Positions 1 to 64,000 of a stretch of DNA of 64,000 bases are shown piece after piece. This DNA comes from Chitinophaga alhagiae (GTDB lineage Bacteria > Bacteroidota > Bacteroidia > Chitinophagales > Chitinophagaceae), in NCBI RefSeq assembly GCF_003568665.1, contig NZ_QXMH01000001.1:744001-808000 (forward strand), read 5' to 3'. Made by a program: the position numbers and the translations under genes. Numbering within the stretch: position 1 is the stretch's first letter; each line of letters opens with the position of its first letter. The notes beneath the pieces are model-generated. The model was not told the DNA's origin. It ran no database searches and saw only the letters and a list, made by a program, of their open reading frames with translations.

Positions 1-1202
1 AGCAGGGTGGCTGCAAATCCGAGCAACATCATTTCCGGCAATATGCCTTTGGCCTCGCGGTAGCGCAACAGGGTTTGCACATTGCGGGCGTTCATTTTGG
101 AACTTTGCTGGAAGGTGATGCTGATCAGCTTGTGCTCTATATACGGGTTGGCGAAACGGTCCAGCACATCCCGCGCAAAAACGGCCGTTTGCGGCCCCAA
201 AGCGCTGAGGGTAGGCAAAATTTCGTCTGTTACCACGGTTTCAAAGAAACGGCGCATGTAGGCGTCCTGCATGCACTCGTACACGGTGTTGAGGCCTGAC
301 AAATAGCCTACGCACACGGCTGCCGTATGGCTGCCGTTGAGGATGCGCAATTTCTGCTCCCGGTAAGGGGTGATGCTGGGGGCGATCAGCATGCGGCTGT
401 CTGTCTGGTGGAAAGCCAGCTGCTGCGCCACCGCGGTGTCTCCCTCAATGGCCCAAAGCAGAAAAGGTTCGGCGTCTATCCACAGTTCATCTTCATAACC
501 GGCCTGTTCCCAGCATTCCTGCAGGTTCTTGGGTTTGCCCGGCACAATGCGGTCTACCAGCGAGCTGCAGAAGCGGTTGGCGGTGGAGATCCAATGTATA
601 AAGTCTTCCGGCAGCTTGTTAAATGCCGCCAGCTGCAGTACGGTCTCTTTCAAGAGCTTGCCGTTGTCTACCACCAGTTCCGTGGGGATGATCACGAAGC
701 CGTCCATCCCCTTGCGGAAGCGCTCATGCAAAATGGCCAGCAGCTTGCCGGGGTAAGAAGCGGGCACGCCTGCGGCCACGTTCTCCTCCACATACTGGAT
801 ACCTACTTCCGTGGTGTTGGAAATAATAATGTTCAGCGTGGGCTGGGTAGCGGCCGCTAATATAGCCTCCCATTCTGCATTCGATTGCAAAACACGACTA
901 ACAGAAGCGTTCACAAGGTGCTGATTAACAGGCTGTCCCTGAGACACGCCTTTGATGTGAGTGGTATAGAGGCCATCTTGCGTGCCAAAAGCGCCCGCAT
1001 CGCCATCTGTAGATTTTACGACCACAATCCTGCCTTCAAAAATGCCTGCCTTATTAGCTTTGTCTACCAGGTAATCTACCAGCCCGCGGAGCAGCACGCC
1101 CGTACCGAATTGGAGGATCTTTTCAGGAAATTGAAAATAGTCAGGTTTAATGCCCCAGGAGGGGTTGTTCATAACGTGTTGCTTGTTGAGTCTCGGTAGC
1201 AT
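1..1202 (-). CDS. uxaB: tagaturonate reductase (altronate oxidoreductase), partial at the left edge
   Basis: Predicted cytoplasmic NAD-dependent reductase that interconverts D-tagaturonate and D-altronate in hexuronate breakdown (mannitol dehydrogenase family). About 400 codons are present; the C-terminus lies beyond the window. Visible hallmarks are the N-terminal nucleotide-binding segment reading PEKILQFGTGVLLRGLVDYL and, further on, IVPTELVVDNGKLL-like and RILNGSHTA stretches typical of UxaB/MtlD proteins. I chose the ATG at 1202 (MLPRLNKQHV...) over the in-frame ATG at 1172 because it adds the LN-K segment usually found just before the FGTG motif; the second start remains possible. The gene is divergent from mnmA and its operon partners are outside the window. 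The reading frame is clean and family membership is clear, but UxaB versus other polyol dehydrogenases of the same family rests on recognition only. Confidence 0.85.
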   Translation of the reverse strand, partial: MLPRLNKQHVMNNPSWGIKPDYFQFPEKILQFGTGVLLRGLVDYLVDKANKAGIFEGRIVVVKSTDGDAGAFGTQDGLYTTHIKGVSQGQPVNQHLVNASVSRVLQSNAEWEAILAAATQPTLNIIISNTTEVGIQYVEENVAAGVPASYPGKLLAILHERFRKGMDGFVIIPTELVVDNGKLLKETVLQLAAFNKLPEDFIHWISTANRFCSSLVDRIVPGKPKNLQECWEQAGYEDELWIDAEPFLLWAIEGDTAVAQQLAFHQTDSRMLIAPSITPYREQKLRILNGSHTAAVCVGYLSGLNTVYECMQDAYMRRFFETVVTDEILPTLSALGPQTAVFARDVLDRFANPYIEHKLISITFQQSSKMNARNVQTLLRYREAKGILPEMMLLGFAATL

Positions 1203-1417
1203 GCATGGATAATTTATTAAATAACATACCTATTTCCAGATAAATATATAACTAGCCCTGGAAATTTTTGACAATTTACTAAAGATTTGTGGGAATCAAT
1301 CGATGTAAATCATTTAAGAAACAAGTGTATCTATGACCCTATTATGAGTATCTATAGGGCCAATGCCCCGTTTTACGGGGGATTTCAGTAATTTTGCATC
1401 CTTAATTCGATGAACAG
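1203..1417. other. divergent intergenic region uxaB/mnmA
   Basis: AT-rich 215-bp spacer between two outward-reading genes. It holds the predicted mnmA -7 element at 1389-1396. On the minus strand a TATATTTA-like -7 candidate for uxaB lies near 1238-1246 (one mismatch to TAnnTTTG, no clear -33 partner). I see no RNA gene or further reading frame here. Confidence 0.5.
1389..1396 (+). promoter_or_regulatory. predicted -7 element (TAATTTTG) of mnmA
   Basis: The octamer matches the Bacteroidota sigma-70 -7 consensus TAnnTTTG exactly and sits 21 nt before the mnmA ATG. No TTTG -33 partner is evident at the usual 19-21 bp distance. Confidence 0.55.
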
Positions 1418-2509
1418 ATGAGCAAGCATGGAAAAGTGCTGGTAGCCATGAGCGGGGGCATTGACAGTACGGTTACTGCCCTGATGCTGCATGAGCAAGG
1501 TTACGAAGTGGTGGGCATTACCATGAAGACCTGGGATTACGCAAGCGCGGGCCCTTCCAAAAAGGAGACCGGCTGCTGTAACCTGGACTCTTTCAATGAT
1601 GCCCGCGCAGCGGCCGTGCATCATGGTTTTCCGCATTTCATACTGGATATACGGGAGGAGTTCGGCGATTTTGTGATCAACAACTTTGTAGACGAATATA
1701 TAGCCGGCCGCACCCCCAACCCTTGTGTGCTGTGCAATACGCACATCAAGTGGCGCGCCCTGATGAAGCGGGCAGACGCTATGGACTGCGAGTTCATTGC
1801 CACCGGCCACTATGCCCGGCTGCGCATGGAAAACGGCCGTGGCGTGATCAGCAAGGGGCTGGACGAGACCAAAGACCAGAGCTATGTACTCTGGGGGCTT
1901 GACCAGGACGTGGTGAAACGCACCCTGCTGCCGCTGGGTACCTACCGGAAAACGGAGATCCGCCAGATGGCGATGGACTTCGGCTACCCCGAACTGGCCA
2001 AAAAGGCGGAAAGCTACGAGATCTGTTTTGTGCCGGACAACGACTACCGGGGTTTCCTGAAACGCAAAGTAGACGGGCTGGAAGAAAGAGTGAACGGCGG
2101 CAATTTTGTGCTGGCGAACGGCACTGTTGTAGGCCAACACAGAGGTTACCCTTTCTATACCATCGGGCAGCGTAAAGGGCTGGAAATTGCCCTTGGCAGG
2201 CCTATTTTTGTGACCGAGATCATCCCGGAAACCAATACCGTGGTACTGGGAGACGAACATGAGCTGAACCGCAGCGAAATGAACGTAGGCGGCCTCAACT
2301 ATGTGAAATATGACCATCTGCCGGAAGGCTTCGAGTCTACCGTAAAGATCCGGTATAAAGACAAAGGCGCGCTGGCCAATGTATACAATGGTGCGGACGG
2401 CCTGGTGAAAGTGGATTTTTACGAGCAGGTGAAAGGAATTGCCCCGGGGCAGAGCGCCGTTTTCTATGAGGGAGACGATGTGATAGCCGGGGGGATCATC
2501 CGAAGATAA
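1418..2509 (+). CDS. mnmA: tRNA-specific 2-thiouridylase MnmA
   Basis: Cytoplasmic enzyme that adds sulfur to U34 of tRNA-Lys, -Glu and -Gln, using ATP and a persulfide donor. The 363-residue protein has the normal length. The PP-loop SGGIDS is at residues 12-17, the first catalytic cysteine is in NPCVLCN (Cys106), and the second is in YEICFVPD (Cys203). The GHYARL and QSYVLWGL segments are typical of the family, and the C-terminal beta-barrel is complete. The start is the only ATG placed directly before the beta strand leading into the PP-loop. It is monocistronic by context: uxaB is divergent, a terminator follows immediately, and the next gene converges on it. Confidence 0.97.
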   Translation: MSKHGKVLVAMSGGIDSTVTALMLHEQGYEVVGITMKTWDYASAGPSKKETGCCNLDSFNDARAAAVHHGFPHFILDIREEFGDFVINNFVDEYIAGRTPNPCVLCNTHIKWRALMKRADAMDCEFIATGHYARLRMENGRGVISKGLDETKDQSYVLWGLDQDVVKRTLLPLGTYRKTEIRQMAMDFGYPELAKKAESYEICFVPDNDYRGFLKRKVDGLEERVNGGNFVLANGTVVGQHRGYPFYTIGQRKGLEIALGRPIFVTEIIPETNTVVLGDEHELNRSEMNVGGLNYVKYDHLPEGFESTVKIRYKDKGALANVYNGADGLVKVDFYEQVKGIAPGQSAVFYEGDDVIAGGIIRR

Positions 2510-2531
2510 TTATCCGATCTTGGATACGAGA

Positions 2532-2561
2532 GGGCCAATGGTAACAGTTGGCCCTTTTTTT
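2532..2561 (+). terminator. rho-independent terminator of mnmA
   Basis: GGGCCAA at 2532-2538 pairs with TTGGCCC at 2548-2554 across a 9-nt loop and is followed by a run of T to 2561. It touches the stop codon of the convergent methyltransferase gene. Confidence 0.9.
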
Positions 2562-3720
2562 ATGGCTTCTTCCCCACCGCCACAAACATCGTATCCGCCC
2601 CGCGCTCATACCCGCCGATCACCCCGCTTTCCGTTATTTCCAGTCCACAATGGCTGCGCAAATACTCCACGGCTTCTTCGTTCTCTTCCCGGAACACCGA
2701 GCAGGTAATATACACAAGCGTACCGCCCGGTTGCAGGAATGGCGTTACATTGGCGGCTATCTCTTTTTGCAGCCTTGCATATTCAGCTATTTGCGATTCT
2801 TTGAAATACCGGATGTTCTCCGGCGTTCTGCCCCAGGTACCGGAGCCGCTGCAGGGCGCATCCAGGATGATGCCGTCAAAGCGGGTGCGTGGCAGTTGTG
2901 CGCGGAGCGTGGGCGCGGTGAGGTCCAGCACTTTGGCGGAATAGTTCTTTACGCCTGCTTCGGCAAAACGTTTTTTCAGATTCTCTAGAATGCTGGCGCG
3001 CACATCGCTGGCAAAGAGGTGTACTGCAGGTTCCTTGTCAAGCAGCAGGATGGATTTGCCTCCGCTGGCCGCACAGCAGTCCCACCAATGCTCACCGGCC
3101 TTTGCATGAAAATGCAGGCCTGTTTCCTGCGAGGAAAGGTCTTGTACTTCGTACCAGCTTTTATCCGGGATGATGCTGTCTGTTTTGGTGCCGTTGGGCA
3201 GCGCCAGCGCATGTTCTCCTATTGGCTGCACAGCAACGCCCGCCGCATCCAGTAAACGGAGAATGGCCGCCATTTTGCCGGGCCTTGCGCGGATGAACAG
3301 ATGCGGTTGCTGCAGGTGAGCGCGGGTGAAGGTTTCACCGTCAATGCCTGCGGAAAGGTGTGGCAGGAAAGGGAAAGCGGCTTGTGCGTTCCAACCTACG
3401 CCTGTTGTAGCCAGTTTTTGTTCCAGCGGGGCGGCGGCCAGTTCATTCCACGCCGGGCGGAAAAAGGCCAGCAGCTCATCCGGCCCCTGCGCGCAAAGGA
3501 AAACGCCCAGCAGTATACGTTCCTTTACAGGCTGCTCATTTTGCCAGCGGCCCGGGCGAAAGTACTGGTATACCAGTTGCTGCACCCACCGCCTGTCTCT
3601 GCTGCCCATGTGGGGATGTACCTTGAAGAAAGTTTTCAGGTAGTGATGCAGCGGTATTGATCCATCGTACCCGGTTATCACCTTTTCGGCCGCATTCATA
3701 TAATTTTCCCAGCGCGTCAT
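2560..3720 (-). CDS. RsmB/RsmF-type 16S rRNA m5C methyltransferase (NOL1/NOP2/Sun family)
   Basis: Predicted S-adenosylmethionine-dependent cytosine-C5 methyltransferase of rRNA (386 aa). The C-terminal catalytic domain carries both conserved cysteines: Cys290 in DAPCSGSG (motif IV) and Cys340 in ITCSVF (motif VI). The SAM-binding region reads WWDCCAASGGKS near residue 215. The N-terminal third resembles the NusB-like RNA-binding part of RsmB in position but is only weakly recognisable, so RsmB versus another member (RsmF, NSUN-like) cannot be decided. It converges with mnmA, and its start codon lies 109 bp from the divergent serine hydrolase. The start gives an N-terminus of normal length. 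Confidence 0.9.
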   Translation of the reverse strand: MTRWENYMNAAEKVITGYDGSIPLHHYLKTFFKVHPHMGSRDRRWVQQLVYQYFRPGRWQNEQPVKERILLGVFLCAQGPDELLAFFRPAWNELAAAPLEQKLATTGVGWNAQAAFPFLPHLSAGIDGETFTRAHLQQPHLFIRARPGKMAAILRLLDAAGVAVQPIGEHALALPNGTKTDSIIPDKSWYEVQDLSSQETGLHFHAKAGEHWWDCCAASGGKSILLLDKEPAVHLFASDVRASILENLKKRFAEAGVKNYSAKVLDLTAPTLRAQLPRTRFDGIILDAPCSGSGTWGRTPENIRYFKESQIAEYARLQKEIAANVTPFLQPGGTLVYITCSVFREENEEAVEYLRSHCGLEITESGVIGGYERGADTMFVAVGKKP

Positions 3721-3829
3721 GTGCGCAAAGATAGGAATGCCGCCGGTATCTTGTCATAGCCATCCAGGTACGGCCATCTCTTCCCAGTACCAGGATTTCT
3801 ACGTAACTTAACTATCATAACCTTCCTGT

Positions 3830-5266
3830 ATGAGATCGCCCCTCAAGATCATCCTGCTACTTTGCCTGCCCCTGCTAGCGCACGGCCAATCTGTTGAAGA
3901 TACCATCCGCCAGGTAGAAAACAACCTGGCCGGCTGGGTCACCTTCGAAAACGAACCACCCACCCGCTGGAACCTGCAGGAAAGATTGCAGACCGGCAAG
4001 ATGCCCGGCGTCAGCATAGCGGTCATAAAAGATTACAAGGTGCATTGGGCCCGCGGGTACGGGTTTGCCGATGTGGCGGAAAAAAGGCCGGTTACCGCGC
4101 AAACGCTCTTCCAGGCGGCGTCCATCAGCAAATCACTTAACGGGGTGGCCATGTTGAAGCTGGTGCAACAAGGCAAGCTGAACCTTGATGAAGACATCAA
4201 CCGCTATCTCAACACCTGGCATCCTTCCGCGGATTCAGGGAAAATAACACTGGCCCACCTGCTGAGCCACACGGCAGGGCTTACCATACATGGCTTTCCG
4301 GGATACGAGGTAACAGATACGCTGCCCACGGTGGAGCAGATATTGCGCGGCGTTCCCCCCGCCAACACGAAAGAAGTGAAGCCGGCGTTTGCCCCGGGTA
4401 AAAAAGTGCAATACTCCGGGGGCGGTACCACTGTTACACAATTGATACTCACCACGGTAACCGGCAAGCCGTATGACCAGTACCTGCAACAGGAAGTGCT
4501 GGACCCTATGGGCATGACCAGCAGCTTCTACACCCAACCCGCGCCCGCCGCCAAAAAACAGCTGCTGGCCACGGCTTACCGGCAAAATGGCAAGCCGGTA
4601 GAGGGCAAATACCACGTGTACCCCGAAATGGCCGCCGCGGGATTGTGGACCAACCCTACAGACCTGGCCCGTTACATTATTGAAACACAGCTTTCCTACG
4701 CCGGCAGGTCTTCCAAAGTACTGACGCCGGCCACCACTAAAACACGGCTCACGCCTTTTATGAGCAATGATGCGGCGCTGGGCGTATTTCTCACCAACGG
4801 CAACAAGTATTTCAGTCATAACGGCGGTAATGAAGGTTTTAAATGCACTTACTCCGGCAGTCTTGACGGCGGCTATGGTTTTGTGATCATGACCAATTCT
4901 GACGATTTCAGTATTGTCAGCGAAGTAATGCGCAGCATTGCCCTCACCTATGGCTGGAATGACCTTTACGATCCTGTTGTGGAGAAAAGCATACAAGTAC
5001 CGGCAGATACTTTGCGCCAATATACAGGGCGGTATACAGGCCGGGGCGTGGAAATAGATGTGACGCTCACCAGCGGCCGGCTCCATATTGCATTGAACGG
5101 CAGCACGCCCATGCAAACGCATTTCACCGCACCCGGCAACTTTGTACTGATGGAAATGCCGATGTATTTGCGGTTCGATAAAACCGGCACCGGCTTTGAC
5201 CTGGTGGCCAGGCAAATGGGGCAGGAAATGCGGTTTGCGAAACAGCCGGAGAAGGCCATGCCATAA
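3830..5266 (+). CDS. exported class C beta-lactamase-family serine hydrolase
   Basis: Predicted periplasmic serine hydrolase of 478 aa; the substrate (D-Ala peptide, ester or beta-lactam) cannot be read from the sequence. A signal peptide covers about residues 1-20 (hydrophobic core IILLLCLPLLA, then HGQ). The catalytic SxxK is S98-I-S-K101, the second motif is Y195-S-G (the usual YxN with Gly at the third place), and the third is H330-N-G-G in place of KTG. A C-terminal beta-rich extension of about 100 residues follows. A paralogue with the same fold is at 61177-62994. It is divergent from the rRNA methyltransferase and single, with no operon partner. The Gly in the YxN position is tolerated in many esterase-like members of the family and argues against a true beta-lactamase. 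Confidence 0.88.
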   Translation: MRSPLKIILLLCLPLLAHGQSVEDTIRQVENNLAGWVTFENEPPTRWNLQERLQTGKMPGVSIAVIKDYKVHWARGYGFADVAEKRPVTAQTLFQAASISKSLNGVAMLKLVQQGKLNLDEDINRYLNTWHPSADSGKITLAHLLSHTAGLTIHGFPGYEVTDTLPTVEQILRGVPPANTKEVKPAFAPGKKVQYSGGGTTVTQLILTTVTGKPYDQYLQQEVLDPMGMTSSFYTQPAPAAKKQLLATAYRQNGKPVEGKYHVYPEMAAAGLWTNPTDLARYIIETQLSYAGRSSKVLTPATTKTRLTPFMSNDAALGVFLTNGNKYFSHNGGNEGFKCTYSGSLDGGYGFVIMTNSDDFSIVSEVMRSIALTYGWNDLYDPVVEKSIQVPADTLRQYTGRYTGRGVEIDVTLTSGRLHIALNGSTPMQTHFTAPGNFVLMEMPMYLRFDKTGTGFDLVARQMGQEMRFAKQPEKAMP

Positions 5267-5303
5267 CGTCCGTTCTTCCATTTCATCTGCGGTATAAATA
5301 AAA

Positions 5304-5331
5304 AAACCGCCCCGGCATAGCGGAACGGTTT
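5304..5331 (-). terminator. rho-independent terminator of sucAB
   Basis: On the minus strand AAACCG pairs with CGGTTT around a GC-rich centre, followed by a T run (the A run at 5297-5306 on the plus strand). It lies 24 bp beyond the sucB stop codon. The convergent serine hydrolase ends 37 bp away on the other side. Confidence 0.8.
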
Positions 5332-5354
5332 ATGACGATATCTGTTACAGGTAA

Positions 5355-6926
5355 TTACAATTTCAACAGCGCTTTCAGCGGGTCTTTCCCGAAGAGCAGC
5401 TGCTCGGGGTTTTCCAGCATTTCCTTCACGCGTACCAGGAAGCTCACAGACTCGCGCCCGTCAATGATGCGGTGATCGTAACTGAGGGCTACGTACATCA
5501 TGGGGCGGATCACTACCTGGCCGTTTACGGCCATGGGGCGCTCCTGTATTTTGTGCATGCCCAGGATGGCGGACTGCGGAATGTTGATGATGGGGGTGCT
5601 CATGAGCGAGCCGAATACACCGCCATTGGTAATGGTAAACGTACCGCCGGTCATTTCTTCCATGGACAGCTTGTTGTCACGGGCCTTGGTGGCCAGTTCC
5701 AGCACTTTTTTCTCAATATCCGCCATGCCCAGGCTTTCCGCGTTGCGGATCACCGGCACCACCAGGCCCTTCGGCGCGGATACGGCTATGGACACATCAC
5801 AGTAATCGTGGTACACGATCTCTTCCCCGTCAATATAGGCGTTCACGGCCGGGAACTCCTGCAGCGCAAAGCAGCATGCTTTGGTGAAGAAGCTCATGAA
5901 ACCGAGGTTGACACCGTGCTGGGTTTTGAATGTCTCTTTGTATTTGCTGCGGATGGCCATCACGTTGGTCATGTCTACCTCGTTGAAAGTGGTAAGCATG
6001 GCCGTCGTATTTTTGGCTTCCACCAGCCTGCGGGATACCACTTTGCGGAGGTTGCTCATTTTCTCGCGGCGGTCGTTGCGGGTAAACAGCTCCTGGCCGA
6101 GGGCCACGCCGGGGTTTTGCAGGGCGGCAAACACATCGTCTTTCATGATCTTGCCCTGTGCGCCGGAACCTTTGATGGTGGCCGGGTCTACTTTTTTATC
6201 CGCAATAACGGCGGCGGCTACCGGCGTTGCTTTAATATCGTTCGGGATGGCGGTTACCGGCGCCTGCTGGGCCTGTTGCTGCGCTTTGGGCGCGGCGGCC
6301 TGCGGCTGCGGCGCGGGTTGCGCTTTATCGGCGGGGCGGGCGGCAGCGGTATCTATCTGGCAGGCTACATCGCCTATGTTGAGGGTATCACCTTCTTTGG
6401 CAATGGTTTTGAGCACGCCCGCTTCTTCCGCGTTCAGCTCAAAGGTGGCTTTTTCAGACTCCAGCTCGCACAGCACTTCATCCCGCTCCACGTACTCTCC
6501 GGTCTGCTTCATCCATTTGATGAGGGTCACTTCACTGATAGATTCACCGATGGTAGGCACTTTGATATCTATGGTGCCTTTGTTCACGGCAGGGGCGGCG
6601 GGCGCAGCGGCAGGAGCGGCTTCCGCTTTTTCAGGCGCTGCTTCCGCGGCTTTGGCGGGAGCGGCGGCAGGGGCCGGGGCGGCGCCTTTGGCATCCGTAT
6701 CAATGGTGCAGGCTACATCCCCTATCTTCAACGTGGCGCCTTCTTCCGCCATTATTTTCAAAACGCCGGGCTTTTCCGCATTCAGTTCAAAAGTGGCCTT
6801 CTCCGATTCCATTTCGCACAATACTTCGTCTTGCTGTACAAAATCGCCGTCTTTTTTCAGCCATTTTGCAATGGTCACTTCGCTGATTGATTCTCCTACC
6901 GTAGGAACTTTAATTTCGATGATCAT
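5355..6926 (-). CDS. sucB: 2-oxoglutarate dehydrogenase E2 component, dihydrolipoamide succinyltransferase, with two lipoyl domains
   Basis: Core of the 2-oxoglutarate dehydrogenase complex; it transfers the succinyl group from lipoamide to CoA in the TCA cycle. The 523-residue protein contains, in order, lipoyl domain 1 (residues 2-77, lipoyl Lys43 in ESEKATFE), an Ala/Pro/Glu-rich linker, lipoyl domain 2 (residues 119-195, Lys159 in the same motif), a second Ala/Gln-rich linker, the E1/E3-binding peripheral domain (about 230-270, [14 protein letters not shown]) and the catalytic domain with H485-R-I-I-D489-G. Most E2o proteins have one lipoyl domain and about 400 residues. The two domains here are very alike, which suggests an internal duplication. 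The gene lies 28 bp downstream of sucA, is surely cotranscribed with it, and has a rare Shine-Dalgarno sequence. Confidence 0.96.
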
Positions 6927-6934
6927 GTGTTATA

Positions 6935-6940
6935 CCCTCC
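6935..6940 (-). promoter_or_regulatory. Shine-Dalgarno sequence (GGAGGG) of sucB
   Basis: On the minus strand GGAGGG ends 8 nt before the sucB ATG. Shine-Dalgarno sequences are scarce in Bacteroidota and in this window, so this one supports the start choice and suggests independent re-initiation in the sucAB mRNA. Confidence 0.7.
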
Positions 6941-6954
6941 AGATAAGTAAAAAA

Positions 6955-9699
6955 TTAGATGTTAAAAGCCGTGTCTATAATTTCCTGCTGCTCCTGCGCA
7001 TGCACTTTTGCATAGCCGGTGGCCGTTGATGCGCTGGGGTTGCGGCTGATCACGCCGTAATTGAACTGTTTCAGGTTCATTTGCAGGAAGCTGGCGGCCC
7101 CCATGTTCAGCGGTTCTTCCTGTACCCAGAACCAGGTGGCGCCTTTGTATTTCTGCTGAATGCCTTCCAGTTGAGCCACGGGCAGCGGGTACAATTGTTC
7201 CAGCCGCACAATGGCCACATCTTTCCGGTCTTCTTTCATTTGTTTTTCGCTCAGGTCAAAGTACATTTTGCCGCTGCAAAGCAGTACTTTCTTCACGCGG
7301 GAAGCATCTGTGATGAACGGATCGTCCAGCACCTCCTTAAAGCCGCCCTGCGTAAATTCCGTTGCCGGGCTGTAACTGCGCACATGGCGCAGGTTAGCCT
7401 TGGGTGAGAAATTGATCATGGGCTTGCGGAAAGGCATGGCCAGCTGGCGGCGCAGCGCATGGAAGAAGCTGGCGGCCGTGGTGCAGTTAGTGACCATGAT
7501 GTTGTATTCCGCGCATTGCTGCAGGAAACGTTCCAGGCGGGCGCTGGAGTGCTCCGGCCCCTGGCCTTCGTAACCGTGCGGCAACAGCATCACCAGGCCG
7601 CTTTGTTTTTGCCACTTGGTTTCCGCGGAGGTAATGAACTGGTCTATCAATGTTTGTCCCCCGTTCATAAAATCACCGAACTGCGCTTCCCAGATGGTGA
7701 GCGCGTACGGGTTGGCTATGGAATAGCCGTATTCAAAACCCAGCACGGCAAATTCGCTGAGCAGGGAGTTATAGATACGGAACTTGCCCTGCCGCTCTCC
7801 TACCTGGCTGAGACGGCTGTGTTCCTGGTCTGTTTCTTCACTTCTTAACACGGCGTGGCGGTGTGAGAAGGTGCCTCTCTTCACATCTTGCCCGCTCAGG
7901 CGCACGTCACGCCCGTCTGCCAGTATGCTGCCGTAAGCCAGCAGCTCGCCGGAAGACCAATCCAGCAACCCCTGTTCATCAAACAGCTTCTGTTTGTCCT
8001 GCAGCAGCTTTTCCACCTTGCGTAAAGGTTTGAAGCCTTCCGGAATGGTCATGATGGCTTTGAAGAGGGTGTCCAGCTGTGCTTTGGTGATGGCCGTGTC
8101 CGGAGATTTAATGAAATCTTCAGGGGTGGACTTGCGCAGCTCCTGCCACCATTTTTCAGGTTTCTGGTAGGTGTATGGCAGCGGATGCTGTTTCACTTCA
8201 TCCAGCCGCTCCTGCAGGTCTGCCCAGAAGGCTTTCTCCATTTCCTGGGCAATGGCCGCGTCTACATCCCCTTTGGCGATCAGCTGCTGGGAATATACTT
8301 CGCGGGGATTGGGGTGCTTGTCAATAGCGGCGTACAGCTTGGGTTGCGTGAATTTCGGATCGTCTCCCTCGTTGTGGCCGTGCTTGCGGTAGCACACCAT
8401 ATCTATGTAAATATCAGAGTTGAACTCCTGGCGGTAGCGGGTGGCAATTTCCGCTATTTTCACCACGGCCTCCACATCGTCCCCGTTCACATGGAACACC
8501 GGCGCCTGCACAATAGACGCCACGCTGGTGCAGTAGTCAGACGAGCGGGCGTCTTCAAAATCAGTTGTGAAGCCGATCTGGTTATTGATCACGAAGTGCA
8601 TGGTGCCCCCTGTGTAATAACCTCTCAGCTTGCTCATCTGGGCTACTTCATATACCACGCCCTGGCCGGCAATAGCGGCATCCCCGTGAATGAGGATGGG
8701 CAGTATCTTGTCATAGTCGCTGCCATAGATCACGTCTGCCTTGCTGCGGGCAAAGCCCACTACCACAGGGTCAACCACCTCCAGGTGAGAGGGGTTGGGC
8801 GTGAGCTGCACGTTCACTTCCTTGCCCGCGGATGTTTGAATGCTGGCGCGGAAACCGAGGTGGTATTTTACGTCGCCGCTGCCCATGGTGGTATCAGGCG
8901 TGGCGGTGCCTTCAAATTCCGAGAATATCTGTTCGTAGGTTTTACCCAGTATGTTGGCCAGCACGTTGAGGCGGCCGCGGTGGGCCATGCCGATGACCGC
9001 TTCCTGCACGCCGTATTCCGCGGCAGTGCTGATCATGGCGTCCAGCGCGGGGATGGTGGTTTCACCGCCTTCCAGCGAAAAACGCTTCTGGCCGATGTAC
9101 TTGGTATGCAGGAACTTTTCGAACATCACACCCTGGTTGAGTTTCATCAGGATGCGTTTTTTCTGTTCGGGAGACAGTGACTTGCGGATGGATGCTTCCA
9201 CTTCTTTCTGCAACCACTCTATTCTGGCGGCATCATTAATATAGGTAAATTCCAGGCCCACGGAAGAGGCGTATACCTCTTTCAGGTGCTGCACAATTTT
9301 TTGGAGGGAGGTTTTGCCGAGGCCTATTACCTGGCCGGCAAAAAATTCGGTTTTCAGATCAGCATCGGACAGGCCGAAGAAGTTAAGTTCAAGGTTGGCG
9401 TGGCGGTCCATACGCTCACGGATAGGGTTGGTTTTGGCCACCAGGTGCCCTTTTTTACGGTACGCCTGGATGAGGCGGTACACGCCCAGTTCTTTCACAA
9501 GCTGTTCGCTGCTCACCGGCAAAGAAGCGGTACCCGTGGCGGTACCCGCTTTCCCGTTGGTATTGCTCACCGCAAAGTCGAAGCCTTCAAAAAATTTGAT
9601 CCATTCCGGGTCTACAGCGGCCGGATCTCTGCGGTACTCCTGGTACAACGATTCAATATACGCCGGGTGCGAGTTGGTGACAAACGAAAAGTCCTTCAT
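6955..9699 (-). CDS. sucA: 2-oxoglutarate dehydrogenase E1 component
   Basis: Thiamine-diphosphate-dependent decarboxylase of the 2-oxoglutarate dehydrogenase complex (914 aa, normal length). The short N-terminal domain that docks E1 to E2 is visible (residues 1-40, HPAYIESLYQEYRRDP). Next come the ThDP-binding half with the GHNEGDDP motif near residue 470 and the HRGRLNVLANI segment, then the transketolase-like pyrimidine domain (EAQFGDFMNGGQ) and the C-terminal domain (WVQEEPLNMG). The start at 9699 gives the canonical N-terminus. It is the first gene of sucAB. A GATATTTG element (one mismatch to the -7 consensus) lies about 84 nt upstream, at 9783-9790 on the minus strand. It is divergent from rpsT. 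Confidence 0.97.
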   Translation of the reverse strand: MKDFSFVTNSHPAYIESLYQEYRRDPAAVDPEWIKFFEGFDFAVSNTNGKAGTATGTASLPVSSEQLVKELGVYRLIQAYRKKGHLVAKTNPIRERMDRHANLELNFFGLSDADLKTEFFAGQVIGLGKTSLQKIVQHLKEVYASSVGLEFTYINDAARIEWLQKEVEASIRKSLSPEQKKRILMKLNQGVMFEKFLHTKYIGQKRFSLEGGETTIPALDAMISTAAEYGVQEAVIGMAHRGRLNVLANILGKTYEQIFSEFEGTATPDTTMGSGDVKYHLGFRASIQTSAGKEVNVQLTPNPSHLEVVDPVVVGFARSKADVIYGSDYDKILPILIHGDAAIAGQGVVYEVAQMSKLRGYYTGGTMHFVINNQIGFTTDFEDARSSDYCTSVASIVQAPVFHVNGDDVEAVVKIAEIATRYRQEFNSDIYIDMVCYRKHGHNEGDDPKFTQPKLYAAIDKHPNPREVYSQQLIAKGDVDAAIAQEMEKAFWADLQERLDEVKQHPLPYTYQKPEKWWQELRKSTPEDFIKSPDTAITKAQLDTLFKAIMTIPEGFKPLRKVEKLLQDKQKLFDEQGLLDWSSGELLAYGSILADGRDVRLSGQDVKRGTFSHRHAVLRSEETDQEHSRLSQVGERQGKFRIYNSLLSEFAVLGFEYGYSIANPYALTIWEAQFGDFMNGGQTLIDQFITSAETKWQKQSGLVMLLPHGYEGQGPEHSSARLERFLQQCAEYNIMVTNCTTAASFFHALRRQLAMPFRKPMINFSPKANLRHVRSYSPATEFTQGGFKEVLDDPFITDASRVKKVLLCSGKMYFDLSEKQMKEDRKDVAIVRLEQLYPLPVAQLEGIQQKYKGATWFWVQEEPLNMGAASFLQMNLKQFNYGVISRNPSASTATGYAKVHAQEQQEIIDTAFNI

Positions 9700-9976
9700 T
9701 TACAACGAAATTTAAGCTTGGTCTTTTATGCTCTTTCTCCTTTACCTGTTTCATTAACACAAAAAACCGGCAAATGGGATTGCAAATATCGCTAAAGATT
9801 TGGGATTTTAAGGTATTTCCGATGGGTGTTTTATGATTTAAAACAGCTTGATATGTATATAATTTATTATTTTTACGGACAATTAATCCGGGCGGCGTCC
9901 GGAAATACCTGCTTTTTATTTTTGTTTATAAAAAGATAAAACTTACCTTTGCCGTCCGAAACTTGAAATTTATACA
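9700..9976. other. divergent intergenic region sucA/rpsT
   Basis: 277 bp with no reading frame of note. It contains a weak minus-strand -7 candidate for sucA (9783-9790) and the strong rpsT promoter at its right end. The AT-rich middle (9830-9880) shows no obvious hairpin or tRNA. Confidence 0.5.
9921..9951 (+). promoter_or_regulatory. core promoter of rpsT (TTTG-N19-TACCTTTG)
   Basis: A textbook Bacteroidota promoter: -33 TTTG at 9921-9924, a spacer of exactly 19 bp, and -7 TACCTTTG at 9944-9951. The rpsT ATG follows after 25 nt. Confidence 0.85.
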
Positions 9977-10231
9977 ATGGCAAACCATAAAGCAACGAAA
10001 AAAGACGTACGTCAGAGCAGAAAGCGTAATGAGCGTAACCGCTACTACGGTAAAACTACCCGTAATGCCATACGGGACCTGAAGAAGCTGACCGACAAAA
10101 CAGCCGCTTCCGAGAATTTGCCGGATGTGATCTCCATGATCGATAAGCTGGCAAAACGCAACGTAATTCACAAGAACAAAGCTGCCAACCTGAAGAGCAA
10201 GCTCGCCAAGAAAGTGAACACACTGGCTTAA
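9977..10231 (+). CDS. rpsT: 30S ribosomal protein S20 (bS20)
   Basis: 84-residue, highly basic helical protein that binds 16S rRNA in the body of the small subunit. The N-terminus [20 protein letters not shown] and the [20 protein letters not shown] segment are diagnostic of S20. It is monocistronic, with a perfect promoter and a strong terminator on either side. Confidence 0.98.
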
Positions 10232-10258
10232 TTGCTACCGCAGTTTTAACATATTCAG

Positions 10259-10290
10259 GCTCTTCCCTGCAAACGGGAAGGGCTTTTTTT
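10259..10290 (+). terminator. rho-independent terminator of rpsT
   Basis: GCTCTTCCC at 10259-10267 pairs with GGGAAGGGC at 10275-10283 (one G-T pair) over a 7-nt loop and is followed by seven T. Confidence 0.9.
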
Positions 10291-10481
10291 ATTGCCCCAA
10301 ATTCCCTTAACTCATTTATTCTCAATGGGTCCCGATCTATAGCCCCTTTCAGCGAAGGCTTTCCACTTGTTTGACGATACCCCGGAAAAACCTGCACGCT
10401 TCCATTTCTCCCCCTCACATCGTACATTTATCCCTGTCAATATCCATCAACGAATCTAAACATACTGACTTTCAATATTTT

Positions 10482-12218
10482 ATGAGGAACTTCCTGGTTA
10501 CCCTGCTACTGGTGTCTGCGGCCTTTCCCCTCTCCGCGCAAGACCTTACCACCCGTTACGAGCGCAGCAATGGCAAAGAAACGGCCACCTATTTTGAGTG
10601 CATTGCCTACTACAAAACCCTGGCCGCCCGCTTTCCCCGGCTGAAGCTGCTGGAAATAGGGCAAACGGACAGCGGATACCCCCTGCACCTGGCCGTTTTG
10701 TCGCAAGACGGGGACTTTTCCTTTCCCAGCCTCAAAAAGAAGCATAAAAGGGTCATATTGATCAATAACGGCATTCACCCGGGCGAGCCGGACGGGGTAG
10801 ACGCCAGCATGCTGCTGCTGCGCGATATTCTGCAAGGCAAAAAGAAACTGCCCGCCAATGTAGTGCTGGCCGTAATACCGCTCTACAACATTGGCGGCGC
10901 CCTTAACCGCAGTGCTTTTTACCGGGTAGACCAGAACGGCCCGGCCGAGTTCGGCTCCCGCGGCAATGGCCAGAACCTTGACCTGAACCGGGATTTTATA
11001 AAGGCAGATTCCCGCAATGCGCGCGCCTTTCACAAAATATACCACCTCATCGACCCAGACGTTTTTATTGATAACCACGTGAGCAATGGCGCTGATTATC
11101 AACACGTCATGACCCTGCTGAGCACCCAGTACGGCAAACTGGGCGGGCCCATGGGTGCATTCCTGCACCAGACCTTTGAGCCAGAACTGTATAAAATGAT
11201 GAAAACCAAGGGGTACGACCTGCTGCCCTATGTAAATCACTTCGGCAGCACGCCAGACAGCGGCTGGACGGCCTACGCAGACGGCCCCCGTTATTCCAGC
11301 GGTTATACCACCCTCTTCCACACCTTCGGCTTTGTACCCGAAACCCATATGCTAAAACCCTACCCCCAGCGGGTAGCCGCCACCTACGCGCTCATGGAAT
11401 GTTTTATCCAGTTCACTGCACAGTATAGCGAACAGATCAGCAACCTTCGCCGGCAAACCAAAAACGCCGTGAAAACACAGGAGAAGTTCCCCCTGAGCTG
11501 GGCGCCAGACAAAACGCAGTACGATCTCTATACCTTCAAAGGTTACAAGGCCGGCATGAAAACCAGTGCCGTTTCAGGCCTGCCCCGCCTCTACTACGAC
11601 CGCGCGCAGCCCTACGAAAAACAGATCAAAATATACAACACCTTTCTGCCGGGCGATTTTGTGACCAAACCGGCCGCCTATATCATTCCCCAGGGCTGGT
11701 GGGCCGTAACGGAGCTGCTGCAGCTGAATGGCGTAAAAATGCGGCGCCTCACGCAAGACACCACCATTTCCGTAGAGGCCTATAAAATCGACAACTACAA
11801 CACCCCCCAACGGCCATACGAAAAACACTACCTGCACTCCGGCATTACCGTGAGCACCAGCCAGCAAAACATCAAATTCCTGAAAGGGGATTATTATATC
11901 CCGATGAACCAGGAAGCCAACCGCTACCTGGTAGAAACGCTGGAGCCGCAGGGCGGCGACTCTTTTTTTGCATGGAATTTCTTTGATGCCATCCTGGGCC
12001 AGAAAGAAGGTTATTCCACCTACGTGTTTGAAGACACGGCGGCGGAGTTCCTGCAATCTCACCCCGAAGCAAAAAAGGCGCTGGAAGAAAAGCGGGCGGC
12101 GGATACCGCTTTTGCCAACAGCGCACAGGCGCAGCTTAATTTCGTGTACCGCCTTTCTCCGTGGAACGAGCCGGGTTTTATGCGGTATCCGGTGTTTCGG
12201 GTGGTGAAAAAAGAATGA
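10482..12218 (+). CDS. exported M14-family zinc carboxypeptidase
   Basis: Predicted secreted metallopeptidase (578 aa). Signal peptide at residues 1-20 (FLVTLLLVSAAFPLSAQ). The zinc-binding H-x-x-E is in NNGIHPGEPDG, the third ligand is the His of FIDNHVSNGADYQH, and the catalytic Glu is in FVPETHMLKPYP, all in family order. About 230 further residues follow the catalytic domain and are predicted to be beta-rich, a common arrangement in Bacteroidota M14 proteins. I placed the start at the ATG directly before the signal peptide; an in-frame ATG 37 codons upstream would put a hydrophilic tail before it. A TACATTTA element at 10423-10430 may be the -7 box. Single gene; substrate unknown. Confidence 0.9.
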   Translation: MRNFLVTLLLVSAAFPLSAQDLTTRYERSNGKETATYFECIAYYKTLAARFPRLKLLEIGQTDSGYPLHLAVLSQDGDFSFPSLKKKHKRVILINNGIHPGEPDGVDASMLLLRDILQGKKKLPANVVLAVIPLYNIGGALNRSAFYRVDQNGPAEFGSRGNGQNLDLNRDFIKADSRNARAFHKIYHLIDPDVFIDNHVSNGADYQHVMTLLSTQYGKLGGPMGAFLHQTFEPELYKMMKTKGYDLLPYVNHFGSTPDSGWTAYADGPRYSSGYTTLFHTFGFVPETHMLKPYPQRVAATYALMECFIQFTAQYSEQISNLRRQTKNAVKTQEKFPLSWAPDKTQYDLYTFKGYKAGMKTSAVSGLPRLYYDRAQPYEKQIKIYNTFLPGDFVTKPAAYIIPQGWWAVTELLQLNGVKMRRLTQDTTISVEAYKIDNYNTPQRPYEKHYLHSGITVSTSQQNIKFLKGDYYIPMNQEANRYLVETLEPQGGDSFFAWNFFDAILGQKEGYSTYVFEDTAAEFLQSHPEAKKALEEKRAADTAFANSAQAQLNFVYRLSPWNEPGFMRYPVFRVVKKE

Positions 12219-12393
12219 ATGAATGAGAAAGAATGATCAACTGGATCCTTATCTTCACTCGTCTCTAATTAGCATCAAGAACATTTGTTAAACCAACCAC
12301 TAAAAACGCCGATAAGAGCGAATGTTAACCTGTATATAAATTCACCTTGCGCCAGCAAATGGCATTATTCTGCAGTATTTCCGCTCCAATAAA

Positions 12394-12425
12394 TTCGGTT
12401 ATTTTCCGAACTTTAATTACCTTTG
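12394..12425 (+). promoter_or_regulatory. promoter of the higBA pair (TTCG-N20-TACCTTTG)
   Basis: TTCG at 12394-12397 and a perfect -7 TACCTTTG at 12418-12425, 20 bp apart. The higB ATG begins only 2 nt after the -7 box, so the mRNA would be leaderless, or transcription starts differently from expectation. HigA would be expected to bind near here; I see no obvious palindrome. Confidence 0.7.
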
Positions 12426-12427
12426 AG

Positions 12428-12769
12428 ATGAGAGTTCTTGGTAAGAATAAGCTAATTAAACTTAAAAAGAAAAATAAAGGCAACAAACCACTCTGTGCCG
12501 AGATTGACAAATTGGTGGAAGATCTGGAGGGGTTTAACCCCCAAAACACTAAATTGTCCGATGTCAGAAAGGATGCTGATTGTGTACACAATGACGGTTT
12601 TTATTTCTTTAATATAAGTGTTCATCGTTCTTTGGTCCTAGTTGACTTTGATGATGATGGAGAAGCCACCATAGTTTGGGCAGGATCTCACGACGACTAC
12701 GAAAGAATTTTTAAGAATAATAAGCCATCTATTGAAAAGTGGCTTAGAAAAAACGGCCACATAGAATAA
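12428..12769 (+). CDS. higB: HigB-family type II toxin (mRNA interferase)
   Basis: 113-residue protein resembling the HigB/RelE-like family of ribosome-dependent mRNA nucleases. The central and C-terminal part (DGFYFFNISVHRSLVLVDFD, then the ATIVWAGSHDDYERIF strand) fits the HigB core, with Arg67 in the basic strand and Asp89, Asp90 and Tyr91 in the conserved H-D/A-x-Y segment. The N-terminal 35 residues are Lys-rich. The start is the ATG at 12428, just after the promoter; upstream codons would run through the -7 box. The stop codon overlaps the ATG of the antitoxin gene by one base. Base composition is clearly more AT-rich than the neighbours, consistent with horizontal gain. Confidence 0.8.
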   Translation: MRVLGKNKLIKLKKKNKGNKPLCAEIDKLVEDLEGFNPQNTKLSDVRKDADCVHNDGFYFFNISVHRSLVLVDFDDDGEATIVWAGSHDDYERIFKNNKPSIEKWLRKNGHIE

Positions 12770-13326
12770 TGAAAACACAAATAGATATTGAAAAGTTAGT
12801 TGAGTCCGGCATCATCAATAGTGAACTGGATTATGAGAGAGCTATGATTGCTGATAGAAAATTACGTCTGCTCGCAAAAACCAGCAGCCATTTTAGAAAT
12901 CTCCGTATCAAGTTGCGGGACTTGATCGAAGATTACGAAAAACGTGTTTGGCCCAATGAAGAAGCTGTAGGGCAGGAACTTATCGAGCAAAGCGATCAGG
13001 CGGAAATCATTGCTGAAAAAGAAAGAGTGTTCCTTGAGAAAAGAAAAAACATCATCCAGCGTAAATTGAAAGATTTTAACCTGACCCAAGCAGAATTAGG
13101 CCTGCTGCTTGGCCACAAAAGCAAAACGCACATGTCTGAATTGATAAACGGAATTAAGCCATTTACACTTCAGGACCTTGTAATAATTAACCTGTTGTTC
13201 AAAATAGATATTGATTTGCTGGTACCCAAATACCTCCCCGTTGAAAAGCTGGATAAAATTAGCGCAACCATTACCGCGCTCAATAAACCGAAACTGAACA
13301 AGGCGAGGTTACAGCTTTGTGCATAG
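12769..13326 (+). CDS. higA: HigA-like antitoxin with XRE helix-turn-helix domain
   Basis: 185-residue protein. Residues 1-95 are helical and charged and probably hold the toxin-binding part. Residues 99-154 form an XRE-type helix-turn-helix (LTQAELGLLLGHKSKTHMSE, then INGIKPFTLQDLVIINLLF). The toxin-then-antitoxin order with a one-base TAATG overlap is the typical higBA layout, and tight coupling is expected. By family knowledge it should neutralise HigB and repress the shared promoter with it. It is AT-rich like higB. The gene ends about 50 bp before a truncated gene on the other strand. Confidence 0.82.
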   Translation: MKTQIDIEKLVESGIINSELDYERAMIADRKLRLLAKTSSHFRNLRIKLRDLIEDYEKRVWPNEEAVGQELIEQSDQAEIIAEKERVFLEKRKNIIQRKLKDFNLTQAELGLLLGHKSKTHMSELINGIKPFTLQDLVIINLLFKIDIDLLVPKYLPVEKLDKISATITALNKPKLNKARLQLCA

Positions 13327-13379
13327 TACAGCTATCATTGACACACCCTCACCCTCACCCACACCATCTGCACCGGCAG

Positions 13380-13541
13380 CTACCCTGGCTGCAGATTGTT
13401 GAAATTGTCTTCCCATACCAGCGTCCATTTTTTACTTGCGCGGCCGTCCTTTTGTACATAGAGAGAGCCGGTAACATTGGCCGGATAGGTCTTGCATCCT
13501 CCCAGGCAGGCGCCGAGGATGATCCATAAAAAGTAGCGCAT
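13380..13541 (-). pseudogene. truncated lipoprotein, possible N-terminus of a GH16-type glycosidase
   Basis: 53 codons starting 26 bp after the end of the KS-like gene, in the direction of the pigment cluster. The product begins with a lipoprotein signal (MRYFLWIILGACLGGC, lipobox Cys16) and ends with WTLVWEDNFNNLQPG before a stop codon. W-x-L-V-W-x-D-x-F-N is how the mature part of many family 16 glycosidases begins, so this looks like the first tenth of such a protein with the rest lost. A C/A-rich simple repeat (CACCCT-like, 13341-13360) and then the higBA pair lie just beyond the break. It could instead be a genuine small lipoprotein. Confidence 0.5.
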
Positions 13542-13567
13542 AAGGCACGTTTTAGACAGATGAAATA

Positions 13568-14584
13568 TCACCGTCCCAGCAACATCAACGTATGCTGTTC
13601 CCCGTAAAACTGGTTGTAGATCAATACATGTTTCAGCCGCTCTTCCTCCTGCATCCGTTGCACCGCCATCCACAGGGCAAAGGCGCCCGCGGTATCATAT
13701 TCCCCGCATAAATGTTTGAAGGGCGTGGCAATTGTATCGGGGAAGTATTTCTGTTGTACGAATTGATACCAGTGGTCGTGATTGCTATCTCCGCTTTGGC
13801 CGGTTATCAGCAGGTCAATATCTGCGGGTGTGAGCTGGTGTTGAGACAGGAAGGTTTCGAGTGCCTGGCCCAGGCTTTCCTGCGAGGGTTTGTACATCAT
13901 CTTGATACCTTCCAGGCTCACGGCCGCCGGTGCGGCGCCCAGCACAAAAAACACCGCGCCTTCGCCGGCAAGGGCGCCGGGCGTATTGCTGCTGAAGAGG
14001 TCCGCAGGTTGGGTGAGGGCTGTTTTCCAGTAGCCGATGCGGCTTTTGATGTAAAAATGTTCTTTGGTGATCTCGTCAAAACCGCCGGCGAGCACGTTGG
14101 CGGCGTTGCCTTCGCGGAGCAGCATGAGGCCGTCCAGCACGGCATGTTCAAAAGAGAAACCGCGGTGTACGAAGGTATTGTTATACCGGGTGCATTGCTG
14201 TTGCAGGGCAATGAGGCCATTTACGGAGTTGTAGGTGGATTGTATGAACGGCGTGGGATTGAGGGCGGCTTCGGCGTACTGGCGGATGTCGTGCAGGAAA
14301 CGTTCTGTATCCTGCAGGCTGCCTTTGCCGGTGCCGGTGATGATAGCGTCCGGCACGGTAATACCGGCATTTTGCAGGCATTGCAACGCGGCGGTGAGGC
14401 CCATTTTGAGCATGCGGCTCATACGGCGCAGGTTGTTGGGCGCAATGAAGGCCTTGTAGTCCGGCTCCTTTGCGCGCAGGATGTTATCGTCCGCCAGCGT
14501 TGGCGGCTGCGGTACAAAACTGCCGCTGAAGCTCTCCTGCGGAGAAATGGCGGCGCAACCCCGTATGTAAACCTTACCCTTCAT
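13568..14584 (-). CDS. ketosynthase-like protein without catalytic residues (chain-length-factor-like)
   Basis: 338-residue thiolase-fold protein related to beta-ketoacyl-ACP synthases. Aligned by eye with the neighbouring KAS II through the strand ending in AGG (residues 166-168), the nucleophilic Cys position is Gly142 (HRGFSFEHA). The second catalytic His is replaced by Glu in KHLCGEYDTAGA. The first His region reads GQSGDSNHDHWY and is also not canonical. It is about 65 residues shorter than the intact enzyme. By analogy with type II polyketide chain-length factors it could pair with the KAS II whose gene it overlaps by 11 nt (14574-14584); that is inference. The start is the ATG of MKGKVYIRG; an upstream ATG would lengthen the overlap to 35 nt. 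Confidence 0.82.
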   Translation of the reverse strand: MKGKVYIRGCAAISPQESFSGSFVPQPPTLADDNILRAKEPDYKAFIAPNNLRRMSRMLKMGLTAALQCLQNAGITVPDAIITGTGKGSLQDTERFLHDIRQYAEAALNPTPFIQSTYNSVNGLIALQQQCTRYNNTFVHRGFSFEHAVLDGLMLLREGNAANVLAGGFDEITKEHFYIKSRIGYWKTALTQPADLFSSNTPGALAGEGAVFFVLGAAPAAVSLEGIKMMYKPSQESLGQALETFLSQHQLTPADIDLLITGQSGDSNHDHWYQFVQQKYFPDTIATPFKHLCGEYDTAGAFALWMAVQRMQEEERLKHVLIYNQFYGEQHTLMLLGR

Positions 14585-15788
14585 ATTTACTGAACACCAG
14601 CGATGCATTGTTGCCGCCGAAACCGAATGAGTTGGAGATCACGTTCTGCACGGGATACTCTTCCAGCAACCGGGTTTCGGGCACAATGGCCAGTTCTTCC
14701 ATTTTTTCAGAGAAATGCAGGTTGGGAAAGATCATTTGCTGGCCGATGGACAGTACGGCGTAGATGGCTTCTATGGCGCCGGCCGCGGCCAGGGTATGTC
14801 CTGTAAATGGCTTGGTAGAGCTGAAGCGCGGCACTTGGGCGCCAAACAGCCGTTCCAATGCTTTCCCTTCTGACACGTCGTTATTTAATGTAGCGGTGCC
14901 GTGTACATTCACGTACTGCACCTCCTCCACCGTTCTGCCGCTCATGGCCAGTGCGTTCTTCATGGCCTCATAAGCGCCGTCTCCTTCCGGCGAAGGCGCG
15001 GTGGGGTGAAATGCTTCGTTGGTATTGCACCATCCGCTCAGTTCCGCCAGTATCCTGGCCCCGCGCTGCCTGGCCAACGATTCGCTTTCCAGCACAAGGT
15101 AGGCGGCGCCTTCTCCCAGGTTCAGGCCATTGCGCTGCTGGTCAAAAGGGCGGCAGAATTGTTTGTCTATGTTCTTGAGGGAGTTAAATCCGTTGATGGT
15201 GAAGCGGGTGAGCGCTTCCGTACCGCCGCAGACGGCCCGTTGCACCAGGCCCTGCTGAATAAGGCGGGCGCCGTACATGAGGGCATTGGCGGAGGAAGAG
15301 CAGGCGGTGGAAATGGTGGTCACATACTCCCGGATGCCGGTGATGTCCGCCATGCGCTGGGTACAGTCCGCGCAGTCAAGCGTATCTATGTATTGCAGGA
15401 AAGTGCCTTCTTTCTGAGGGTCCAGTATATCGAAATACACCTTTTCCGTATCGCACATGCCGCCTACGGTAGAGGCATTGATCAGGGCGGCGGGCAGTTC
15501 TTTTGCATCGGCAATGCCGGCGGCCGTGAGGGCTTCGCTGATGGCAACGAGGCCGAGCAGGGTGGTGCGGGTGTAACCGCCGGTGCTCTCAAAGCCGGCC
15601 ATGGTGGCCAGTTTTTCCGTACTTAGCTTCACTTCCGCCACAGGCAGCACATCCTTGTGAATGGTGGCAATGTACCGGGTGTGGCCCAGGCCGCTTTGCT
15701 GCAACCGCAGGCTGCGCAGGTTTTCCACCACATTGTTGCCAATGGCGGATATCATGCCCATTCCGGTAATAAAAACCCTTTCCGCCAT
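14574..15788 (-). CDS. beta-ketoacyl-ACP synthase II (FabF-type) of the pigment cluster
   Basis: 404-residue condensing enzyme that extends an ACP-bound polyene chain. The full catalytic triad is present: Cys163 in STACSSSANA, His296 in VNVHGTATLNND and His331 in KPFTGHTLAAAG. The glycine-rich C-terminal NSFGFGGNNASLV is also there. It sits between the ACP (12-bp gap) and the inactive KS-like gene (11-nt overlap). Such pairs make aryl polyene chains in flexirubin and related clusters (family knowledge), so it is probably a secondary-metabolite enzyme and not the housekeeping FabF. Confidence 0.9.
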   Translation of the reverse strand: MAERVFITGMGMISAIGNNVVENLRSLRLQQSGLGHTRYIATIHKDVLPVAEVKLSTEKLATMAGFESTGGYTRTTLLGLVAISEALTAAGIADAKELPAALINASTVGGMCDTEKVYFDILDPQKEGTFLQYIDTLDCADCTQRMADITGIREYVTTISTACSSSANALMYGARLIQQGLVQRAVCGGTEALTRFTINGFNSLKNIDKQFCRPFDQQRNGLNLGEGAAYLVLESESLARQRGARILAELSGWCNTNEAFHPTAPSPEGDGAYEAMKNALAMSGRTVEEVQYVNVHGTATLNNDVSEGKALERLFGAQVPRFSSTKPFTGHTLAAAGAIEAIYAVLSIGQQMIFPNLHFSEKMEELAIVPETRLLEEYPVQNVISNSFGFGGNNASLVFSKYEG

Positions 15789-15800
15789 TTTACCCTGGTG

Positions 15801-16058
15801 TTACGCTGCCTGTTTACTTTTGATAAACTCAGCCATTGTTTGTACGGACTGCAGAATTTTACGGCCTTCGCGGGGGTCTTCCACCTTGATCTGGTATTGC
15901 CTTTCCAGCAGCACCATCAGCTCCAGCGAGTCAATGCTGTCAAGCCCCAGCCCTTCTCCAAACAACGGCGCGTTGTCATCAATGTCTTCAGGGCGGGTGT
16001 CCTGCAAATTCAATGCCTCAATTATCTGCTGTTTCAATTTCAATTTTAACGCTTCCAT
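15801..16058 (-). CDS. acyl carrier protein of the pigment cluster
   Basis: 85-residue acidic helical protein. The phosphopantetheine attachment Ser41 lies in GLGLDSIDSLEL. It carries the growing acyl chain for the adjacent KAS II. It differs from housekeeping AcpP by a basic, Lys-rich first helix (EALKLKLKQQ) and the insert DPREGRK. It starts 96 bp downstream of the ABC permease gene and ends 12 bp before the KAS II start. Confidence 0.93.
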   Translation of the reverse strand: MEALKLKLKQQIIEALNLQDTRPEDIDDNAPLFGEGLGLDSIDSLELMVLLERQYQIKVEDPREGRKILQSVQTMAEFIKSKQAA

Positions 16059-16154
16059 AATGTTGTAGGTTGCTGCGCTTCAGGGTATTGCCCATGGCGC
16101 ATTCCAAGGGATCAAAAATAAAGGTTTTACGGTTGTTTTGAAAATGTTTGTTGT

Positions 16155-17450
16155 TCAACCGGTCCTGCGCTGTTCCACCCATGCCGCTATGCCCAGCATG
16201 ATCAGACCACAGCTCAATAACCGTGCAATATCCGGCAGAATGTACCGGGTATGGCCGTTGCGCAAATAAATATCGTTAATGGCATCCAGCCCCCAGCTTA
16301 AGGGAGACAGGCGGCCAACGGCCTGTATCTTTTCGGGCATCACTTCCAGCGGTATCCAGATGCCGCCGATGGCGCTGAGTATCACCACGGAAATAGCGCC
16401 GAAGTTCAGCGCCTGGTTGGGGGTTTTGAACACGGTGCCCACCAGTATGCCGTAAGCGGTGGCGGTAACGCCTATGCTGAACGCGGTGATGAAACCGGCC
16501 AGGTGGTCTACGCCCATTTGCAGGCGGGGCAGGCCCAGCAGCGGCATGCCGTAAATGCCGATGAGCATCATCAGGTAAAACTGTACCACGCAAACGCCTA
16601 CAAAGAACAGCAGCTTGCCGCCCAGTATATCACCGTAATTGCCGGGAATGAGTTTCATCCGCACCAGGCTGCCGTCTTCGCGCTCCCGTATCATGTTGCC
16701 GGCAATGGGGATCACAATGAAGAACATGGCAAAGATGCTCCAGGCGGGCACGTTGTGCTGCACGGAATTGGATATCACGTCTATCTGTTTGCCGGCGCCG
16801 ATGCTTGTTTCCTGCAGGCCCACGGCTTTCAGCTTGATGGCGGGGAAGGTGTCTGATGCGGTGGTGCTGTCCCGCTTGCGGAGCTGCAGTTGTATGCGCT
16901 CCAGCAAAAGGTCTGTCTGCACCTGCGTCAGAAAATTGTCCAGCGCCTGCTGGATGGCGCTTTTGAAGGCCTTTTTGGCGGCGGGGTCAAAATACAGCTG
17001 TACGGCCAGCGAGTCTGCCGCGGCTGCTTTCACGGGCAGTTGCGCGGCCATGCCCATTCTTTTGGAGATATCGTTCACGATCTTGTTGGCATTGCTAACG
17101 ATCTCTCCCGTGGCGCCTTTGGGAATGGTGATGCTGATCTTGTACTCCCCTTCGGCCACCAGCTGCTGCGCCTGCGCTGCTGTGAGCGGCTGCTGCCCCA
17201 GGGAGTCTATCACGTTGAACTGCCCGCTCTGGCCCAGCCCTTCCCGGATGTAGCGGCCCAGGCGGCCCTGGTCATTGTCTACCGTCAGTATGTCGAACTT
17301 TATTTCCTGGTAATCTTTAAAAGGCGCATCCTGTATCAGGGCCATTACGGTAATGAGCACCACCGGCATGGCAAACAGCAATGCAAGGCCGGCCCTGTCC
17401 CGCAGCAGCAGCAGCCATTCTTTCCGTATGGTAGCAATGAGCCTTAACAT
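16155..17450 (-). CDS. ABC-2 type transporter permease
   Basis: Integral inner-membrane subunit (431 aa). One N-terminal membrane segment (AGLALLFAMPVVLITVMALI) is followed by a roughly 200-residue extracytoplasmic domain and five C-terminal segments, the usual layout of ABC-2 exporters with a large periplasmic loop. The RE-DG-S-R segment after the second membrane span is conserved in the family. The ATG at 17450 starts MLRLIATIRKEW, 8 bp after the ATPase gene; a longer frame would run through that gene. With the adjacent ATPase it presumably moves the finished pigment or an intermediate toward the outer membrane; the substrate is inferred from context. Confidence 0.9.
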   Translation of the reverse strand: MLRLIATIRKEWLLLLRDRAGLALLFAMPVVLITVMALIQDAPFKDYQEIKFDILTVDNDQGRLGRYIREGLGQSGQFNVIDSLGQQPLTAAQAQQLVAEGEYKISITIPKGATGEIVSNANKIVNDISKRMGMAAQLPVKAAAADSLAVQLYFDPAAKKAFKSAIQQALDNFLTQVQTDLLLERIQLQLRKRDSTTASDTFPAIKLKAVGLQETSIGAGKQIDVISNSVQHNVPAWSIFAMFFIVIPIAGNMIREREDGSLVRMKLIPGNYGDILGGKLLFFVGVCVVQFYLMMLIGIYGMPLLGLPRLQMGVDHLAGFITAFSIGVTATAYGILVGTVFKTPNQALNFGAISVVILSAIGGIWIPLEVMPEKIQAVGRLSPLSWGLDAINDIYLRNGHTRYILPDIARLLSCGLIMLGIAAWVEQRRTG

Positions 17451-17458
17451 GTTATCGG

Positions 17459-18205
17459 TTAATCCCGTACCGCGTGCCCGGTGTAATGCAGAAAAACATC
17501 TTCCAGGTTGCGGCTGTGGGGGTGCTGTTGTATCAGTGCGGCAGGGCTTCCCTGCACCACCATTTTTCCTTCGTCTATGATCACCACGTCTTCGCACAAT
17601 TGCTGGGCTTCTTCCAGCAGGTGAGAAGTGTAGAGCACACTGTTCCCCTGCCGGTTGTAATCCCGCAGGAACTGCAGTATCATGCTGCGTGACTGTACGT
17701 CTACCCCGGCGGTAGGCTCGTCCAGCACCAGCAGCCGGGGGCTGTGCAAAATGGCGGCAATAATATTGGCGCGGCGCTTCATGCCGCCGGAGAAACGGCC
17801 CACTTCTTTGCTGGCGGCTTTTTCCAGGCCGAACAGCTCCAGGTAGTGATGTATTTTCTGCAGCAGCGGCTTGCCTTTGAACCCGTACAGGTTGCCGAAG
17901 TACCGCAGGTTCTCCAGCGCCGTAAGCTGCGGGAAAAGCGCTATCTGCTGCGGCACTACGCCTATGGCGCGTTTAATGGCCTCGCGGTGCGCCGCGTCCT
18001 GCGGCAGGTCAAAGATCTGTACATGGCCGCTGCCAGCTTTCACCAGCCCGCAGAGAATGGAAATGGTGGTGGTTTTCCCCGCGCCGTTGGGGCCCAGCAA
18101 ACCTACCATCCTGCCTTCCTCAAAAGCAAATGAAAGCCCCTGCAGGCTTGGCACAAGGGCCCCTGCGTAGGTTTTGTGCAGATCTTTCACCACAATGCTG
18201 TTCAT
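17459..18205 (-). CDS. ABC transporter ATP-binding protein
   Basis: 248-residue ATPase of the DrrA/CcmA type. Walker A is GPNGAGKT (residues 38-45), the signature is FSGGMKRR (138-145) and Walker B is LLVLDEPTAGVD (158-169), followed by the H-loop TSH. It overlaps the BtrH-like gene by one base (TGATG) and precedes the permease by 8 bp, so these genes form one transcription unit. Confidence 0.95.
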   Translation of the reverse strand: MNSIVVKDLHKTYAGALVPSLQGLSFAFEEGRMVGLLGPNGAGKTTTISILCGLVKAGSGHVQIFDLPQDAAHREAIKRAIGVVPQQIALFPQLTALENLRYFGNLYGFKGKPLLQKIHHYLELFGLEKAASKEVGRFSGGMKRRANIIAAILHSPRLLVLDEPTAGVDVQSRSMILQFLRDYNRQGNSVLYTSHLLEEAQQLCEDVVIIDEGKMVVQGSPAALIQQHPHSRNLEDVFLHYTGHAVRD

Positions 18206-19203
18206 CAGAATTTTACTTTGGATAAGCGGCGGAATACTTTTTCTTCCTCATCGGCAATATGCAGCAGCATATTGGCCAGTTCCGCGTAGGAAACGTTATC
18301 TGCCGAGCGGGCTTTGCATACGCGGCCGGCGGCAAAGGCAAAATTGCGCCAGAGGTCTCCCACGGCGGTCAGCTCCGTGCCCAGGTCTTTCAGTTCCTGG
18401 CTGCCCAGCAGCGCGCCGGCTTCGCGTAAAAAGGCGGCGTACATGAACCGGAAACCCGCACCGCCGGTGCCGATCTCTTCCTGCATGCGGATAATGTTGC
18501 CAAGGTACAAGGCGGCCCTGCGGTCTCCCTCTTTAGTGGGGTAATCTTTCACCCGGCGGGCCAGGAAACGGATGCCCTTTACGCCGAAGAACGGCACGGG
18601 TATTTTGAGCATATAATGGCAGGCCTGTTTGATACCTTCCCGGATGGGGCCGGTAAAATCCACCTGCCCGGGAACGCTCACGGGGTAGTACATTTTTCCT
18701 TTCGGTTCCGGGAAGCCTTTGGCAAAACGCGCCTGCTCCAGGCTTTCGGGGTCTATCTGCGTCACCGTGTCCATGATAGGATCGCTGACCAGGTAATGGC
18801 CGTTCTCTTTGCCGAACACCACCAGGTTGTGCGCGTTGAAGTGAAAGCGGTAGGAAGCGGGGAAATACGGGAGGTAATACACGCTGGACTGCATGCCTAC
18901 CGGTATGCCTTTGGCGATCACCTCTTCCAGCGCCTGCCTGGCTTTGGCGGGACTGCTGAACTTGCGGGACTCCATTTTAACGCCCAGGCGTTTGCACACC
19001 CGTGAAAAAATGGCGCCGGGCCATATGCGGTACGTAGTGCCGGGCACACCGTTCACTTTCACAAAAGGTAAATGGCCGAAGAAAATACCGGCCCCGATAC
19101 CGAAGGCCATGGGCTCGCTGATCTGCAAACCGTAATGCCGGAAGATATTGGATATTACGCCGCTCTCGCAATGTGCTGTCTGTACGTGATTGAATTGTGT
19201 CAT
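18205..19203 (-). CDS. BtrH N-terminal domain protein, candidate acyl-transferring enzyme of the pigment cluster
   Basis: 332-residue protein. The first half matches the BtrH N-terminal domain, a papain-like fold: Cys12 in HCESG, His125 in FNAHNLVVFG and Asp141 in LVSDP are in the right order for a Cys-His-Asp triad. The second half (about 190-332) is helical (DUF4872-like). BtrH itself moves an acyl group from an acyl-carrier protein to an amino group in butirosin synthesis. In a cluster that makes both an ACP-bound chain and a dialkylresorcinol, an ester-forming role joining the two is an attractive inference but not shown by the sequence. It lies 9 bp after the small unknown gene and is coupled to the ATPase gene. 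Confidence 0.85.
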   Translation of the reverse strand: MTQFNHVQTAHCESGVISNIFRHYGLQISEPMAFGIGAGIFFGHLPFVKVNGVPGTTYRIWPGAIFSRVCKRLGVKMESRKFSSPAKARQALEEVIAKGIPVGMQSSVYYLPYFPASYRFHFNAHNLVVFGKENGHYLVSDPIMDTVTQIDPESLEQARFAKGFPEPKGKMYYPVSVPGQVDFTGPIREGIKQACHYMLKIPVPFFGVKGIRFLARRVKDYPTKEGDRRAALYLGNIIRMQEEIGTGGAGFRFMYAAFLREAGALLGSQELKDLGTELTAVGDLWRNFAFAAGRVCKARSADNVSYAELANMLLHIADEEEKVFRRLSKVKF

Positions 19204-19212
19204 GATCTTTTT

Positions 19213-19635
19213 TTATTCGGGGCGCTGAAAAGGCAGCAGCTCTCCCTTTTGCAGGGTTTCGGCGGCAATGCCGAACACCGCGGCATATTTGGCCAGCATA
19301 TCGGCGCTCAGGTTTTTGAACACGGCGGGTTTCATATGCCTTTTCACCTGCCACTGGAATTTACCTACTTTCCGCGCCAGCAGCGGCAGGTCAAGCAGGG
19401 TACGTTCCATATAGAACGCCACGGGGCTCAGCTCTCCGCTCGCCACCTTGCCGCGGGTGGCTTCCACGCGGTGTTCCACTTCTTCCCAGGCCTGCCCCAA
19501 AGCCACGTTTTCCGGCTCCCACCCTACGCTTGACACCGGGGTGTAATCCCCGGAAGCGTCCACTGCATAGAATAACTGTTTGAATGTACCGTGATGCAGG
19601 TTGTCGCCGTCCTGCGGAACTTCATCTTTCTTCAT
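19213..19635 (-). CDS. uncharacterised small protein of the pigment cluster
   Basis: 140-residue soluble protein with no motif I can name. It is mixed helical/strand with a Trp-containing middle (SVGWEPENVALGQAWEEVE) and a Lys-rich C-terminal third. There is no signal peptide or membrane segment. Its place between darB (75-bp gap) and the BtrH-like gene (9-bp gap) suggests it works with the BtrH-like protein. The start at 19635 (MKKDEVPQDGD) is preferred over the ATG six codons upstream. Confidence 0.75.
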   Translation of the reverse strand: MKKDEVPQDGDNLHHGTFKQLFYAVDASGDYTPVSSVGWEPENVALGQAWEEVEHRVEATRGKVASGELSPVAFYMERTLLDLPLLARKVGKFQWQVKRHMKPAVFKNLSADMLAKYAAVFGIAAETLQKGELLPFQRPE

Positions 19636-19710
19636 ATATACAGCTTTAAACAATTACGAACCAGGGTGTACTTCCGTAACACGCAGCCTGGTCCGTAACG
19701 GGTAATTGAC

Positions 19711-20847
19711 TTACACTACTGTGATATGTGCGTATGCGTAAGAGAACCTTGCACTCTCCGGCACCATCATCACAATGGTATCGCCTTTCTTCAGCAAGCC
19801 CTGGTTCAGCAGCTCTTCCAGCATGAAATATGGAGAAGCGGTGCCCACATTGCCCACGCGGGTGAGGTTGGTGAACCATTTTTCCTGCGGGATGTGTACG
19901 CCCAGCCTGGCAATTTCCTCATCTATCCGGAAGCGGAAGTATTCGGAAGAAAGGTGGGGCAGGAAGTAGGTGAGCTTGTCAATATCGATATTGTATTTTT
20001 CTACGAGGTCTTTCCACATCTGCGCGCCGGAAGGTACAATGTTCTTGCCCAGCAGGCGGGTGTCCTGCTTGAAGGAGAACACGCTGTTGGCGGCCCACTC
20101 TTCGGGGGTCATATCCGTCCAGCCCTTGGTGGAGCCGTCTTCATGCTTGATGGCGCCCGCGTACATGCAGGTATCCAGGTTATTGGCGTAAGAAGCGATC
20201 TCTACCCAGTCTACCCGGAGAGACAGCCCTTCTGCATTGGGTTTGTCTTCGAACAGGGCGGCGCTGGCGCCGTCTGAAAGCATCCATCTTAAAAAATCTT
20301 TTTCAAAGGCGATAATGGGGTTTTCCGCCAGTGATTTGAGGTTTTCCGTTTCCGGTTCAAACTTGCGGGACAGCATCCAGCTGGAGAATTTCTCCGAACC
20401 GGTGCTCACGGCGTTGCTGGTGTTGCCGCATTTAATAGACATGTAGGCGTACTTGAACGCCTGCATACCGGCCGCACAAGCCCCGGTGGCGGCAATCAGC
20501 TCCACGGGCTGGCATTTCAGCAGGCCGTGTACCATGGCGGCATGGTTGGGCAGCAGCTGGTCTGGCGAGGTGGTGCCGCAGGCCAGGAGCTGCAAACGTT
20601 CTATGGGAAGCTGGTTGTCAAACAACATTCTTACGGCTTCGGCAGTCATTTCAGCGTTGGTATGGGTAGAAGCACCCGTTTTATCCAGCGCGTAGTACCG
20701 GGTCTTGATCTTGTTATTTCCCAGGATCATATTGCGTGCCCGGGAAGGCTTGCCATCCACCATTCCGAGGATGCTTTCCATTTCATCGTTCCCTACTGGC
20801 TCATTCGGCAGAAATTTGGAGAGCCTCGTGATATATACTTCTTTCAT
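19711..20847 (-). CDS. darB: DarB-like 3-oxoacyl-ACP synthase III
   Basis: 378-residue KAS III-family enzyme. Cys124 lies in the active-site motif ATGACAAGM, the catalytic His in FLPHLSSEYF and the Asn in RVGNVGTASP. In dialkylresorcinol synthesis DarB condenses a fatty acyl thioester with an ACP-bound beta-keto chain, and DarA then aromatises the product (established for the dar pathway). Its partner darA lies directly upstream. The ATG overlaps (ATGA) the stop of a 16-codon frame carried by a tandem repeat. The start is supported by the usual MKEVYITRLSKFLPNEPV N-terminus. Confidence 0.92.
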   Translation of the reverse strand: MKEVYITRLSKFLPNEPVGNDEMESILGMVDGKPSRARNMILGNNKIKTRYYALDKTGASTHTNAEMTAEAVRMLFDNQLPIERLQLLACGTTSPDQLLPNHAAMVHGLLKCQPVELIAATGACAAGMQAFKYAYMSIKCGNTSNAVSTGSEKFSSWMLSRKFEPETENLKSLAENPIIAFEKDFLRWMLSDGASAALFEDKPNAEGLSLRVDWVEIASYANNLDTCMYAGAIKHEDGSTKGWTDMTPEEWAANSVFSFKQDTRLLGKNIVPSGAQMWKDLVEKYNIDIDKLTYFLPHLSSEYFRFRIDEEIARLGVHIPQEKWFTNLTRVGNVGTASPYFMLEELLNQGLLKKGDTIVMMVPESARFSYAYAHITVV

Positions 20848-20894
20848 CTGTTAATATTCGTCTTTTTATTGGTCAGATGGAACTTGCGTTTCAT
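20844..20894 (-). CDS. 16-codon frame coupled to darB (repeat copy 2)
   Basis: Reads MKRKFHLTNKKTNINR and its TGA overlaps the darB ATG as ATGA. It is carried by the second copy of the 47-bp repeat. Whether it is translated is unknown. It may control darB translation, or may simply result from duplication of the darB start region. Confidence 0.4.
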   Translation of the reverse strand: MKRKFHLTNKKTNINR

Positions 20895-20964
20895 TTGCAA
20901 TTGTTCGTCTTTTTATTGGTCAAATGGAACTTGCGTTTCATTTGCTGTAATTCGTCTTTTTATG
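20857..20964. repeat. 47-bp tandem repeat upstream of darB (two full copies and a partial third)
   Basis: Copies begin with TTCGTCTTTTTAT on the plus strand at 20857, 20904 and 20951, exactly 47 bp apart; the third breaks off after 13-14 bp. The two full copies differ at only a few positions, mostly at the end of the unit. In the darB direction each full copy contains ATGAAACGCAAG and encodes a 16-codon frame overlapping the next start by 4 nt, so the period equals 17 codons minus the ATGA overlap. The copies fill most of the darA-darB gap. Confidence 0.9.
20891..20941 (-). CDS. 16-codon frame coupled to the next repeat copy (repeat copy 1)
   Basis: Reads MKRKFHLTNKKTNNCK; its TGA overlaps the ATG of the second small frame as ATGA. 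Same caveats as the other copy. No Shine-Dalgarno sequence precedes it. Confidence 0.35.
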   Translation of the reverse strand: MKRKFHLTNKKTNNCK

Positions 20965-21117
20965 GCTTCTTTATCAGGCCAGATCATTGCTGGTGACAGT
21001 TTAAACGGCCGTAAATATAGAATTTTGCATGAATTATTTAACCCTGCGGCAAGGCAGTAACCTGAAAATAATACGCAACTACCGGCATTCCCTAACGGCA
21101 AATTTACGCAGAAAGTA

Positions 21118-22044
21118 TCATCCTTCCCGGAGTGAGATGCCTTTATAATAGGCCACATCCTCGTTCAGCTGTTTGCGCAGCAGCAGCAATTTCAACCAGG
21201 ATGCTACGGTGGTAAAGGGAGACAGGAAGGGGATGGCCAGCAGCAATATGACGCGGTACAGGGTAACGCGGCCCTGGCGCGCGGCATCTCCCGGCCCGCC
21301 CTTGGCGCTGATGAAATTGGCAAAAAAGCGGAACGGCTTTACACCGCGCATTTCCAGCACAATGAGGCCGGGTTTCATTTCCACGCTCCGGAGCGCCAGC
21401 AGCTGCCCATGCAGGCCGCTAAACGCTTTTTTCTCCAGCGCCTCCGCAATGGGAGCGGCAAAACGGGCAGCCCCCACAATATCTTTTTCCTGCACGCCGG
21501 CCGGGGGAAATATAAAGAACGCGTCTTTTTTCCCTTTGGTAGACCAGCGGAGGATGGTGATCAGCGATACCAGGTTGTGATGCGTATCCGCCAGGGCTAT
21601 ATGCCCTACCAGGTTGGCGCCCAGCTGGTGCAGGTACCTTTTCACCTTTTCCTGGGCGTTGATCCACATATTGCGGCAGCCCAGCAGGGTCACCACCGGC
21701 CGGCCTTTCAGCAGCCGGGCGGCTTCCGGGCTTTGCAGGAAAGCGGCCACCGGCTGGGAGGGGGAAAGGAACCAGGGCTGATAGGCCATGATCACCAGGT
21801 CAAAATGTTCGTCTGGGTTGACTTTCAGGGGTTTGATGGCCCTGGGCCGCGCCAGCACGGTTTCCGGCATGGCGTCAAAAAATTGCTGTTTCGGCCAGGG
21901 GAAAGGAAAGGGGCTCTCCGGCTCAAGTTGTTCATATACCACGGCGGCTTTGCCCTGCAGGGGAGCCAGCACGTTGTCAATGATCCTCTTCAGTTGGCCG
22001 GTTTGTGTGAAATAGACGACAAGTATCTTCGGTAGTTGACTCAT
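21118..22044 (-). CDS. darA: dialkylresorcinol condensing enzyme DarA
   Basis: 308-residue protein with a flavodoxin-like N-terminus (KILVVYFTQTGQLKRIID) and a C-terminal hydrophobic tail (VILLLAIPFLSPF) that may associate with the membrane. DarA cyclises and aromatises the DarB product into a dialkylresorcinol, one half of flexirubin-type pigments. The start at 22044 (MSQLPKILVV) puts the first beta strand at the N-terminus as expected. The gene ends 270 bp before darB, the gap being filled by the tandem repeat, and starts 59 bp after the GIN-domain gene. Confidence 0.9.
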   Translation of the reverse strand: MSQLPKILVVYFTQTGQLKRIIDNVLAPLQGKAAVVYEQLEPESPFPFPWPKQQFFDAMPETVLARPRAIKPLKVNPDEHFDLVIMAYQPWFLSPSQPVAAFLQSPEAARLLKGRPVVTLLGCRNMWINAQEKVKRYLHQLGANLVGHIALADTHHNLVSLITILRWSTKGKKDAFFIFPPAGVQEKDIVGAARFAAPIAEALEKKAFSGLHGQLLALRSVEMKPGLIVLEMRGVKPFRFFANFISAKGGPGDAARQGRVTLYRVILLLAIPFLSPFTTVASWLKLLLLRKQLNEDVAYYKGISLREG

Positions 22045-22103
22045 AAACGGGTCTGATGTTCCAAAAAATCTGTAAACATACAAAAGATTTCGAATTTGTT
22101 ATG

Positions 22104-22805
22104 CTACAGCTTCCTCACCGAGCCGGAGCCCAGCTTGCTGCTTTTGATAGACGGCTCTCCCTTGTAGCGCACATCGCCGGAGCCGAGGGTGTTGGTTTTC
22201 AGCTCCCTGCTGGCATGTACTTCGGCGTTGCCGCTGCCGGCAATATTCACGTCTGCCGTTTCCGCCAGCAGCTCGTCCGCCTCACAGTTGCCGCTGCCGG
22301 CAATGTTGATGCGCAGGTCTCTCGTTTGCCCTTTCAGCTCCACATTGCCGGAACCGGCCAGGTCTACCGAGATGACCGGGGCATTGAAGCTGCCGGACAG
22401 GTCCCCGCTGCCGGAGAGGCTGAAATGCATGCGGCCGGGAGAAGTGAAGTGGCTTTTCACCTCCACGTCCCCGGAGCCGTTGAGGTCTACCCCTTCCAGC
22501 ACCGGCGTGGTAACGAACACTTTTACCGGCCTGTGCGCGCGTATGTTGGTATTGCGGCGGAAACGGATGCGCAGCTCCCCGCCGTCTACGTCTGTTTCAA
22601 TGAGCGGAACAATATTGTCTTCCGCCTCTATAGACAGCAGGTGAGAACTGCCCTGGGTAATATACACGTTCATGGAACCGCTCACTTCTACCTGGGAGAA
22701 CTCTCCGGGCCGGCGCTCTTCGCGGGCCAGGTTGCGGCTTCCGCTCACGGAATCGCAGGCCGCCATCAGGGGCAGCAGCAGCAGGGGTAAGAAAGTTGCT
22801 TTCAT
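22104..22805 (-). CDS. GIN-domain (DUF2807) lipoprotein
   Basis: 233-residue putative auto-transporter-adhesin-like protein. Lipoprotein signal with lipobox LMAAC at about residues 13-17. The rest is a beta-solenoid of repeating G-S-G turns ([56 protein letters not shown]), the hallmark of the domain. Function in Bacteroidota is unknown, with a surface or periplasmic location likely. The start is the ATG directly before the signal peptide. It is divergent from guaA and upstream of darA in the same direction, but there is nothing to tie it to pigment formation. Confidence 0.88.
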
Positions 22806-22892
22806 ATAATAAGGTTTATAGATAAATGGTGCGGGGGAAAAATACAAAGAATTCTTCAATCCCGAAGCGCAGGGTATTTAATGGGCAAACGC

Positions 22893-22900
22893 TATCTTTG
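22893..22900 (+). promoter_or_regulatory. predicted -7 element (TATCTTTG) of guaA
   Basis: Exact TAnnTTTG match, ending 7 nt before the ATG at 22908. This implies a leaderless or nearly leaderless transcript and rules out the in-frame ATG at 22881, which lies upstream of the box. No clear -33 element. Confidence 0.65.
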
Positions 22901-22907
22901 CACCACC

Positions 22908-24446
22908 ATGACAGAAAAGATCCTGATCCTCGATTTCGGTTCCCAATACACGCAATTAATTGCACGCAGCGTCCGGGAGTTGAATATTTATTGTGAAATA
23001 CAACCATGCACCAAACCCGTTACCTGGGAAAGCAGTATTAAAGGCATCATCCTCTCCGGTTCACCGTTTTCCGTGAACGACCCGCAGGCCCCCGTGGTAG
23101 ACATTGCCGCCATGGCAGACAAGGTACCCGTGCTGGGCGTTTGCTACGGCGCGCAGCTCATGGCCAAGGTGTTTGGCGGCGAAGTGGCCAAAAGCAGCCA
23201 CCGCGAGTACGGCCGGGCCTTCATGGAGCATACTGACAAGGAAGAACCCCTGTTATACGACATTTCACCCAAGAGCCAGGTGTGGATGAGCCACGCAGAC
23301 ACTATTGTGCGCCTGCCGGAGGCCTTCACCCCCATTGCTCATACAGAAAATATACCGGTTGCGGCTTTCAAGAGCTTTACACTGGCCAAACACCCCCTGT
23401 TTGCCCTGCAGTTCCACCCGGAAGTAACGCATTCCCTGGAAGGCAAGCTGATCATCCGCAACTTTCTGGTACACATCTGCGGCATGCAGCAGAACTGGAC
23501 GCCGGCAGCCTTTGTACAGGAAACCGTAGCCCGCATCCGGCAGGAAGTGGGCGATAAAAAAGTGGTGATGGCCCTCAGCGGCGGGGTAGACTCTACCGTG
23601 GCCGCGGAACTGATCCACAAGGCCATTGGCCAAAACCTTTACTGCGTGTTTGTAGACAACGGCCTGCTGAGAAAAGACGAATTTGCCACCGTGCTGGACT
23701 CTTACAAGCACATGGGCCTCAACGTGAAAGGGGTAGACGCCAAAGATCTTTTTTACGGCGAACTGAAGGGCGTTACAGACCCTGAAACCAAACGCAAGAT
23801 CATTGGCCGCCTTTTTATTGAGGTATTCCAGCAGGAGGCCACCACCCTGAAAGACATTGCCTTCCTGGGCCAGGGCACTATTTACCCTGACGTGATAGAG
23901 TCCGTTTCTGTAAACGGGCCCTCCGCCACCATCAAATCCCACCACAACGTGGGCGGCCTGCCTGAAAAAATGAACATGGGCCTGGTGGAACCGCTGCGTT
24001 TCCTGTTTAAGGACGAAGTACGCCGGGTAGGCAAGGAAATCGGCATCAGCGACATCTTCCTGGCCCGCCACCCCTTCCCCGGCCCGGGCCTGGCCATCCG
24101 CATACTGGGAGAGATCACCCCTGAAAAAGTGGCCATGCTGCAGGAAGCAGACGCCATTTACATAGAGAACCTCCGCGAAGCGGAGCTATACAACCAGGTA
24201 TGGCAGGCCGGCACCATTCTGCTGCCCGTACAAAGCGTTGGCGTAATGGGCGATGAACGGACCTACGAGTTTACCGTGGCGCTGCGCGCCGTAACCTCCA
24301 CAGACGGGATGACGGCAGACTGGGCGCACCTTCCCTACGAGTTCCTCGCTAAAGTATCTAACGACATCATCAATAAAGTAAAAGGCATCAACCGCGTGGT
24401 GTACGACATCAGTTCCAAACCACCCGCCACCATTGAGTGGGAATAA
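22908..24446 (+). CDS. guaA: GMP synthase (glutamine-hydrolysing)
   Basis: Converts XMP to GMP with ATP and glutamine; the last step of guanylate synthesis. 512 aa, normal length. The class I glutaminase half has Cys in LGVCYGAQ and His-Glu in FHPEVTHS. The ATP pyrophosphatase half has SGGVDSTV near residue 222, and the dimerisation domain ends in KPPATIEWE. The start is chosen at 22908 because the -7 box lies between this ATG and the only upstream one. The gene is single and followed by a lipoprotein gene 120 bp on; no hairpin terminator is visible behind it. Confidence 0.98.
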
Positions 24447-24566
24447 CGGGCCGGAGCAATTGGCGGGACAGGTTTGGCGAACGCGTTGCGTTAACATGCA
24501 AATAATTCGTAATTCCATGACCCGCAACCGACCATTGCGGAATGATTTTTGCAATTTTGGCAGCTT

Positions 24567-25895
24567 ATGAACCGAATGAAAACTTTAACCAGTCTTGCCG
24601 TTCTCGTATCTTTCCTGATCGTACTGCAAGCCTGTAGCATTTTCCGCACGGCGCCGGTAAAAACGGACGGGCCTCCCCCGGAGCTGTCCAAACCGAAGCC
24701 GGAGGAGAAAAAGCCTGAAGAAAAAAAGCCGGAGGCCAGGGCGCCCTTTAATGTGCCCGCCTTTGCCAAAGAGGTGAAACGCAGCAGCTATAACATTGCC
24801 GTTTTTGCACCGCTTTACCTGGATTCTGTGTTTGCCACTTCGCTGGATATTCCCGGCCGCACCATGCCCCGGTATGTATTGCCCGGCCTGGAGTTTTACG
24901 AAGGCGTGCAGCTGGCCCTGGACACCCTGCAAACACAAGGCCTGCAACTGAACGTGCAGGTGTTTGACAACAAATCAAGGAATACGGACGTGGCGGCCCT
25001 CATCCGCACCCACCGGCTGGACAATACAGACCTGATCATTGGCGCCGTAGGCACACCGGAGTTCAAGCCGCTCAGTGACTTTGCCAAACAGAAAGAGATC
25101 AACCTGGTATCTGCCACCTTCCCGAACGACGGGGGCGTTACAGACAACCCCTTCCTGCTCATCAGCAACAGTACGCTCCGCTCTCACGTAGAAGCTATTC
25201 ATGATTATGCGCAGAAAGGTTTCGCCAACAAGAACATACTGGTGGTACGGCGCGCGTCCAGCTTTGAGGCCAGCATTGCCAACAGCATCAAGGCGGCGTA
25301 TGACCGGCTGAACTACGACAAAAAGACCCGCATCCGCGAAGTGATCTGGAGCGATGCCACCACAGACCAGCAGCTCACACAATACCTGCTGGCAGACCGG
25401 CCCAACCTGCTAATCATTACCGCGCTGGACGAGGCCGGCGCCAAAACCGTTCTCCGTAAACTGGCGCCGCACCGGGGTACCTACCCCATGCACGTGTTCG
25501 GCATGCCTACCTGGGACGTGATGAAGTTCAAGGAGCCGGAGTTTGCAGGCATCACCATGTACTACTCCTCCCCTTATTACAACGACAAAACAGACCTGTT
25601 CAGCCGCTACATCACAGACCATTTCAGGAGAGTGTACAGGTCCCGCCCGTCAGACATGGCCTTCAAAGGTTTTGAGCTGACCTACTACTTTGTAAAACTG
25701 CTCACGCAGGATGGGGTGTACTTCAACAAAGACATGAACAAACCCGGCAACCGCGTGTTCACCAGCTTCAATTTTCAGCCGGTGTACCTGAAAGACGGGG
25801 GAACGGAGAACAACATGCCGGATTATTTCGAGAACAAGAACATTTACATCATTCAGAAGGGAGACAGTGCCGATTTCAGGATGAACTCCCTGTAA
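24567..25895 (+). CDS. PBP1-type (LivK-like) substrate-binding lipoprotein
   Basis: 442-residue lipoprotein: signal with lipobox VLQAC (Cys about residue 19), then a Pro/Glu/Lys-rich linker (KPKPEEKKPEEKKPEARAP) and a periplasmic type 1 binding fold (YNIAVFAPLYLDSVF, later DLIIGAVGTPEFKPLSDFA and NLVSATFPNDGG). Related Bacteroidota proteins often carry a LysM domain N-terminally; none is seen here. No permease or ATPase is nearby, so a role in amino-acid import is doubtful. Either ATG 24567 or ATG 24576 could be the start. Confidence 0.83.
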   Translation: MNRMKTLTSLAVLVSFLIVLQACSIFRTAPVKTDGPPPELSKPKPEEKKPEEKKPEARAPFNVPAFAKEVKRSSYNIAVFAPLYLDSVFATSLDIPGRTMPRYVLPGLEFYEGVQLALDTLQTQGLQLNVQVFDNKSRNTDVAALIRTHRLDNTDLIIGAVGTPEFKPLSDFAKQKEINLVSATFPNDGGVTDNPFLLISNSTLRSHVEAIHDYAQKGFANKNILVVRRASSFEASIANSIKAAYDRLNYDKKTRIREVIWSDATTDQQLTQYLLADRPNLLIITALDEAGAKTVLRKLAPHRGTYPMHVFGMPTWDVMKFKEPEFAGITMYYSSPYYNDKTDLFSRYITDHFRRVYRSRPSDMAFKGFELTYYFVKLLTQDGVYFNKDMNKPGNRVFTSFNFQPVYLKDGGTENNMPDYFENKNIYIIQKGDSADFRMNSL

Positions 25896-25910
25896 AGGCA
25901 TCTGCCGGAT

Positions 25911-25957
25911 ATCATAAAAGCGAGGGCGGCCCGGTGGGCCGCCCTCGCTTTTATGAT
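25911..25957. terminator. long perfect palindrome, bidirectional terminator
   Basis: Two perfectly complementary 22-nt arms (25911-25932 and 25936-25957) separated by GGT. The GC core is flanked by AAAAG/CTTTT so that either strand ends in a T run. It ends the PBP1 lipoprotein transcript. Confidence 0.92.
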
Positions 25958-25987
25958 ACTATTTTACCTGCGTAGTTGGAGGCTTCT

Positions 25988-26020
25988 CCTTCGCTTCTCG
26001 TTCGCTTCACGTTCGCTTGA
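25988..26020. repeat. 11-bp tandem repeat, three copies
   Basis: CCTTCGCTTCT, CGTTCGCTTCA and CGTTCGCTTGA follow one another directly, with a partial copy (GGCTTCT) just before. They lie between two converging terminators. No gene is seen in this spacer. Confidence 0.8.
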
Positions 26021-26062
26021 GGTAGTCTTACCCCATTTGGTTAATTTAGTATCATAAAAAAG

Positions 26063-26099
26063 AGGCTGGCCAAAAGGTGCAATACCTTTTGGCCAGCCT
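26063..26099 (-). terminator. rho-independent terminator of the first susCD pair
   Basis: 16-nt arms at 26063-26078 and 26084-26099 with a 5-nt loop. On the minus strand they are followed by a T run (plus-strand A run at 26056-26062). It lies 21 bp beyond the SusD stop codon. Confidence 0.9.
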
Positions 26100-26120
26100 G
26101 TGACCCTAAATATACAAAAA

Positions 26121-27884
26121 CTATTCCAGTGTTGGGTTGAATGACCCGCCCCAATTGGCGTTCTGTTCCAGGTTGGGGTTCCTGTCCAGTATATCGCTCA
26201 GGATGGGAAAGAAATAATACGTGTCAGGCAGCGTACTGACCTGTACGCCGCTGCGGGGTACCTGCAGCAGGCTGTATTTGAAATTCATTTCCGTCAGCGT
26301 ATACGTGTTGGCCTGTTCACGGGCCTCGTTGATGGGCATGTCCGTACCGTCCGGCCGGATGGCAATGGCTTCCACACCGGTTTTGGTAGTGCCGTTGAGG
26401 CGGTTGAGCAGGCGCAGGCGGCGGAGGTCCCAGAAGCGCTGGCCTTCAAAACACAGCTCAATGTTACGCTCGGCAAGAATGGCTTCGCGCATGGCTTCCC
26501 GGGTGGCGGCGGCTATGCCGTAGTTGCCATCCGCGCCCGGCTCAATGCCCGCCCGCTGGCGGATCTCTTTCAGTATGGCCAGGGCGGCCGCGGTGTTGCC
26601 GGTTTCATTGGCCGTTTCGGCATAATTCAGCATTACCTCCGCAAAACGCATCAGCACAAAGTCCACATCGTACTGCTGTACTTCCGCCTGTTTCAGGCGC
26701 AGCAGGCTGTTTTTGAGGATGAAGAAACCCGTGTAGCGGTTCAGGTTGGTTGAGTTGGTTTGCGCGGCGGGGTTGACGCCAAAATCGTCCAGCTCATGCG
26801 CAACGCCCAGCGCGGTGTACTGCCGCTTGCCGGTTTTGCCGGATACGGGGTAATCTTTCCCGTTCCATACAATGGATTTGTCAAAACGCGGATCGCGGTT
26901 TTCCCAGTAGTGCTGCAGGAAGTCTGCGTCTGATCTGTAATACAGGCCGGTGGGGTCGTTATACAGCTTGCCGTCTTTCATGGGGAAAGCCTTTACAAAT
27001 TCCCAGGTGGGGCAGGAATTGGCCGGGCCGCGGCTTTCAGAACCGGGGCGCACGCCATTGTCCCACTCGGTGGTTTTGTTCGGGTACTGGTTCACTACCG
27101 CAAACACCGTTTCCGGGCCTTTCTCTACCAGGGCAATGTTGCTGTAATCATCCACCAGCTTGTACCCCTGCGCTTTCAACTCATCATAGGCCTGTTTGTT
27201 AACGGTGTGTGCCTCCGCCCAGTAGGCATTACCCCACGGGTTGGCGGGGTTGAACTGGGGAGACGCCTTGTACAGCAGCACCTTTGCTTTAAAGGCCAGC
27301 GCAAAGTTGCCGTCTATTTTCCCGTAATCGGCCGAAGAAGGCAGGTTTTGCTTCGGCAGTTTGGCCATGGCCTCATCCAGGTCTTTGATGATGAGGTCAA
27401 AACATTCTTTGGTGGAGTGGCGCGGCGTGGCCAGGTTGGGATCGTCCTTTTCCTGCGGTACGGTAATGTAAGGCACCCCGCCGTAGTAGGTCACCATCTC
27501 GAAGTACGTGTACGCCCGCATGAACAGCGCCTGGCCGGTAATGGCGTCTTTAATTTCCTGCTTCAGCGAGCCTTTGGCCACATCCTGGATAGCCGTATTG
27601 ATAAGGCGGATACGGTCATACGGCCATATCTTAAATTCACCGTTCGTCATGGTGATGCGGTCCGCATACCAGAATATGCCGGCCAGCTGTTCGCTTTTCT
27701 GTTCCAGGCCCGGGCTCCAGTTCCCGAACATGGGGTAAATGCCCGTCATATAGGCATTGGCAAGATTCTCATCGTTCCAGACCTGGTCAGGGTTGTAATT
27801 TTTGAGATCTTCTATATCCAGTACCCGTTTGCAGGAGGCGAACATGCCTGCAAGGAGTAATATTGCTAAGGTTATCTTTTTCAT
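26121..27884 (-). CDS. SusD/RagB-family nutrient-binding outer-membrane lipoprotein
   Basis: 587 residues with a lipoprotein signal (ITLAILLLAGMFASC, Cys about residue 18). The helical TPR-like core has the usual signatures: LINTAIQDV, ALFMRAYTYFEMVTYYGGVP and the late ERNIELCFEGQRFWDLRRL motif. It caps the barrel of the SusC protein encoded 22 bp upstream and binds oligosaccharide or peptide at the cell surface. The start is taken at MKKITLAILL; ATGs 2 and 3 codons earlier are equally possible. No glycoside hydrolase, sulfatase or regulator is adjacent, so the substrate cannot be guessed. Confidence 0.93.
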   Translation of the reverse strand: MKKITLAILLLAGMFASCKRVLDIEDLKNYNPDQVWNDENLANAYMTGIYPMFGNWSPGLEQKSEQLAGIFWYADRITMTNGEFKIWPYDRIRLINTAIQDVAKGSLKQEIKDAITGQALFMRAYTYFEMVTYYGGVPYITVPQEKDDPNLATPRHSTKECFDLIIKDLDEAMAKLPKQNLPSSADYGKIDGNFALAFKAKVLLYKASPQFNPANPWGNAYWAEAHTVNKQAYDELKAQGYKLVDDYSNIALVEKGPETVFAVVNQYPNKTTEWDNGVRPGSESRGPANSCPTWEFVKAFPMKDGKLYNDPTGLYYRSDADFLQHYWENRDPRFDKSIVWNGKDYPVSGKTGKRQYTALGVAHELDDFGVNPAAQTNSTNLNRYTGFFILKNSLLRLKQAEVQQYDVDFVLMRFAEVMLNYAETANETGNTAAALAILKEIRQRAGIEPGADGNYGIAAATREAMREAILAERNIELCFEGQRFWDLRRLRLLNRLNGTTKTGVEAIAIRPDGTDMPINEAREQANTYTLTEMNFKYSLLQVPRSGVQVSTLPDTYYFFPILSDILDRNPNLEQNANWGGSFNPTLE

Positions 27885-27906
27885 AATCATCATACTTTCT
27901 TTAGCA

Positions 27907-30900
27907 CTAGAATTTAATATCTGCACCTATGGTGAACGTTTTCATGACGGGGTAAGAATCATAGTTCTTTTGCTCCGGATCATGGAACTCTTTCATGGCC
28001 GAGAAGGCGAACAGGTTGGTGCCGTTGAAATAGAGCTGCGCGCTGCTAACGCCAATGGCATTCATCCATGACCTGGGCAGCGTGTAAGACAGGTTCAGCA
28101 TTTTCAAACGCATGTAGGCCCCGTTGCGTATCCAGAAAGAAGTAGCGCCGGTGCCTGACTCGTACCAGTTCTGGCCAATGGGGCGCGGGTATTTGGCATT
28201 CGGGTTTTCCGGCGTCCATACATCGCCCGCCCAGATGGGGTAGTACGGGCGGATGGCGCCGCCATGCTGGCGCATACCCTCACCTTCCTGGTTGCTGATA
28301 ATACGGTCATACGCGCTTACGCCCTGGAAGAGAGATTGCAGCGCCAGGTTTTTCCAGGAGATGTTCAGCCCTATCCCGAAGTTGATGCGGGGAGCCGCGT
28401 TCTCGCTCAACAGCTGAATATCATTTCCGTCAATCTTGCCATCGGGGCCGGGTTTGTAGCCATCGCCGCGCACATCTTCAAAAATGAGCCCGCCCAGGTA
28501 AGGCTGGCGGCCGTATTGGGTAAACCCTTTGGCCAGCAGCTCGTCCAGCTGTTCCTGCGTACGTACAATGCCGAGAGATTTGAGGCCGATGATACGGTTC
28601 TCCGGCCGGCCAACGCGGCTCTGGAAATGACGGTCTCCACCGGGCGCAAACGTGGGCAGCTCGTCATAAATATCCCACCGGTCACGCGCATAGCCCATGT
28701 TGGCCGTAATGGAATAATTGATCTTGTTGCCGGCCGCTTTATCCCGCCATTCCAGGAACAGCTCCCCGCCGCGGTAAGAGCGCGCGGCATAGTTTTCCGG
28801 CGCCAGCTGCCGGCCGTAGTTGTCAGGCACGGTTTCCTGGCGGAGGCCGAGAATATCCGTTTCCTTGCGTACAAACACATCTACGCTACCGGTGAGGCGG
28901 CCGCCCAGCGTAGCAAAATCCAGGCCCGCGTTATAGGAGCGCGAGGTGGTCCAGGTGAGGTTGGGATTGGGCGTGGCCCCCGGTGAAATACCCTGGTACA
29001 GCCGGTCTCCGAACATATAACCGCCGGAGTTAATGAACACTTCGTTGAACATGAACGGCCCTATCCTGCGCCCGAAAACGTCCAGGTCGTTACCGGTGGT
29101 ACCGTAAGAAGCGCGGAGTTTCAGGTCGTCAAAGGCTTTGGTGAGGTTGCGGAACCAGCTTTCTTCAGAAATACGCCAGGCCGCGGACACAGAAGGGAAA
29201 AAGCCCCAGCGGCTTTCAGGCGGGAAGAGGGCATTGCCATCGTACCGGAAAGAGAACTCCGCAATATAGCGGCTGTCATAATTATAGTTGATACGGCCTA
29301 TCCAGGACTGGCGGGCGCCAATAGAGTCCCAGCCGCCCGAGTTCCTGAACTGCCTGTCTGAAGGGTAGGCGAAGAACTGGTCAATAGGCGCCACCGGGTT
29401 TTCAGCGCGCGCCATGGCGCCATAGCCGCCCATCTCCGCCTGCTCGAACACGGCCAGCGCGTCTATGCCGTGCTTGCCGAAGTTGCGGTTGTAGTTCACG
29501 AACCAGTTGAACTGATAGCTCCAGGTGGTGAAGATCTCGTAGTTCATGAAAGGCTGGTTCTGGCTGAAGGTGAAAATATTGGTCTTTTCAGGATCTGGCG
29601 GGGCCGGCAGAAAACGGTTGCCCGTAGGGTCTGCCTGGTTGAACACGTAGTTTTTCTGGTAGGTGAGAAAACGCTTGCGCATGTAGTCTTCCCCTACATA
29701 GTTGCCCATCACTTTGGTAGACAGGCCTTTCACGTATTTGTCCAGGCTGATGTCTAACGTGAGGATGCTGCTCATCTGGCGCTCCCGCGTTTTGATGTAG
29801 CGGTTGCCGATCACCTGGTCTATCACGCTCCAGGCCTGCCAGCTGCCCATGGGCGTTTGCACCGGGAACTCCGTTACATAATCCGCCGGCGTGCCGTCTG
29901 CCTCCAGGTAGAAGGGATAGGTTTTGGGCCAGTTGAAAGTTACGCGGTAGAGGTCAGACACATCAAAGTCATCATCACCCGTAAACGGCCAGTAAAACCG
30001 GTCCAGGTTCTGTTGCGTACCGGCTACGTTGAGGCTTACCTTGATGGCGTCGCTTACCTTGGCGGTTACATTGCTGCGCAGGTTGAACTTGTTGTGCGAA
30101 AGGTTTTTGTAAGAACCTTCTTCGCCGCGGTAGCTGAGCAGGGAGTAGTACGTGATCCTGTCCGTGCCGCCGGCCACGCTCAGGGAGTGACGGTGGCTGT
30201 AGGGGTTTTGCCAGATGAAATCATGCACGTTATAGCTCCTGTTCTTGAAATATTCAAACTCTTCCGGGCCGTTGGGCAGCGCTGTGCCGTTAAATTCAGC
30301 TACACGGTTCTGATAGATCAGTTCATCCGTGGCGGTGGTTTTGTCAGACAGCAGCGTCATGGTGGGGCGGCTGGTGGTATAGTTGCTCTGGAAGTTGAAC
30401 ACCGGTTTCTGGTTAGCCCCTTTTTTGGTGGTTACCAGTACTACGCCGTTACCCGCGCGGGAACCGTATACGGAAGCCGTGGCCGCATCTTTCAGAAAAC
30501 TCATCTGGTCTACTTCCGCCGCTTCCAGCGCGTCAAAGTCAGCTTTCTCCCGCACCACGCCGTCTATCACATACAGCGGGTCCGCAAAACTGCCGCGGAT
30601 GCGTACGGAAGAGCTGGCGCCGGAAAGGCCCGAGGTGTTGGTGACGTTCACGCCCGGGGCGCGCCCCGCCAGTGCGTTAGAGAGATTGGAGGGCGCAATG
30701 TTCTGGATGTCTGCCGCTTTTACGGCCGTAATAGCGCCGGTGAGGTTCACTTTTTTCTGCTGGCCGTAACCTACCACCACCAGCTCGTTGAGGCCTTTGG
30801 CGGCCGTGATCATCACCACGTCTATCTGCGTGCTGGCGCCAACAGGCACTTCCTGCTGTTCAAAGCCCACAAAGCGGAAAACCAGCACGGCGCTGGTATC

Positions 30901-31179
30901 CGGCACCGTAAGGGCATACTCGCCTTTTACATTGGTAACGGTGCCCTGCGTGGTGCCTTTAATGGCAATGGACACGCCGGGCAGCGGCGAACCCGTATCG
31001 TCCGTTACCTTGCCGGTAATACGTTGATCATAAGCGTAAGCGCCGGCGGTCAAACTGCAGAGAAACAGCAGTACCGGCAGGCAACGGAAAAGGGCGCGGC
31101 CCATGCCCCGTGCGTAGCGGCAGACGCCCGCAGCCGGTTGATAGCTGCGCCCTGCGCCTGGAATAGTTGAATGCATCAT
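27907..31179 (-). CDS. SusC/RagA-family TonB-linked outer-membrane transporter
   Basis: 1090-residue 22-strand barrel. The signal peptide follows a long basic N-region (core CLPVLLFLCSLTAGAYA, about residues 33-49). Next comes a carboxypeptidase-like CNA-B domain (ITGKVTDDTGSPLPGVSIAI), then the plug with ELVVVGYGQQKK and the SusC-type VRIRGSFADPLYVIDG region, and the barrel ending in ...IGADIKF. No N-terminal STN signalling domain is present, so no anti-sigma partner is expected. The start at 31179 is the first ATG; an ATG at 31104 directly before the hydrophobic core is an alternative. A promoter far upstream implies a leader of about 320 nt. Confidence 0.94.
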   Translation of the reverse strand: MMHSTIPGAGRSYQPAAGVCRYARGMGRALFRCLPVLLFLCSLTAGAYAYDQRITGKVTDDTGSPLPGVSIAIKGTTQGTVTNVKGEYALTVPDTSAVLVFRFVGFEQQEVPVGASTQIDVVMITAAKGLNELVVVGYGQQKKVNLTGAITAVKAADIQNIAPSNLSNALAGRAPGVNVTNTSGLSGASSSVRIRGSFADPLYVIDGVVREKADFDALEAAEVDQMSFLKDAATASVYGSRAGNGVVLVTTKKGANQKPVFNFQSNYTTSRPTMTLLSDKTTATDELIYQNRVAEFNGTALPNGPEEFEYFKNRSYNVHDFIWQNPYSHRHSLSVAGGTDRITYYSLLSYRGEEGSYKNLSHNKFNLRSNVTAKVSDAIKVSLNVAGTQQNLDRFYWPFTGDDDFDVSDLYRVTFNWPKTYPFYLEADGTPADYVTEFPVQTPMGSWQAWSVIDQVIGNRYIKTRERQMSSILTLDISLDKYVKGLSTKVMGNYVGEDYMRKRFLTYQKNYVFNQADPTGNRFLPAPPDPEKTNIFTFSQNQPFMNYEIFTTWSYQFNWFVNYNRNFGKHGIDALAVFEQAEMGGYGAMARAENPVAPIDQFFAYPSDRQFRNSGGWDSIGARQSWIGRINYNYDSRYIAEFSFRYDGNALFPPESRWGFFPSVSAAWRISEESWFRNLTKAFDDLKLRASYGTTGNDLDVFGRRIGPFMFNEVFINSGGYMFGDRLYQGISPGATPNPNLTWTTSRSYNAGLDFATLGGRLTGSVDVFVRKETDILGLRQETVPDNYGRQLAPENYAARSYRGGELFLEWRDKAAGNKINYSITANMGYARDRWDIYDELPTFAPGGDRHFQSRVGRPENRIIGLKSLGIVRTQEQLDELLAKGFTQYGRQPYLGGLIFEDVRGDGYKPGPDGKIDGNDIQLLSENAAPRINFGIGLNISWKNLALQSLFQGVSAYDRIISNQEGEGMRQHGGAIRPYYPIWAGDVWTPENPNAKYPRPIGQNWYESGTGATSFWIRNGAYMRLKMLNLSYTLPRSWMNAIGVSSAQLYFNGTNLFAFSAMKEFHDPEQKNYDSYPVMKTFTIGADIKF

Positions 31180-31876
31180 AATAGGTTTTGTTCGTTGAGA
31201 AATGGTTCCATTACGGAAACCCGCTAGAGTTGGGTAGCGGTAAAGAAGATTAAATGGTCATGCGCACATACAATGCTCATGGCCCTCTCGATTGGCACAT
31301 CATACAATTGGTTTTTCACGTTGCAACGGAAAACACCGGCGCATTGCGCTATGCTGTCTTAGCCGGCTGCAATATTTTCGGATGGAACAAATAGGTTTTC
31401 GCAGGTCAATACCAGGTTAACGGCATTACAACTGCATGGTTCTGCAGGTCATGTTCACTGTGGCGAATATGGTCCCGATTTAAATTTCAGTTATTCAACT
31501 ATTGCTACAAATATAGTAGCTGCTCCTGCATTTTTATAGCTTTTTTTTGTTTGAAAAACGATATGGCTGTTTAAGCATGCGGGCCGCGTCTTTTTTCTGG
31601 TGAACTTCATGATCGCAATCCCCCTTTAGTCTACAGAACTAGTGTCGGAAAACTGATTTACCTTTATTGCGCCGGGCAAGTACCGGCCGCCAAAACATCC
31701 TTAATGTGAAGGAGCATTAAGGAAAAGGAACCAATCATACGCAAACCAACATTAGAAAAAACGCAATTGTTTCGCATGCAGGCAACCATCAGCCATTGCT
31801 ATGATATTTGTTTCTTTTTCCCCTTTGCAGCACCGGATGCTTTGTTAACTATTCACGGGAAAAATTACGCACGGAC
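31180..31876. other. long intergenic region between susC and the TauE gene
   Basis: About 700 bp without a credible reading frame. The susC side holds the leader from the predicted promoter, including a hairpin (CCGCTA at 31221-31226 with TAGCGG at 31235-31240) about 45 nt before the susC start. The right part contains the TauE promoter region, with a GATATTTG candidate at 31803-31810. The rest is AT-rich sequence in which I recognise nothing. Confidence 0.6.
31508..31515 (-). promoter_or_regulatory. predicted -7 element (TATATTTG) of the first susCD pair
   Basis: Exact TAnnTTTG match on the minus strand, about 330 nt before the susC start. No good -33 element is seen, as is common for regulated promoters. 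Confidence 0.5.
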
Positions 31877-32692
31877 ATGGACCTGCTGTCTGCATTATTA
31901 CTGGTAGGATTAGGATTTCTGATCGGCACTTTCGGCACCCTCATCGGCGCGGGAGGCGGCTTTATATTGATGCCCCTGCTGCTGCTGATCTACCCTGACA
32001 TGCCGCCTGACGTGCTGACCAGTATTTCACTGGCGGTGGTATGTCTCAACGCTACCTCCGGCTCCATTGCGTACGCCCGCAAAAAAAGGATCGATTACAA
32101 GTCGGCACTGGTATTTTCCGTAGCCACCCTGCCCGGCTCCATCCTGGGCGCGCTGGCCACCACGGCCATTTCCCGGCATACGTTCAACATGATACTGGGC
32201 GGCCTGCTGATGGTGATAGCCATTTTCCTGATGCTGAAACCCAAACAGGGCGGCTATGCCGGCACCGCCGGCAAAGGCAGGCTGGTAGACCGTTATATCA
32301 CGGAAAGAAGCGGTGAGGCCCATCATTTTTCGTTCAACATCTGGTACGGTATCGGCATCAGCTTTGTAGTAGGTTTTCTCAGCAGCCTGCTGGGCATTGG
32401 CGGCGGTATCATCCACGTACCGGCGCTGATCAGCCTGCTCAACTTCCCCATTCACATTGCTACCGCCACCAGCCACCTGATACTGGCCATCATGTCCGCT
32501 TCCGGTACCGTGGTGCATATGGTGCAGGGGAGTTTCTGGGAGGGCTGGCAAACCGCGCTGGCCATTGGCGCCGGCGTGGTAGTGGGCGCACAACTGGGCG
32601 CCGGGCTCAGCAGCAAGGTCAAACCCAAAGGGATCATACTGGCGCTGGCAGGGGCGTTGTTCCTGGTGGGCATCCGGCTGATCTTTGCGTAA
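31877..32692 (+). CDS. TauE/SafE-family membrane permease
   Basis: 271-residue integral membrane protein with about eight segments. The two halves each contain the family's glycine motif: GTLIGAGGGFILMP near the N-terminus and SSLLGIGGGIIHVP in the second half. Family members export or import small sulfur-containing anions such as sulfite or sulfoacetate; the substrate here is unknown. The start at MDLLSALLLVG places the first membrane segment at the N-terminus; an upstream in-frame ATG would add 23 residues of untypical sequence. Single gene, convergent with the NCS2 permease. Confidence 0.87.
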   Translation: MDLLSALLLVGLGFLIGTFGTLIGAGGGFILMPLLLLIYPDMPPDVLTSISLAVVCLNATSGSIAYARKKRIDYKSALVFSVATLPGSILGALATTAISRHTFNMILGGLLMVIAIFLMLKPKQGGYAGTAGKGRLVDRYITERSGEAHHFSFNIWYGIGISFVVGFLSSLLGIGGGIIHVPALISLLNFPIHIATATSHLILAIMSASGTVVHMVQGSFWEGWQTALAIGAGVVVGAQLGAGLSSKVKPKGIILALAGALFLVGIRLIFA

Positions 32693-32770
32693 CTATCCCA
32701 GTGGCCGTGCATACAACGCTTATGCCGGCGGGCGGCACCCATCCGGCATTAAGCCGCATACCCGCCGCCA

Positions 32771-34093
32771 TCACCGCAATAAAAAACTCAATACGAACAG
32801 CACGGCCAATGCATACATCACCGGGCTTATTTTCCGGTGCTGGCCGGTAAATACCTTCAGCAATACATAAGATAACATGCCGAATACAATGCCTTCCGCA
32901 ATGCTGTAGGTGTACGGCATCATTACAATGGCCAGAAAGGCGGGAATGGCCTCCGTAGTATCTTCAAAATTGATCTTCACCACCGCTCCCATCATCAGCA
33001 TGCCCACCATGATCAGCGCGGGCGCGGTAGCCGCCGGGGGGATCATGGCAAAGAGCGGCGCAAAGAACAGCGCCAGCAAAAACATAACCGCCACCGTTAC
33101 CGCGGTGAGGCCCGTTCTGCCCCCGGAAGCAATGCCGCTGGCGCTTTCCACATAGGCCGTTACCACACTGGTGCCCAGCAGGGCGCCCGCGGTAGTGCCT
33201 ACCGCATCTGCAAACAAAGCCTGCTTGGCGCGCGGAATGCGGCCCTGCGCATCCAGCAGGCCCGCTTTGCTGCAAAGGCCTATGAGCGTGCCTACCGTGT
33301 CAAACAGGTTTACCATGAGCAGCGTGAACAATATCACTACCATATCCATCGTAAACACCTTGCTGAACTCCAGCTGAAAGGCAATAGGCCCCAGGGACGG
33401 CGGCAGGCTGATGAGAGAGCCCGAAGCCGGCCACGTGGTGATGCCCAGCGGAATGCCCGCCAGCGTGGCGGCCAGGATGCCCAGCAATAAAGCAGCGTTC
33501 ACTTTCCGGTACATCAGCACGGCGCTGACCACCAGGCCCGTGAGCGCAATGAGCGGGCCGGGGCCGGTAACATGGCCGATCTGGAGGATCACGCCTTCCA
33601 GCCGCCCTTCTCCCACATGCCGCATGCCCGTTTCAATAATGCCGGCATTGGCCATGCCGATCAACGCTATCAGCAAACCGATGCCTACGGATATGGCATG
33701 TTTGAGATTTTCGGGAATGCTGTTGATGATGGCCTCCCGTATATGGAACAAGGAGAGAAAAATAAAAATGATCCCTTCCAGGAAAACGGCCGTCAACGCA
33801 AATTGCCAGCTATAGCCCATGCCGAGCACAATGGTATAGGCAAAAAACGCGTTGAGGCCCATCCCCGGCGCCAGGCCTATGGGCAGGCGGGCATAGAGGC
33901 CCATCACGAGGGTGCCAATGGCGGCGGCCAGCGCCGTGGCCGTGATGAGGGCGTTAAAGTCCATGCCCGTTTTGGAAAGGATCATGGGATTAACGGCCAG
34001 TATGTAAGCCATGGTGGAGAAGGTGGTCAGTCCTGCCAGCACTTCTTTTTTCAGGGTAGAACAATGCTCTTTCAGGCCAAAAAAATCACGCAT
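32771..34093 (-). CDS. NCS2-family purine (adenine/guanine/hypoxanthine) permease
   Basis: 440-residue inner-membrane proton symporter of the AzgA/PbuG branch, with about 12-14 membrane segments. Typical stretches are TMAYILAVNP, LAPGMGLNAFFAYT, NLFDTVGTLIGLC and SASGIASGGRTGLTAV. It would take up purine bases for salvage. The start is set at the ATG at 34093, 4 nt after a perfect -7 element; a longer frame would extend across that element. It is divergent from the Lhr-type helicase, with 46 bp between start codons. Confidence 0.92.
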   Translation of the reverse strand: MRDFFGLKEHCSTLKKEVLAGLTTFSTMAYILAVNPMILSKTGMDFNALITATALAAAIGTLVMGLYARLPIGLAPGMGLNAFFAYTIVLGMGYSWQFALTAVFLEGIIFIFLSLFHIREAIINSIPENLKHAISVGIGLLIALIGMANAGIIETGMRHVGEGRLEGVILQIGHVTGPGPLIALTGLVVSAVLMYRKVNAALLLGILAATLAGIPLGITTWPASGSLISLPPSLGPIAFQLEFSKVFTMDMVVILFTLLMVNLFDTVGTLIGLCSKAGLLDAQGRIPRAKQALFADAVGTTAGALLGTSVVTAYVESASGIASGGRTGLTAVTVAVMFLLALFFAPLFAMIPPAATAPALIMVGMLMMGAVVKINFEDTTEAIPAFLAIVMMPYTYSIAEGIVFGMLSYVLLKVFTGQHRKISPVMYALAVLFVLSFLLR

Positions 34094-34097
34094 GCAA

Positions 34098-34105
34098 CAA
34101 AGGTA
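34098..34105 (-). promoter_or_regulatory. predicted -7 element (TACCTTTG) of the NCS2 permease gene
   Basis: Exact TAnnTTTG match on the minus strand, 4 nt before the ATG at 34093, implying a leaderless transcript. Confidence 0.6.
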
Positions 34106-34139
34106 GGGTTTGGACAATTTTTTCCTAATTTCATTCCGC

Positions 34140-36566
34140 ATGAAAAATACACCCGGCTGGCAAAAGATAGAACAGTGGCTGGCGGCAAAAGAACTGAAGC
34201 CGTTCGCATTCCAGGAAGAAGCATGGGAACATTACCTCCATGGCCGCTCCGGCCTGGTGAACGCCCCTACCGGTTTCGGTAAAACCTTTTCATTGTTCCT
34301 GGCCGTGCTCATACGGTGGGTGAACGAAGGAAGCCCCCCAACCAGCGGCCTGCAAATGTTGTGGGTGACCCCGCTGCGCGCGCTGGCCAAAGATATTGGC
34401 AGGGCCATGGAAGAAGCGCTGCATGAGCTGCGCATTCCCTGGAAAGTAGGCATCCGCAGCGGAGATACGGCTACCAGCGAGCGGGAACAGCAGAAGCGCC
34501 GCATGCCGGAAATACTCATCATCACGCCGGAGTCCATTCACATACTGCTGGCGCAAAAAGAATACGCCAAACGCTTTGAAGGCCTGCATACCGTGGTGAT
34601 AGACGAATGGCACGAGCTGCTGGGCAGCAAGCGCGGCGTGCTGGTAGAACTGGGCCTCTGCCGCCTGCGCAGCCTCCGGCCGCAGCTGCAGACCTGGGGC
34701 ATTTCCGCCACCATCGGCAACCTGGACGAAGCGCTGGACGTGCTCATGGGCACCGCCACCGCCAGCAAGGCCATTGTGCGGGCGGAGGTGAACAAAGCCA
34801 TTGAAGTACACTGCATATTGCCCGATGAAATTGAGAAATACCCCTGGGCCGGGCACCTCGGCATACGGCTGCTGCACAAGGTGCTGCCGGTTATCCGGAA
34901 CAGCCGTACCACGCTGCTGTTCACCAACACGCGCGGGCAGTCCGAGATCTGGTACCAGCAGATCCTCAAAGCCTATCCCGACATGGCGGGCGTGATGGCC
35001 CTGCACCACGGTTCCATAGACGCGGAGCTGCGCATATGGGTAGAAGAGGCCCTGCATACCGGCGCCCTGAAGCTGGTGGTATGTACGTCCAGCCTCGACC
35101 TCGGCGTTGACTTCAGGCCGGTAGACACCGTGATACAGGTAGGCAGCCCCAAGGGCGTAGCCCGTTTCCTGCAAAGGGCGGGGCGCAGCGGGCACCAGCC
35201 AGACGCCGTGAGCCACATCTGGTTCCTCCCCACCCACTCCCTGGAACTGGTAGAGGCCGCCGCCCTTAAAGACGCCATGAAGGCCAATCTCATTGAGAGC
35301 CGCATGCCCGTGGTGCTGGCTTACGACGTGCTGCTGCAATACCTCATGACACTGGCCGTATCTGACGGTTTCAACGCGGAAGAAACCTGGGCCGAAGTAA
35401 GGTCTACCTTCTGCTTCCAGAGCCTGGAACCGGAAGAATGGCAGTGGATACTCGCCTTCATGACCACCGGCGGCGAAGCGCTCAACAGCTATGACGAGTT
35501 CCGCAAGCTCCACCTGGTAGGCGACCGTTATTATTGCACCAGCCGCCAGCTGGCCATGCGCCACCGCCTGCACATCGGCACCATTGTAAGCGATGCCATG
35601 CTGAAAGTGCGGTACATGACGGGCGGTTTCATTGGCCTCATTGAAGAGTACTTCATTTCCCGCCTTTCCCCGGGTGACAGTTTCAGCCTCAGCGGCAACA
35701 ACCTGGAGTTTGTGATGATCAAAGACATGACGGTGCTGGTGCGCAAGTCCAAATCAAAAAAAAGCATCGTTCCCAGCTGGAACGGCGGCCGCATGCCGTT
35801 GTCCGCCAACCTGGGCATGATGCTGCGCCGCAAGTTCCATGAGGCCATGAACGGTATTGCGCAGGAAGAAGAGATCACCATCCTGCGCCCCCTCTTTGAC
35901 CTGCAGCAACTGCTTTCGCACATCCCGCAGGAAAACGAGCTGCTGATGGAGCATATCGAGACCAAAGACGGTTACCACCTCTTCGTATACCCGTTTGAAG
36001 GCAGGCTGGTGCACGAAGTGATGGCCGCCTTGCTGGCTTGGCGCATCAGCCGGCAGCATTCCATTTCGTTTTCCATTGCCATGAACGATTATGGTTTTGA
36101 ACTACTGTCTGACCAGCCCATTCCCGTAGATGATACCAACGCGCAGGAGCTGCTTTCTCCTGAAAACCTGGCCGCAGACCTGCAAAGCAGTGTGAACGCC
36201 ACAGAAATGGCCCGCCGCAAATTCCGGGACATTGCCGTGATAGCCGGCCTCATTTTCCAGGGTTACCCCGGCAAACACAAAGCCAACCGCCACCTGCAAT
36301 CTTCCGCGTCACTGCTGTTCAACGTTTTTCATGATTATGATCCGCAGAACCTGCTGTTGCGGCAGGCCTTCAATGAAGCGTTCTTCTACCAGATGGAAGA
36401 GGCCCGCCTGCGCGACACGCTGGAGAGAATTGCCGGGCAGAAAATAGTGATCACTTTCCCGCAGCGGCTCACGCCCTTCTGCTTCCCCATCAAGGTAGAC
36501 AGCCTGCGGGAACAGCTCACCAGCGAAAAGCTGGAAGACCGCATTAAAAAAATGATCGTCTGGTGA
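34140..36566 (+). CDS. ligase-associated DExH-box DNA helicase (Lhr type)
   Basis: 808-residue superfamily 2 helicase: Walker A APTGFGKT at residues 42-49, motif II D155-E-W-H (usually DEVH), motif III SATIGN, motif VI QRAGRSGHQ near residue 350, then the Lhr winged-helix and C-terminal core. This shorter Lhr form belongs to a conserved DNA-damage module with an ATP-dependent ligase, a beta-lactamase-fold exonuclease and the phosphoesterase PdeM. PdeM is encoded two genes downstream, but the ligase and exonuclease genes are not in this window. The start is the ATG at 34140; a TTG ten codons earlier is unlikely. Confidence 0.92.
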   Translation: MKNTPGWQKIEQWLAAKELKPFAFQEEAWEHYLHGRSGLVNAPTGFGKTFSLFLAVLIRWVNEGSPPTSGLQMLWVTPLRALAKDIGRAMEEALHELRIPWKVGIRSGDTATSEREQQKRRMPEILIITPESIHILLAQKEYAKRFEGLHTVVIDEWHELLGSKRGVLVELGLCRLRSLRPQLQTWGISATIGNLDEALDVLMGTATASKAIVRAEVNKAIEVHCILPDEIEKYPWAGHLGIRLLHKVLPVIRNSRTTLLFTNTRGQSEIWYQQILKAYPDMAGVMALHHGSIDAELRIWVEEALHTGALKLVVCTSSLDLGVDFRPVDTVIQVGSPKGVARFLQRAGRSGHQPDAVSHIWFLPTHSLELVEAAALKDAMKANLIESRMPVVLAYDVLLQYLMTLAVSDGFNAEETWAEVRSTFCFQSLEPEEWQWILAFMTTGGEALNSYDEFRKLHLVGDRYYCTSRQLAMRHRLHIGTIVSDAMLKVRYMTGGFIGLIEEYFISRLSPGDSFSLSGNNLEFVMIKDMTVLVRKSKSKKSIVPSWNGGRMPLSANLGMMLRRKFHEAMNGIAQEEEITILRPLFDLQQLLSHIPQENELLMEHIETKDGYHLFVYPFEGRLVHEVMAALLAWRISRQHSISFSIAMNDYGFELLSDQPIPVDDTNAQELLSPENLAADLQSSVNATEMARRKFRDIAVIAGLIFQGYPGKHKANRHLQSSASLLFNVFHDYDPQNLLLRQAFNEAFFYQMEEARLRDTLERIAGQKIVITFPQRLTPFCFPIKVDSLREQLTSEKLEDRIKKMIVW

Positions 36567-36590
36567 GATTTCAATACATTTGGAGCGCGC

Positions 36591-37001
36591 ATGAAAACGA
36601 CCAATTATATCAATACGTTTATTGAAGTGGCGGACGATTGTCCCGTTACCGCCGCCGAAGTGCCCGGCACGCGCGGTACGGAAAAAACGGCCGCCAATAT
36701 CCAGTTTGAAACGTTGATAGACCATCCCTACCAGTTCACCTCAGACGATGTGCTGTTCAAGGTGTACGCACACAAGAACAAGGTCAACGGCGCCGCGCTG
36801 GCCGCAGAACGGGAAAAGTTTTTCTCGAAGGGGCAGCCCTGTTTCCGGGCATCCCCGCTCACCAAACGTTACGGCTGGGGCGTGCATGCGGATGAAAAAG
36901 GAAGGATAGCCCTGTACGCCATGGAATCAGCGGAATATAAAAAGCTGGTGAAAGACAAGCACCTGGAACATGTAAAGGCCATGCGTTCCAAACGCGGGTA
37001 G
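36591..37001 (+). CDS. DUF6157-family protein
   Basis: 136-residue soluble protein of unknown function that I recognise as the DUF6157 type from its N-terminus (TTNYINTFIEVADDCPV) and the FFSKGQPCFRASPLTKRYGW block. No catalytic motif is evident. It sits 24 bp after the helicase stop and 40 bp before pdeM, so it is probably transcribed with these two repair genes and may take part in the same process; that is inference from position. Confidence 0.8.
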   Translation: MKTTNYINTFIEVADDCPVTAAEVPGTRGTEKTAANIQFETLIDHPYQFTSDDVLFKVYAHKNKVNGAALAAEREKFFSKGQPCFRASPLTKRYGWGVHADEKGRIALYAMESAEYKKLVKDKHLEHVKAMRSKRG

Positions 37002-37041
37002 ATATTGCACATTTTATCATCATTAATTTGTAGTTGAAGTA

Positions 37042-37689
37042 GTGGAGGACGTGACATTCGATTTCAGGGGCCATAGCTGGAAACTCTCCGCCGGCAGGGC
37101 TATTTATTGGGAGCAGGAACAATTGCTGATAGTAGCAGACCTGCATGTGGGAAAATCCGCGCACTTCCGCAAAGCCGGCATTGCGGTGCCGGCCAATATT
37201 GTGCAGGAAGACCTCTACCGCCTGCAGCAGCTCATTACACAATACCTGCCGCAGCGCATCATTGTAGTGGGAGATATGTTCCACAGCTCCGCCAACAACG
37301 ATGTGCAGTATTTCAGGATCTGGCGGCAACAGTTCCCGCACATTATATTTGACCTGGTAACCGGCAACCACGACATTATGGAAGCCGCCGTATACACTTC
37401 TCTTGACATCCGGCAGCACGATTCCCTGGAGGTGCAGGATATTTACTTCATACATGACGCGGAAGACAAACCCGCCACGCTCAACAGTTACGTGCTCTCC
37501 GGGCATATCCACCCCGGCGTGCGGCTGGTAGGGTACGGGCGTCAAAGCCTGCGGCTGCCCTGTTTTTATTTCGGGGAAGCAGTGGCTATACTGCCCGCTT
37601 TCAGCGGTTTTACCGGCACGTATGCGCTGGAGCGGGAAGCGGCGGCGGAGGTGTTTGTGATTGCGGAGAAGAAGGTGTTGCGGGTGTGA
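37042..37689 (+). CDS. pdeM: ligase-associated DNA damage response endonuclease/phosphoesterase PdeM
   Basis: 215-residue calcineurin-like metallophosphoesterase. All metal-binding motifs are present: D33-L-H35, GDMFHS (77-82), GNHD (108-111) and GHIHPG (154-159). The family is the phosphoesterase component of the LHR-ligase repair module. The start appears to be GTG at 37042 (MEDVTFDF...); a second in-frame GTG at 37051 is possible and no ATG is available nearby. It is the last gene of the helicase transcription unit and converges with the S24 repressor gene. Confidence 0.88.
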   Translation: MEDVTFDFRGHSWKLSAGRAIYWEQEQLLIVADLHVGKSAHFRKAGIAVPANIVQEDLYRLQQLITQYLPQRIIVVGDMFHSSANNDVQYFRIWRQQFPHIIFDLVTGNHDIMEAAVYTSLDIRQHDSLEVQDIYFIHDAEDKPATLNSYVLSGHIHPGVRLVGYGRQSLRLPCFYFGEAVAILPAFSGFTGTYALEREAAAEVFVIAEKKVLRV

Positions 37690-37698
37690 GGAAGGCAT

Positions 37699-37727
37699 AA
37701 AAAAAGTGCCGGAACGCATTCCGGCAC
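37699..37727 (-). terminator. rho-independent terminator, minus strand
   Basis: GTGCCGGAA (37706-37714) pairs with TTCCGGCAC (37719-37727) over CGCA, and the A run at 37699-37705 gives a T run on the minus strand. It would end the S24 repressor transcript about 200 nt after its stop codon. There is no T run on the plus-strand side. Confidence 0.85.
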
Positions 37728-37906
37728 CTGTCTAATGGCTAACTTGGGGAAGCAATGGCTGAAGGAGAGGCAAACAAACAAATTCAGAACAGCTGCCCTG
37801 CCCCCTATAACAGGCACGGCAGCTCCGGGGTACAAATTGCGGATGAAGTTCCCTTGCATATATCAGACCGTTGGATCGCATTCTTCCGCGGTCTAAAAAG
37901 TTCAGA
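37728..37906 (-). other. structured 3' region of the S24 repressor transcript
   Basis: About 180 nt without a convincing reading frame. On the minus strand it can form AGACCG/CGGTCT (37867-37896) and AGCTGCC/GGCAGCT (about 37790-37823) hairpins before the terminator. Could be a plain 3' UTR or the source of a small RNA. Confidence 0.4.
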
Positions 37907-38662
37907 TCAATTTTTCATTTGTTTTTTGAGGAGGCTGACCTGCTCTTGTAACTGGCTGACCATGCCGGCAAGGTGGTTGACGCTCATGCGGTGTTGCTGG
38001 CCGAGTTTCTGGATCACGGCGTCCGCCTGCCAGATCTCCAGCACATCGTCCATGCTCACGGGGTACGGATCGTACTGGGGGTTGTCAGACACGAGGGTTA
38101 CCTTGCTTTTGGAGCGGTTGCTCTTCACCACCCGTTTGTACACGATGCCTTCCCGGTTGGTGACTACAATATAGGCTTCATTGTTCCGGATGTCTTCCCA
38201 GCCTTCTACTTTATGGCATACCACCACGGAGCCGGAGGGCGTGGGGAGCATGGAATCTCCCGCTATTTCGAAAGCGCGGTAGCTGCCTGCACCCAGCATG
38301 GGCAGGGTAAAGGTGTTCAGCTCTTCAATGAACTCATCGTCATTAAAACCGGCCAGGTAACCGGCTGCGGCCTTTACCGGCACAAACACCACGTTCTGGC
38401 GGGAGGTGTTCCCCAGTTTTTGCTGGCGGCGCCTTTCCAGGAAACTCTCTTTCTGAGAGCTGAGGTCGCGCCGCAACAGGTCATCAATTGACACGCGGAA
38501 CATATCGCTCACCTGTTCCAGCACTTCGGTACGAGGTTCCGCCCGCTCTTCTTCATACGCTCCGAGTAACGAACGTTTGATGTTGAGACGGTCGGCAAAT
38601 TCCTGCTGCGTCCAACCTTTTTGCTTGCGCAGGTATTTCAGATTACGGCAAACAGTAGACAT
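37907..38662 (-). CDS. XRE/S24 LexA-like self-cleaving repressor
   Basis: 251 residues. An XRE helix-turn-helix at 5-62 (WTQQEFADRLNIKRSLLGAYE) is followed by a linker and an S24 peptidase domain. Ala100-Gly101 (KAAAGY) is a LexA-type cleavage site, with catalytic Ser137 in AGDSMLPT and Lys176 in IVYKRVV. A helical tail (225-251) ends the protein. This is the architecture of phage CI/C2-like repressors inactivated by RecA-stimulated self-cleavage. Two CTAA-N5-TTAG palindromes overlap its own promoter, and two more lie at the dinB promoter 1.4 kb away, so it probably represses itself and the dinB-dnaE2 pair. The DNA-binding domain is XRE type, not the winged helix of true LexA. Confidence 0.92.
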   Translation of the reverse strand: MSTVCRNLKYLRKQKGWTQQEFADRLNIKRSLLGAYEEERAEPRTEVLEQVSDMFRVSIDDLLRRDLSSQKESFLERRRQQKLGNTSRQNVVFVPVKAAAGYLAGFNDDEFIEELNTFTLPMLGAGSYRAFEIAGDSMLPTPSGSVVVCHKVEGWEDIRNNEAYIVVTNREGIVYKRVVKSNRSKSKVTLVSDNPQYDPYPVSMDDVLEIWQADAVIQKLGQQHRMSVNHLAGMVSQLQEQVSLLKKQMKN

Positions 38663-38664
38663 CC

Positions 38665-38677
38665 CTAAATTATTTAG
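38665..38677. promoter_or_regulatory. operator CTAA-ATTAT-TTAG (S24 gene, proximal)
   Basis: Perfect CTAA/TTAG palindrome with a 5-bp centre, beginning 3 bp upstream of the repressor start codon; its centre is 23 bp from the next site. Confidence 0.75.
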
Positions 38678-38687
38678 TACAACAATG

Positions 38688-38700
38688 CTAACAAAATTAG
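38688..38700. promoter_or_regulatory. operator CTAA-CAAAA-TTAG (S24 gene, distal, contains the -7 box)
   Basis: The palindrome extends to GCTAA/TTAGC. On the minus strand it contains the -7 element TAATTTTG (38692-38699) of the repressor gene, so binding would block transcription directly. Confidence 0.8.
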
Positions 38701-38724
38701 CAAATATTTTTTGTAATTACCAAA
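38692..38724 (-). promoter_or_regulatory. core promoter of the S24 repressor gene (TTTG-N21-TAATTTTG)
   Basis: Minus-strand -33 TTTG at 38721-38724, a 21-bp spacer and -7 TAATTTTG at 38692-38699 within the distal operator. About 29 nt separate it from the ATG. Confidence 0.75.
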
Positions 38725-38744
38725 TTATTCTTCCCCGCAAGGCT

Positions 38745-38752
38745 TATTTTTG
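38745..38752 (+). promoter_or_regulatory. predicted -7 element (TATTTTTG) of the small membrane protein gene
   Basis: Exact TAnnTTTG match, 22 nt before the ATG at 38775. It lies 44 bp beyond the nearest S24 operator, so control by that repressor is possible but not evident. Confidence 0.5.
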
Positions 38753-38774
38753 TTTTTGGACAAACTCAATTCAT

Positions 38775-39236
38775 ATGCAAACAGTACTGGGTATTCATTC
38801 CATCGTAAGGTGGCTGATACTGCTCTTCGGGCTCTGGGCCGTTATTCGTGCAATCATGGGCGTTAGCGGCAAGTCTGCCTACACCGCTGCAGACACCAAA
38901 GCCGGGCTTTTCTTCATGATCTTTTTAGACATCCAGTTCCTGCTGGGCCTCATCCTCCTCTTTATAAGCCCCATCGCCCAAACGGCCTTCGGCGATATGG
39001 GCGCCGCCATGGGCAACAAAGGCCTCCGTTTTTTCAGTGTGGAGCATACCGTGCTGGCCATTGCTTCCATTGCCCTGGTACATATTGGCCGCAGCAAGAT
39101 CAAAAAGCTGGCGGACGACGGCAAAAAGCACAGGACCGCCCTTATCTTTTTCGGGCTGTCGCTGGTGCTCATTCTTGCGCTCATACCCTGGCCCGGCCGT
39201 GAAATGATAGGCAGGGCGCTGTTCCCTTCCTTCTGA
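38775..39236 (+). CDS. four-helix membrane protein of unknown function
   Basis: 153-residue integral membrane protein with four predicted segments (about 10-28, 46-66, 90-110 and 124-142). His8 in LGIHSIVRWL and His94 and His101 in SVEHTVLAIASIALVHIGR lie at or within membrane segments and could bind haem, as in cytochrome b-like proteins, but this is only suggestive. It is divergent from the S24 repressor with 112 bp between starts. The start is the only ATG directly before the first helix. A bidirectional terminator follows. Confidence 0.8.
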   Translation: MQTVLGIHSIVRWLILLFGLWAVIRAIMGVSGKSAYTAADTKAGLFFMIFLDIQFLLGLILLFISPIAQTAFGDMGAAMGNKGLRFFSVEHTVLAIASIALVHIGRSKIKKLADDGKKHRTALIFFGLSLVLILALIPWPGREMIGRALFPSF

Positions 39237-39255
39237 TATCATTACAACACGCAAC

Positions 39256-39299
39256 AAAAAAAGTAAGGGCCACATCATAATATGGCCCTTACTTTTTTT
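39256..39299. terminator. bidirectional terminator
   Basis: 17-nt arms (39256-39272 and 39283-39299) with A/T runs at both ends. It serves the membrane protein gene on the plus strand and the SdpI-family gene on the minus strand. Confidence 0.9.
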
Positions 39300-39316
39300 A
39301 TGCAGGGATGCTTGCC

Positions 39317-39991
39317 TTATCCCTGTGTTTTGTAAAATAAACGGTAAGAATAAATGTAAGGCAGCGCGGCCAGCGCCCCCGCCGCAAAAATGAACAGGAA
39401 CACCCCGCTCACCACCGGCAGGAACATGCCGGCCACGATGATGACCAGTCCGCCGTACAGCCACAACTTTCCTGCCATATCATGTGTTTCCACCCAGATC
39501 TCGTCGCTTTTCAGCGTCCAGGGGGTACGCACGCCTACAAAATTGTTGGGCTTCAGGTGCCGCAGGTAAATGCCGATGAAAGAGACCATCAGTCCTACCC
39601 CGACGAACACCCATTTTTCCAGGAAAATTTCCCGGCCTGCGCTCACCAGGTAGATGATAACAGTTGTAAAAACAGCCAGGTAAATATGTATCCTGAAACG
39701 TATGCGATAATAGGCCCTGATATGCTCCGGCGTATGTTCAGGGTGCTCCGCGTCTTCTTCCGGCTTGGGAATGTAGCGGAACAGCGCGTACAGTAAAAAA
39801 GTGGTGAAAAACAGGAAGATCATCAGCAGCAGGAACTCGCTTTTGTCTCCCACCCTGTCCGGCACCCCGTTCAGGTGAAAGTTGGTGGGGATGGTTTCCG
39901 GCAGGCTGCCCCAGATAACGCCCAGGTAGATCATGGGGCCTAATAACAAGGCGAGCAGCAGCAATTCTTTGACATAATCCGGATGTTTCAT
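39317..39991 (-). CDS. DUF1648/SdpI-family membrane protein
   Basis: 224 residues with about six membrane segments. The N-terminal DUF1648 part has PETIPTNFHLNGVPDRVGDK and the C-terminal SdpI-like part has NNFVGVRTPWTLKSDEIW, the two signatures of this family. SdpI of Bacillus gives immunity to a killing factor, but most family members have no known role. It lies between the S24 repressor region and dinB, with its start only 166 bp from the dinB start. Confidence 0.88.
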   Translation of the reverse strand: MKHPDYVKELLLLALLLGPMIYLGVIWGSLPETIPTNFHLNGVPDRVGDKSEFLLLMIFLFFTTFLLYALFRYIPKPEEDAEHPEHTPEHIRAYYRIRFRIHIYLAVFTTVIIYLVSAGREIFLEKWVFVGVGLMVSFIGIYLRHLKPNNFVGVRTPWTLKSDEIWVETHDMAGKLWLYGGLVIIVAGMFLPVVSGVFLFIFAAGALAALPYIYSYRLFYKTQG

Positions 39992-40098
39992 GAAAAAAAA
40001 TTTAGACGTTTTTTCAATAGCCCGCGAAAGCCGCAGGCAGGGATTAGTGCTATATATTACTACACCCTTCGTGCCAAAATGGTTTAAAATTATTTATG

Positions 40099-40111
40099 CT
40101 AACAACGTTAG
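40099..40111. promoter_or_regulatory. operator CTAA-CAACG-TTAG (dinB, distal)
   Basis: Same CTAA-N5-TTAG palindrome as at the S24 gene (here CTAAC/GTTAG). It covers the position expected for the dinB -33 region. Confidence 0.8.
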
Positions 40112-40116
40112 TTTTA

Positions 40117-40129
40117 CTAATTTTTTTAG
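40117..40129. promoter_or_regulatory. operator CTAA-TTTTT-TTAG (dinB, proximal)
   Basis: Fourth copy of the palindrome (ACTAA/TTAGT), centred 18 bp from the third and directly abutting the predicted -7 element. Confidence 0.78.
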
Positions 40130-40137
40130 TATTTTCG
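40130..40137 (+). promoter_or_regulatory. predicted -7 element (TATTTTCG) of dinB
   Basis: One mismatch to TAnnTTTG, immediately downstream of the proximal operator and 20 nt before the ATG at 40158. Confidence 0.5.
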
Positions 40138-40157
40138 AATTAAAATACGCTGGGCTT

Positions 40158-41408
40158 ATGTTGCTGGACGGTCAGAGGACCATTGCTCATTTTGATATGG
40201 ACTGTTTTTTTGTGTCCGTGGAGTGCCTGAAAGACCGGAGCCTCATTGGCAAGCCGTTGCTGGTGGGGGGCCGGGGAGACCGGGGCGTGGTGGCTGCCTG
40301 CAGCTATGAAGCGCGTACGTTCGGCATCCATTCCGCCATGCCCATGAAAATGGCTTTGCGCCTGTGCCCCCATGCCATTGTGCGCGGCGGCGACGCGGAC
40401 GAGTACAGCAAGTATTCAGCGGAAGTAACCGGCATGATCGCGGAGGAAGCGCCTTTGTATGAAAAATCTTCCATTGATGAATTTTATCTCGATCTCACCG
40501 GCATGGACAAATATTTCGGCACCATGAAATGGACGAGCGAGCTGAGACAGAAAATTATCCGTAAAACCCGGTTGCCTATTTCCCTGGGGCTGGCCTCCAA
40601 CAAAATGGTGTCTAAAGTAGCTACCAATGAGGCCAAGCCCAATGGGCAACTTTCCATCCCTTTCGGGCACGAAAAAAGTTTCCTGGCGCCCATGGCCGTT
40701 GAAAAAATCCCCATGGTGGGGAAAGAAACCGCCGCCCAGCTGCGGCGGCGGGGGGTGGAAACGGTCAAAACGCTGAGCGAGATACCGGTGGGGCTGCTGG
40801 AGGCCTGGCTGGGGAAAAACGGCATCTCTCTCTGGAAAAAGGCCAACGGGATAGATGAGACGCCGGTGGTACCCTATCATGAACAGAAGTCGATCTCCAC
40901 GGAAAACACTTTTTCCGCAGACACCATAGACCTGCGGTTCCTGCACAGCGAACTGGTGCGGATGACGGAAAAGATCGGCTTCGAGCTGCGGCAGCAAAAC
41001 CGGCTCACCGGCTGCATAACGGTCAAAATAAGGTATTCCGATTTTGAGACCGTCACCAAACAGGTGAGCATCCCCTACTCTTCCAGTGACCACGTGCTGC
41101 TGGAAAAAGTAAAGGAACTGTTTGAGCGGCTGTATGACAGGCGGTTGCTGGTGCGCCTGATAGGGGTCCGTTTCAGCCACCTGGTATCAGGCAATTACCA
41201 GATCAGCCTGTTTGAGGACACCCACGAAATGATCTCCCTCTACCAGGCCATAGACAGTATCAAAAGCCAGTTCGGCTGGGAGTTCATCATGCGCGGCAGC
41301 AGCAGCGCGCCCAGGTTTGAAGCGGGGCTGCAGCCATTCATGAAAGACAAAAGGCCGCCTGAACGGGCCGTGGTGTTTAAACGGCGGTACCCGGGCAGCA
41401 GGGCGTGA
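40158..41408 (+). CDS. dinB: Y-family DNA polymerase (Pol IV/DinB)
   Basis: 416-residue translesion polymerase. Catalytic residues are visible as Asp13 in FDMDCFF and Asp107-Glu108 in SSIDEFYLDLTG. The thumb contains the expected helix-hairpin-helix region (IPMVGKETAAQLRRRGVETV), and the little-finger domain includes YQISLF, which fits a beta-clamp-binding QxxLF motif. The start is the ATG at 40158: it follows the operators and -7 box, whereas the longer in-frame extension would run through them. The dnaE-like gene follows after 130 bp in the same direction. No imuA-like gene lies between. Confidence 0.94.
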   Translation: MLLDGQRTIAHFDMDCFFVSVECLKDRSLIGKPLLVGGRGDRGVVAACSYEARTFGIHSAMPMKMALRLCPHAIVRGGDADEYSKYSAEVTGMIAEEAPLYEKSSIDEFYLDLTGMDKYFGTMKWTSELRQKIIRKTRLPISLGLASNKMVSKVATNEAKPNGQLSIPFGHEKSFLAPMAVEKIPMVGKETAAQLRRRGVETVKTLSEIPVGLLEAWLGKNGISLWKKANGIDETPVVPYHEQKSISTENTFSADTIDLRFLHSELVRMTEKIGFELRQQNRLTGCITVKIRYSDFETVTKQVSIPYSSSDHVLLEKVKELFERLYDRRLLVRLIGVRFSHLVSGNYQISLFEDTHEMISLYQAIDSIKSQFGWEFIMRGSSSAPRFEAGLQPFMKDKRPPERAVVFKRRYPGSRA

Positions 41409-41538
41409 AAAGGAAACACCCTGGGGCGGGGCAACGTTGACGCGAAGCGGTCAGCAGGAAAAGTCTCGCGTAACGAAGCGGAGAAAAATGTTTCAGGAAT
41501 AACCCTGCGCACGAGGGCAACGCGTAATTAAAGGTGAC

Positions 41539-44526
41539 ATGTATCTTAACTGTAAAACATGGTTCAGCTTGCGGTACGGTACCATCCGTACCTCGGAGCT
41601 GGTGGGGCTGGCCAGGAACAATGGCATCACATCTCTGGCGCTGACCAACATCAACGCCACTACAGATGCGTGGACGTTTGTACTGGAGTGCCAGGAAGCG
41701 GGCATCAAACCCATTCTTGGCCTGGAATGCCGGAACGGTGCGGCGTTCAAATACGTATTGCTGGCCCGCAACATGGAAGGCTGGCGGCATATCAACCAGT
41801 TCCTGTCCCATCACCTGCAGCAAAATATTCTTTTTCCAGATAAAGCCCCCTTCATGCCGCATACCTTTGTGATATACGGCTGGGGCGCCCGTACACCGGA
41901 CAGCCTGGAGGCGCACGAGCTTACAGGCATCCGGCAGCGGGAGATCAACAAGCTGTTCCGCTTCGATACCCGGAAGTATGCGCATAAGCTGGTGATACTG
42001 CAGCCCCTTACCTTTCAGGATGCAGAAAAACACGAGCTGCATACCGTGTTGCGCGCGGTAGACAATAACCTGCTCATCAGCCAGCTGCCTCCCGGAGAAG
42101 CCGCCGGGGCCGATGAATGTTTTATGCCCCCATGGCAGCTGCTGAACTGTTTTCAGGAACTGCCGCATATTGTACGGAACACGCTGCTGGTCATGGACCA
42201 ATGCGAAATTTATTTACCGCCCGGCCGGCAGCTCAATAAAAAATGTTTTACCCACAGCCCGCAGGCAGACCGTGACCTGCTGCGCGATCTCGCCTTTGAA
42301 GGCATGGAATACCGGTATGGCCCACATCATGCGGAAGCGCGGGAACGGGTGGAAAAAGAACTGAACATCATCGATCACCATCAATTTAACGCGTATTTCC
42401 TGATCACGTGGGACATTGTGCGTTTTGCCAAACACCGCGATTTTTTCCATGTAGGGCGCGGCAGCGGGGCCAATTCCATTGTTGCCTATTGCCTCGGCAT
42501 CACAGACGTAGACCCCATCAGCCTCAACCTGTATTTTGAACGTTTTCTCAATCCCTACCGCAGTTCCCCGCCTGATTTTGACATCGATTTTTCCTGGCGG
42601 GACCGCGATGAGGTAACGCGTTACATTTTCCGGAAATACACATCCGACCATACGGCGTTATTGGGCACGGTATCTACCTTCCAGACCAATTCCATTGTGC
42701 GCGAGCTGGGCAAGGTATACGGCCTGCCCAAACGTGAAATAGATAAAATACTGGAAAACCCTTACCAGGTAACGCTGGGCGGAGATAACATACACCAGCG
42801 CATCATCCGGTTCGGTAAAATGCTGGTGGAAGACAGCCGGGGAAAATCCAAACCCTTCCCCAACCAGCTGAGCATCCATGCCGGCGGCATTCTCATCAGC
42901 GAAGCGCCCATTTTCCAGCACTGCACCACACACATGCCGCCCAAAGGATTTCCTACCGCACAACTGGATATGCACATGGCGGAGGCCATCGGGCTTCATA
43001 AATTCGATATTCTCAGCCAGCGCGGCCTGGGGCATATCCGCAACACCCTGGACTATGTCAGGGAGAACCGCGGCATCACCATCCACCTCAATGATTTTCA
43101 TAACCGGGCGTTTTTTATGGAAGATGAAGCGGTCAAAAACAACCTGAAAACGGTGAACACCATCGGCTGCTTTTATATAGAATCTCCCGCCATGCGGCAA
43201 TTGCTGCAGAAACTCCGGTGTGAGGATTACCTCACGCTGGTGGCCGCCAGCTCCATCATACGCCCCGGCGTAGCGCAGGCGGGCATGATGCGGCAATATG
43301 TATACAATTACAACCATCCCAACGAGGTGAAATACCTGCACCCGGTGATGGAAGAACTGATGAAAGAAACCTTCGGGGTGATGGTATACCAGGAAGATGT
43401 GATCAGGGTAGCGCATCATTTTGCGGACCTGGACCTGGCGGATGCGGACATTCTCCGGCGGGCCATGGCCGGCAAATACCGCGGTCTCAATAACTTTGAG
43501 AAGATCAGGCAGCAGTTCTTCAACAATTGCGCCCGCCTGGGCCGGGACCCCGCGGTGAGCGAAGAAGTATGGCGGCAGATATCCAGCTTCGCCAATTTTT
43601 CTTTCTCCAAAGCGCACTCCGCCAGCTTTGCGGTGGAAAGCTACCAGAGCCTTTACCTCAAAACGCACTTCCCCGCCGAGTTCATGGTAGCGGTGATCAA
43701 TAATTTCGGCGGCTTTTACAACCGTGAGCTTTATTTCCGGGAATTGCAGAAAACCGGTGTTACCCTGCATCCGCCCTGTATGAACAACAGCGAATATGCC
43801 ACCCGCATCACCGGCAACGATGTGTACACAGGGTTTATTCATGTAGATAGCCTGGAACAGGCATTTATAGAAAATGCGCTCAGGGAGCGCGCCGCCAACG
43901 GCCCGTACGCAAGCCTGGAGAACTTCACGGAACGTACCCATCCCAAACCCGAACAACTGGAAATACTGGTGCGCATCGGCGCATTCAAGTTTACCGGGCA
44001 CACCAAGAAGCAGCTGTTATGGAAAAGTTCCGCGTTGCTGAAGTTGTCAGGCCACGAAGATGACAAACCGCGCCTTTTCCGGGAGCCTTCCCGGAACTGG
44101 GACCTGCCCGCGCTCTCCTACCACCGGCACGAAGACGCCTTTGATGAAATAGAGCTGCTGGGCTTCCCGTTATGCTCCCCGTTTGACGTACTGCAGCATG
44201 ACCAGCAGCGCTACCTGCCCGTATCCGCCCTGAAAGACCATCAGGGGCAACAGGTGAAAATGCTGGGATATTTTGTCTGCCTCAAGCATGTATATACCAG
44301 CAAAAACGAGCCGATGTGTTTCGGTACCTTCCTTGACAGCAAGGGTGATTTCCTGGATACGGTCCATTTTCCGGACAGCATCCGCAAATACCCTTTTATG
44401 AAAGGCGGTTTTTATATACTGGAAGGCAAGGTAACGGAAGAATTTGGCGTGTATACGCTGGATGTGGGTTATATGCGGAAGATCGGGTATTTTGAAGATC
44501 AGCCCGCACTGAAAGCCGCGATGTAA
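41539..44526 (+). CDS. dnaE2: DnaE2-like error-prone DNA polymerase III alpha subunit
   Basis: 995-residue C-family polymerase, shorter than replicative DnaE (about 1160). The catalytic aspartates are in PDFDID at 345-350, and GRGSGANSIVAYCLG and FSFSKAHSASFA are also conserved. The N-terminal PHP domain has lost the usual metal-binding histidines: the start reads NCKTWFSL where active PHP domains read H-x-H-S. There is an OB-fold-like C-terminal part. Loss of PHP residues and pairing with a Y-family polymerase behind LexA-type operators fit DnaE2/ImuC. Assignment to DnaE2 rather than an accessory DnaE1 is inference. Confidence 0.88.
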   Translation: MYLNCKTWFSLRYGTIRTSELVGLARNNGITSLALTNINATTDAWTFVLECQEAGIKPILGLECRNGAAFKYVLLARNMEGWRHINQFLSHHLQQNILFPDKAPFMPHTFVIYGWGARTPDSLEAHELTGIRQREINKLFRFDTRKYAHKLVILQPLTFQDAEKHELHTVLRAVDNNLLISQLPPGEAAGADECFMPPWQLLNCFQELPHIVRNTLLVMDQCEIYLPPGRQLNKKCFTHSPQADRDLLRDLAFEGMEYRYGPHHAEARERVEKELNIIDHHQFNAYFLITWDIVRFAKHRDFFHVGRGSGANSIVAYCLGITDVDPISLNLYFERFLNPYRSSPPDFDIDFSWRDRDEVTRYIFRKYTSDHTALLGTVSTFQTNSIVRELGKVYGLPKREIDKILENPYQVTLGGDNIHQRIIRFGKMLVEDSRGKSKPFPNQLSIHAGGILISEAPIFQHCTTHMPPKGFPTAQLDMHMAEAIGLHKFDILSQRGLGHIRNTLDYVRENRGITIHLNDFHNRAFFMEDEAVKNNLKTVNTIGCFYIESPAMRQLLQKLRCEDYLTLVAASSIIRPGVAQAGMMRQYVYNYNHPNEVKYLHPVMEELMKETFGVMVYQEDVIRVAHHFADLDLADADILRRAMAGKYRGLNNFEKIRQQFFNNCARLGRDPAVSEEVWRQISSFANFSFSKAHSASFAVESYQSLYLKTHFPAEFMVAVINNFGGFYNRELYFRELQKTGVTLHPPCMNNSEYATRITGNDVYTGFIHVDSLEQAFIENALRERAANGPYASLENFTERTHPKPEQLEILVRIGAFKFTGHTKKQLLWKSSALLKLSGHEDDKPRLFREPSRNWDLPALSYHRHEDAFDEIELLGFPLCSPFDVLQHDQQRYLPVSALKDHQGQQVKMLGYFVCLKHVYTSKNEPMCFGTFLDSKGDFLDTVHFPDSIRKYPFMKGGFYILEGKVTEEFGVYTLDVGYMRKIGYFEDQPALKAAM

Positions 44527-44532
44527 AAGAAG

Positions 44533-44558
44533 AACGCCCCGCCTGCAGCGGAGCGTTC
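44533..44558 (+). terminator. possible terminator of dinB-dnaE2
   Basis: AACGC-CCCGC pairs imperfectly with GCGG-AGCGTT around CTGCA, with only a weak T-rich stretch (ATATTTTTG) 8 nt further on. Confidence 0.45.
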
Positions 44559-44664
44559 CATGATATTTTTGTGCGGACGGAGATCGGTTATACAAAAAGA
44601 CGTGCCCGTGGCAAACAATCTCCGGAACAGGTTACGCCTGTAGGGCGGCAACCGTTGTTACGGC

Positions 44665-45987
44665 TCAATCCAGCCCAAACAACCCTTTGTTCAGCAGTTG
44701 CAGCGTTTTTTCCTTATGCTGCCCGCCTACCAGTATGGAGATGTTATGACGGCTGCCACCGTAGGAGATCATTCTTAACGGTACTTCATTCATAGCCTCA
44801 AACAGTTTTTTGAGGATGGAAGGCGTAGCCGCTACCTCGTTGCCTACAATGGATACAATAGCCTGGTGATGGTCCAGCTCCACCGTACCGAACGGCTGCA
44901 GCTCTTTCAGTATCTGGTCAAGGTGTTTCTGATCGTCAATAGTGAGTGATACGGCCACCTCGGAAGTGGTGATCATATCAATAGGCGTACGGTATTTTTC
45001 AAACACCTCGAATATTTTGCGGAGGAAACCGTAAGCCAGCAGCATGCGGCTGGATTTGATCTTGATGGCAATAATGCCGTCTTTGGCCGCAATGGCCTTT
45101 ACACCGTTACCGTTCGGCAATTCCGTGATAATGGTGCCTTTGGCATCCGGCTGCATGGTGTTCAGCAGTTTCACGGGAATGTTGAAATGCTGCGCCGGCC
45201 AGATGGAGGCGGGGTGCAGGATCTTGGCGCCAAAGTAGGCCAGCTCCGCCGCTTCGTCAAAAGACAGTTGCTCAATGGGGAAGGTCTTTTTCACTACCCT
45301 CGGGTCATTGTTATGCATGCCGTCTATATCTGTCCATATCTGGATCTCGGAGGCCCTGATGGCCGCGCCGATGAGGGAGGCGGAATAATCGCTGCCGCCA
45401 CGTTTGAGATTGTCTACCTCTCCGCGGGCGTTGCGGCAAATATACCCCTGGGTGATGAACAGGGTTTCGCCTTTATGCTTGTCTATCAGTGCGCTCAGCT
45501 TCACTTTCATGCGCGGGATCTCCGGCTCCTCAAACTCGTCTATGCTCATGAAGTCCAGCGCCGGCAGCAACACGGCCTTTACGCCGGCATCTTCCAGGTA
45601 GGCGCAGAACAGTTTGGTGGAAAGCAACTCTCCCTGCGCCAGGATGTCTTTGTTCAGCGCCTCGTTAAAAGATATTTTCAGTATGATGTTCAGGAACTCA
45701 AAATGTTCGTCTACAACCGCCCTGGCTTTTTCACGGGCGGCCTCTCCCTTCACCAGCTCATGGCAGAAATTGCGGTAGTGTGCTTCCAGCTTGTCTATCT
45801 GCTGCTTGGCCTGCTCCTTTTTGCTGTCCAGCAGAGACTGACTGATCTCCACAAGGGCGTTAGTGGTACCAGACAGGGCAGACAATACCACTATTTTGGC
45901 ATCGGTATCTGCAGTAATCAACTTCGCTACGGCATGCATACGCTCAGGTTTACCAACCGAGGTCCCGCCAAATTTCAAGACTTTCAT
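44665..45987 (-). CDS. lysC: aspartate kinase (monofunctional)
   Basis: 440-residue aspartokinase that phosphorylates L-aspartate for lysine, threonine and methionine synthesis. KFGGTSVG at 5-12 binds ATP, RGGSDYSASLIGAAI and WTDIDGMHNNDPR form the active site, and two C-terminal ACT domains (about 300-440) give feedback control. Lacks a homoserine dehydrogenase part. It lies 27 bp after the dehydrogenase gene and looks cotranscribed with it and the DUF3467 gene. Confidence 0.96.
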   Translation of the reverse strand: MKVLKFGGTSVGKPERMHAVAKLITADTDAKIVVLSALSGTTNALVEISQSLLDSKKEQAKQQIDKLEAHYRNFCHELVKGEAAREKARAVVDEHFEFLNIILKISFNEALNKDILAQGELLSTKLFCAYLEDAGVKAVLLPALDFMSIDEFEEPEIPRMKVKLSALIDKHKGETLFITQGYICRNARGEVDNLKRGGSDYSASLIGAAIRASEIQIWTDIDGMHNNDPRVVKKTFPIEQLSFDEAAELAYFGAKILHPASIWPAQHFNIPVKLLNTMQPDAKGTIITELPNGNGVKAIAAKDGIIAIKIKSSRMLLAYGFLRKIFEVFEKYRTPIDMITTSEVAVSLTIDDQKHLDQILKELQPFGTVELDHHQAIVSIVGNEVAATPSILKKLFEAMNEVPLRMISYGGSRHNISILVGGQHKEKTLQLLNKGLFGLD

Positions 45988-46014
45988 TTGTAGTTAAGGT
46001 ATAATATGTATTAC

Positions 46015-47091
46015 TTAAAAATCGATTTTAAATTTAACGGCAATATCCCCCAGGTCTTTTACCACCGGCCCTAACAGGGGAATGCCCGTTTTTCTTCTTT
46101 CCGCTTCCATCTCCCGCTCGGGATCTCCCGGTATCAGCACTTTTTCCTGCCCTTCTACTGTGGCCGCGCTTCTGAAGCGGCCGATCCACTTGTCCATATG
46201 CTCTTTAAATTCATCTGCCGGGCGGAAGGCATCTACCCGCATGGCGCCGAAAAAGTGGCCCAGGCCTTTGCCCACCGGGTCTGGCGGCAGCGGCAGAAAA
46301 CTCACGAACGGCGGCGCCCAGGGGCCGTAATTGGCGCCTGAAAACACGGCCGAAAATATATCAACTATTGCACCCAGGCAATAGCCCTTGTGGCTGCCAT
46401 GCTCACGGTCCCCACCGAGCGGCAGCAACGCCCCACCGCTTTTCAGCTCGTTCGGGTTGGTGCTGGGGGTACCGCTTTTGTCCTGTATCCAGCCCAGCGG
46501 CGCTTCCTGCTCCTTGCGTTGCAGGATCTCCAGTTTGCCGTTGGCGGCGGTGGTGGTAGCAAAATCCGCTACAAAAGGCGGCTGGCTGCCCGCGGGGATG
46601 GCCACGGCAATGGGATTGGTACCCAGCATGCGTTCTGTGGCAAATGTAGGCGCTACCAGCGGGCTGGCGTTGGTCATGGCCATACCTATCATATCTTGCT
46701 GCAGCGGCATCATGGCGTGGTAGCCGGCTATGCCGAAGTGGTTGGAATGGCGTACGCTCACCCAGCCGGTGCCGGCAGTGCGGGCTTTATCCATGGCCAC
46801 CTGCATGGCAAAAGGCGCCACCACCAGGCCCAGGCCGCTGTCTCCGTCAACAACGGCCGTGCTGGGCGTTTCATGTACCACCTGTATATTGGGCCGGGCA
46901 TTGATGCGCCCCGCCTCCCACAGCCGTACGTACCCGGAAAGGCGCGCCACGCCGTGAGAATCTATGCCCCGGAGGTCTGCAGACAATAATACCGTGGTAG
47001 CCAGGCTGGCCTGATCTGCCGGACAGCCCATCTTTATAAAAACATCCTGTGTGAACGCATGCAGGTGCTCGTAAGGAAAAACTTGCTCCAT
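46015..47091 (-). CDS. Ldh/YlbC-family malate/lactate-type dehydrogenase
   Basis: 358-residue NAD(P)-dependent oxidoreductase of the family that includes malate, L-sulfolactate, ureidoglycolate and piperideine-2-carboxylate reducers. Signature residues are in GIDSHGVARL (about 42-51), VRHSNHFGIAGYH (about 117-129) and GSHKGYCLGAIVD. The natural substrate cannot be told. It lies 9 bp downstream of the DUF3467 gene and 27 bp upstream of lysC, so a link to lysine metabolism is conceivable but untested. Confidence 0.88.
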   Translation of the reverse strand: MEQVFPYEHLHAFTQDVFIKMGCPADQASLATTVLLSADLRGIDSHGVARLSGYVRLWEAGRINARPNIQVVHETPSTAVVDGDSGLGLVVAPFAMQVAMDKARTAGTGWVSVRHSNHFGIAGYHAMMPLQQDMIGMAMTNASPLVAPTFATERMLGTNPIAVAIPAGSQPPFVADFATTTAANGKLEILQRKEQEAPLGWIQDKSGTPSTNPNELKSGGALLPLGGDREHGSHKGYCLGAIVDIFSAVFSGANYGPWAPPFVSFLPLPPDPVGKGLGHFFGAMRVDAFRPADEFKEHMDKWIGRFRSAATVEGQEKVLIPGDPEREMEAERRKTGIPLLGPVVKDLGDIAVKFKIDF

Positions 47092-47100
47092 TCTGTTTAT

Positions 47101-47412
47101 TTATGCCTGCGCGGTAGGGCCTCCGAAGTTCATGGGAATGGAAACCGGCTCCTGGTCCTGGATGGTACCGTGAGCGGATTCATATTTTTTTATATTGTCT
47201 ACGATTGCCTTCATCAGGCGTTTGGCATGCTGCGGCGTAAGAATAATGCGGGATTTCACCTTGGCCTTTGGCAGGCCGGGCATCACATTGATAAAATCAA
47301 CCACAAACTCGGAAGGAGAATGCGTAATAATAGCCAGGTTGGCATATGTTCCGTCTGCAATTTCCTCACTCAGCTCAATATTGAGCTGCTGTTGCTCTTC
47401 TTGTTTTTCCAT
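47101..47412 (-). CDS. DUF3467 protein
   Basis: 103-residue soluble protein. The Gln/Glu-rich N-terminus is followed by the DUF3467 core (YANLAIITHSPSEFVVDFI, then KVKSRIILTPQHAKRLMKAI). Function unknown, widespread in Bacteroidota. The start is at MEKQEEQQQ, 21 nt after an exact -7 element; the longer frame would contain the promoter. First gene of the probable operon with the dehydrogenase and lysC. Confidence 0.87.
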   Translation of the reverse strand: MEKQEEQQQLNIELSEEIADGTYANLAIITHSPSEFVVDFINVMPGLPKAKVKSRIILTPQHAKRLMKAIVDNIKKYESAHGTIQDQEPVSIPMNFGGPTAQA

Positions 47413-47433
47413 TATGTGCGGATTAATGTGGTA

Positions 47434-47441
47434 CAAAAATA
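47434..47441 (-). promoter_or_regulatory. predicted -7 element (TATTTTTG) of the DUF3467-ldh-lysC unit
   Basis: Exact TAnnTTTG match on the minus strand, 21 nt before the ATG and just beyond the upstream terminator. Confidence 0.6.
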
Positions 47442-47464
47442 TAAAAAGCCTGCTGAATGCCACG

Positions 47465-47498
47465 AAAAAAAGGCCGGCCCCGGAAGAGGCCGACCTTT
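47465..47498 (-). terminator. rho-independent terminator of the second susCD pair
   Basis: On the minus strand AAAGGTCGGCC pairs with GGCCGGCCTTT, with one G-T pair, followed by a T run (plus-strand A run 47465-47471). Confidence 0.85.
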
Positions 47499-47581
47499 GA
47501 CATTGTAGCCGGGTGACTTCAAAATCTAAATCATGCTATAAAAAAGCCACAACGGGCTAAAGTCACAGGAAGGATGACAGT

Positions 47582-49063
47582 TCAGGGTTTATCCCACCAG
47601 AGGCGGGTAGACAGTTCGTCCGGGCCCTGTGCGGCAAGGGCCGCATCGTAATTAGCCTTGTTCAGGTCCCGCTCGGTACCGATGTAGCACTGGCGGCGGG
47701 GGATCTGCTTATCCACATTCACGGCATCAGGTGCGGGAGACAGCACCGGATAACCGGTGCGGCGCCATTCTGCCCAGGCTTCATAGCCGTTGCCCAGGTA
47801 GAAGTTGATCCATTTCTGGGTCATGATGCGCTCCAGTTTCTGGTCAAAAGTTTGCGCAGGCTGCAAAATTACGGCCAGCTCAGCCTGATAAGCGGTGATC
47901 TCAAGGTCTGTGGCAACACTTCCGGCCAATTTTTTCCATTTCCTGATAGACGCGTCTATGCCTTTATTGTACCAGGCCATCACTTCAGCATCGCCTCCCG
48001 GGACCCATCCGCGCAATGCCGCTTCGGCCATGGTGAAGCACATCTGGGCATAGGAGGTTAATACGGCGGGAAAAGCCTGGGCTGCCGGTGTAGTGCCAAT
48101 GAGGCTGTGGCCATCGGTTTCATATTGAACATTTCTCCCATACGGCACACCTTTATATGTTCCGGGCGCCAACTTGGGTGGGCGGGCCATAATGGGCAAA
48201 CGGGGATCAGCAAGGTCGGAGAGTCTGTTGATGAACGTTTCACTTACACCATAGTCGTAGCGGCTACGGTAGTTGGTATACCAGGGGCTTTCAAATGCCT
48301 GTTGTGCCAGGTAGGAATAGGCAGCGTCATCATCTGCACTGGTCATGATGCCAGCCGCAACAGCCTCCTGGAAAGCGGTCTTGCCAGCTTCAGCGTCTTC
48401 CGTTTTAACAATACGCATGGCTGCTATGGCCCTCAATGAGTTACCCCATCTTTTCCAGCGCTCAAAATTACCGTCAAAAAGCGGGTCATTGGGCATAGCC
48501 CGCGTAATCTGGGCAGGCGCCTCTTTCAATTCTTTCAGCAAGTCGGCATAAATGGCTTTCTGCTGATCAAATGCCGGCTGCAGCTGATCTATGCCTTTCA
48601 GCGCATCGGAGTAGGGAATGGCTCCCCACCTGTCTGTCATATGCAGCATCAGGAACGCGCGCAGTATCCTGGCGTGGCCCAGCTGGTTATCATTAGGCCC
48701 GTTATCCGTAACTGCTTTCGTGTCTTTGGTAGCCGGATCTGTATTGAGCTGGATCATACGGGTAAGGTCCATTAACGGGCCGGCGTAAATCCCATTGTAA
48801 CTATATTCACGGTTGAAGTAGCGGGATTCATTATTATAAATGAACTCTCCCAGATGCTGTACGTACAACACGCCGCCTGCGGCGTTGGTAACACCGGCAA
48901 GGCCTAATACTGCGCTGCCGAACAGGAATTTGGTGCTGGGCTCTGCCGGGGTGTTCGGGTTCACGTTCATGTCGCCAAAATCTTTCTTACAAGACACGGC
49001 GGATGTAAGCATTAATCCAAGCATCACCGCCGATGTTATATGTTTAAACCTGATCTGTTTCAT
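47582..49063 (-). CDS. SusD/RagB-family outer-membrane lipoprotein (SusD-like, second pair)
   Basis: 493 residues with a lipoprotein signal (lipobox SAVSC, Cys25). The core is of the shorter SusD-like type: KDFGDMNVNPNTPAEPST near the N-terminus, ARILRAFLMLHMTDRWGAIPYSDAL in the TPR region, and IMTQKWINFYLGNGYEAWAEWRRTGYP near the end. It pairs with the SusC protein encoded 19 bp upstream. Different SusD subfamily from the first pair, so the two systems probably have different ligands. Confidence 0.93.
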   Translation of the reverse strand: MKQIRFKHITSAVMLGLMLTSAVSCKKDFGDMNVNPNTPAEPSTKFLFGSAVLGLAGVTNAAGGVLYVQHLGEFIYNNESRYFNREYSYNGIYAGPLMDLTRMIQLNTDPATKDTKAVTDNGPNDNQLGHARILRAFLMLHMTDRWGAIPYSDALKGIDQLQPAFDQQKAIYADLLKELKEAPAQITRAMPNDPLFDGNFERWKRWGNSLRAIAAMRIVKTEDAEAGKTAFQEAVAAGIMTSADDDAAYSYLAQQAFESPWYTNYRSRYDYGVSETFINRLSDLADPRLPIMARPPKLAPGTYKGVPYGRNVQYETDGHSLIGTTPAAQAFPAVLTSYAQMCFTMAEAALRGWVPGGDAEVMAWYNKGIDASIRKWKKLAGSVATDLEITAYQAELAVILQPAQTFDQKLERIMTQKWINFYLGNGYEAWAEWRRTGYPVLSPAPDAVNVDKQIPRRQCYIGTERDLNKANYDAALAAQGPDELSTRLWWDKP

Positions 49064-49082
49064 TTCTTCTGCGGTTTAGATA

Positions 49083-52000
49083 TTAGAAATTAACTTTTAC
49101 GTTAAAGCCGATAGACCGGGTACCGGGCAACTGACCACCTTCGATCCAGGAGGATTCCAGCTCGGACGGGTCAAGGCCTTTGGCTTTTGAATAAATGAGC
49201 CAGAGGTTCTGCGCTATCACCGCAACGTTTATCCCTTTAATAGGTGTTCTGTTAAAGATCTTTGCCGGCAGGGAGTACCCGAAAGACAATTCACGAAGTT
49301 TAACATAAGAAGCATCGTACGTCCAGTTCTCCCACATAGAGAACAGGTAAGATTCATAGAGGTCTTTGGTATCAGCGTAGGCCTCATTTGCCTTGCCGGT
49401 GTTGGCATTAATAGCATCCAGCTTGATGCCGCCGCCATCTTCCACAGGGTCACGCTTGGGATTGCCTTTGTCATTGTTCCCAACAGTTTCTATGCCCAGG
49501 CCAGACCCGGCATTGAACATTTTGGAGATGGATACAAAGCGGCCGCCTTTCTGGAAGTCAAGTGAAAAGTTCAGATAGAAGTTCTTGTACGTTAAGCCGG
49601 ATGCAAGGCCACCGGTCCAGTCTGGCGTTACGTAACCTAATTCCACCTGGTTCTGCATCAAAGGATACCCATCGTCATCTACCAGTATCTTACCGGTTGC
49701 TTCATCGCGTTCAAACCCTCCGCCCAATATCTGGCCGTAAGATTTACCCTTGGTAGCGTTCAGGGAAACACGGGGAGAGCCTACAAACCCGAAAGAAAGC
49801 GCGGAACCGTCCAACGCAACCTGGAGATTGTCTACACCGGGCGCTATGGAAATGATCTTGTTTTTCATGAACGCGAAATTGATATCAACGTCCCAATTCC
49901 AGTCCTTGTTTTTCAGGGGGCTTGCGCCAATAGTAAATTCCCATCCCTTGTTTTCCATTTCACCGGCATTGATCAGCCGGCCGCTGTAACCAGATGAGCT
50001 TGGCACCGTAACGTTCACGATCTGGTCTTTGTTGTTACGGTAGAAGTAGTTCACGTCCAGGCGTGCCCTGTTATTGGCAAACTGCAGTTCCGTACCTATC
50101 TCATAGCTGGTAGACATAGCGGGGCGCAGTTCGTCATTAGGCCTTGTATCAGGCACATTTTGCCGGGAATATACCACCGTGCTGGTGGCCCCGGAGGGAG
50201 ATACAATAGGTTTGCTGTAGTTAGTACCCAGCGGGAACGTTTCAAACAAACCATAAGGATCGGTATCTGTACCCAGGCGGGCTACGGAAGCGCGCACCTT
50301 ACCAAAGCTCAGGAAGTTCTTGTTTTCCAGCAGTTCTGTGAACACAAAAGAACCAGACAAGCTGCCGTACACATAGGAGTTATTGTCTTGAGGCAGCGTG
50401 GAAGACACGTCATTCCGCACAGACCCGTCGAGGAACACCATATCCCGGTAGCCGATGGAGGCGTAACCGAACAAGCTGTTGATCTGCCGGTTCTGCACAA
50501 AATTGCTGGTCACTTTTTCGTTCAGCGAGTTGCTGACATTGTATACGTTGGGCACAATGAAGCCGCCAGCGGTTTGAGATGATACCTGGTTGCGCTTGCG
50601 TTTGTTGATCTCACCCCAGAGACCTGCCCTGAAAGAGAAGTCGTTCACGTTCTTTTCATACTCCAGGCTACCGAGGAAAGCCGTTTCCGTCCGTTTGTCC
50701 TGGCTGGTACCGAAGAACGCGGGGTTCAGCGTAAAGGAGGCCACGCGGTTGTCTCCGTTCTGGTTAATGAACGTACCGCGACTGATCACCTGTGCCTTGA
50801 ACCCGTTCAGGAAACTGTAACCCAGGGTTACATGGCCAAAGATGGTTTGTTCCCAGCTGTTGCGCACGTTTTCATACGCTTCGGTATACGGGTTGTCCCA
50901 ATATTTCACGGCGGGGTTGGTGGGCCCGGTGATGTTCCAGCTGCGGAAGCTGCCGTCTGCGCGTTTGTAGTACTGTTTCAGCTTGTCCGTTTCCAGGTTA
51001 CGGTGAAACCACTGGTTGAAAGAACCTGTTGTTTGCGTGCTGTACCCTTCACGCGGCACGTTGTAAAGATACTCGTACACGTAGTTGACGCCGGTAGATA
51101 TCACCAGCTGGTCTGTCAGGTTGAGCGAGCCGGTGTAGGTGAGCCAGTTCTTTTGTTGTTTGGAATTGGGGATCACACCGGTACGGGTAAGATTGGTGAA
51201 GGAAAAACGGTTGCTGTACCCTTCGCCGCTTTTGGCAAAAGAGGCGGTAGTGTTGTTGGCAACGCCAGTTTCAAAAAAGTCTCGCACGTTATTGGGGTGC
51301 GCTACAAAAGGTTTCTGTTTACCGAAGTCTTCCGCGTTCACCGTTTTGTCCCAGGCGTACCAGGGAGCGTGCATAGTGCCGTCCATGCGGGGGCCCCAGC
51401 TTTCGTCCACTTCATAGTTGTAATACTTGGCGCCGTCCAGTACTTGCAGCGCCGGATCGTGCTGCGCAGGATTGAACACGAAAGTGCGCCAGCTCTGTGA
51501 GCTGCCGCCACCGTATTCATTCTGGTATTCCGGCAGCACGTACACCCTTTCGAAAGTGGTGGTGTGGTTCAGCGTAACGCCAATGCCGGAACCGCTTGAT
51601 TTTTTGGTAGAGATCACCACAGCGCCCTCGGAAGCACGCTGGCCATACAATGCAGTAGCAGCAGGGCCTTTCAGCACCGTGAGGGAAGCCACATCATCAG
51701 GATTGATGGCAGAAGACGGTGTAATTACACCATCTACCACATAGATCGGGTTACCACCTGTAAGGTTGTTCACACCACGAAGGCGGATGGTGGTAGTACC
51801 GAACTTGGCGCCGGAGCCGCCGCGCAGCTGCACGCCGGCCACTTTACCCGCAATGGCCGTGTTGAGGTCTGCCTGTTTGGTTTGGGTGATTTTGTCTGCC
51901 TTGATTTCCTGTACGGCGTAACCCAGCGATTTTTTTGCACGGCTCACGCCCAAGGCGGTTACGACTACTTCCTGGAGACTTTGGGAATCAGACGCCAGTG

Positions 52001-52277
52001 TAACATTTACGGACGTCTGGCTGCCGAGAGGGATTTCCTGTTGGGTAAACCCAACGCTTCTGATAATGATTACAACATTGTCTCCGGAAACCTGGAGGGA
52101 GAAATTGCCTTGTTGGTCTGCAGTGGTTCCCGATGTTGTGCCTTTAATCTGTATGGTGGCAAAAGGAATTGGAGCGCCGTCGTCTCCTACCACCTTACCT
52201 GTCACCTTGCGCTGCTGTGCATATGCAAGGCTGACACTCACCATAAGCATGGTGATGAACAGTAAAGCTTGTTTCAT
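49083..52277 (-). CDS. SusC/RagA-family TonB-linked outer-membrane transporter (second pair)
   Basis: 1064 residues: signal peptide (ALLFITMLMVSVSLAYAQ), carboxypeptidase-like domain (VTGKVVGDDGAPIPFATIQI), then the SusC plug with EVVVTALGVSRAKKSLGYAV and TIRLRGVNNLTGGNPIYVVDG, and the barrel ending in GFNVKVNF. No STN domain. No clear promoter match in the first 200 bp upstream, where a degenerate repeat lies instead. No enzyme genes accompany the pair. Confidence 0.94.
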   Translation of the reverse strand: MKQALLFITMLMVSVSLAYAQQRKVTGKVVGDDGAPIPFATIQIKGTTSGTTADQQGNFSLQVSGDNVVIIIRSVGFTQQEIPLGSQTSVNVTLASDSQSLQEVVVTALGVSRAKKSLGYAVQEIKADKITQTKQADLNTAIAGKVAGVQLRGGSGAKFGTTTIRLRGVNNLTGGNPIYVVDGVITPSSAINPDDVASLTVLKGPAATALYGQRASEGAVVISTKKSSGSGIGVTLNHTTTFERVYVLPEYQNEYGGGSSQSWRTFVFNPAQHDPALQVLDGAKYYNYEVDESWGPRMDGTMHAPWYAWDKTVNAEDFGKQKPFVAHPNNVRDFFETGVANNTTASFAKSGEGYSNRFSFTNLTRTGVIPNSKQQKNWLTYTGSLNLTDQLVISTGVNYVYEYLYNVPREGYSTQTTGSFNQWFHRNLETDKLKQYYKRADGSFRSWNITGPTNPAVKYWDNPYTEAYENVRNSWEQTIFGHVTLGYSFLNGFKAQVISRGTFINQNGDNRVASFTLNPAFFGTSQDKRTETAFLGSLEYEKNVNDFSFRAGLWGEINKRKRNQVSSQTAGGFIVPNVYNVSNSLNEKVTSNFVQNRQINSLFGYASIGYRDMVFLDGSVRNDVSSTLPQDNNSYVYGSLSGSFVFTELLENKNFLSFGKVRASVARLGTDTDPYGLFETFPLGTNYSKPIVSPSGATSTVVYSRQNVPDTRPNDELRPAMSTSYEIGTELQFANNRARLDVNYFYRNNKDQIVNVTVPSSSGYSGRLINAGEMENKGWEFTIGASPLKNKDWNWDVDINFAFMKNKIISIAPGVDNLQVALDGSALSFGFVGSPRVSLNATKGKSYGQILGGGFERDEATGKILVDDDGYPLMQNQVELGYVTPDWTGGLASGLTYKNFYLNFSLDFQKGGRFVSISKMFNAGSGLGIETVGNNDKGNPKRDPVEDGGGIKLDAINANTGKANEAYADTKDLYESYLFSMWENWTYDASYVKLRELSFGYSLPAKIFNRTPIKGINVAVIAQNLWLIYSKAKGLDPSELESSWIEGGQLPGTRSIGFNVKVNF

Positions 52278-52372
52278 AAAAGAAAGATTCAGATTTTGGA
52301 TGATGAACTTTTAATTCTAAAAATTGGCGGAAATAATGAAATACATGAATGGATCTTAAGTCATAGCGATTT

Positions 52373-52489
52373 AGATTTTGTTTAAATTGATGTAGTGGTT
52401 GACGCAATACTTACTTTCAAAGCTGAAGCTAAGTGATGCAGGTATCCAGATCTTGTTCGAATTGATACAGAGATTGACACAATACTTTA
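52373..52489. repeat. degenerate direct repeat, offset 75 bp
   Basis: The 41 bp from 52373 (AGATTTTGTTTAAATTGAT...) recur at 52448 (AGATCTTGTTCGAATTGAT...) with about 80 percent identity, both ending in CAATACTT. The 34 bp between them are not repeated. It lies 100-210 bp upstream of the second susC start and may be a duplicated regulatory site. Confidence 0.7.
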
Positions 52490-52790
52490 GTCATATAGGT
52501 TTTACGGTTAGTTCGCACACAGGTTTCCCTTGATCAAAAACTATTTTCTAATCTGGGTCCGGGTTATTATAATAAAGTAGCGGCTGGGTAATAGAATGGC
52601 GATCTTTACCATCAGTTGATGAAAATGTTAAATGCTCTGGATTTTTTTCTCGGTTTAAATTTTGGCTTTAGTTTTTTCTGCAAGGCTCCAAAAAAAAGTT
52701 TTTCATTTTTTCCCTTCAGTCAGTATCAAATTTTGGATGATATTTCTAAGATAGTGCATTTTTTATTTTCAAAAATGCATCGGTTAAAAG

Positions 52791-52820
52791 TTTGTTAAAA
52801 GATTTTACAAGATAACTTTG
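52791..52820 (+). promoter_or_regulatory. strong predicted promoter (TTTG-N18-TAACTTTG)
   Basis: -33 TTTG at 52791-52794 and an exact -7 TAACTTTG at 52813-52820. The nearest downstream feature on this strand is a 23-codon frame beginning 7 nt later; no larger gene follows. Confidence 0.65.
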
Positions 52821-52827
52821 CAATCAT

Positions 52828-52899
52828 ATGAATATCAACTCGATAAGATTATCATATTATCTAAAAAAATATTTATGTAGACTTCACCCTTTTGGCTAA
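52828..52899 (+). CDS. possible small protein of 23 residues
   Basis: Reads MNINSIRLSYYLKKYLCRLHPFG-like sequence (basic, Tyr- and Leu-rich) from an ATG 7 nt after a perfect -7 box. A weak hairpin (CCCT 52887-52890 with AGGG 52901-52904) and a run of T at 52908-52913 could end the transcript. It may be a small protein, a small RNA, or the decayed start of a lost gene. I do not recognise it. Confidence 0.35.
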   Translation: MNINSIRLSYYLKKYLCRLHPFG

Positions 52900-52953
52900 C
52901 AGGGATATTTTTTACTACATAAAATCATTTCTTCCCGGTTTTTTGGGGTGCAA

Positions 52954-54888
52954 TTACCAGTCGAAACGCCATTGTACTTGTAGCGAGCTAGCGCCAGGGG
53001 CCAGTTGCCACCGGCACCAGCATGTAACAGACCGGCCAATGCGCCGCTGTGCCTGCAGCTGCAATCCCCAGCCGCTGCCGGAGTAGCGCGCCAGAGAATT
53101 ATCTCCCGGAAACCCTTGCCCCGCAAGAAACACTGCTTTTTTCTCCGCTGTTTCATACCATGTATATCCTGCACTGAAGCGCCACCGTTGCCAGCGGGCC
53201 TCCCATTGCTGATGTACCAGCCACGCAGTGGCGCCGGCCTGCAGACGGCACTTCCACTGAAGAGACTTTGCCATCACGGGCAAGCTGATCTGGCAGCGTA
53301 CGGTCTGCTCCGCGGGAACGGGCAGTGAATCTATGGCCGCCTTCCGTTTATAGTAATACCGCAAGGTGAGGGTGGTGAGTTTGTCTGGCTGCCACGTACA
53401 CATCACCAGCGCATCATAACCTTCAGACGGCGCATTGACGCGGTACCTCAACCAGGGGAAGCGGAATACGTCCGCATAGGCCGCTACCAGCCAACGGCTG
53501 CCCCACCGCGCCTGCAGCCCCGTATAAAACCCGGATTCATTACCGGCGGAAGCGTTCTCTCCCAGGGCGTCTGCATAAAACGCGTGGTAGCCGGGCATTT
53601 CACGGCGGTATATAAAGGCCGCATCCACTCCGCGGGAAAGCGTGGCCAGCAGCCCCTGCAACACCGCGTATTCCCTGTTTCTATCCACCGCCGCCTCACC
53701 AAAAAAATGCAGGTTGCGCCAACCCAGCGCATAATCCACGCCTGCATTCAGGAATGTGCGGCCATCGGGGCCATACAGGCGGTAAGGCGCGGTCCCTTTC
53801 ACAAAAGGTTTTGAAAAGCGGTGGGCCAGCACGTTCACGGCCATGTGCCCGTGCGGCAGCCATTTTTTGTATACGGCACCCGCGGTGTATTGCAACATAC
53901 TGCCTCGCTTGCCCACTTCCGCCGCGGTGCGGTGATAACCGCCGGTGGTGAGAGACCCGCTGCTGTCTGCCGCATCCAGCGCGCGGCGGGAAAGAAATGC
54001 CGTCCATTCGCTGCGGCGGCGCTTTATTGTAATGCCTGCCCCGCGGTAGAAGTAAAATTCCCCTGCCGAAGCATAAGGCCGCAGTACTTCCCCTTCGCGC
54101 TTCACCTGCATTACCTGCCCGCTTTTCCCGAAAGAAAGGCCATGCCACTGGATCAGCCCCTGCCCCATGTTAACCGTATAATCCCCCAAGGCCAGTGCCT
54201 TGATGTTACCCTTGCGTACAAACAGGTGCGCGCCATAATGGTCAAAACCCTGTTTTTGCGCGCCGCGGAAAAACTGCTCCCCGGCATCTTTCTCCATTAC
54301 CACTCCCCAACTGGCGTAAGGGGAGAACTGGTACCGGTACCGTAGCATCACCTTGTCAATACTGCCATTATATTTATTCGCTTCAACCGCCCGCAGCGGG
54401 CGCTGGTAACGCATCAGTACCGTGTGCCTGCCCTTCCGCCAATAGTCCTTCAGGGTATAGGCAGGTTCCAGTCCTGTGCCTGCCCGCACATAAGGCAACA
54501 AAGACCGGATAAAGGGAAGGTCAAAACCGGGCACCGCCTGCAGTTCGTACAAGCTGATCAAAGGGCCCAGCAATTGCCTGTAGGCTATGAACTGCTGCAC
54601 CTGCAAAGCAGACAGCAACCCGAGTGCATACAATGCCGCTTCGTCTGCCGCATTCAGGTCCAACCGCCGGCCAGCCAGCGTTTCCCTTTGCTGAAAGGCC
54701 TCATCGTTCTCCAGGCGTGGCTGTTCTTCTTCCGGCAGCTGTTCCAGCTCGGTTTCATACGGCAGTTCATGTACTTCTTCCTGCGGCATTTCCCGGCCAT
54801 GTTCTTTTTTTTGCGTTTCCTGCCCGCCGGCTTTCACTTCGGCCCGGAGCAGCACTGTTATCACCACGGCCATGCACCACCAGTTCAT
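52954..54888 (-). CDS. outer-membrane-type protein with ComEA-like helix-hairpin-helix domain
   Basis: 644 residues. Signal peptide at 1-20 (MAVVITVLLRAEVKA), a Glu/Gln-rich linker (22-70), then a helix-hairpin-helix domain at 76-134 (LDLNAADEAALYALGLL, LISLYELQAVPGFD). The remaining 500 residues alternate aromatic and polar strands and end in WRFDW, as in outer-membrane beta-barrels ending in an aromatic residue. Such proteins recur in Bacteroidota with no known role. The ATG at 54888 overlaps the stop of the preceding gene as ATGA, so the two are coupled; in-frame codons upstream belong to the other gene. Confidence 0.8.
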   Translation of the reverse strand: MNWWCMAVVITVLLRAEVKAGGQETQKKEHGREMPQEEVHELPYETELEQLPEEEQPRLENDEAFQQRETLAGRRLDLNAADEAALYALGLLSALQVQQFIAYRQLLGPLISLYELQAVPGFDLPFIRSLLPYVRAGTGLEPAYTLKDYWRKGRHTVLMRYQRPLRAVEANKYNGSIDKVMLRYRYQFSPYASWGVVMEKDAGEQFFRGAQKQGFDHYGAHLFVRKGNIKALALGDYTVNMGQGLIQWHGLSFGKSGQVMQVKREGEVLRPYASAGEFYFYRGAGITIKRRRSEWTAFLSRRALDAADSSGSLTTGGYHRTAAEVGKRGSMLQYTAGAVYKKWLPHGHMAVNVLAHRFSKPFVKGTAPYRLYGPDGRTFLNAGVDYALGWRNLHFFGEAAVDRNREYAVLQGLLATLSRGVDAAFIYRREMPGYHAFYADALGENASAGNESGFYTGLQARWGSRWLVAAYADVFRFPWLRYRVNAPSEGYDALVMCTWQPDKLTTLTLRYYYKRKAAIDSLPVPAEQTVRCQISLPVMAKSLQWKCRLQAGATAWLVHQQWEARWQRWRFSAGYTWYETAEKKAVFLAGQGFPGDNSLARYSGSGWGLQLQAQRRIGRSVTCWCRWQLAPGASSLQVQWRFDW

Positions 54889-55739
54889 TCTTTTCCCCAT
54901 ACCAACATAATGCCTGGTGTAATGCCCAGCAGTGAATGGTAACTGCCTGTAACCCCTATCTGCAGCCGCCCTGCCTTGAAAGCCGCGCCGGCAAACTGTG
55001 TGGCCGGCGCGGTGGAAAAGCCGGCCAGCAGCCATACTGCGCCTGTTGGCCGGTAGAGGCATTGCACTTTCATAAAGAGTGGCCAGTTGGCCTCCTTGCG
55101 CCATTCACCTTCCAGCCGCAACCCGGTAGAAGGCATATAGCTCAACCCGGCCGTATATACGCCATGGCGCCTGCCGGGCCCCCACAGGTGCAGGCTCAGC
55201 CCTGTTTCTTTTGTAAGCTGCCATACAAGCCCCAGTTCCGCGTCCATGCCGTACGTGCCGTAATCCAGAAATACGGCGGCCTGCAACCGGTTTCCCAGCG
55301 CCAATGCGTAACCCAGCCCCGCCAGTTGCTCCCGGTAAAGCGGAAAACCGAACTGCCACAATTTAACACCCACTACACCGGTTGCAACCGGCATACTTAA
55401 CGCTACCGCGTATACGCTTAACTCTTTTAGAAGGAACCCCCGCTCCGTGTACAACCCTGCCGAAAAATGCCGCAGGCCCGCCAGGGCGCCGGGGTTGCGG
55501 AATGCCTGCATCACCGGGGAAAAGCTGCCGGAAATGGCAGCGGGCGCAAGTTGTGTAACAGGTGCGGGTGCCTGTGCTGGCTGCATGGCAGCGGTAAAAA
55601 TGCCAGGAAAATGTTTCGCTGTTAAGAGACGGCCTTCTGCAATAACCGGGGAACAACCAACCGGGGAACAACCAACCGCGTAAACCCGCGGGTAATGCAT
55701 GCAGAGCTGCATGCCCAGTAAACAAACAATGATCTTCAT
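54885..55739 (-). CDS. predicted outer-membrane protein coupled to the HhH barrel protein
   Basis: 284 residues: signal peptide (about 1-21), a low-complexity Ala/Pro stretch (51-70), then amphipathic strands to the C-terminus, resembling PorV/PorQ-like or other small beta-barrels; I cannot name the family. NPGALAGLRHFSAGLY is reminiscent of the start of such barrels. A 12-bp duplication makes the near-terminal VGCSPVGCSP repeat. The stop overlaps the next start (ATGA), so the two proteins are probably made together and may form one complex. Confidence 0.7.
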   Translation of the reverse strand: MKIIVCLLGMQLCMHYPRVYAVGCSPVGCSPVIAEGRLLTAKHFPGIFTAAMQPAQAPAPVTQLAPAAISGSFSPVMQAFRNPGALAGLRHFSAGLYTERGFLLKELSVYAVALSMPVATGVVGVKLWQFGFPLYREQLAGLGYALALGNRLQAAVFLDYGTYGMDAELGLVWQLTKETGLSLHLWGPGRRHGVYTAGLSYMPSTGLRLEGEWRKEANWPLFMKVQCLYRPTGAVWLLAGFSTAPATQFAGAAFKAGRLQIGVTGSYHSLLGITPGIMLVWGKE

Positions 55740-55812
55740 ACTTCCTTTTGCTGGTTAACAAACTTTTTACGGGCAGCAAATTAATCGCCGCAAATACTTC
55801 CACCAAAAAAAA

Positions 55813-55853
55813 TATCTCCGGAAACAGGACGCTTCTTGCCTGTTCCGGAGATA
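55813..55853 (-). terminator. rho-independent terminator of trpS-dnk
   Basis: TATCTCCGGAAACAGG (55813-55828) pairs with CCTGTTCCGGAGATA (55839-55853), one bulged base. On the minus strand a T run follows (plus-strand A run 55804-55812). Confidence 0.9.
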
Positions 55854-55870
55854 CCAATGCCTGCAATTAT

Positions 55871-56503
55871 TTAAAACAACCCGTACAGCTCGGAGTCAAT
55901 GCGGGAGATGATCTCACCCAGGTCCTCCTCCTTTTCGGGAAACTTGTTCTTGTCTACGTCTATGATCAGCAGCGGCCCGTCCTTATATTTCTCTATCCAC
56001 GAATTGTAAAATTCGTTCAGCCGTTTCAGGTAGTCCAGCCGGATGTTTTCCTCATATTCCCTTCCCCGTTTTTGTATCTGCGCCACCAGCGTTGGTACGG
56101 AAGCCTGCAGGTAGATCAGCAGGTCCGGCGGTTTCACCATAGACTTCAGCGTTTCAAAAAAGTTGAAGTAGTTGTCGAAGTCCCGCTTCGTCATCAGGCC
56201 CATTTCATACAGGTTGGGCGCAAAAATATGAGCATCTTCGTAGATGGTGCGGTCCTGTATCACGGTTTCCTTACCATGCTGGATGTCTACCAGTTGCTTG
56301 AGCCTGCTGTGCAGAAAGTACACCTGCAGGTTGAAAGACCAGCGGGGCATGTCGTCGTAAAAATCGCTCAGGTAGGGGTTGTGCTCTACATCCTCAAACT
56401 GCGGTGTCCATTTGTAGTGCCGGGCCAGCATTTCGGTGAGCGTGGTTTTTCCTGCGCCTATGTTTCCGGCTATTGCAATGTGCTTGATCTTGTTCTTTGC
56501 CAT
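55871..56503 (-). CDS. deoxynucleoside kinase
   Basis: 210-residue kinase of the dGK/dAK/dCK family that salvages deoxynucleosides. P-loop GNIGAGKTT at 13-21, the DRTIYEDAHIFA motif (D-R-x with Glu) near residue 84, and the arginine-containing lid RGREYEENI. Specificity for purine or pyrimidine nucleosides cannot be read. 17 bp after trpS, probably cotranscribed. Confidence 0.93.
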   Translation of the reverse strand: MAKNKIKHIAIAGNIGAGKTTLTEMLARHYKWTPQFEDVEHNPYLSDFYDDMPRWSFNLQVYFLHSRLKQLVDIQHGKETVIQDRTIYEDAHIFAPNLYEMGLMTKRDFDNYFNFFETLKSMVKPPDLLIYLQASVPTLVAQIQKRGREYEENIRLDYLKRLNEFYNSWIEKYKDGPLLIIDVDKNKFPEKEEDLGEIISRIDSELYGLF

Positions 56504-56520
56504 GCAAGGGGGTGTATGAA

Positions 56521-57525
56521 TCAGTAAAAGTTAATACCCATCAGCTTCCGCGCTTCCCGCAAGGTAGCCGCCGCGGATTCGCGCGCTTTTTCAGCGCCCA
56601 TGCGCATGATGCGGTTCAGGTAAGCAGCGTCATGCTCAATGGCCTCCGCTTTTTCGCGGATGGGCCTGATGAACGCGGCCATATCTTCAGCCAGTTGCTT
56701 TTTCATATCGCCGTAGCGGATGCTGCAGTTATTGAAGGCATCCTCAAAATGCCGCACGGTATCTGGCGTGGATACCAGGCGCATAATGGTGAAAAGATTG
56801 GCGATATAATCCGGCTTTTCGGAGTTGGGAGCCTGCGGGCCGCTGTCCGTTTTCGCTTTTTTGATCTTGTTGCGAATGGCATCGTCCGTGTCATTGAGGT
56901 AAATGGTGGCGTTCTGGTTTTCGCTCTTGCTCATTTTACCGTTGCCATCCAGGCTCATGATACGGATCAGGTCGTCCCCGAAGTTAAAGGGAACAGGTTC
57001 GGGGAACAGGTAACCGTAGCGGTTATTGAAACGTTGCGCAAAGTTGCGGCTCATTTCCAGGTGTTGCTCCTGGTCTTTGCCCACAGGCACTTTCAGGCCG
57101 CGGTGAATGAGGATGTCTGCAGACATCAGCACCGGGTAGGTCAGCAGGCCTGCATTCACGTTATCCGGGTTCTGGCGCACCTTGTCTTTGAAGGTAGGTA
57201 CTTTTTCCAGCTCGCCCTTGTAGGCCATCATGTTCAGCATGAGGTACAGCTCTGCTATTTCCGGAATATCACTCTGCACATACAGGATCACTTTTTCCGG
57301 GTCAAGCCCGGAAGCGATGTTTTCCGCCAGCACCCTGAACACGTTGCCGCGAAGCGCTTTGGGGTCTGGGTGGGTGGTCAGCGAGTGCCAGTCTGCCACA
57401 AAGAAATAACAGTTAAATTCCTCCTGCATGCGGATGTAGTTCCGGATGGCGCCAAAGTAGTTCCCGAGGTGTAAAATGCCGGTAGAGCGGATGCCGCTCA
57501 CAACGATTTCTTTTTCCTTTCCCAT
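56521..57525 (-). CDS. trpS: tryptophanyl-tRNA synthetase
   Basis: 334-residue class I synthetase that charges tRNA-Trp. The HIGH-type motif is HLGNYFG near residue 19, KMSKS is in GNGKMSKSENQ, and the Trp-pocket segment VPVGKDQEQHLE is present. The start at 57525 (MGKEKEIVVSG) fits the family N-terminus; an ATG 11 codons upstream is less likely. Divergent from gatC. Confidence 0.97.
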   Translation of the reverse strand: MGKEKEIVVSGIRSTGILHLGNYFGAIRNYIRMQEEFNCYFFVADWHSLTTHPDPKALRGNVFRVLAENIASGLDPEKVILYVQSDIPEIAELYLMLNMMAYKGELEKVPTFKDKVRQNPDNVNAGLLTYPVLMSADILIHRGLKVPVGKDQEQHLEMSRNFAQRFNNRYGYLFPEPVPFNFGDDLIRIMSLDGNGKMSKSENQNATIYLNDTDDAIRNKIKKAKTDSGPQAPNSEKPDYIANLFTIMRLVSTPDTVRHFEDAFNNCSIRYGDMKKQLAEDMAAFIRPIREKAEAIEHDAAYLNRIMRMGAEKARESAAATLREARKLMGINFY

Positions 57526-57565
57526 ATCGGGGCGCAATTTAAGAAAATTGACCGCCATTTATCCC

Positions 57566-57573
57566 TAATTTTG
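57566..57573 (+). promoter_or_regulatory. predicted -7 element (TAATTTTG) of gatC
   Basis: Exact TAnnTTTG match, 67 nt before the gatC ATG. No clear -33. Confidence 0.5.
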
Positions 57574-57640
57574 CCAAACCGGTCAACATTTATCGGAGAT
57601 ATTAATACTATTTGTTAGATTTAATCGTTAATTTGAACTC

Positions 57641-57931
57641 ATGGAAGTGAATGATGCCCTGATCCGGCAACTGGGAACCCTGGCAAGGCTGGACATTAAC
57701 CCGGCAGAAAGTGAAGAGATCCGGCAAGACCTGCAACGGATGATCACCTTTGTAGAGAAGCTGGCCGAGCTGGATACCGCCAACGTGAAACCATTGCTGC
57801 ATATGACGGCAGATACCAATGTACTCAGGAACGATGAAGTACTGCCTGGTATCAGCCGTGAAGAAGGCCTGAAAAACGCGCCTGCCCATACCGGAGAATA
57901 TTTCAGCGTCCCTAAAGTAATCAAGAAATAA
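57641..57931 (+). CDS. gatC: Asp-tRNA(Asn)/Glu-tRNA(Gln) amidotransferase subunit C
   Basis: 96-residue subunit that stabilises GatA in the amidotransferase making Gln-tRNA and Asn-tRNA. Typical stretches are [29 protein letters not shown] and VLRNDEV, ending in [11 protein letters not shown]. gatA and gatB are not nearby. 2 bp before the ABC ATPase gene, with which it shares a transcript. Confidence 0.95.
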
Positions 57932-57933
57932 AT

Positions 57934-58644
57934 ATGGCCCAGTCTGTTATCCATCTTGAACAAATCCGTAAAAGCTATTTTATCGGGAAGAACGAGCTAC
58001 CCGTACTGAAAGGCGTTTCGCTCGACATTCTCAAAAACGAGTATGTAGCCCTGATGGGCCCTTCCGGCTCCGGCAAGTCTACCCTCATGAACATACTCGG
58101 GGCGCTTGACACGCCTACTTCCGGCAAATACGTGCTGAGCGGGCATGATGTAAGCAGGATGGAAGACAATGAACTGGCCCGTATCCGCAACCAGGAGATC
58201 GGCTTTGTATTCCAGCAGTTCAACCTGATGCCCCGCCTGTCTGCCCTTGAGAATGTGGCCGTGCCGCTGATCTACGCGGGCATCGGCAAAAAGGAACGGG
58301 AAGACAAGGCCCGCCAGATGCTGGAAAAAGTAGGCCTGGGAGACCGTTACAAACACAAACCCAACGAGCTTTCAGGGGGCCAGTGCCAGCGTGTGGCCAT
58401 TGCCCGCGCCCTGGTGAACGATCCCTCCCTCATCCTGGCAGACGAACCTACCGGTAACCTGGATACGAAAACCTCCGTGGAGATCATGGAAATTTTCGGC
58501 AACATCCACGCCTCCGGCAATACCGTAGTGCTGGTAACGCATGAGGAAGACATTGCCGCCCACGCCCGCCGCATCATCAGGTTAAGAGACGGCCTCATAG
58601 AATCAGACAAAATGAATGAGATGGCAGCGGCACACAGCCACTGA
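57934..58644 (+). CDS. LolD/MacB-type ABC transporter ATP-binding protein
   Basis: 236-residue ATPase. Walker [10 protein letters not shown] (about 42-50), signature [14 protein letters not shown] (the usual second Gln is Cys), Walker [14 protein letters not shown]-loop VTHEE. Proteins of this group drive lipoprotein release (LolCDE) or MacB-like export; no permease gene is adjacent, so the partner is unknown. Cotranscribed with gatC. Confidence 0.93.
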
Positions 58645-58662
58645 CGTTCATGCACCATATGG

Positions 58663-58692
58663 AAGGCGGCAGCATCATCTGCCGCCTTTTTT
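58663..58692 (+). terminator. rho-independent terminator of gatC-ABC
   Basis: AAGGCGGCAG (58663-58672) pairs with CTGCCGCCTT (58679-58688), then T to 58692. Confidence 0.92.
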
Positions 58693-58721
58693 ATTTCTTT
58701 ACCTTCGCAAAAAAGGCTCCC

Positions 58722-59282
58722 ATGGCAATGAAAATATATACCAAAACCGGTGACAAAGGCAAAACATCGCTCATTGGCGGTACCAAGGTGCCCAAAAGCC
58801 ACCTGCGCATAGAAACCTACGGTACGGTAGACGAGCTGAACTCATGGCTGGGGCTGGTGAGCGACTATATGGAAGACGCTGCCGTTCGGCAACAGCTCCG
58901 GGAAATACAGGACCGCCTCTTCACAGTGGGCGCATCCCTCGCCACAGATCCCGACAAAGACAGCAAAATGAAGATCCCTGACCTCCATGAGGCAGACGTG
59001 CAGCTGCTGGAAAATCACATAGACGCCATGAACGCGCTGCTGCCGGAAATGAAGTTCTTTGTGCTCCCCGGCGGCCACAAAGCCGTGTCTCACTGCCACG
59101 TGGCCCGCTGCGTATGCCGCCGGGCGGAAAGACTGTGTGTGAACATGCAGGAACAGGATATGTTCATAGAACCGCTGGTAATACAGTACATCAACCGCCT
59201 GAGCGATTATCTCTTTGTGCTGGCCCGCTACACCGGCCACGGGCTGCAGGTGGAAGAGATCCCCTGGAGACCCAGGCAGTAA
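58722..59282 (+). CDS. cob(I)alamin adenosyltransferase, PduO type
   Basis: 186-residue enzyme forming adenosylcobalamin from cob(I)alamin and ATP. N-terminal [17 protein letters not shown] is the nucleotide-binding signature, followed by [15 protein letters not shown] and the cobalamin-site [10 protein letters not shown]. The ATG at 58722 lies after the terminator and a TACCTTCG element (58700-58707, one mismatch to the -7 consensus); an upstream frame would run through the terminator. Confidence 0.95.
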
Positions 59283-59333
59283 CCGGCCAACCCACACAAA
59301 CACACTGTATACCAAACAGTTACCGCTTCAATC

Positions 59334-59364
59334 TTCGTTATTCGTAATTGAATGCGTAGCTTTG
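59334..59364 (+). promoter_or_regulatory. promoter of tyrS (TTCG-N19-TAGCTTTG)
   Basis: TTCG at 59334-59337, a 19-bp spacer and an exact -7 TAGCTTTG at 59357-59364, 18 nt before the ATG. Confidence 0.75.
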
Positions 59365-59382
59365 CAAAAATTTTTCTTATTC

Positions 59383-60666
59383 ATGGATCTTATCAAGGAA
59401 TTGCGCTGGAGAGGAATGGTGCAGGATATCAAGCCGGGCACGGAGGAACAATTGCAGAAGGAAATGACCACCGCTTACGTGGGTTTTGACCCTACGGCAG
59501 ACTCCCTCCATGTGGGCAACCTGGTGCCCATTATGCTGCTGGTACACCTGCAAAAGGCCGGGCACAAGCCGCTGGCGCTGGTTGGCGGGGCCACCGGCAT
59601 GGTGGGAGACCCCTCCTTTAAGGCGGAAGAAAGAAAAATGCTGGACGAAGCCACCCTGCTGCATAACCAACGCTGCATCCATGCGCAGCTGGAACGCTTC
59701 CTGGATTTTGACACCGCAAAGCCCAATGCGGCGGAGATGGTGAACAACTACGACTGGTTCAAGAACATCAGCTTTCTCAGTTTTATCCGCGATGTGGGCA
59801 AACACATCACGGTAAATTATATGATGGCCAAAGATTCTGTGAAGAAGCGGCTGGAAGGGGATAACGGGATGTCTTTCACGGAGTTTTCCTACCAGATGAT
59901 CCAGGGGTATGATTTTTACCACTTGTACAATGCCAAAAACTGCAAGATGCAGATGGGCGGCTCTGACCAGTGGGGCAATATTGTGACCGGCACCGAGCTG
60001 GTGCGCCGCATTGGCGGAGGAGAGGCCTACGCCTTTACCTGCCCGCTCATTAAAAAAGCAGATGGCACCAAATTCGGCAAGTCCGAAAAAGGAAATATCT
60101 GGCTGGACCCGCAAAAAACCAGCCCGTACGAGTTTTACCAGTTCTGGCTCAATGCGGGAGACGAAGACGCGGAGAGCTATATCAAAATATTCACCTTCCT
60201 GGATGAGGCCACCATTACCGCACTCGTTACCGAACACCGGCAAGATCCGGGCAAACGCGTGCTGCAGCGGCGCCTGGCCAAAGAAGTGACCAGCTTCATC
60301 CATGGTGAGCAGGAATATGAATTTGCCATTACCACCACCCAGATATTGTTCGGCAACGCGTCCGTAGAAGTGCTGAAATCCCTTTCGGAAGAGCAGTTGC
60401 TGAAAGTAATGGCCGGCGTGCCGCAGTTTGAAGTGCCGGCGGCAGACCTGGCGGCAGGTAAAGATGTGGTGACCTTTTTGGCGGATGCCGGTGTTTTCTC
60501 CAGCAAGGGAGAAGCGCGCAAGACCATCCAGAACGGCGGCGTGAGCATGAACGGCAGCAAGGTAACGGCCATTGACCAGCCGGTGAACCAGGATGCGCTC
60601 ATCATCGGTAAAAACATCCTGTTCCAGAAAGGGAAGAAAAATTATATTCTCGTAAAAGTGGTGTAA
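59383..60666 (+). CDS. tyrS: tyrosyl-tRNA synthetase
   Basis: 427-residue class I synthetase, TyrS1 type. HVGN at the HIGH position (SLHVGNLVP), KFGKS as the KMSKS motif, GGSDQWGNI in the Tyr pocket, and a C-terminal S4 RNA-binding domain ([18 protein letters not shown]). The start at 59383 follows the promoter; the longer frame would overlap the preceding gene. Monocistronic. Confidence 0.97.
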
Positions 60667-60687
60667 ACCAGCGTTTTACGGCAACAG

Positions 60688-60720
60688 CGGCGTAGCTACT
60701 CCGGTACTGCGCCGTTTTTT
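60688..60720 (+). terminator. rho-independent terminator of tyrS
   Basis: CGGCGTAG (60688-60695) pairs with CTGCGCCG (60707-60714), one G-T pair, followed by six T. It overlaps the end of the convergent rhodanese gene. Confidence 0.8.
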
Positions 60721-61067
60721 ATTTCCGCCTCTACCGGGTAACCTTTCCGCAACCACACGGAAAGCCCCGCCGTCATCACGAACACGTTCTCAAACCCCAT
60801 GTTCCTTGCCCGTTTGGCAGCGTAAGGCCCCGCGCCGCAAAGCGCGTCCGAACAATAGAACACGATCAGGGCTTTTCTGTCCGGCCCCAGGTCTTCAGGG
60901 CCATAGTCCCCCGGGTCCAGATGCCTGGCTCCCGGGAGGTGGTGGCGGCGGAAGGAGGAAATACTATTATTGTCAATGGCAATGAACCCCGGCTGGCCGA
61001 GCTTTTGTTTTACCTCTTCAGGGCTTATCTCCGTAAGCCCGAAGAGCCTGGTAGTGGTGATCCTCAT
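60696..61067 (-). CDS. rhodanese-like domain protein
   Basis: 123-residue single-domain sulfurtransferase-like protein. FIAIDNNSISSFRRHHLPGA matches the early rhodanese strand-helix. The active-site loop is Y71-C-S-D-A-L-C-G-A-G-P with Cys72 in the catalytic position and a second Cys at 77. No signal peptide. Sulfur acceptor unknown. It is divergent from the serine hydrolase, and a CACATTTG element (61079-61086, one mismatch) may be its -7 box. Confidence 0.87.
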   Translation of the reverse strand: MRITTTRLFGLTEISPEEVKQKLGQPGFIAIDNNSISSFRRHHLPGARHLDPGDYGPEDLGPDRKALIVFYCSDALCGAGPYAAKRARNMGFENVFVMTAGLSVWLRKGYPVEAEIKNGAVPE

Positions 61068-61176
61068 GCTTTTTTATACAAATGTGGACCAGGGTAGTGA
61101 CAAGGGTATGTCAGCAGGAACGGCGGCGGTAAAAAAAACCTTATTTTCACACTTCTAAACTCTTTATGACCCGCCC

Positions 61177-62994
61177 ATGAAATTGATTCCCTTCATAGGC
61201 CTTGCGTTGCTGGCCTTTACGCAGGCAAAAGCCCAACAGAGCGATTCCCTGGCCGATAAAAGACTGGCAGGCATAGACAGCCTGCTTTCCACCCTGCTTG
61301 CCGATTGCAAGGCCGCCGGCTTTGCCGTGGCCGTGGTGAAAAAAGACAAGATCGTGTATGCCAAAGGTTTCGGCTACCGCAACTACGCACAAAAGCTGCC
61401 GGTAACTCCCAACACCCTCTTCGCCATCGGCTCCAGCACCAAAGCCTTCACCTGTGCGCTGTTGGGGCAACTGGCCCATGAGGGCAAGCTGGAATTGGAC
61501 AAGCCGGCACTCACCTACCTGCCCGGCTATCATTTTTATAATGAAAAGATGGACGCCAACATCACCATCCGGGATATGATGAGCCACCGCACCGGCCTGC
61601 CGCGGCACGACTGGAGCTGGTACGCTTTCAAGACCGGATCGAGAGACAGCCTGATGAAACGGCTGCAGTACCTGGAGCCCAACAGGGGCGTACGCGAATA
61701 TTGGCAATACAATAACCTGATGTATATGGCGCAGGGGGTGATCGCCGAAAAACTCACCGGCAAGCCGTGGGAAGACAACATACGGGAAAGGATACTAACG
61801 CCCCTGGGCATGACCCGTACCAACTTTTCTGTAGAAGACATGCAGCAGGACAAAGATTTTGCCTACGGTTATACTGTTAAAAAAGACAGCGTCATTGAAA
61901 AAATGGACTTCCACGACCTGTCCATCATAGGGCCCGCCGGCAGCATCAACAGCAGCGCCAATGAAATAGCGGCGTGGCTGATAACGTGGATCAACGAAGG
62001 AAAATATAAAGGGAAAGACGTACTGGCGCCTTCCTACATTGAAGCTGCCGCGGCGCCGCAAATGGTGATCCCGGGAGCCGCATTGCCCAAAAAACACAGC
62101 GATATTCACCTGTTGTCTTACGGCCTGGGCTGGTTTGTCAGCTCTTACCGCGGCCACTACGAGGTGGAGCATGGCGGCAATATTGACGGCTTCTCCGCCA
62201 GCGTAGCCTTCTACCCGTCTGACGAGCTGGGCATTGTAGTGCTCAGCAACCAGAACGGTTCTTCTGTTCCCGACTACGCCCGCAAACTCATTGCAGACCG
62301 CATGCTGCAATTGAAATATGTAGACTGGAACGCTGAAGTAAGAGATAACATTAAAAAGGCCATTGCCAACCGGAAAACTGCCAGCAAAACCAAAAACGCT
62401 GACCGCATTAAGGGCACGCGGCCTTCCCACCAGCTTTCAGCCTACGAAGGCAGCTTTTATAACCCCGGCTACGGCACTATTTCAATAACGCAACACAAGA
62501 ACGCGCTGTACCTGAAAATAGGGCCGAAAGATTCCCTCTACCTCTCCCATTTCCATTATGATGTTTTTGAGGCAAAGGGCATAGATGACAAGGGAGTAGT
62601 GGATTCTACCGGTACCGGCCTTCGTTTTACGTTCCGCTACAACGATACCGGCCGCGTGGAAAAGCTGCTGGCCCCGCTGGAATCTTCCCTGAAAAGCCCC
62701 ATAGAATTTACCTACCAGCCCAAACAGCTGGCCGTTCCCAAAAGCATGCTGGAAAAATATACCGGAGAGTACCTGATGGGTAAAGCCTCCGTTCGCGTAT
62801 ACACCAAGGGCGATGTGCTGTACGTATTTGTGCCGGGCCAACCGGAATACGAGACCTCGCCAACCGGTGAGCATACTTTTACGCTGACAAAGCTGAACGG
62901 CTACAAGGTACGTTTCGGGCTGAAAGGGCAGGAAGTGGAAAGCATTACTTTCCTGCAACCCAACGGCACCTTTGAAGCAAAGAAAAAGAAATAA
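61177..62994 (+). CDS. exported class C beta-lactamase-family serine hydrolase with C-terminal DUF3471-like domain
   Basis: 605 residues. Signal peptide at 1-20 (FIGLALLAFTQAKAQ). Catalytic S86-S-T-K89, Y178-N-N180 and H332-G-G334 are all present, so the enzyme should be active. After the catalytic domain a basic linker (residues 395-412) leads to a beta-rich DUF3471-type domain of about 190 residues. Family members cleave D-Ala peptides or esters; substrate unknown. Unlike the relative at 3830-5266 it keeps the canonical YxN. Single gene. Confidence 0.9.
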   Translation: MKLIPFIGLALLAFTQAKAQQSDSLADKRLAGIDSLLSTLLADCKAAGFAVAVVKKDKIVYAKGFGYRNYAQKLPVTPNTLFAIGSSTKAFTCALLGQLAHEGKLELDKPALTYLPGYHFYNEKMDANITIRDMMSHRTGLPRHDWSWYAFKTGSRDSLMKRLQYLEPNRGVREYWQYNNLMYMAQGVIAEKLTGKPWEDNIRERILTPLGMTRTNFSVEDMQQDKDFAYGYTVKKDSVIEKMDFHDLSIIGPAGSINSSANEIAAWLITWINEGKYKGKDVLAPSYIEAAAAPQMVIPGAALPKKHSDIHLLSYGLGWFVSSYRGHYEVEHGGNIDGFSASVAFYPSDELGIVVLSNQNGSSVPDYARKLIADRMLQLKYVDWNAEVRDNIKKAIANRKTASKTKNADRIKGTRPSHQLSAYEGSFYNPGYGTISITQHKNALYLKIGPKDSLYLSHFHYDVFEAKGIDDKGVVDSTGTGLRFTFRYNDTGRVEKLLAPLESSLKSPIEFTYQPKQLAVPKSMLEKYTGEYLMGKASVRVYTKGDVLYVFVPGQPEYETSPTGEHTFTLTKLNGYKVRFGLKGQEVESITFLQPNGTFEAKKKK

Positions 62995-62997
62995 AAA

Positions 62998-63032
62998 AAA
63001 AGGGCTGACCGGGATCACTGGTCAGCCCTTTT
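62998..63032. terminator. terminator between convergent genes
   Basis: GGGCTGACC (63002-63010) pairs with GGTCAGCCC (63020-63028), with A run before and T run after, so it can act on both strands. Confidence 0.88.
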
Positions 63033-63046
63033 GCAGGCAAGGAGGC

Positions 63047-64000
63047 CTAGTTAAGGCCGTACTTGTATTTATACCGTTCGTACAATTGTTTGTGTTTGTC
63101 CTCCAGGCTTACTTCCCGGCCCTGTATGTAAGCGCGGGTGATCACGCTGCTTTTCATATCAAGGATATCTCCCGTGCTCACCACAATATTGGCATCTTTC
63201 CCCACTTCCAGCGAACCTGTTTTGTCCGCAATGCCCAGTATTTTAGCGGCATTGAGGGTAACGGCGCTCAACGCTTCTTCCTTGCTCAGGCCATACGCCG
63301 CAGCGGTGCCCGCGTTAAAAGGCAGGTTCCGTTGCTGCCAGAAGCCTTCGTTGCTGATGCAGAACAGGATACCGGCCTGCTGCAACTGGGCGGCGGTTTT
63401 GTAAGGCTGGTCCACATCATCATCTGCCGTTACGGGCAGGCTGTGTTGTTGCGTGAGCACTACGGGAATATTGCTTTTCTTCAGCACCTCCGGGATGAGC
63501 CAGGCGTCTGTACCGCCTACGATCACCACGTCAAAATTAAATTCCTTCGCAATGTCTGCCGCTACGATCATTTCCTTTACCAGGTCACAGTGAATGAAGA
63601 GTTTCTGCGAGCGGTCAAACAGGCCTTTCACCGCTTCATACTTGAGGTTGGTAGCGGTATGTTGGGGCTGCTGCAGGTAGCCCTGCGCCGCACGGAAAAA
63701 GCGCTTTACTTCTTCAATTTTGGCCATGGCCGCCTTTACCGCGTCTGTGCCCGGGCCGCTGGCCGTTGCGCCAAAAGGGTTGCTCCGGGCCATGAGGCGG
63801 GGCATGTTAAAGTGAATGGCGTTATCTGTTTTATACGCCGCGTCTTCCCAGTTCCAGGCATCGAGCTGTACTACGGAAGAGCTGCCGCTGACAAGGCCAC
63901 CCTGGGGCACGGTATGCGCCAGCAATATACCGTTGGTGCGCAGGGTGCCTATCACTTTGGAATCTGTGTTGTAAGATACGATGGAACGTACGGAGGGGTT
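63047..64000 (-). CDS. amidohydrolase family protein, partial at the right edge
   Basis: C-terminal 318 codons or so of an imidazolonepropionase/dihydroorotase-like amidohydrolase; the start is outside the window. Visible segments: LFIHCDLVKEMIVAADIAKEF, VVIVGGTDAWLIPEVL, then YGLSKEEALSAVTLNAAKILGIADKTGSLEVGKDANIVV, the typical end of the metal-dependent hydrolase fold. The place of the usual metal-binding HxH is not in the window. In many Bacteroidota two such proteins are encoded in tandem and are secreted; that cannot be checked here. Confidence 0.85.
   Translation of the reverse strand, partial: NPSVRSIVSYNTDSKVIGTLRTNGILLAHTVPQGGLVSGSSSVVQLDAWNWEDAAYKTDNAIHFNMPRLMARSNPFGATASGPGTDAVKAAMAKIEEVKRFFRAAQGYLQQPQHTATNLKYEAVKGLFDRSQKLFIHCDLVKEMIVAADIAKEFNFDVVIVGGTDAWLIPEVLKKSNIPVVLTQQHSLPVTADDDVDQPYKTAAQLQQAGILFCISNEGFWQQRNLPFNAGTAAAYGLSKEEALSAVTLNAAKILGIADKTGSLEVGKDANIVVSTGDILDMKSSVITRAYIQGREVSLEDKHKQLYERYKYKYGLN

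Follow-up and report, generated by a model that had tools for sequence, protein, structure and literature searches.

The question raised by this locus is what the short tandem repeats directly in front of darB are, and whether the small reading frames that they carry have a part in the expression of that gene. In the window, i.e. the whole stretch of 64,000 nucleotides of Chitinophaga alhagiae that was analysed, the minus-strand array before darB consists of two 47-bp units and a 19-nt fragment, and Tandem Repeats Finder reports it at 20856-20963 with a period of 47, 2.3 copies, 90% matches and a score of 181, in agreement with the coordinates given in an earlier note on this DNA. The earlier note had also named the genes on both sides. 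For darB the name is borne out by NCBIfam model NF053539 (613 bits); for the upstream gene at 21118-22044 the name darA is not confirmed, as neither an NCBIfam match (E <= 0.001) nor a Pfam match (E <= 1e-5) was found. A 38-base pattern of the repeat, searched with up to three mismatches, has two matches genome-wide, both in the darB array, and the repeat is not due to chance. Two other tandem repeats lie in the window, at 55644-55678 (15 bp x 2.3, 100%) and 25982-26018 (11 bp x 3.4, 92%). The parts of the darB locus, in window coordinates, are:

20945..20963, minus strand: partial linker of 19 nt at the outer end of the array (Tandem Repeats Finder and sequence reading)
20944-20898, minus strand: unit 1, 47 bp
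20921..20944, minus strand: hairpin of unit 1, CAA-ATG-A-AAC-GCAA-GTT-C-CAT-TTG, with a conserved A x C mismatch (sequence, fold and family pairing)
20898..20920, minus strand: A-rich linker of unit 1 (sequence; alignment A1)
20897-20851, minus strand: unit 2, 47 bp
20874..20897, minus strand: hairpin of unit 2 (sequence)
20851..20873, minus strand: A-rich linker of unit 2, which is the immediate darB leader (sequence)
20845..20850, minus strand: CAG and the start codon of darB, which shares its register with the repeat ATGs (sequence)
20891..20941, minus strand: small frame 1, 16 codons, MKRKFHLTNKKTNNCK followed by a stop, judged incidental (sequence; family unit counts)
20844..20894, minus strand: small frame 2, 16 codons, MKRKFHLTNKKTNINR followed by a stop, judged incidental (sequence; family unit counts)
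19711..20847, minus strand: darB, the host gene of the array, start at 20847 (NCBIfam NF053539)
21010..21019, minus strand: TATATTTACG, a putative promoter box beyond the outer end of the array (in 68 of 79 genus genomes the 420 nt ahead of darB hold a similar, TAnnTTTACG-like box, a count with no shuffled control)

Each repeat copy holds a palindrome around its own ATG (CAAATGAAACGCAAGTTCCATTTG in unit 1), a feature absent from the earlier note. The 3' arm of unit 2, CATCTG (20879-20874), complements CAGATG at the start of darB (20850-20845), and fits it better than its own 5' arm, CAAATG. Folded alone, the window array reaches a predicted energy of -23.1 versus a shuffled mean of -16.1 (z -2.34, with 2 of 200 shuffles as low), which is suggestive only.

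Both 16-codon frames do end in a stop codon that overlaps the next ATG as ATGA, the second at darB itself, and from this the earlier note had suggested a possible translation-coupling relay that sets the DarB level by repeat number; in such a relay ribosomes would move through the small frames into darB by termination and reinitiation at ATGA. The last darB unit of a related genome, G024, also ends in ATGA when read by eye. However, among 79 units from six genomes, kept only if ATGAA or ATGAG followed (one locus, L238, was skipped for lack of it), the overlap is present in five, two of which are those of the window, whereas 41 read Met-Lys-stop. Altogether 55 of the 79 frames stop before the next ATG, 15 are open past it and four have another fate; the unit period modulo 3 is 0, 1 or 2 in 29, 34 and 16 units, respectively. 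At darB itself the units of G008 and G055 do not chain, as both units of the former stop early and the single unit of the latter is open in frame into darB. Any tandem unit with ATGA in it chains automatically if its period is 2 modulo 3 and no in-frame stop comes earlier, and the overlap in the window thus follows from the 47-bp period. The chained frames are therefore weaker evidence than they appear; the repeat family is real and ordered, but the relay is not its conserved feature, the small frames look like a by-product, and I regard a relay into darB as very improbable. Small chained frames in such arrays should be read with caution, as they can arise from the repeat period. The erm-type leader-peptide attenuators also have short frames upstream and alternative pairings by which the start can be covered, and the present family is like them in both respects; it differs in that its upstream frame is not conserved, given the 41 of 79 units that stop after two codons.

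The earlier note had also offered slippage of the darB start region, i.e. a local duplication without a wider family. The unit does end in the darB start context, and many Chitinophaga without a recognisable hairpin have a similar, linker-like darB leader, e.g. TTAAAAGACGAATTATTTTCAA (loci L124, L132 and L140), which may be either what is left of an old unit or the ancestral form of the leader. However, clpX in the same genome is preceded by an identical hairpin core, ATGAAACGCAAGTTCCAT, and in G055 dozens of genes have related units ahead of them. Plain slippage is contradicted by these dispersed copies and is highly unlikely; what survives of the proposal is that the array probably grew by tandem duplication and that the unit holds a copy of the start context, and copy number is all that slippage can explain.

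A search of the window genome for the palindrome core gave 25 matches, versus 1 for a reversed-pattern control. Besides the clpX array (period 47-48), tandem arrays precede a gene for an AraC-type regulator (period 46) and one for an RND pump (period 49-52), and in all three the ATGAAA of the host gene is in register with the ATGs of the repeats. I propose that the darB repeats probably belong to a family of short, dispersed palindromes that are anchored at start codons and become the leaders of the genes behind them. The conserved unit begins with the hairpin NNN-ATG-A...C-CAT-N'N'N' and continues with an A-rich linker ending in NNN, which the host ATGAAA directly follows. Period or length ranges from 41 to 52 bp in the first set of 79 units; a longer version, of about 85 bp and with an extended hairpin, occurs at L448, L450, L452 and L454, in three tandem copies at the last of these, and may be closer to an active form.

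The pairing is supported by covariation. In alignment A1 (66 different units) 97.5% of the hairpin cells pair, with a covariation of 0.278 versus 0.115 in shuffled data, and the 3' arm pairs with the downstream start in 98.9% of cells (0.229 versus 0.081 shuffled). In the more diverse alignment A2 (73 units) hairpin pairing is 94.8% and covariation 0.306 versus 0.134; as for A1, the shuffles leave the relatedness of the units in place. When the partners are slid by one to three columns in A2, 19-40% of cells pair. Changes on both sides are seen in six of the nine pairs of this alignment, while ATG:CAT is nearly invariant (one U-G cell), a constancy that is partly due to the way in which the units were found.

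In order to compare the two partners of the 3' arm, I used 93 arrays, i.e. 42 gene-start clusters of G055 (see below) and 51 other loci judged to be in register; chosen in this way they are uninformative on register itself, and L317, L319, L322, L350, L367 and L462 were left out though in register. The arm finder rewards ATG, CAT and pairing with the own arm, and gives no reward for pairing with the gene start or for the A x C mismatch. In 79 arrays the triplet of the 3' arm is complementary to that at the gene start, and in 52 to its own 5' triplet; it fits the gene only in 30, its own arm only in 3, both in 49 and neither in 11. The discriminating arrays of the first set point the same way, with nine for the gene start versus three for the own 5' arm. 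The A x C mismatch is kept in 84 of the 93 arrays. Where the left triplet does not fit, the hairpin is longer (median 16 vs. 12, Mann-Whitney p = 0.002, uncorrected for relatedness), which fits an order in which fresh insertions would have a longer hairpin with the old leader at their left, and shortening and duplication would follow.

The location of the units with respect to genes was assessed with two models. Model R1 ends in ATGAAA, having been trained on such units, and is biased in this respect; model R2 was built without any gene start, although its core units had been picked because ATGAA or ATGAG followed. Because of this training bias, the 16 clusters of G055 that had no part in training are the fairest test. 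R2 finds at least 86 units in at least 48 clusters in G055, and in 42 of the 48 an ATG lying 0-8 nt past the last unit opens a reading frame of at least 45 amino acids, with no masked base in its first 45 codons; the hexamer at these starts is ATGAAA in 40, ATGAAT in one and ATGAAG in one. The untrained clusters pass in 15 of 16 cases. Control positions rarely do: nine shifts of 15 to 200 nt give 0-4 of 48, the other strand 2 of 48 and random positions 674 of 9600. At four of the misses (L204, L227, L270 and L273) the gene starts, by eye, after one more unit or the match has overrun; the other two are L373, which is off, and L446. In the window genome, G000, R2 finds at least 21 units in six clusters, five of which lie at gene starts by eye; at the exception, L359, the gene begins 22 nt further on.

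A hand-chosen, not random, set of 60 R1 loci from 13 genomes, in which L342, L343, L371 and L375 repeat training loci, is in register in 51 cases by script, and in 55 when four loci are added by eye (L317 and L367, in register after one more unit, and L322 and L350, with short reading frames of 51 and 76 amino acids). At L342, L359, L364, L368 and L373 the gene is out of register, its start being displaced by 14-72 nt or in a different frame. The hexamer alone does not account for the preference for start codons, as a crude count in the window gives 9 of 45 genes that begin with ATGAAA and 10 ATGAAA outside crude genes. Single or tandem units precede clpX, purQ, hisG, rplW, aroA, acpS and others. 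The starts of such hosts agree with protein models: NCBIfam models align from residue 1 in PurQ (of G055, G003 and G025), in L23 and in a sugar-nucleotide dehydrogenase; in HisG, ArgG, AcpS and ClpX they begin within residues 1-3. For TrpE, AroA and PssA the first aligned residue lies between 2 and 16, according to the model, which is in agreement but is weaker proof. The family is found at the start codons of many unrelated genes in Chitinophaga and some other Bacteroidia, apparently added unit by unit.

The rplW gene offers a comparison between sister species, each group of which is joined as sisters in a DarB tree. The gap preceding rplW measures 31 nt in G056 versus 79 and 82 in G025 and G027, 67 in G003 versus 116 in G006, and 66 in G000 versus 151 in G024, which has two units, an older decayed one outside a newer one. 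A difference of one unit amounts to 48-51 bp and lies exactly at the start codon. G056 reads agctataagat directly followed by ATGAAACTG, where G025 reads agctataatgat, then ATGAGATCG...AACAG, then ATGAAACTG. Single units are flanked by ATGA(AA) on either side, and the rplW site of G056 has one copy. This could be read as the target-site duplication of a classical MITE, but the upstream copy is also the hairpin arm. The rplW sites called empty in G003, G000, G008 and G055 may hold decayed older units, one of which was flagged by a regular expression in G055, and G056 has the cleanest empty site.

Whereas darB itself is present in all 79 genomes of the genus, units in front of it are seen in four, namely G000, G024, G008 and G055. 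These form two sister pairs in the DarB tree of the 30 closest sequences, which needs two changes, and a single origin of the darB units is compatible with such a tree. A transcript that begins between the repeats and darB is not the favoured case, as the putative promoter box lies outside the array at 21019-21010.

The existence of the family, its position at start codons, the covariation of its hairpin and the unit-sized length differences at rplW between sister species can be read from the sequences themselves; how a unit arrives and what it does would be as follows. A unit would be inserted at, or copied into, an ATGAAA start, which would leave ATGA(AA) on both sides. Arrays would then expand, through duplication in tandem or through further insertions, and their outer units would meanwhile decay. 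Once transcribed, the unit would belong to the 5' leader of the mRNA, where its hairpin may hide the extra AUG and its linker would become the initiation region of the host gene. Hiding of an AUG would matter in a phylum without Shine-Dalgarno pairing: PMC6847099 describes Bacteroidetes as having no Shine-Dalgarno motifs, with leader structure tuning translation and AUG under-represented near starts, and start selection in the phylum as thought to depend on unstructured, AUG-poor leaders. For the window, the two units and the fragment would form the darB leader, and the chained frames would follow from the 47-bp period. The predicted folds of the 93 arrays do not all point one way: the own hairpin beats pairing of the 3' arm with the gene start in 68 but is the weaker in 25, and the start codon of the gene is predicted to be unpaired with a mean probability of only 0.33. 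A cost or a regulatory role is thus possible, and hiding the extra AUG would not necessarily be harmless. The A at -3 that is favourable in F. johnsoniae is absent: this position is C in 89 of the 93 element-bearing starts, and also at darB in 62 of 79 genomes.

A regulatory role could take the form of a selected translational switch, in which the CCATN'N'N' arm would pair either with the upstream ATG arm (open) or with NNNATGAAA of the gene (closed), and the number of units or a bound factor would set expression. The 3' arm tracks the gene start over its own 5' arm (30 vs. 3 discriminating arrays, and 9 vs. 3 in the first set), as such a switch would have it, but matching triplets also arise by tandem duplication alone. 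Hosts are shared across species, with purQ in G055, G003 and G025 and rplW in G006, G024, G025 and G027, and units in several species at the same genes could mean selection rather than a wandering element. However, the hosts are otherwise unrelated (clpX, rplW, aroA, the AraC-type regulator, the RND pump), and orthologues in sister species are often without a unit; I consider the switch unlikely. Alternatively, the unit may act as DNA, either as a dyad operator for a regulator or as a structure in replication or supercoiling. The palindrome is indeed a dyad of ordinary operator size, but it keeps its place relative to the start codon and not relative to a promoter, some units stand in the narrow gaps between neighbouring genes (at rplW, and at L179, 11 nt past the end of a 353-codon frame), and the period varies from 41 to 52, all of which makes a DNA-level site hardly credible.

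An element anchored at start codons has partial likenesses elsewhere. According to PMC3733652, REP, BIME and REPIN sequences are short, dispersed, imperfect palindromes outside genes, single or clustered and with many copies in some genomes, and the family resembles them as dispersed palindromes outside coding sequence, single or tandem. Unlike REP/RAYT systems, the unit is fixed to start codons, has one orientation and carries a linker. The REP tag GTAG or CGTC at the foot of the stem (as defined in PMC3733652) is seen in neither A1 nor A2, where the foot consists of CNG, CTA and CAA-type triplets. The Y1_Tnp transposase (PF01797) has a match in 19 of 79 genus genomes, and in none of the seven with the most R1 matches, so that mobilisation of the RAYT/IS200 kind is rejected for these seven at the PF01797 level.

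BOX elements of Streptococcus pneumoniae are small and modular, have a part of about 45 bp that is repeated in tandem, and lie near genes; the family shares their small size, the length of the tandem part and the proximity to genes. No module like boxA or boxC was noticed on reading the units, and we know of no start-codon anchoring for BOX. Palindromic elements of Rickettsia are inserts inside reading frames whose host gene still works, whereas the present units stand in front of them. A MITE with a minisatellite in Porphyromonas gingivalis (PMC4596501) reportedly combines tandem repeats and a small mobile element in the same phylum. A CRISPR array is rejected, as the linkers within an array are alike and no unique spacers are present, and so is a known structured RNA, as a search of 16 loci against Rfam 15 gave three weak matches, all below the gathering score. 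Searches of open-licence PubMed Central that were aimed at the repeat brought up no paper which, judged by its title and the opening of its abstract, describes this family.

With R1 at E <= 0.01, the family is present in at least 37 of the 79 genus genomes, the richest being G055 (at least 71 matches), G023 (at least 55), G008 (at least 53), G024 (at least 40), G003 (at least 35), G000 (at least 34) and G006 (at least 28); single weak matches in poor genomes may be chance. In the Chitinophagaceae, at E <= 0.001, at least 61 of 294 genomes have matches. Nine loci from other genera were read, and six are in register by script and L408 by eye, while L409 opens only a 51-amino-acid frame (ATGAAT) and L415 fails. 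In a sample of the phylum, at E <= 1e-4, at least 15 of 395 genomes have matches; of these 15 one is the window genome, one belongs to a different class, and 13 represent other families within the class of the window genome. Five of nine loci taken from this sample are in register by script and L468 and L469 by eye; L471 is not, and L465 is left uncounted.

A family that ends exactly at the host start codon would represent either a mobile element with a new kind of target or a leader device in wide use. The fullest reading, which I offer tentatively and hold to be rather doubtful, is a miniature element present throughout the Bacteroidia that spreads only into start codons, its CCATN'N'N' arm acting as a guide complementary to NNNATGA, with ATGAAA left on both sides so that the host start is kept, and with tandem copy number tuning translation without Shine-Dalgarno pairing. 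The units alter the leaders of basic genes, those for ribosomal proteins included. Such genes carry units in several species and genera: rpmH at L322, L461 and L408 (a name that comes from a 22-residue match to TIGR01030 of 33 bits, below the whole-protein cut-off), rplW at L321, L346, L389 and L390, and a gene which we take to be rpmJ at L468 and L469. These repeated occurrences could reflect hot spots or function. Finally, G553, from another family in the class, has at least 14 matches, mostly of 65 nt and with near-identical scores (e.g. L472), which suggests an expansion of its own version of the unit.
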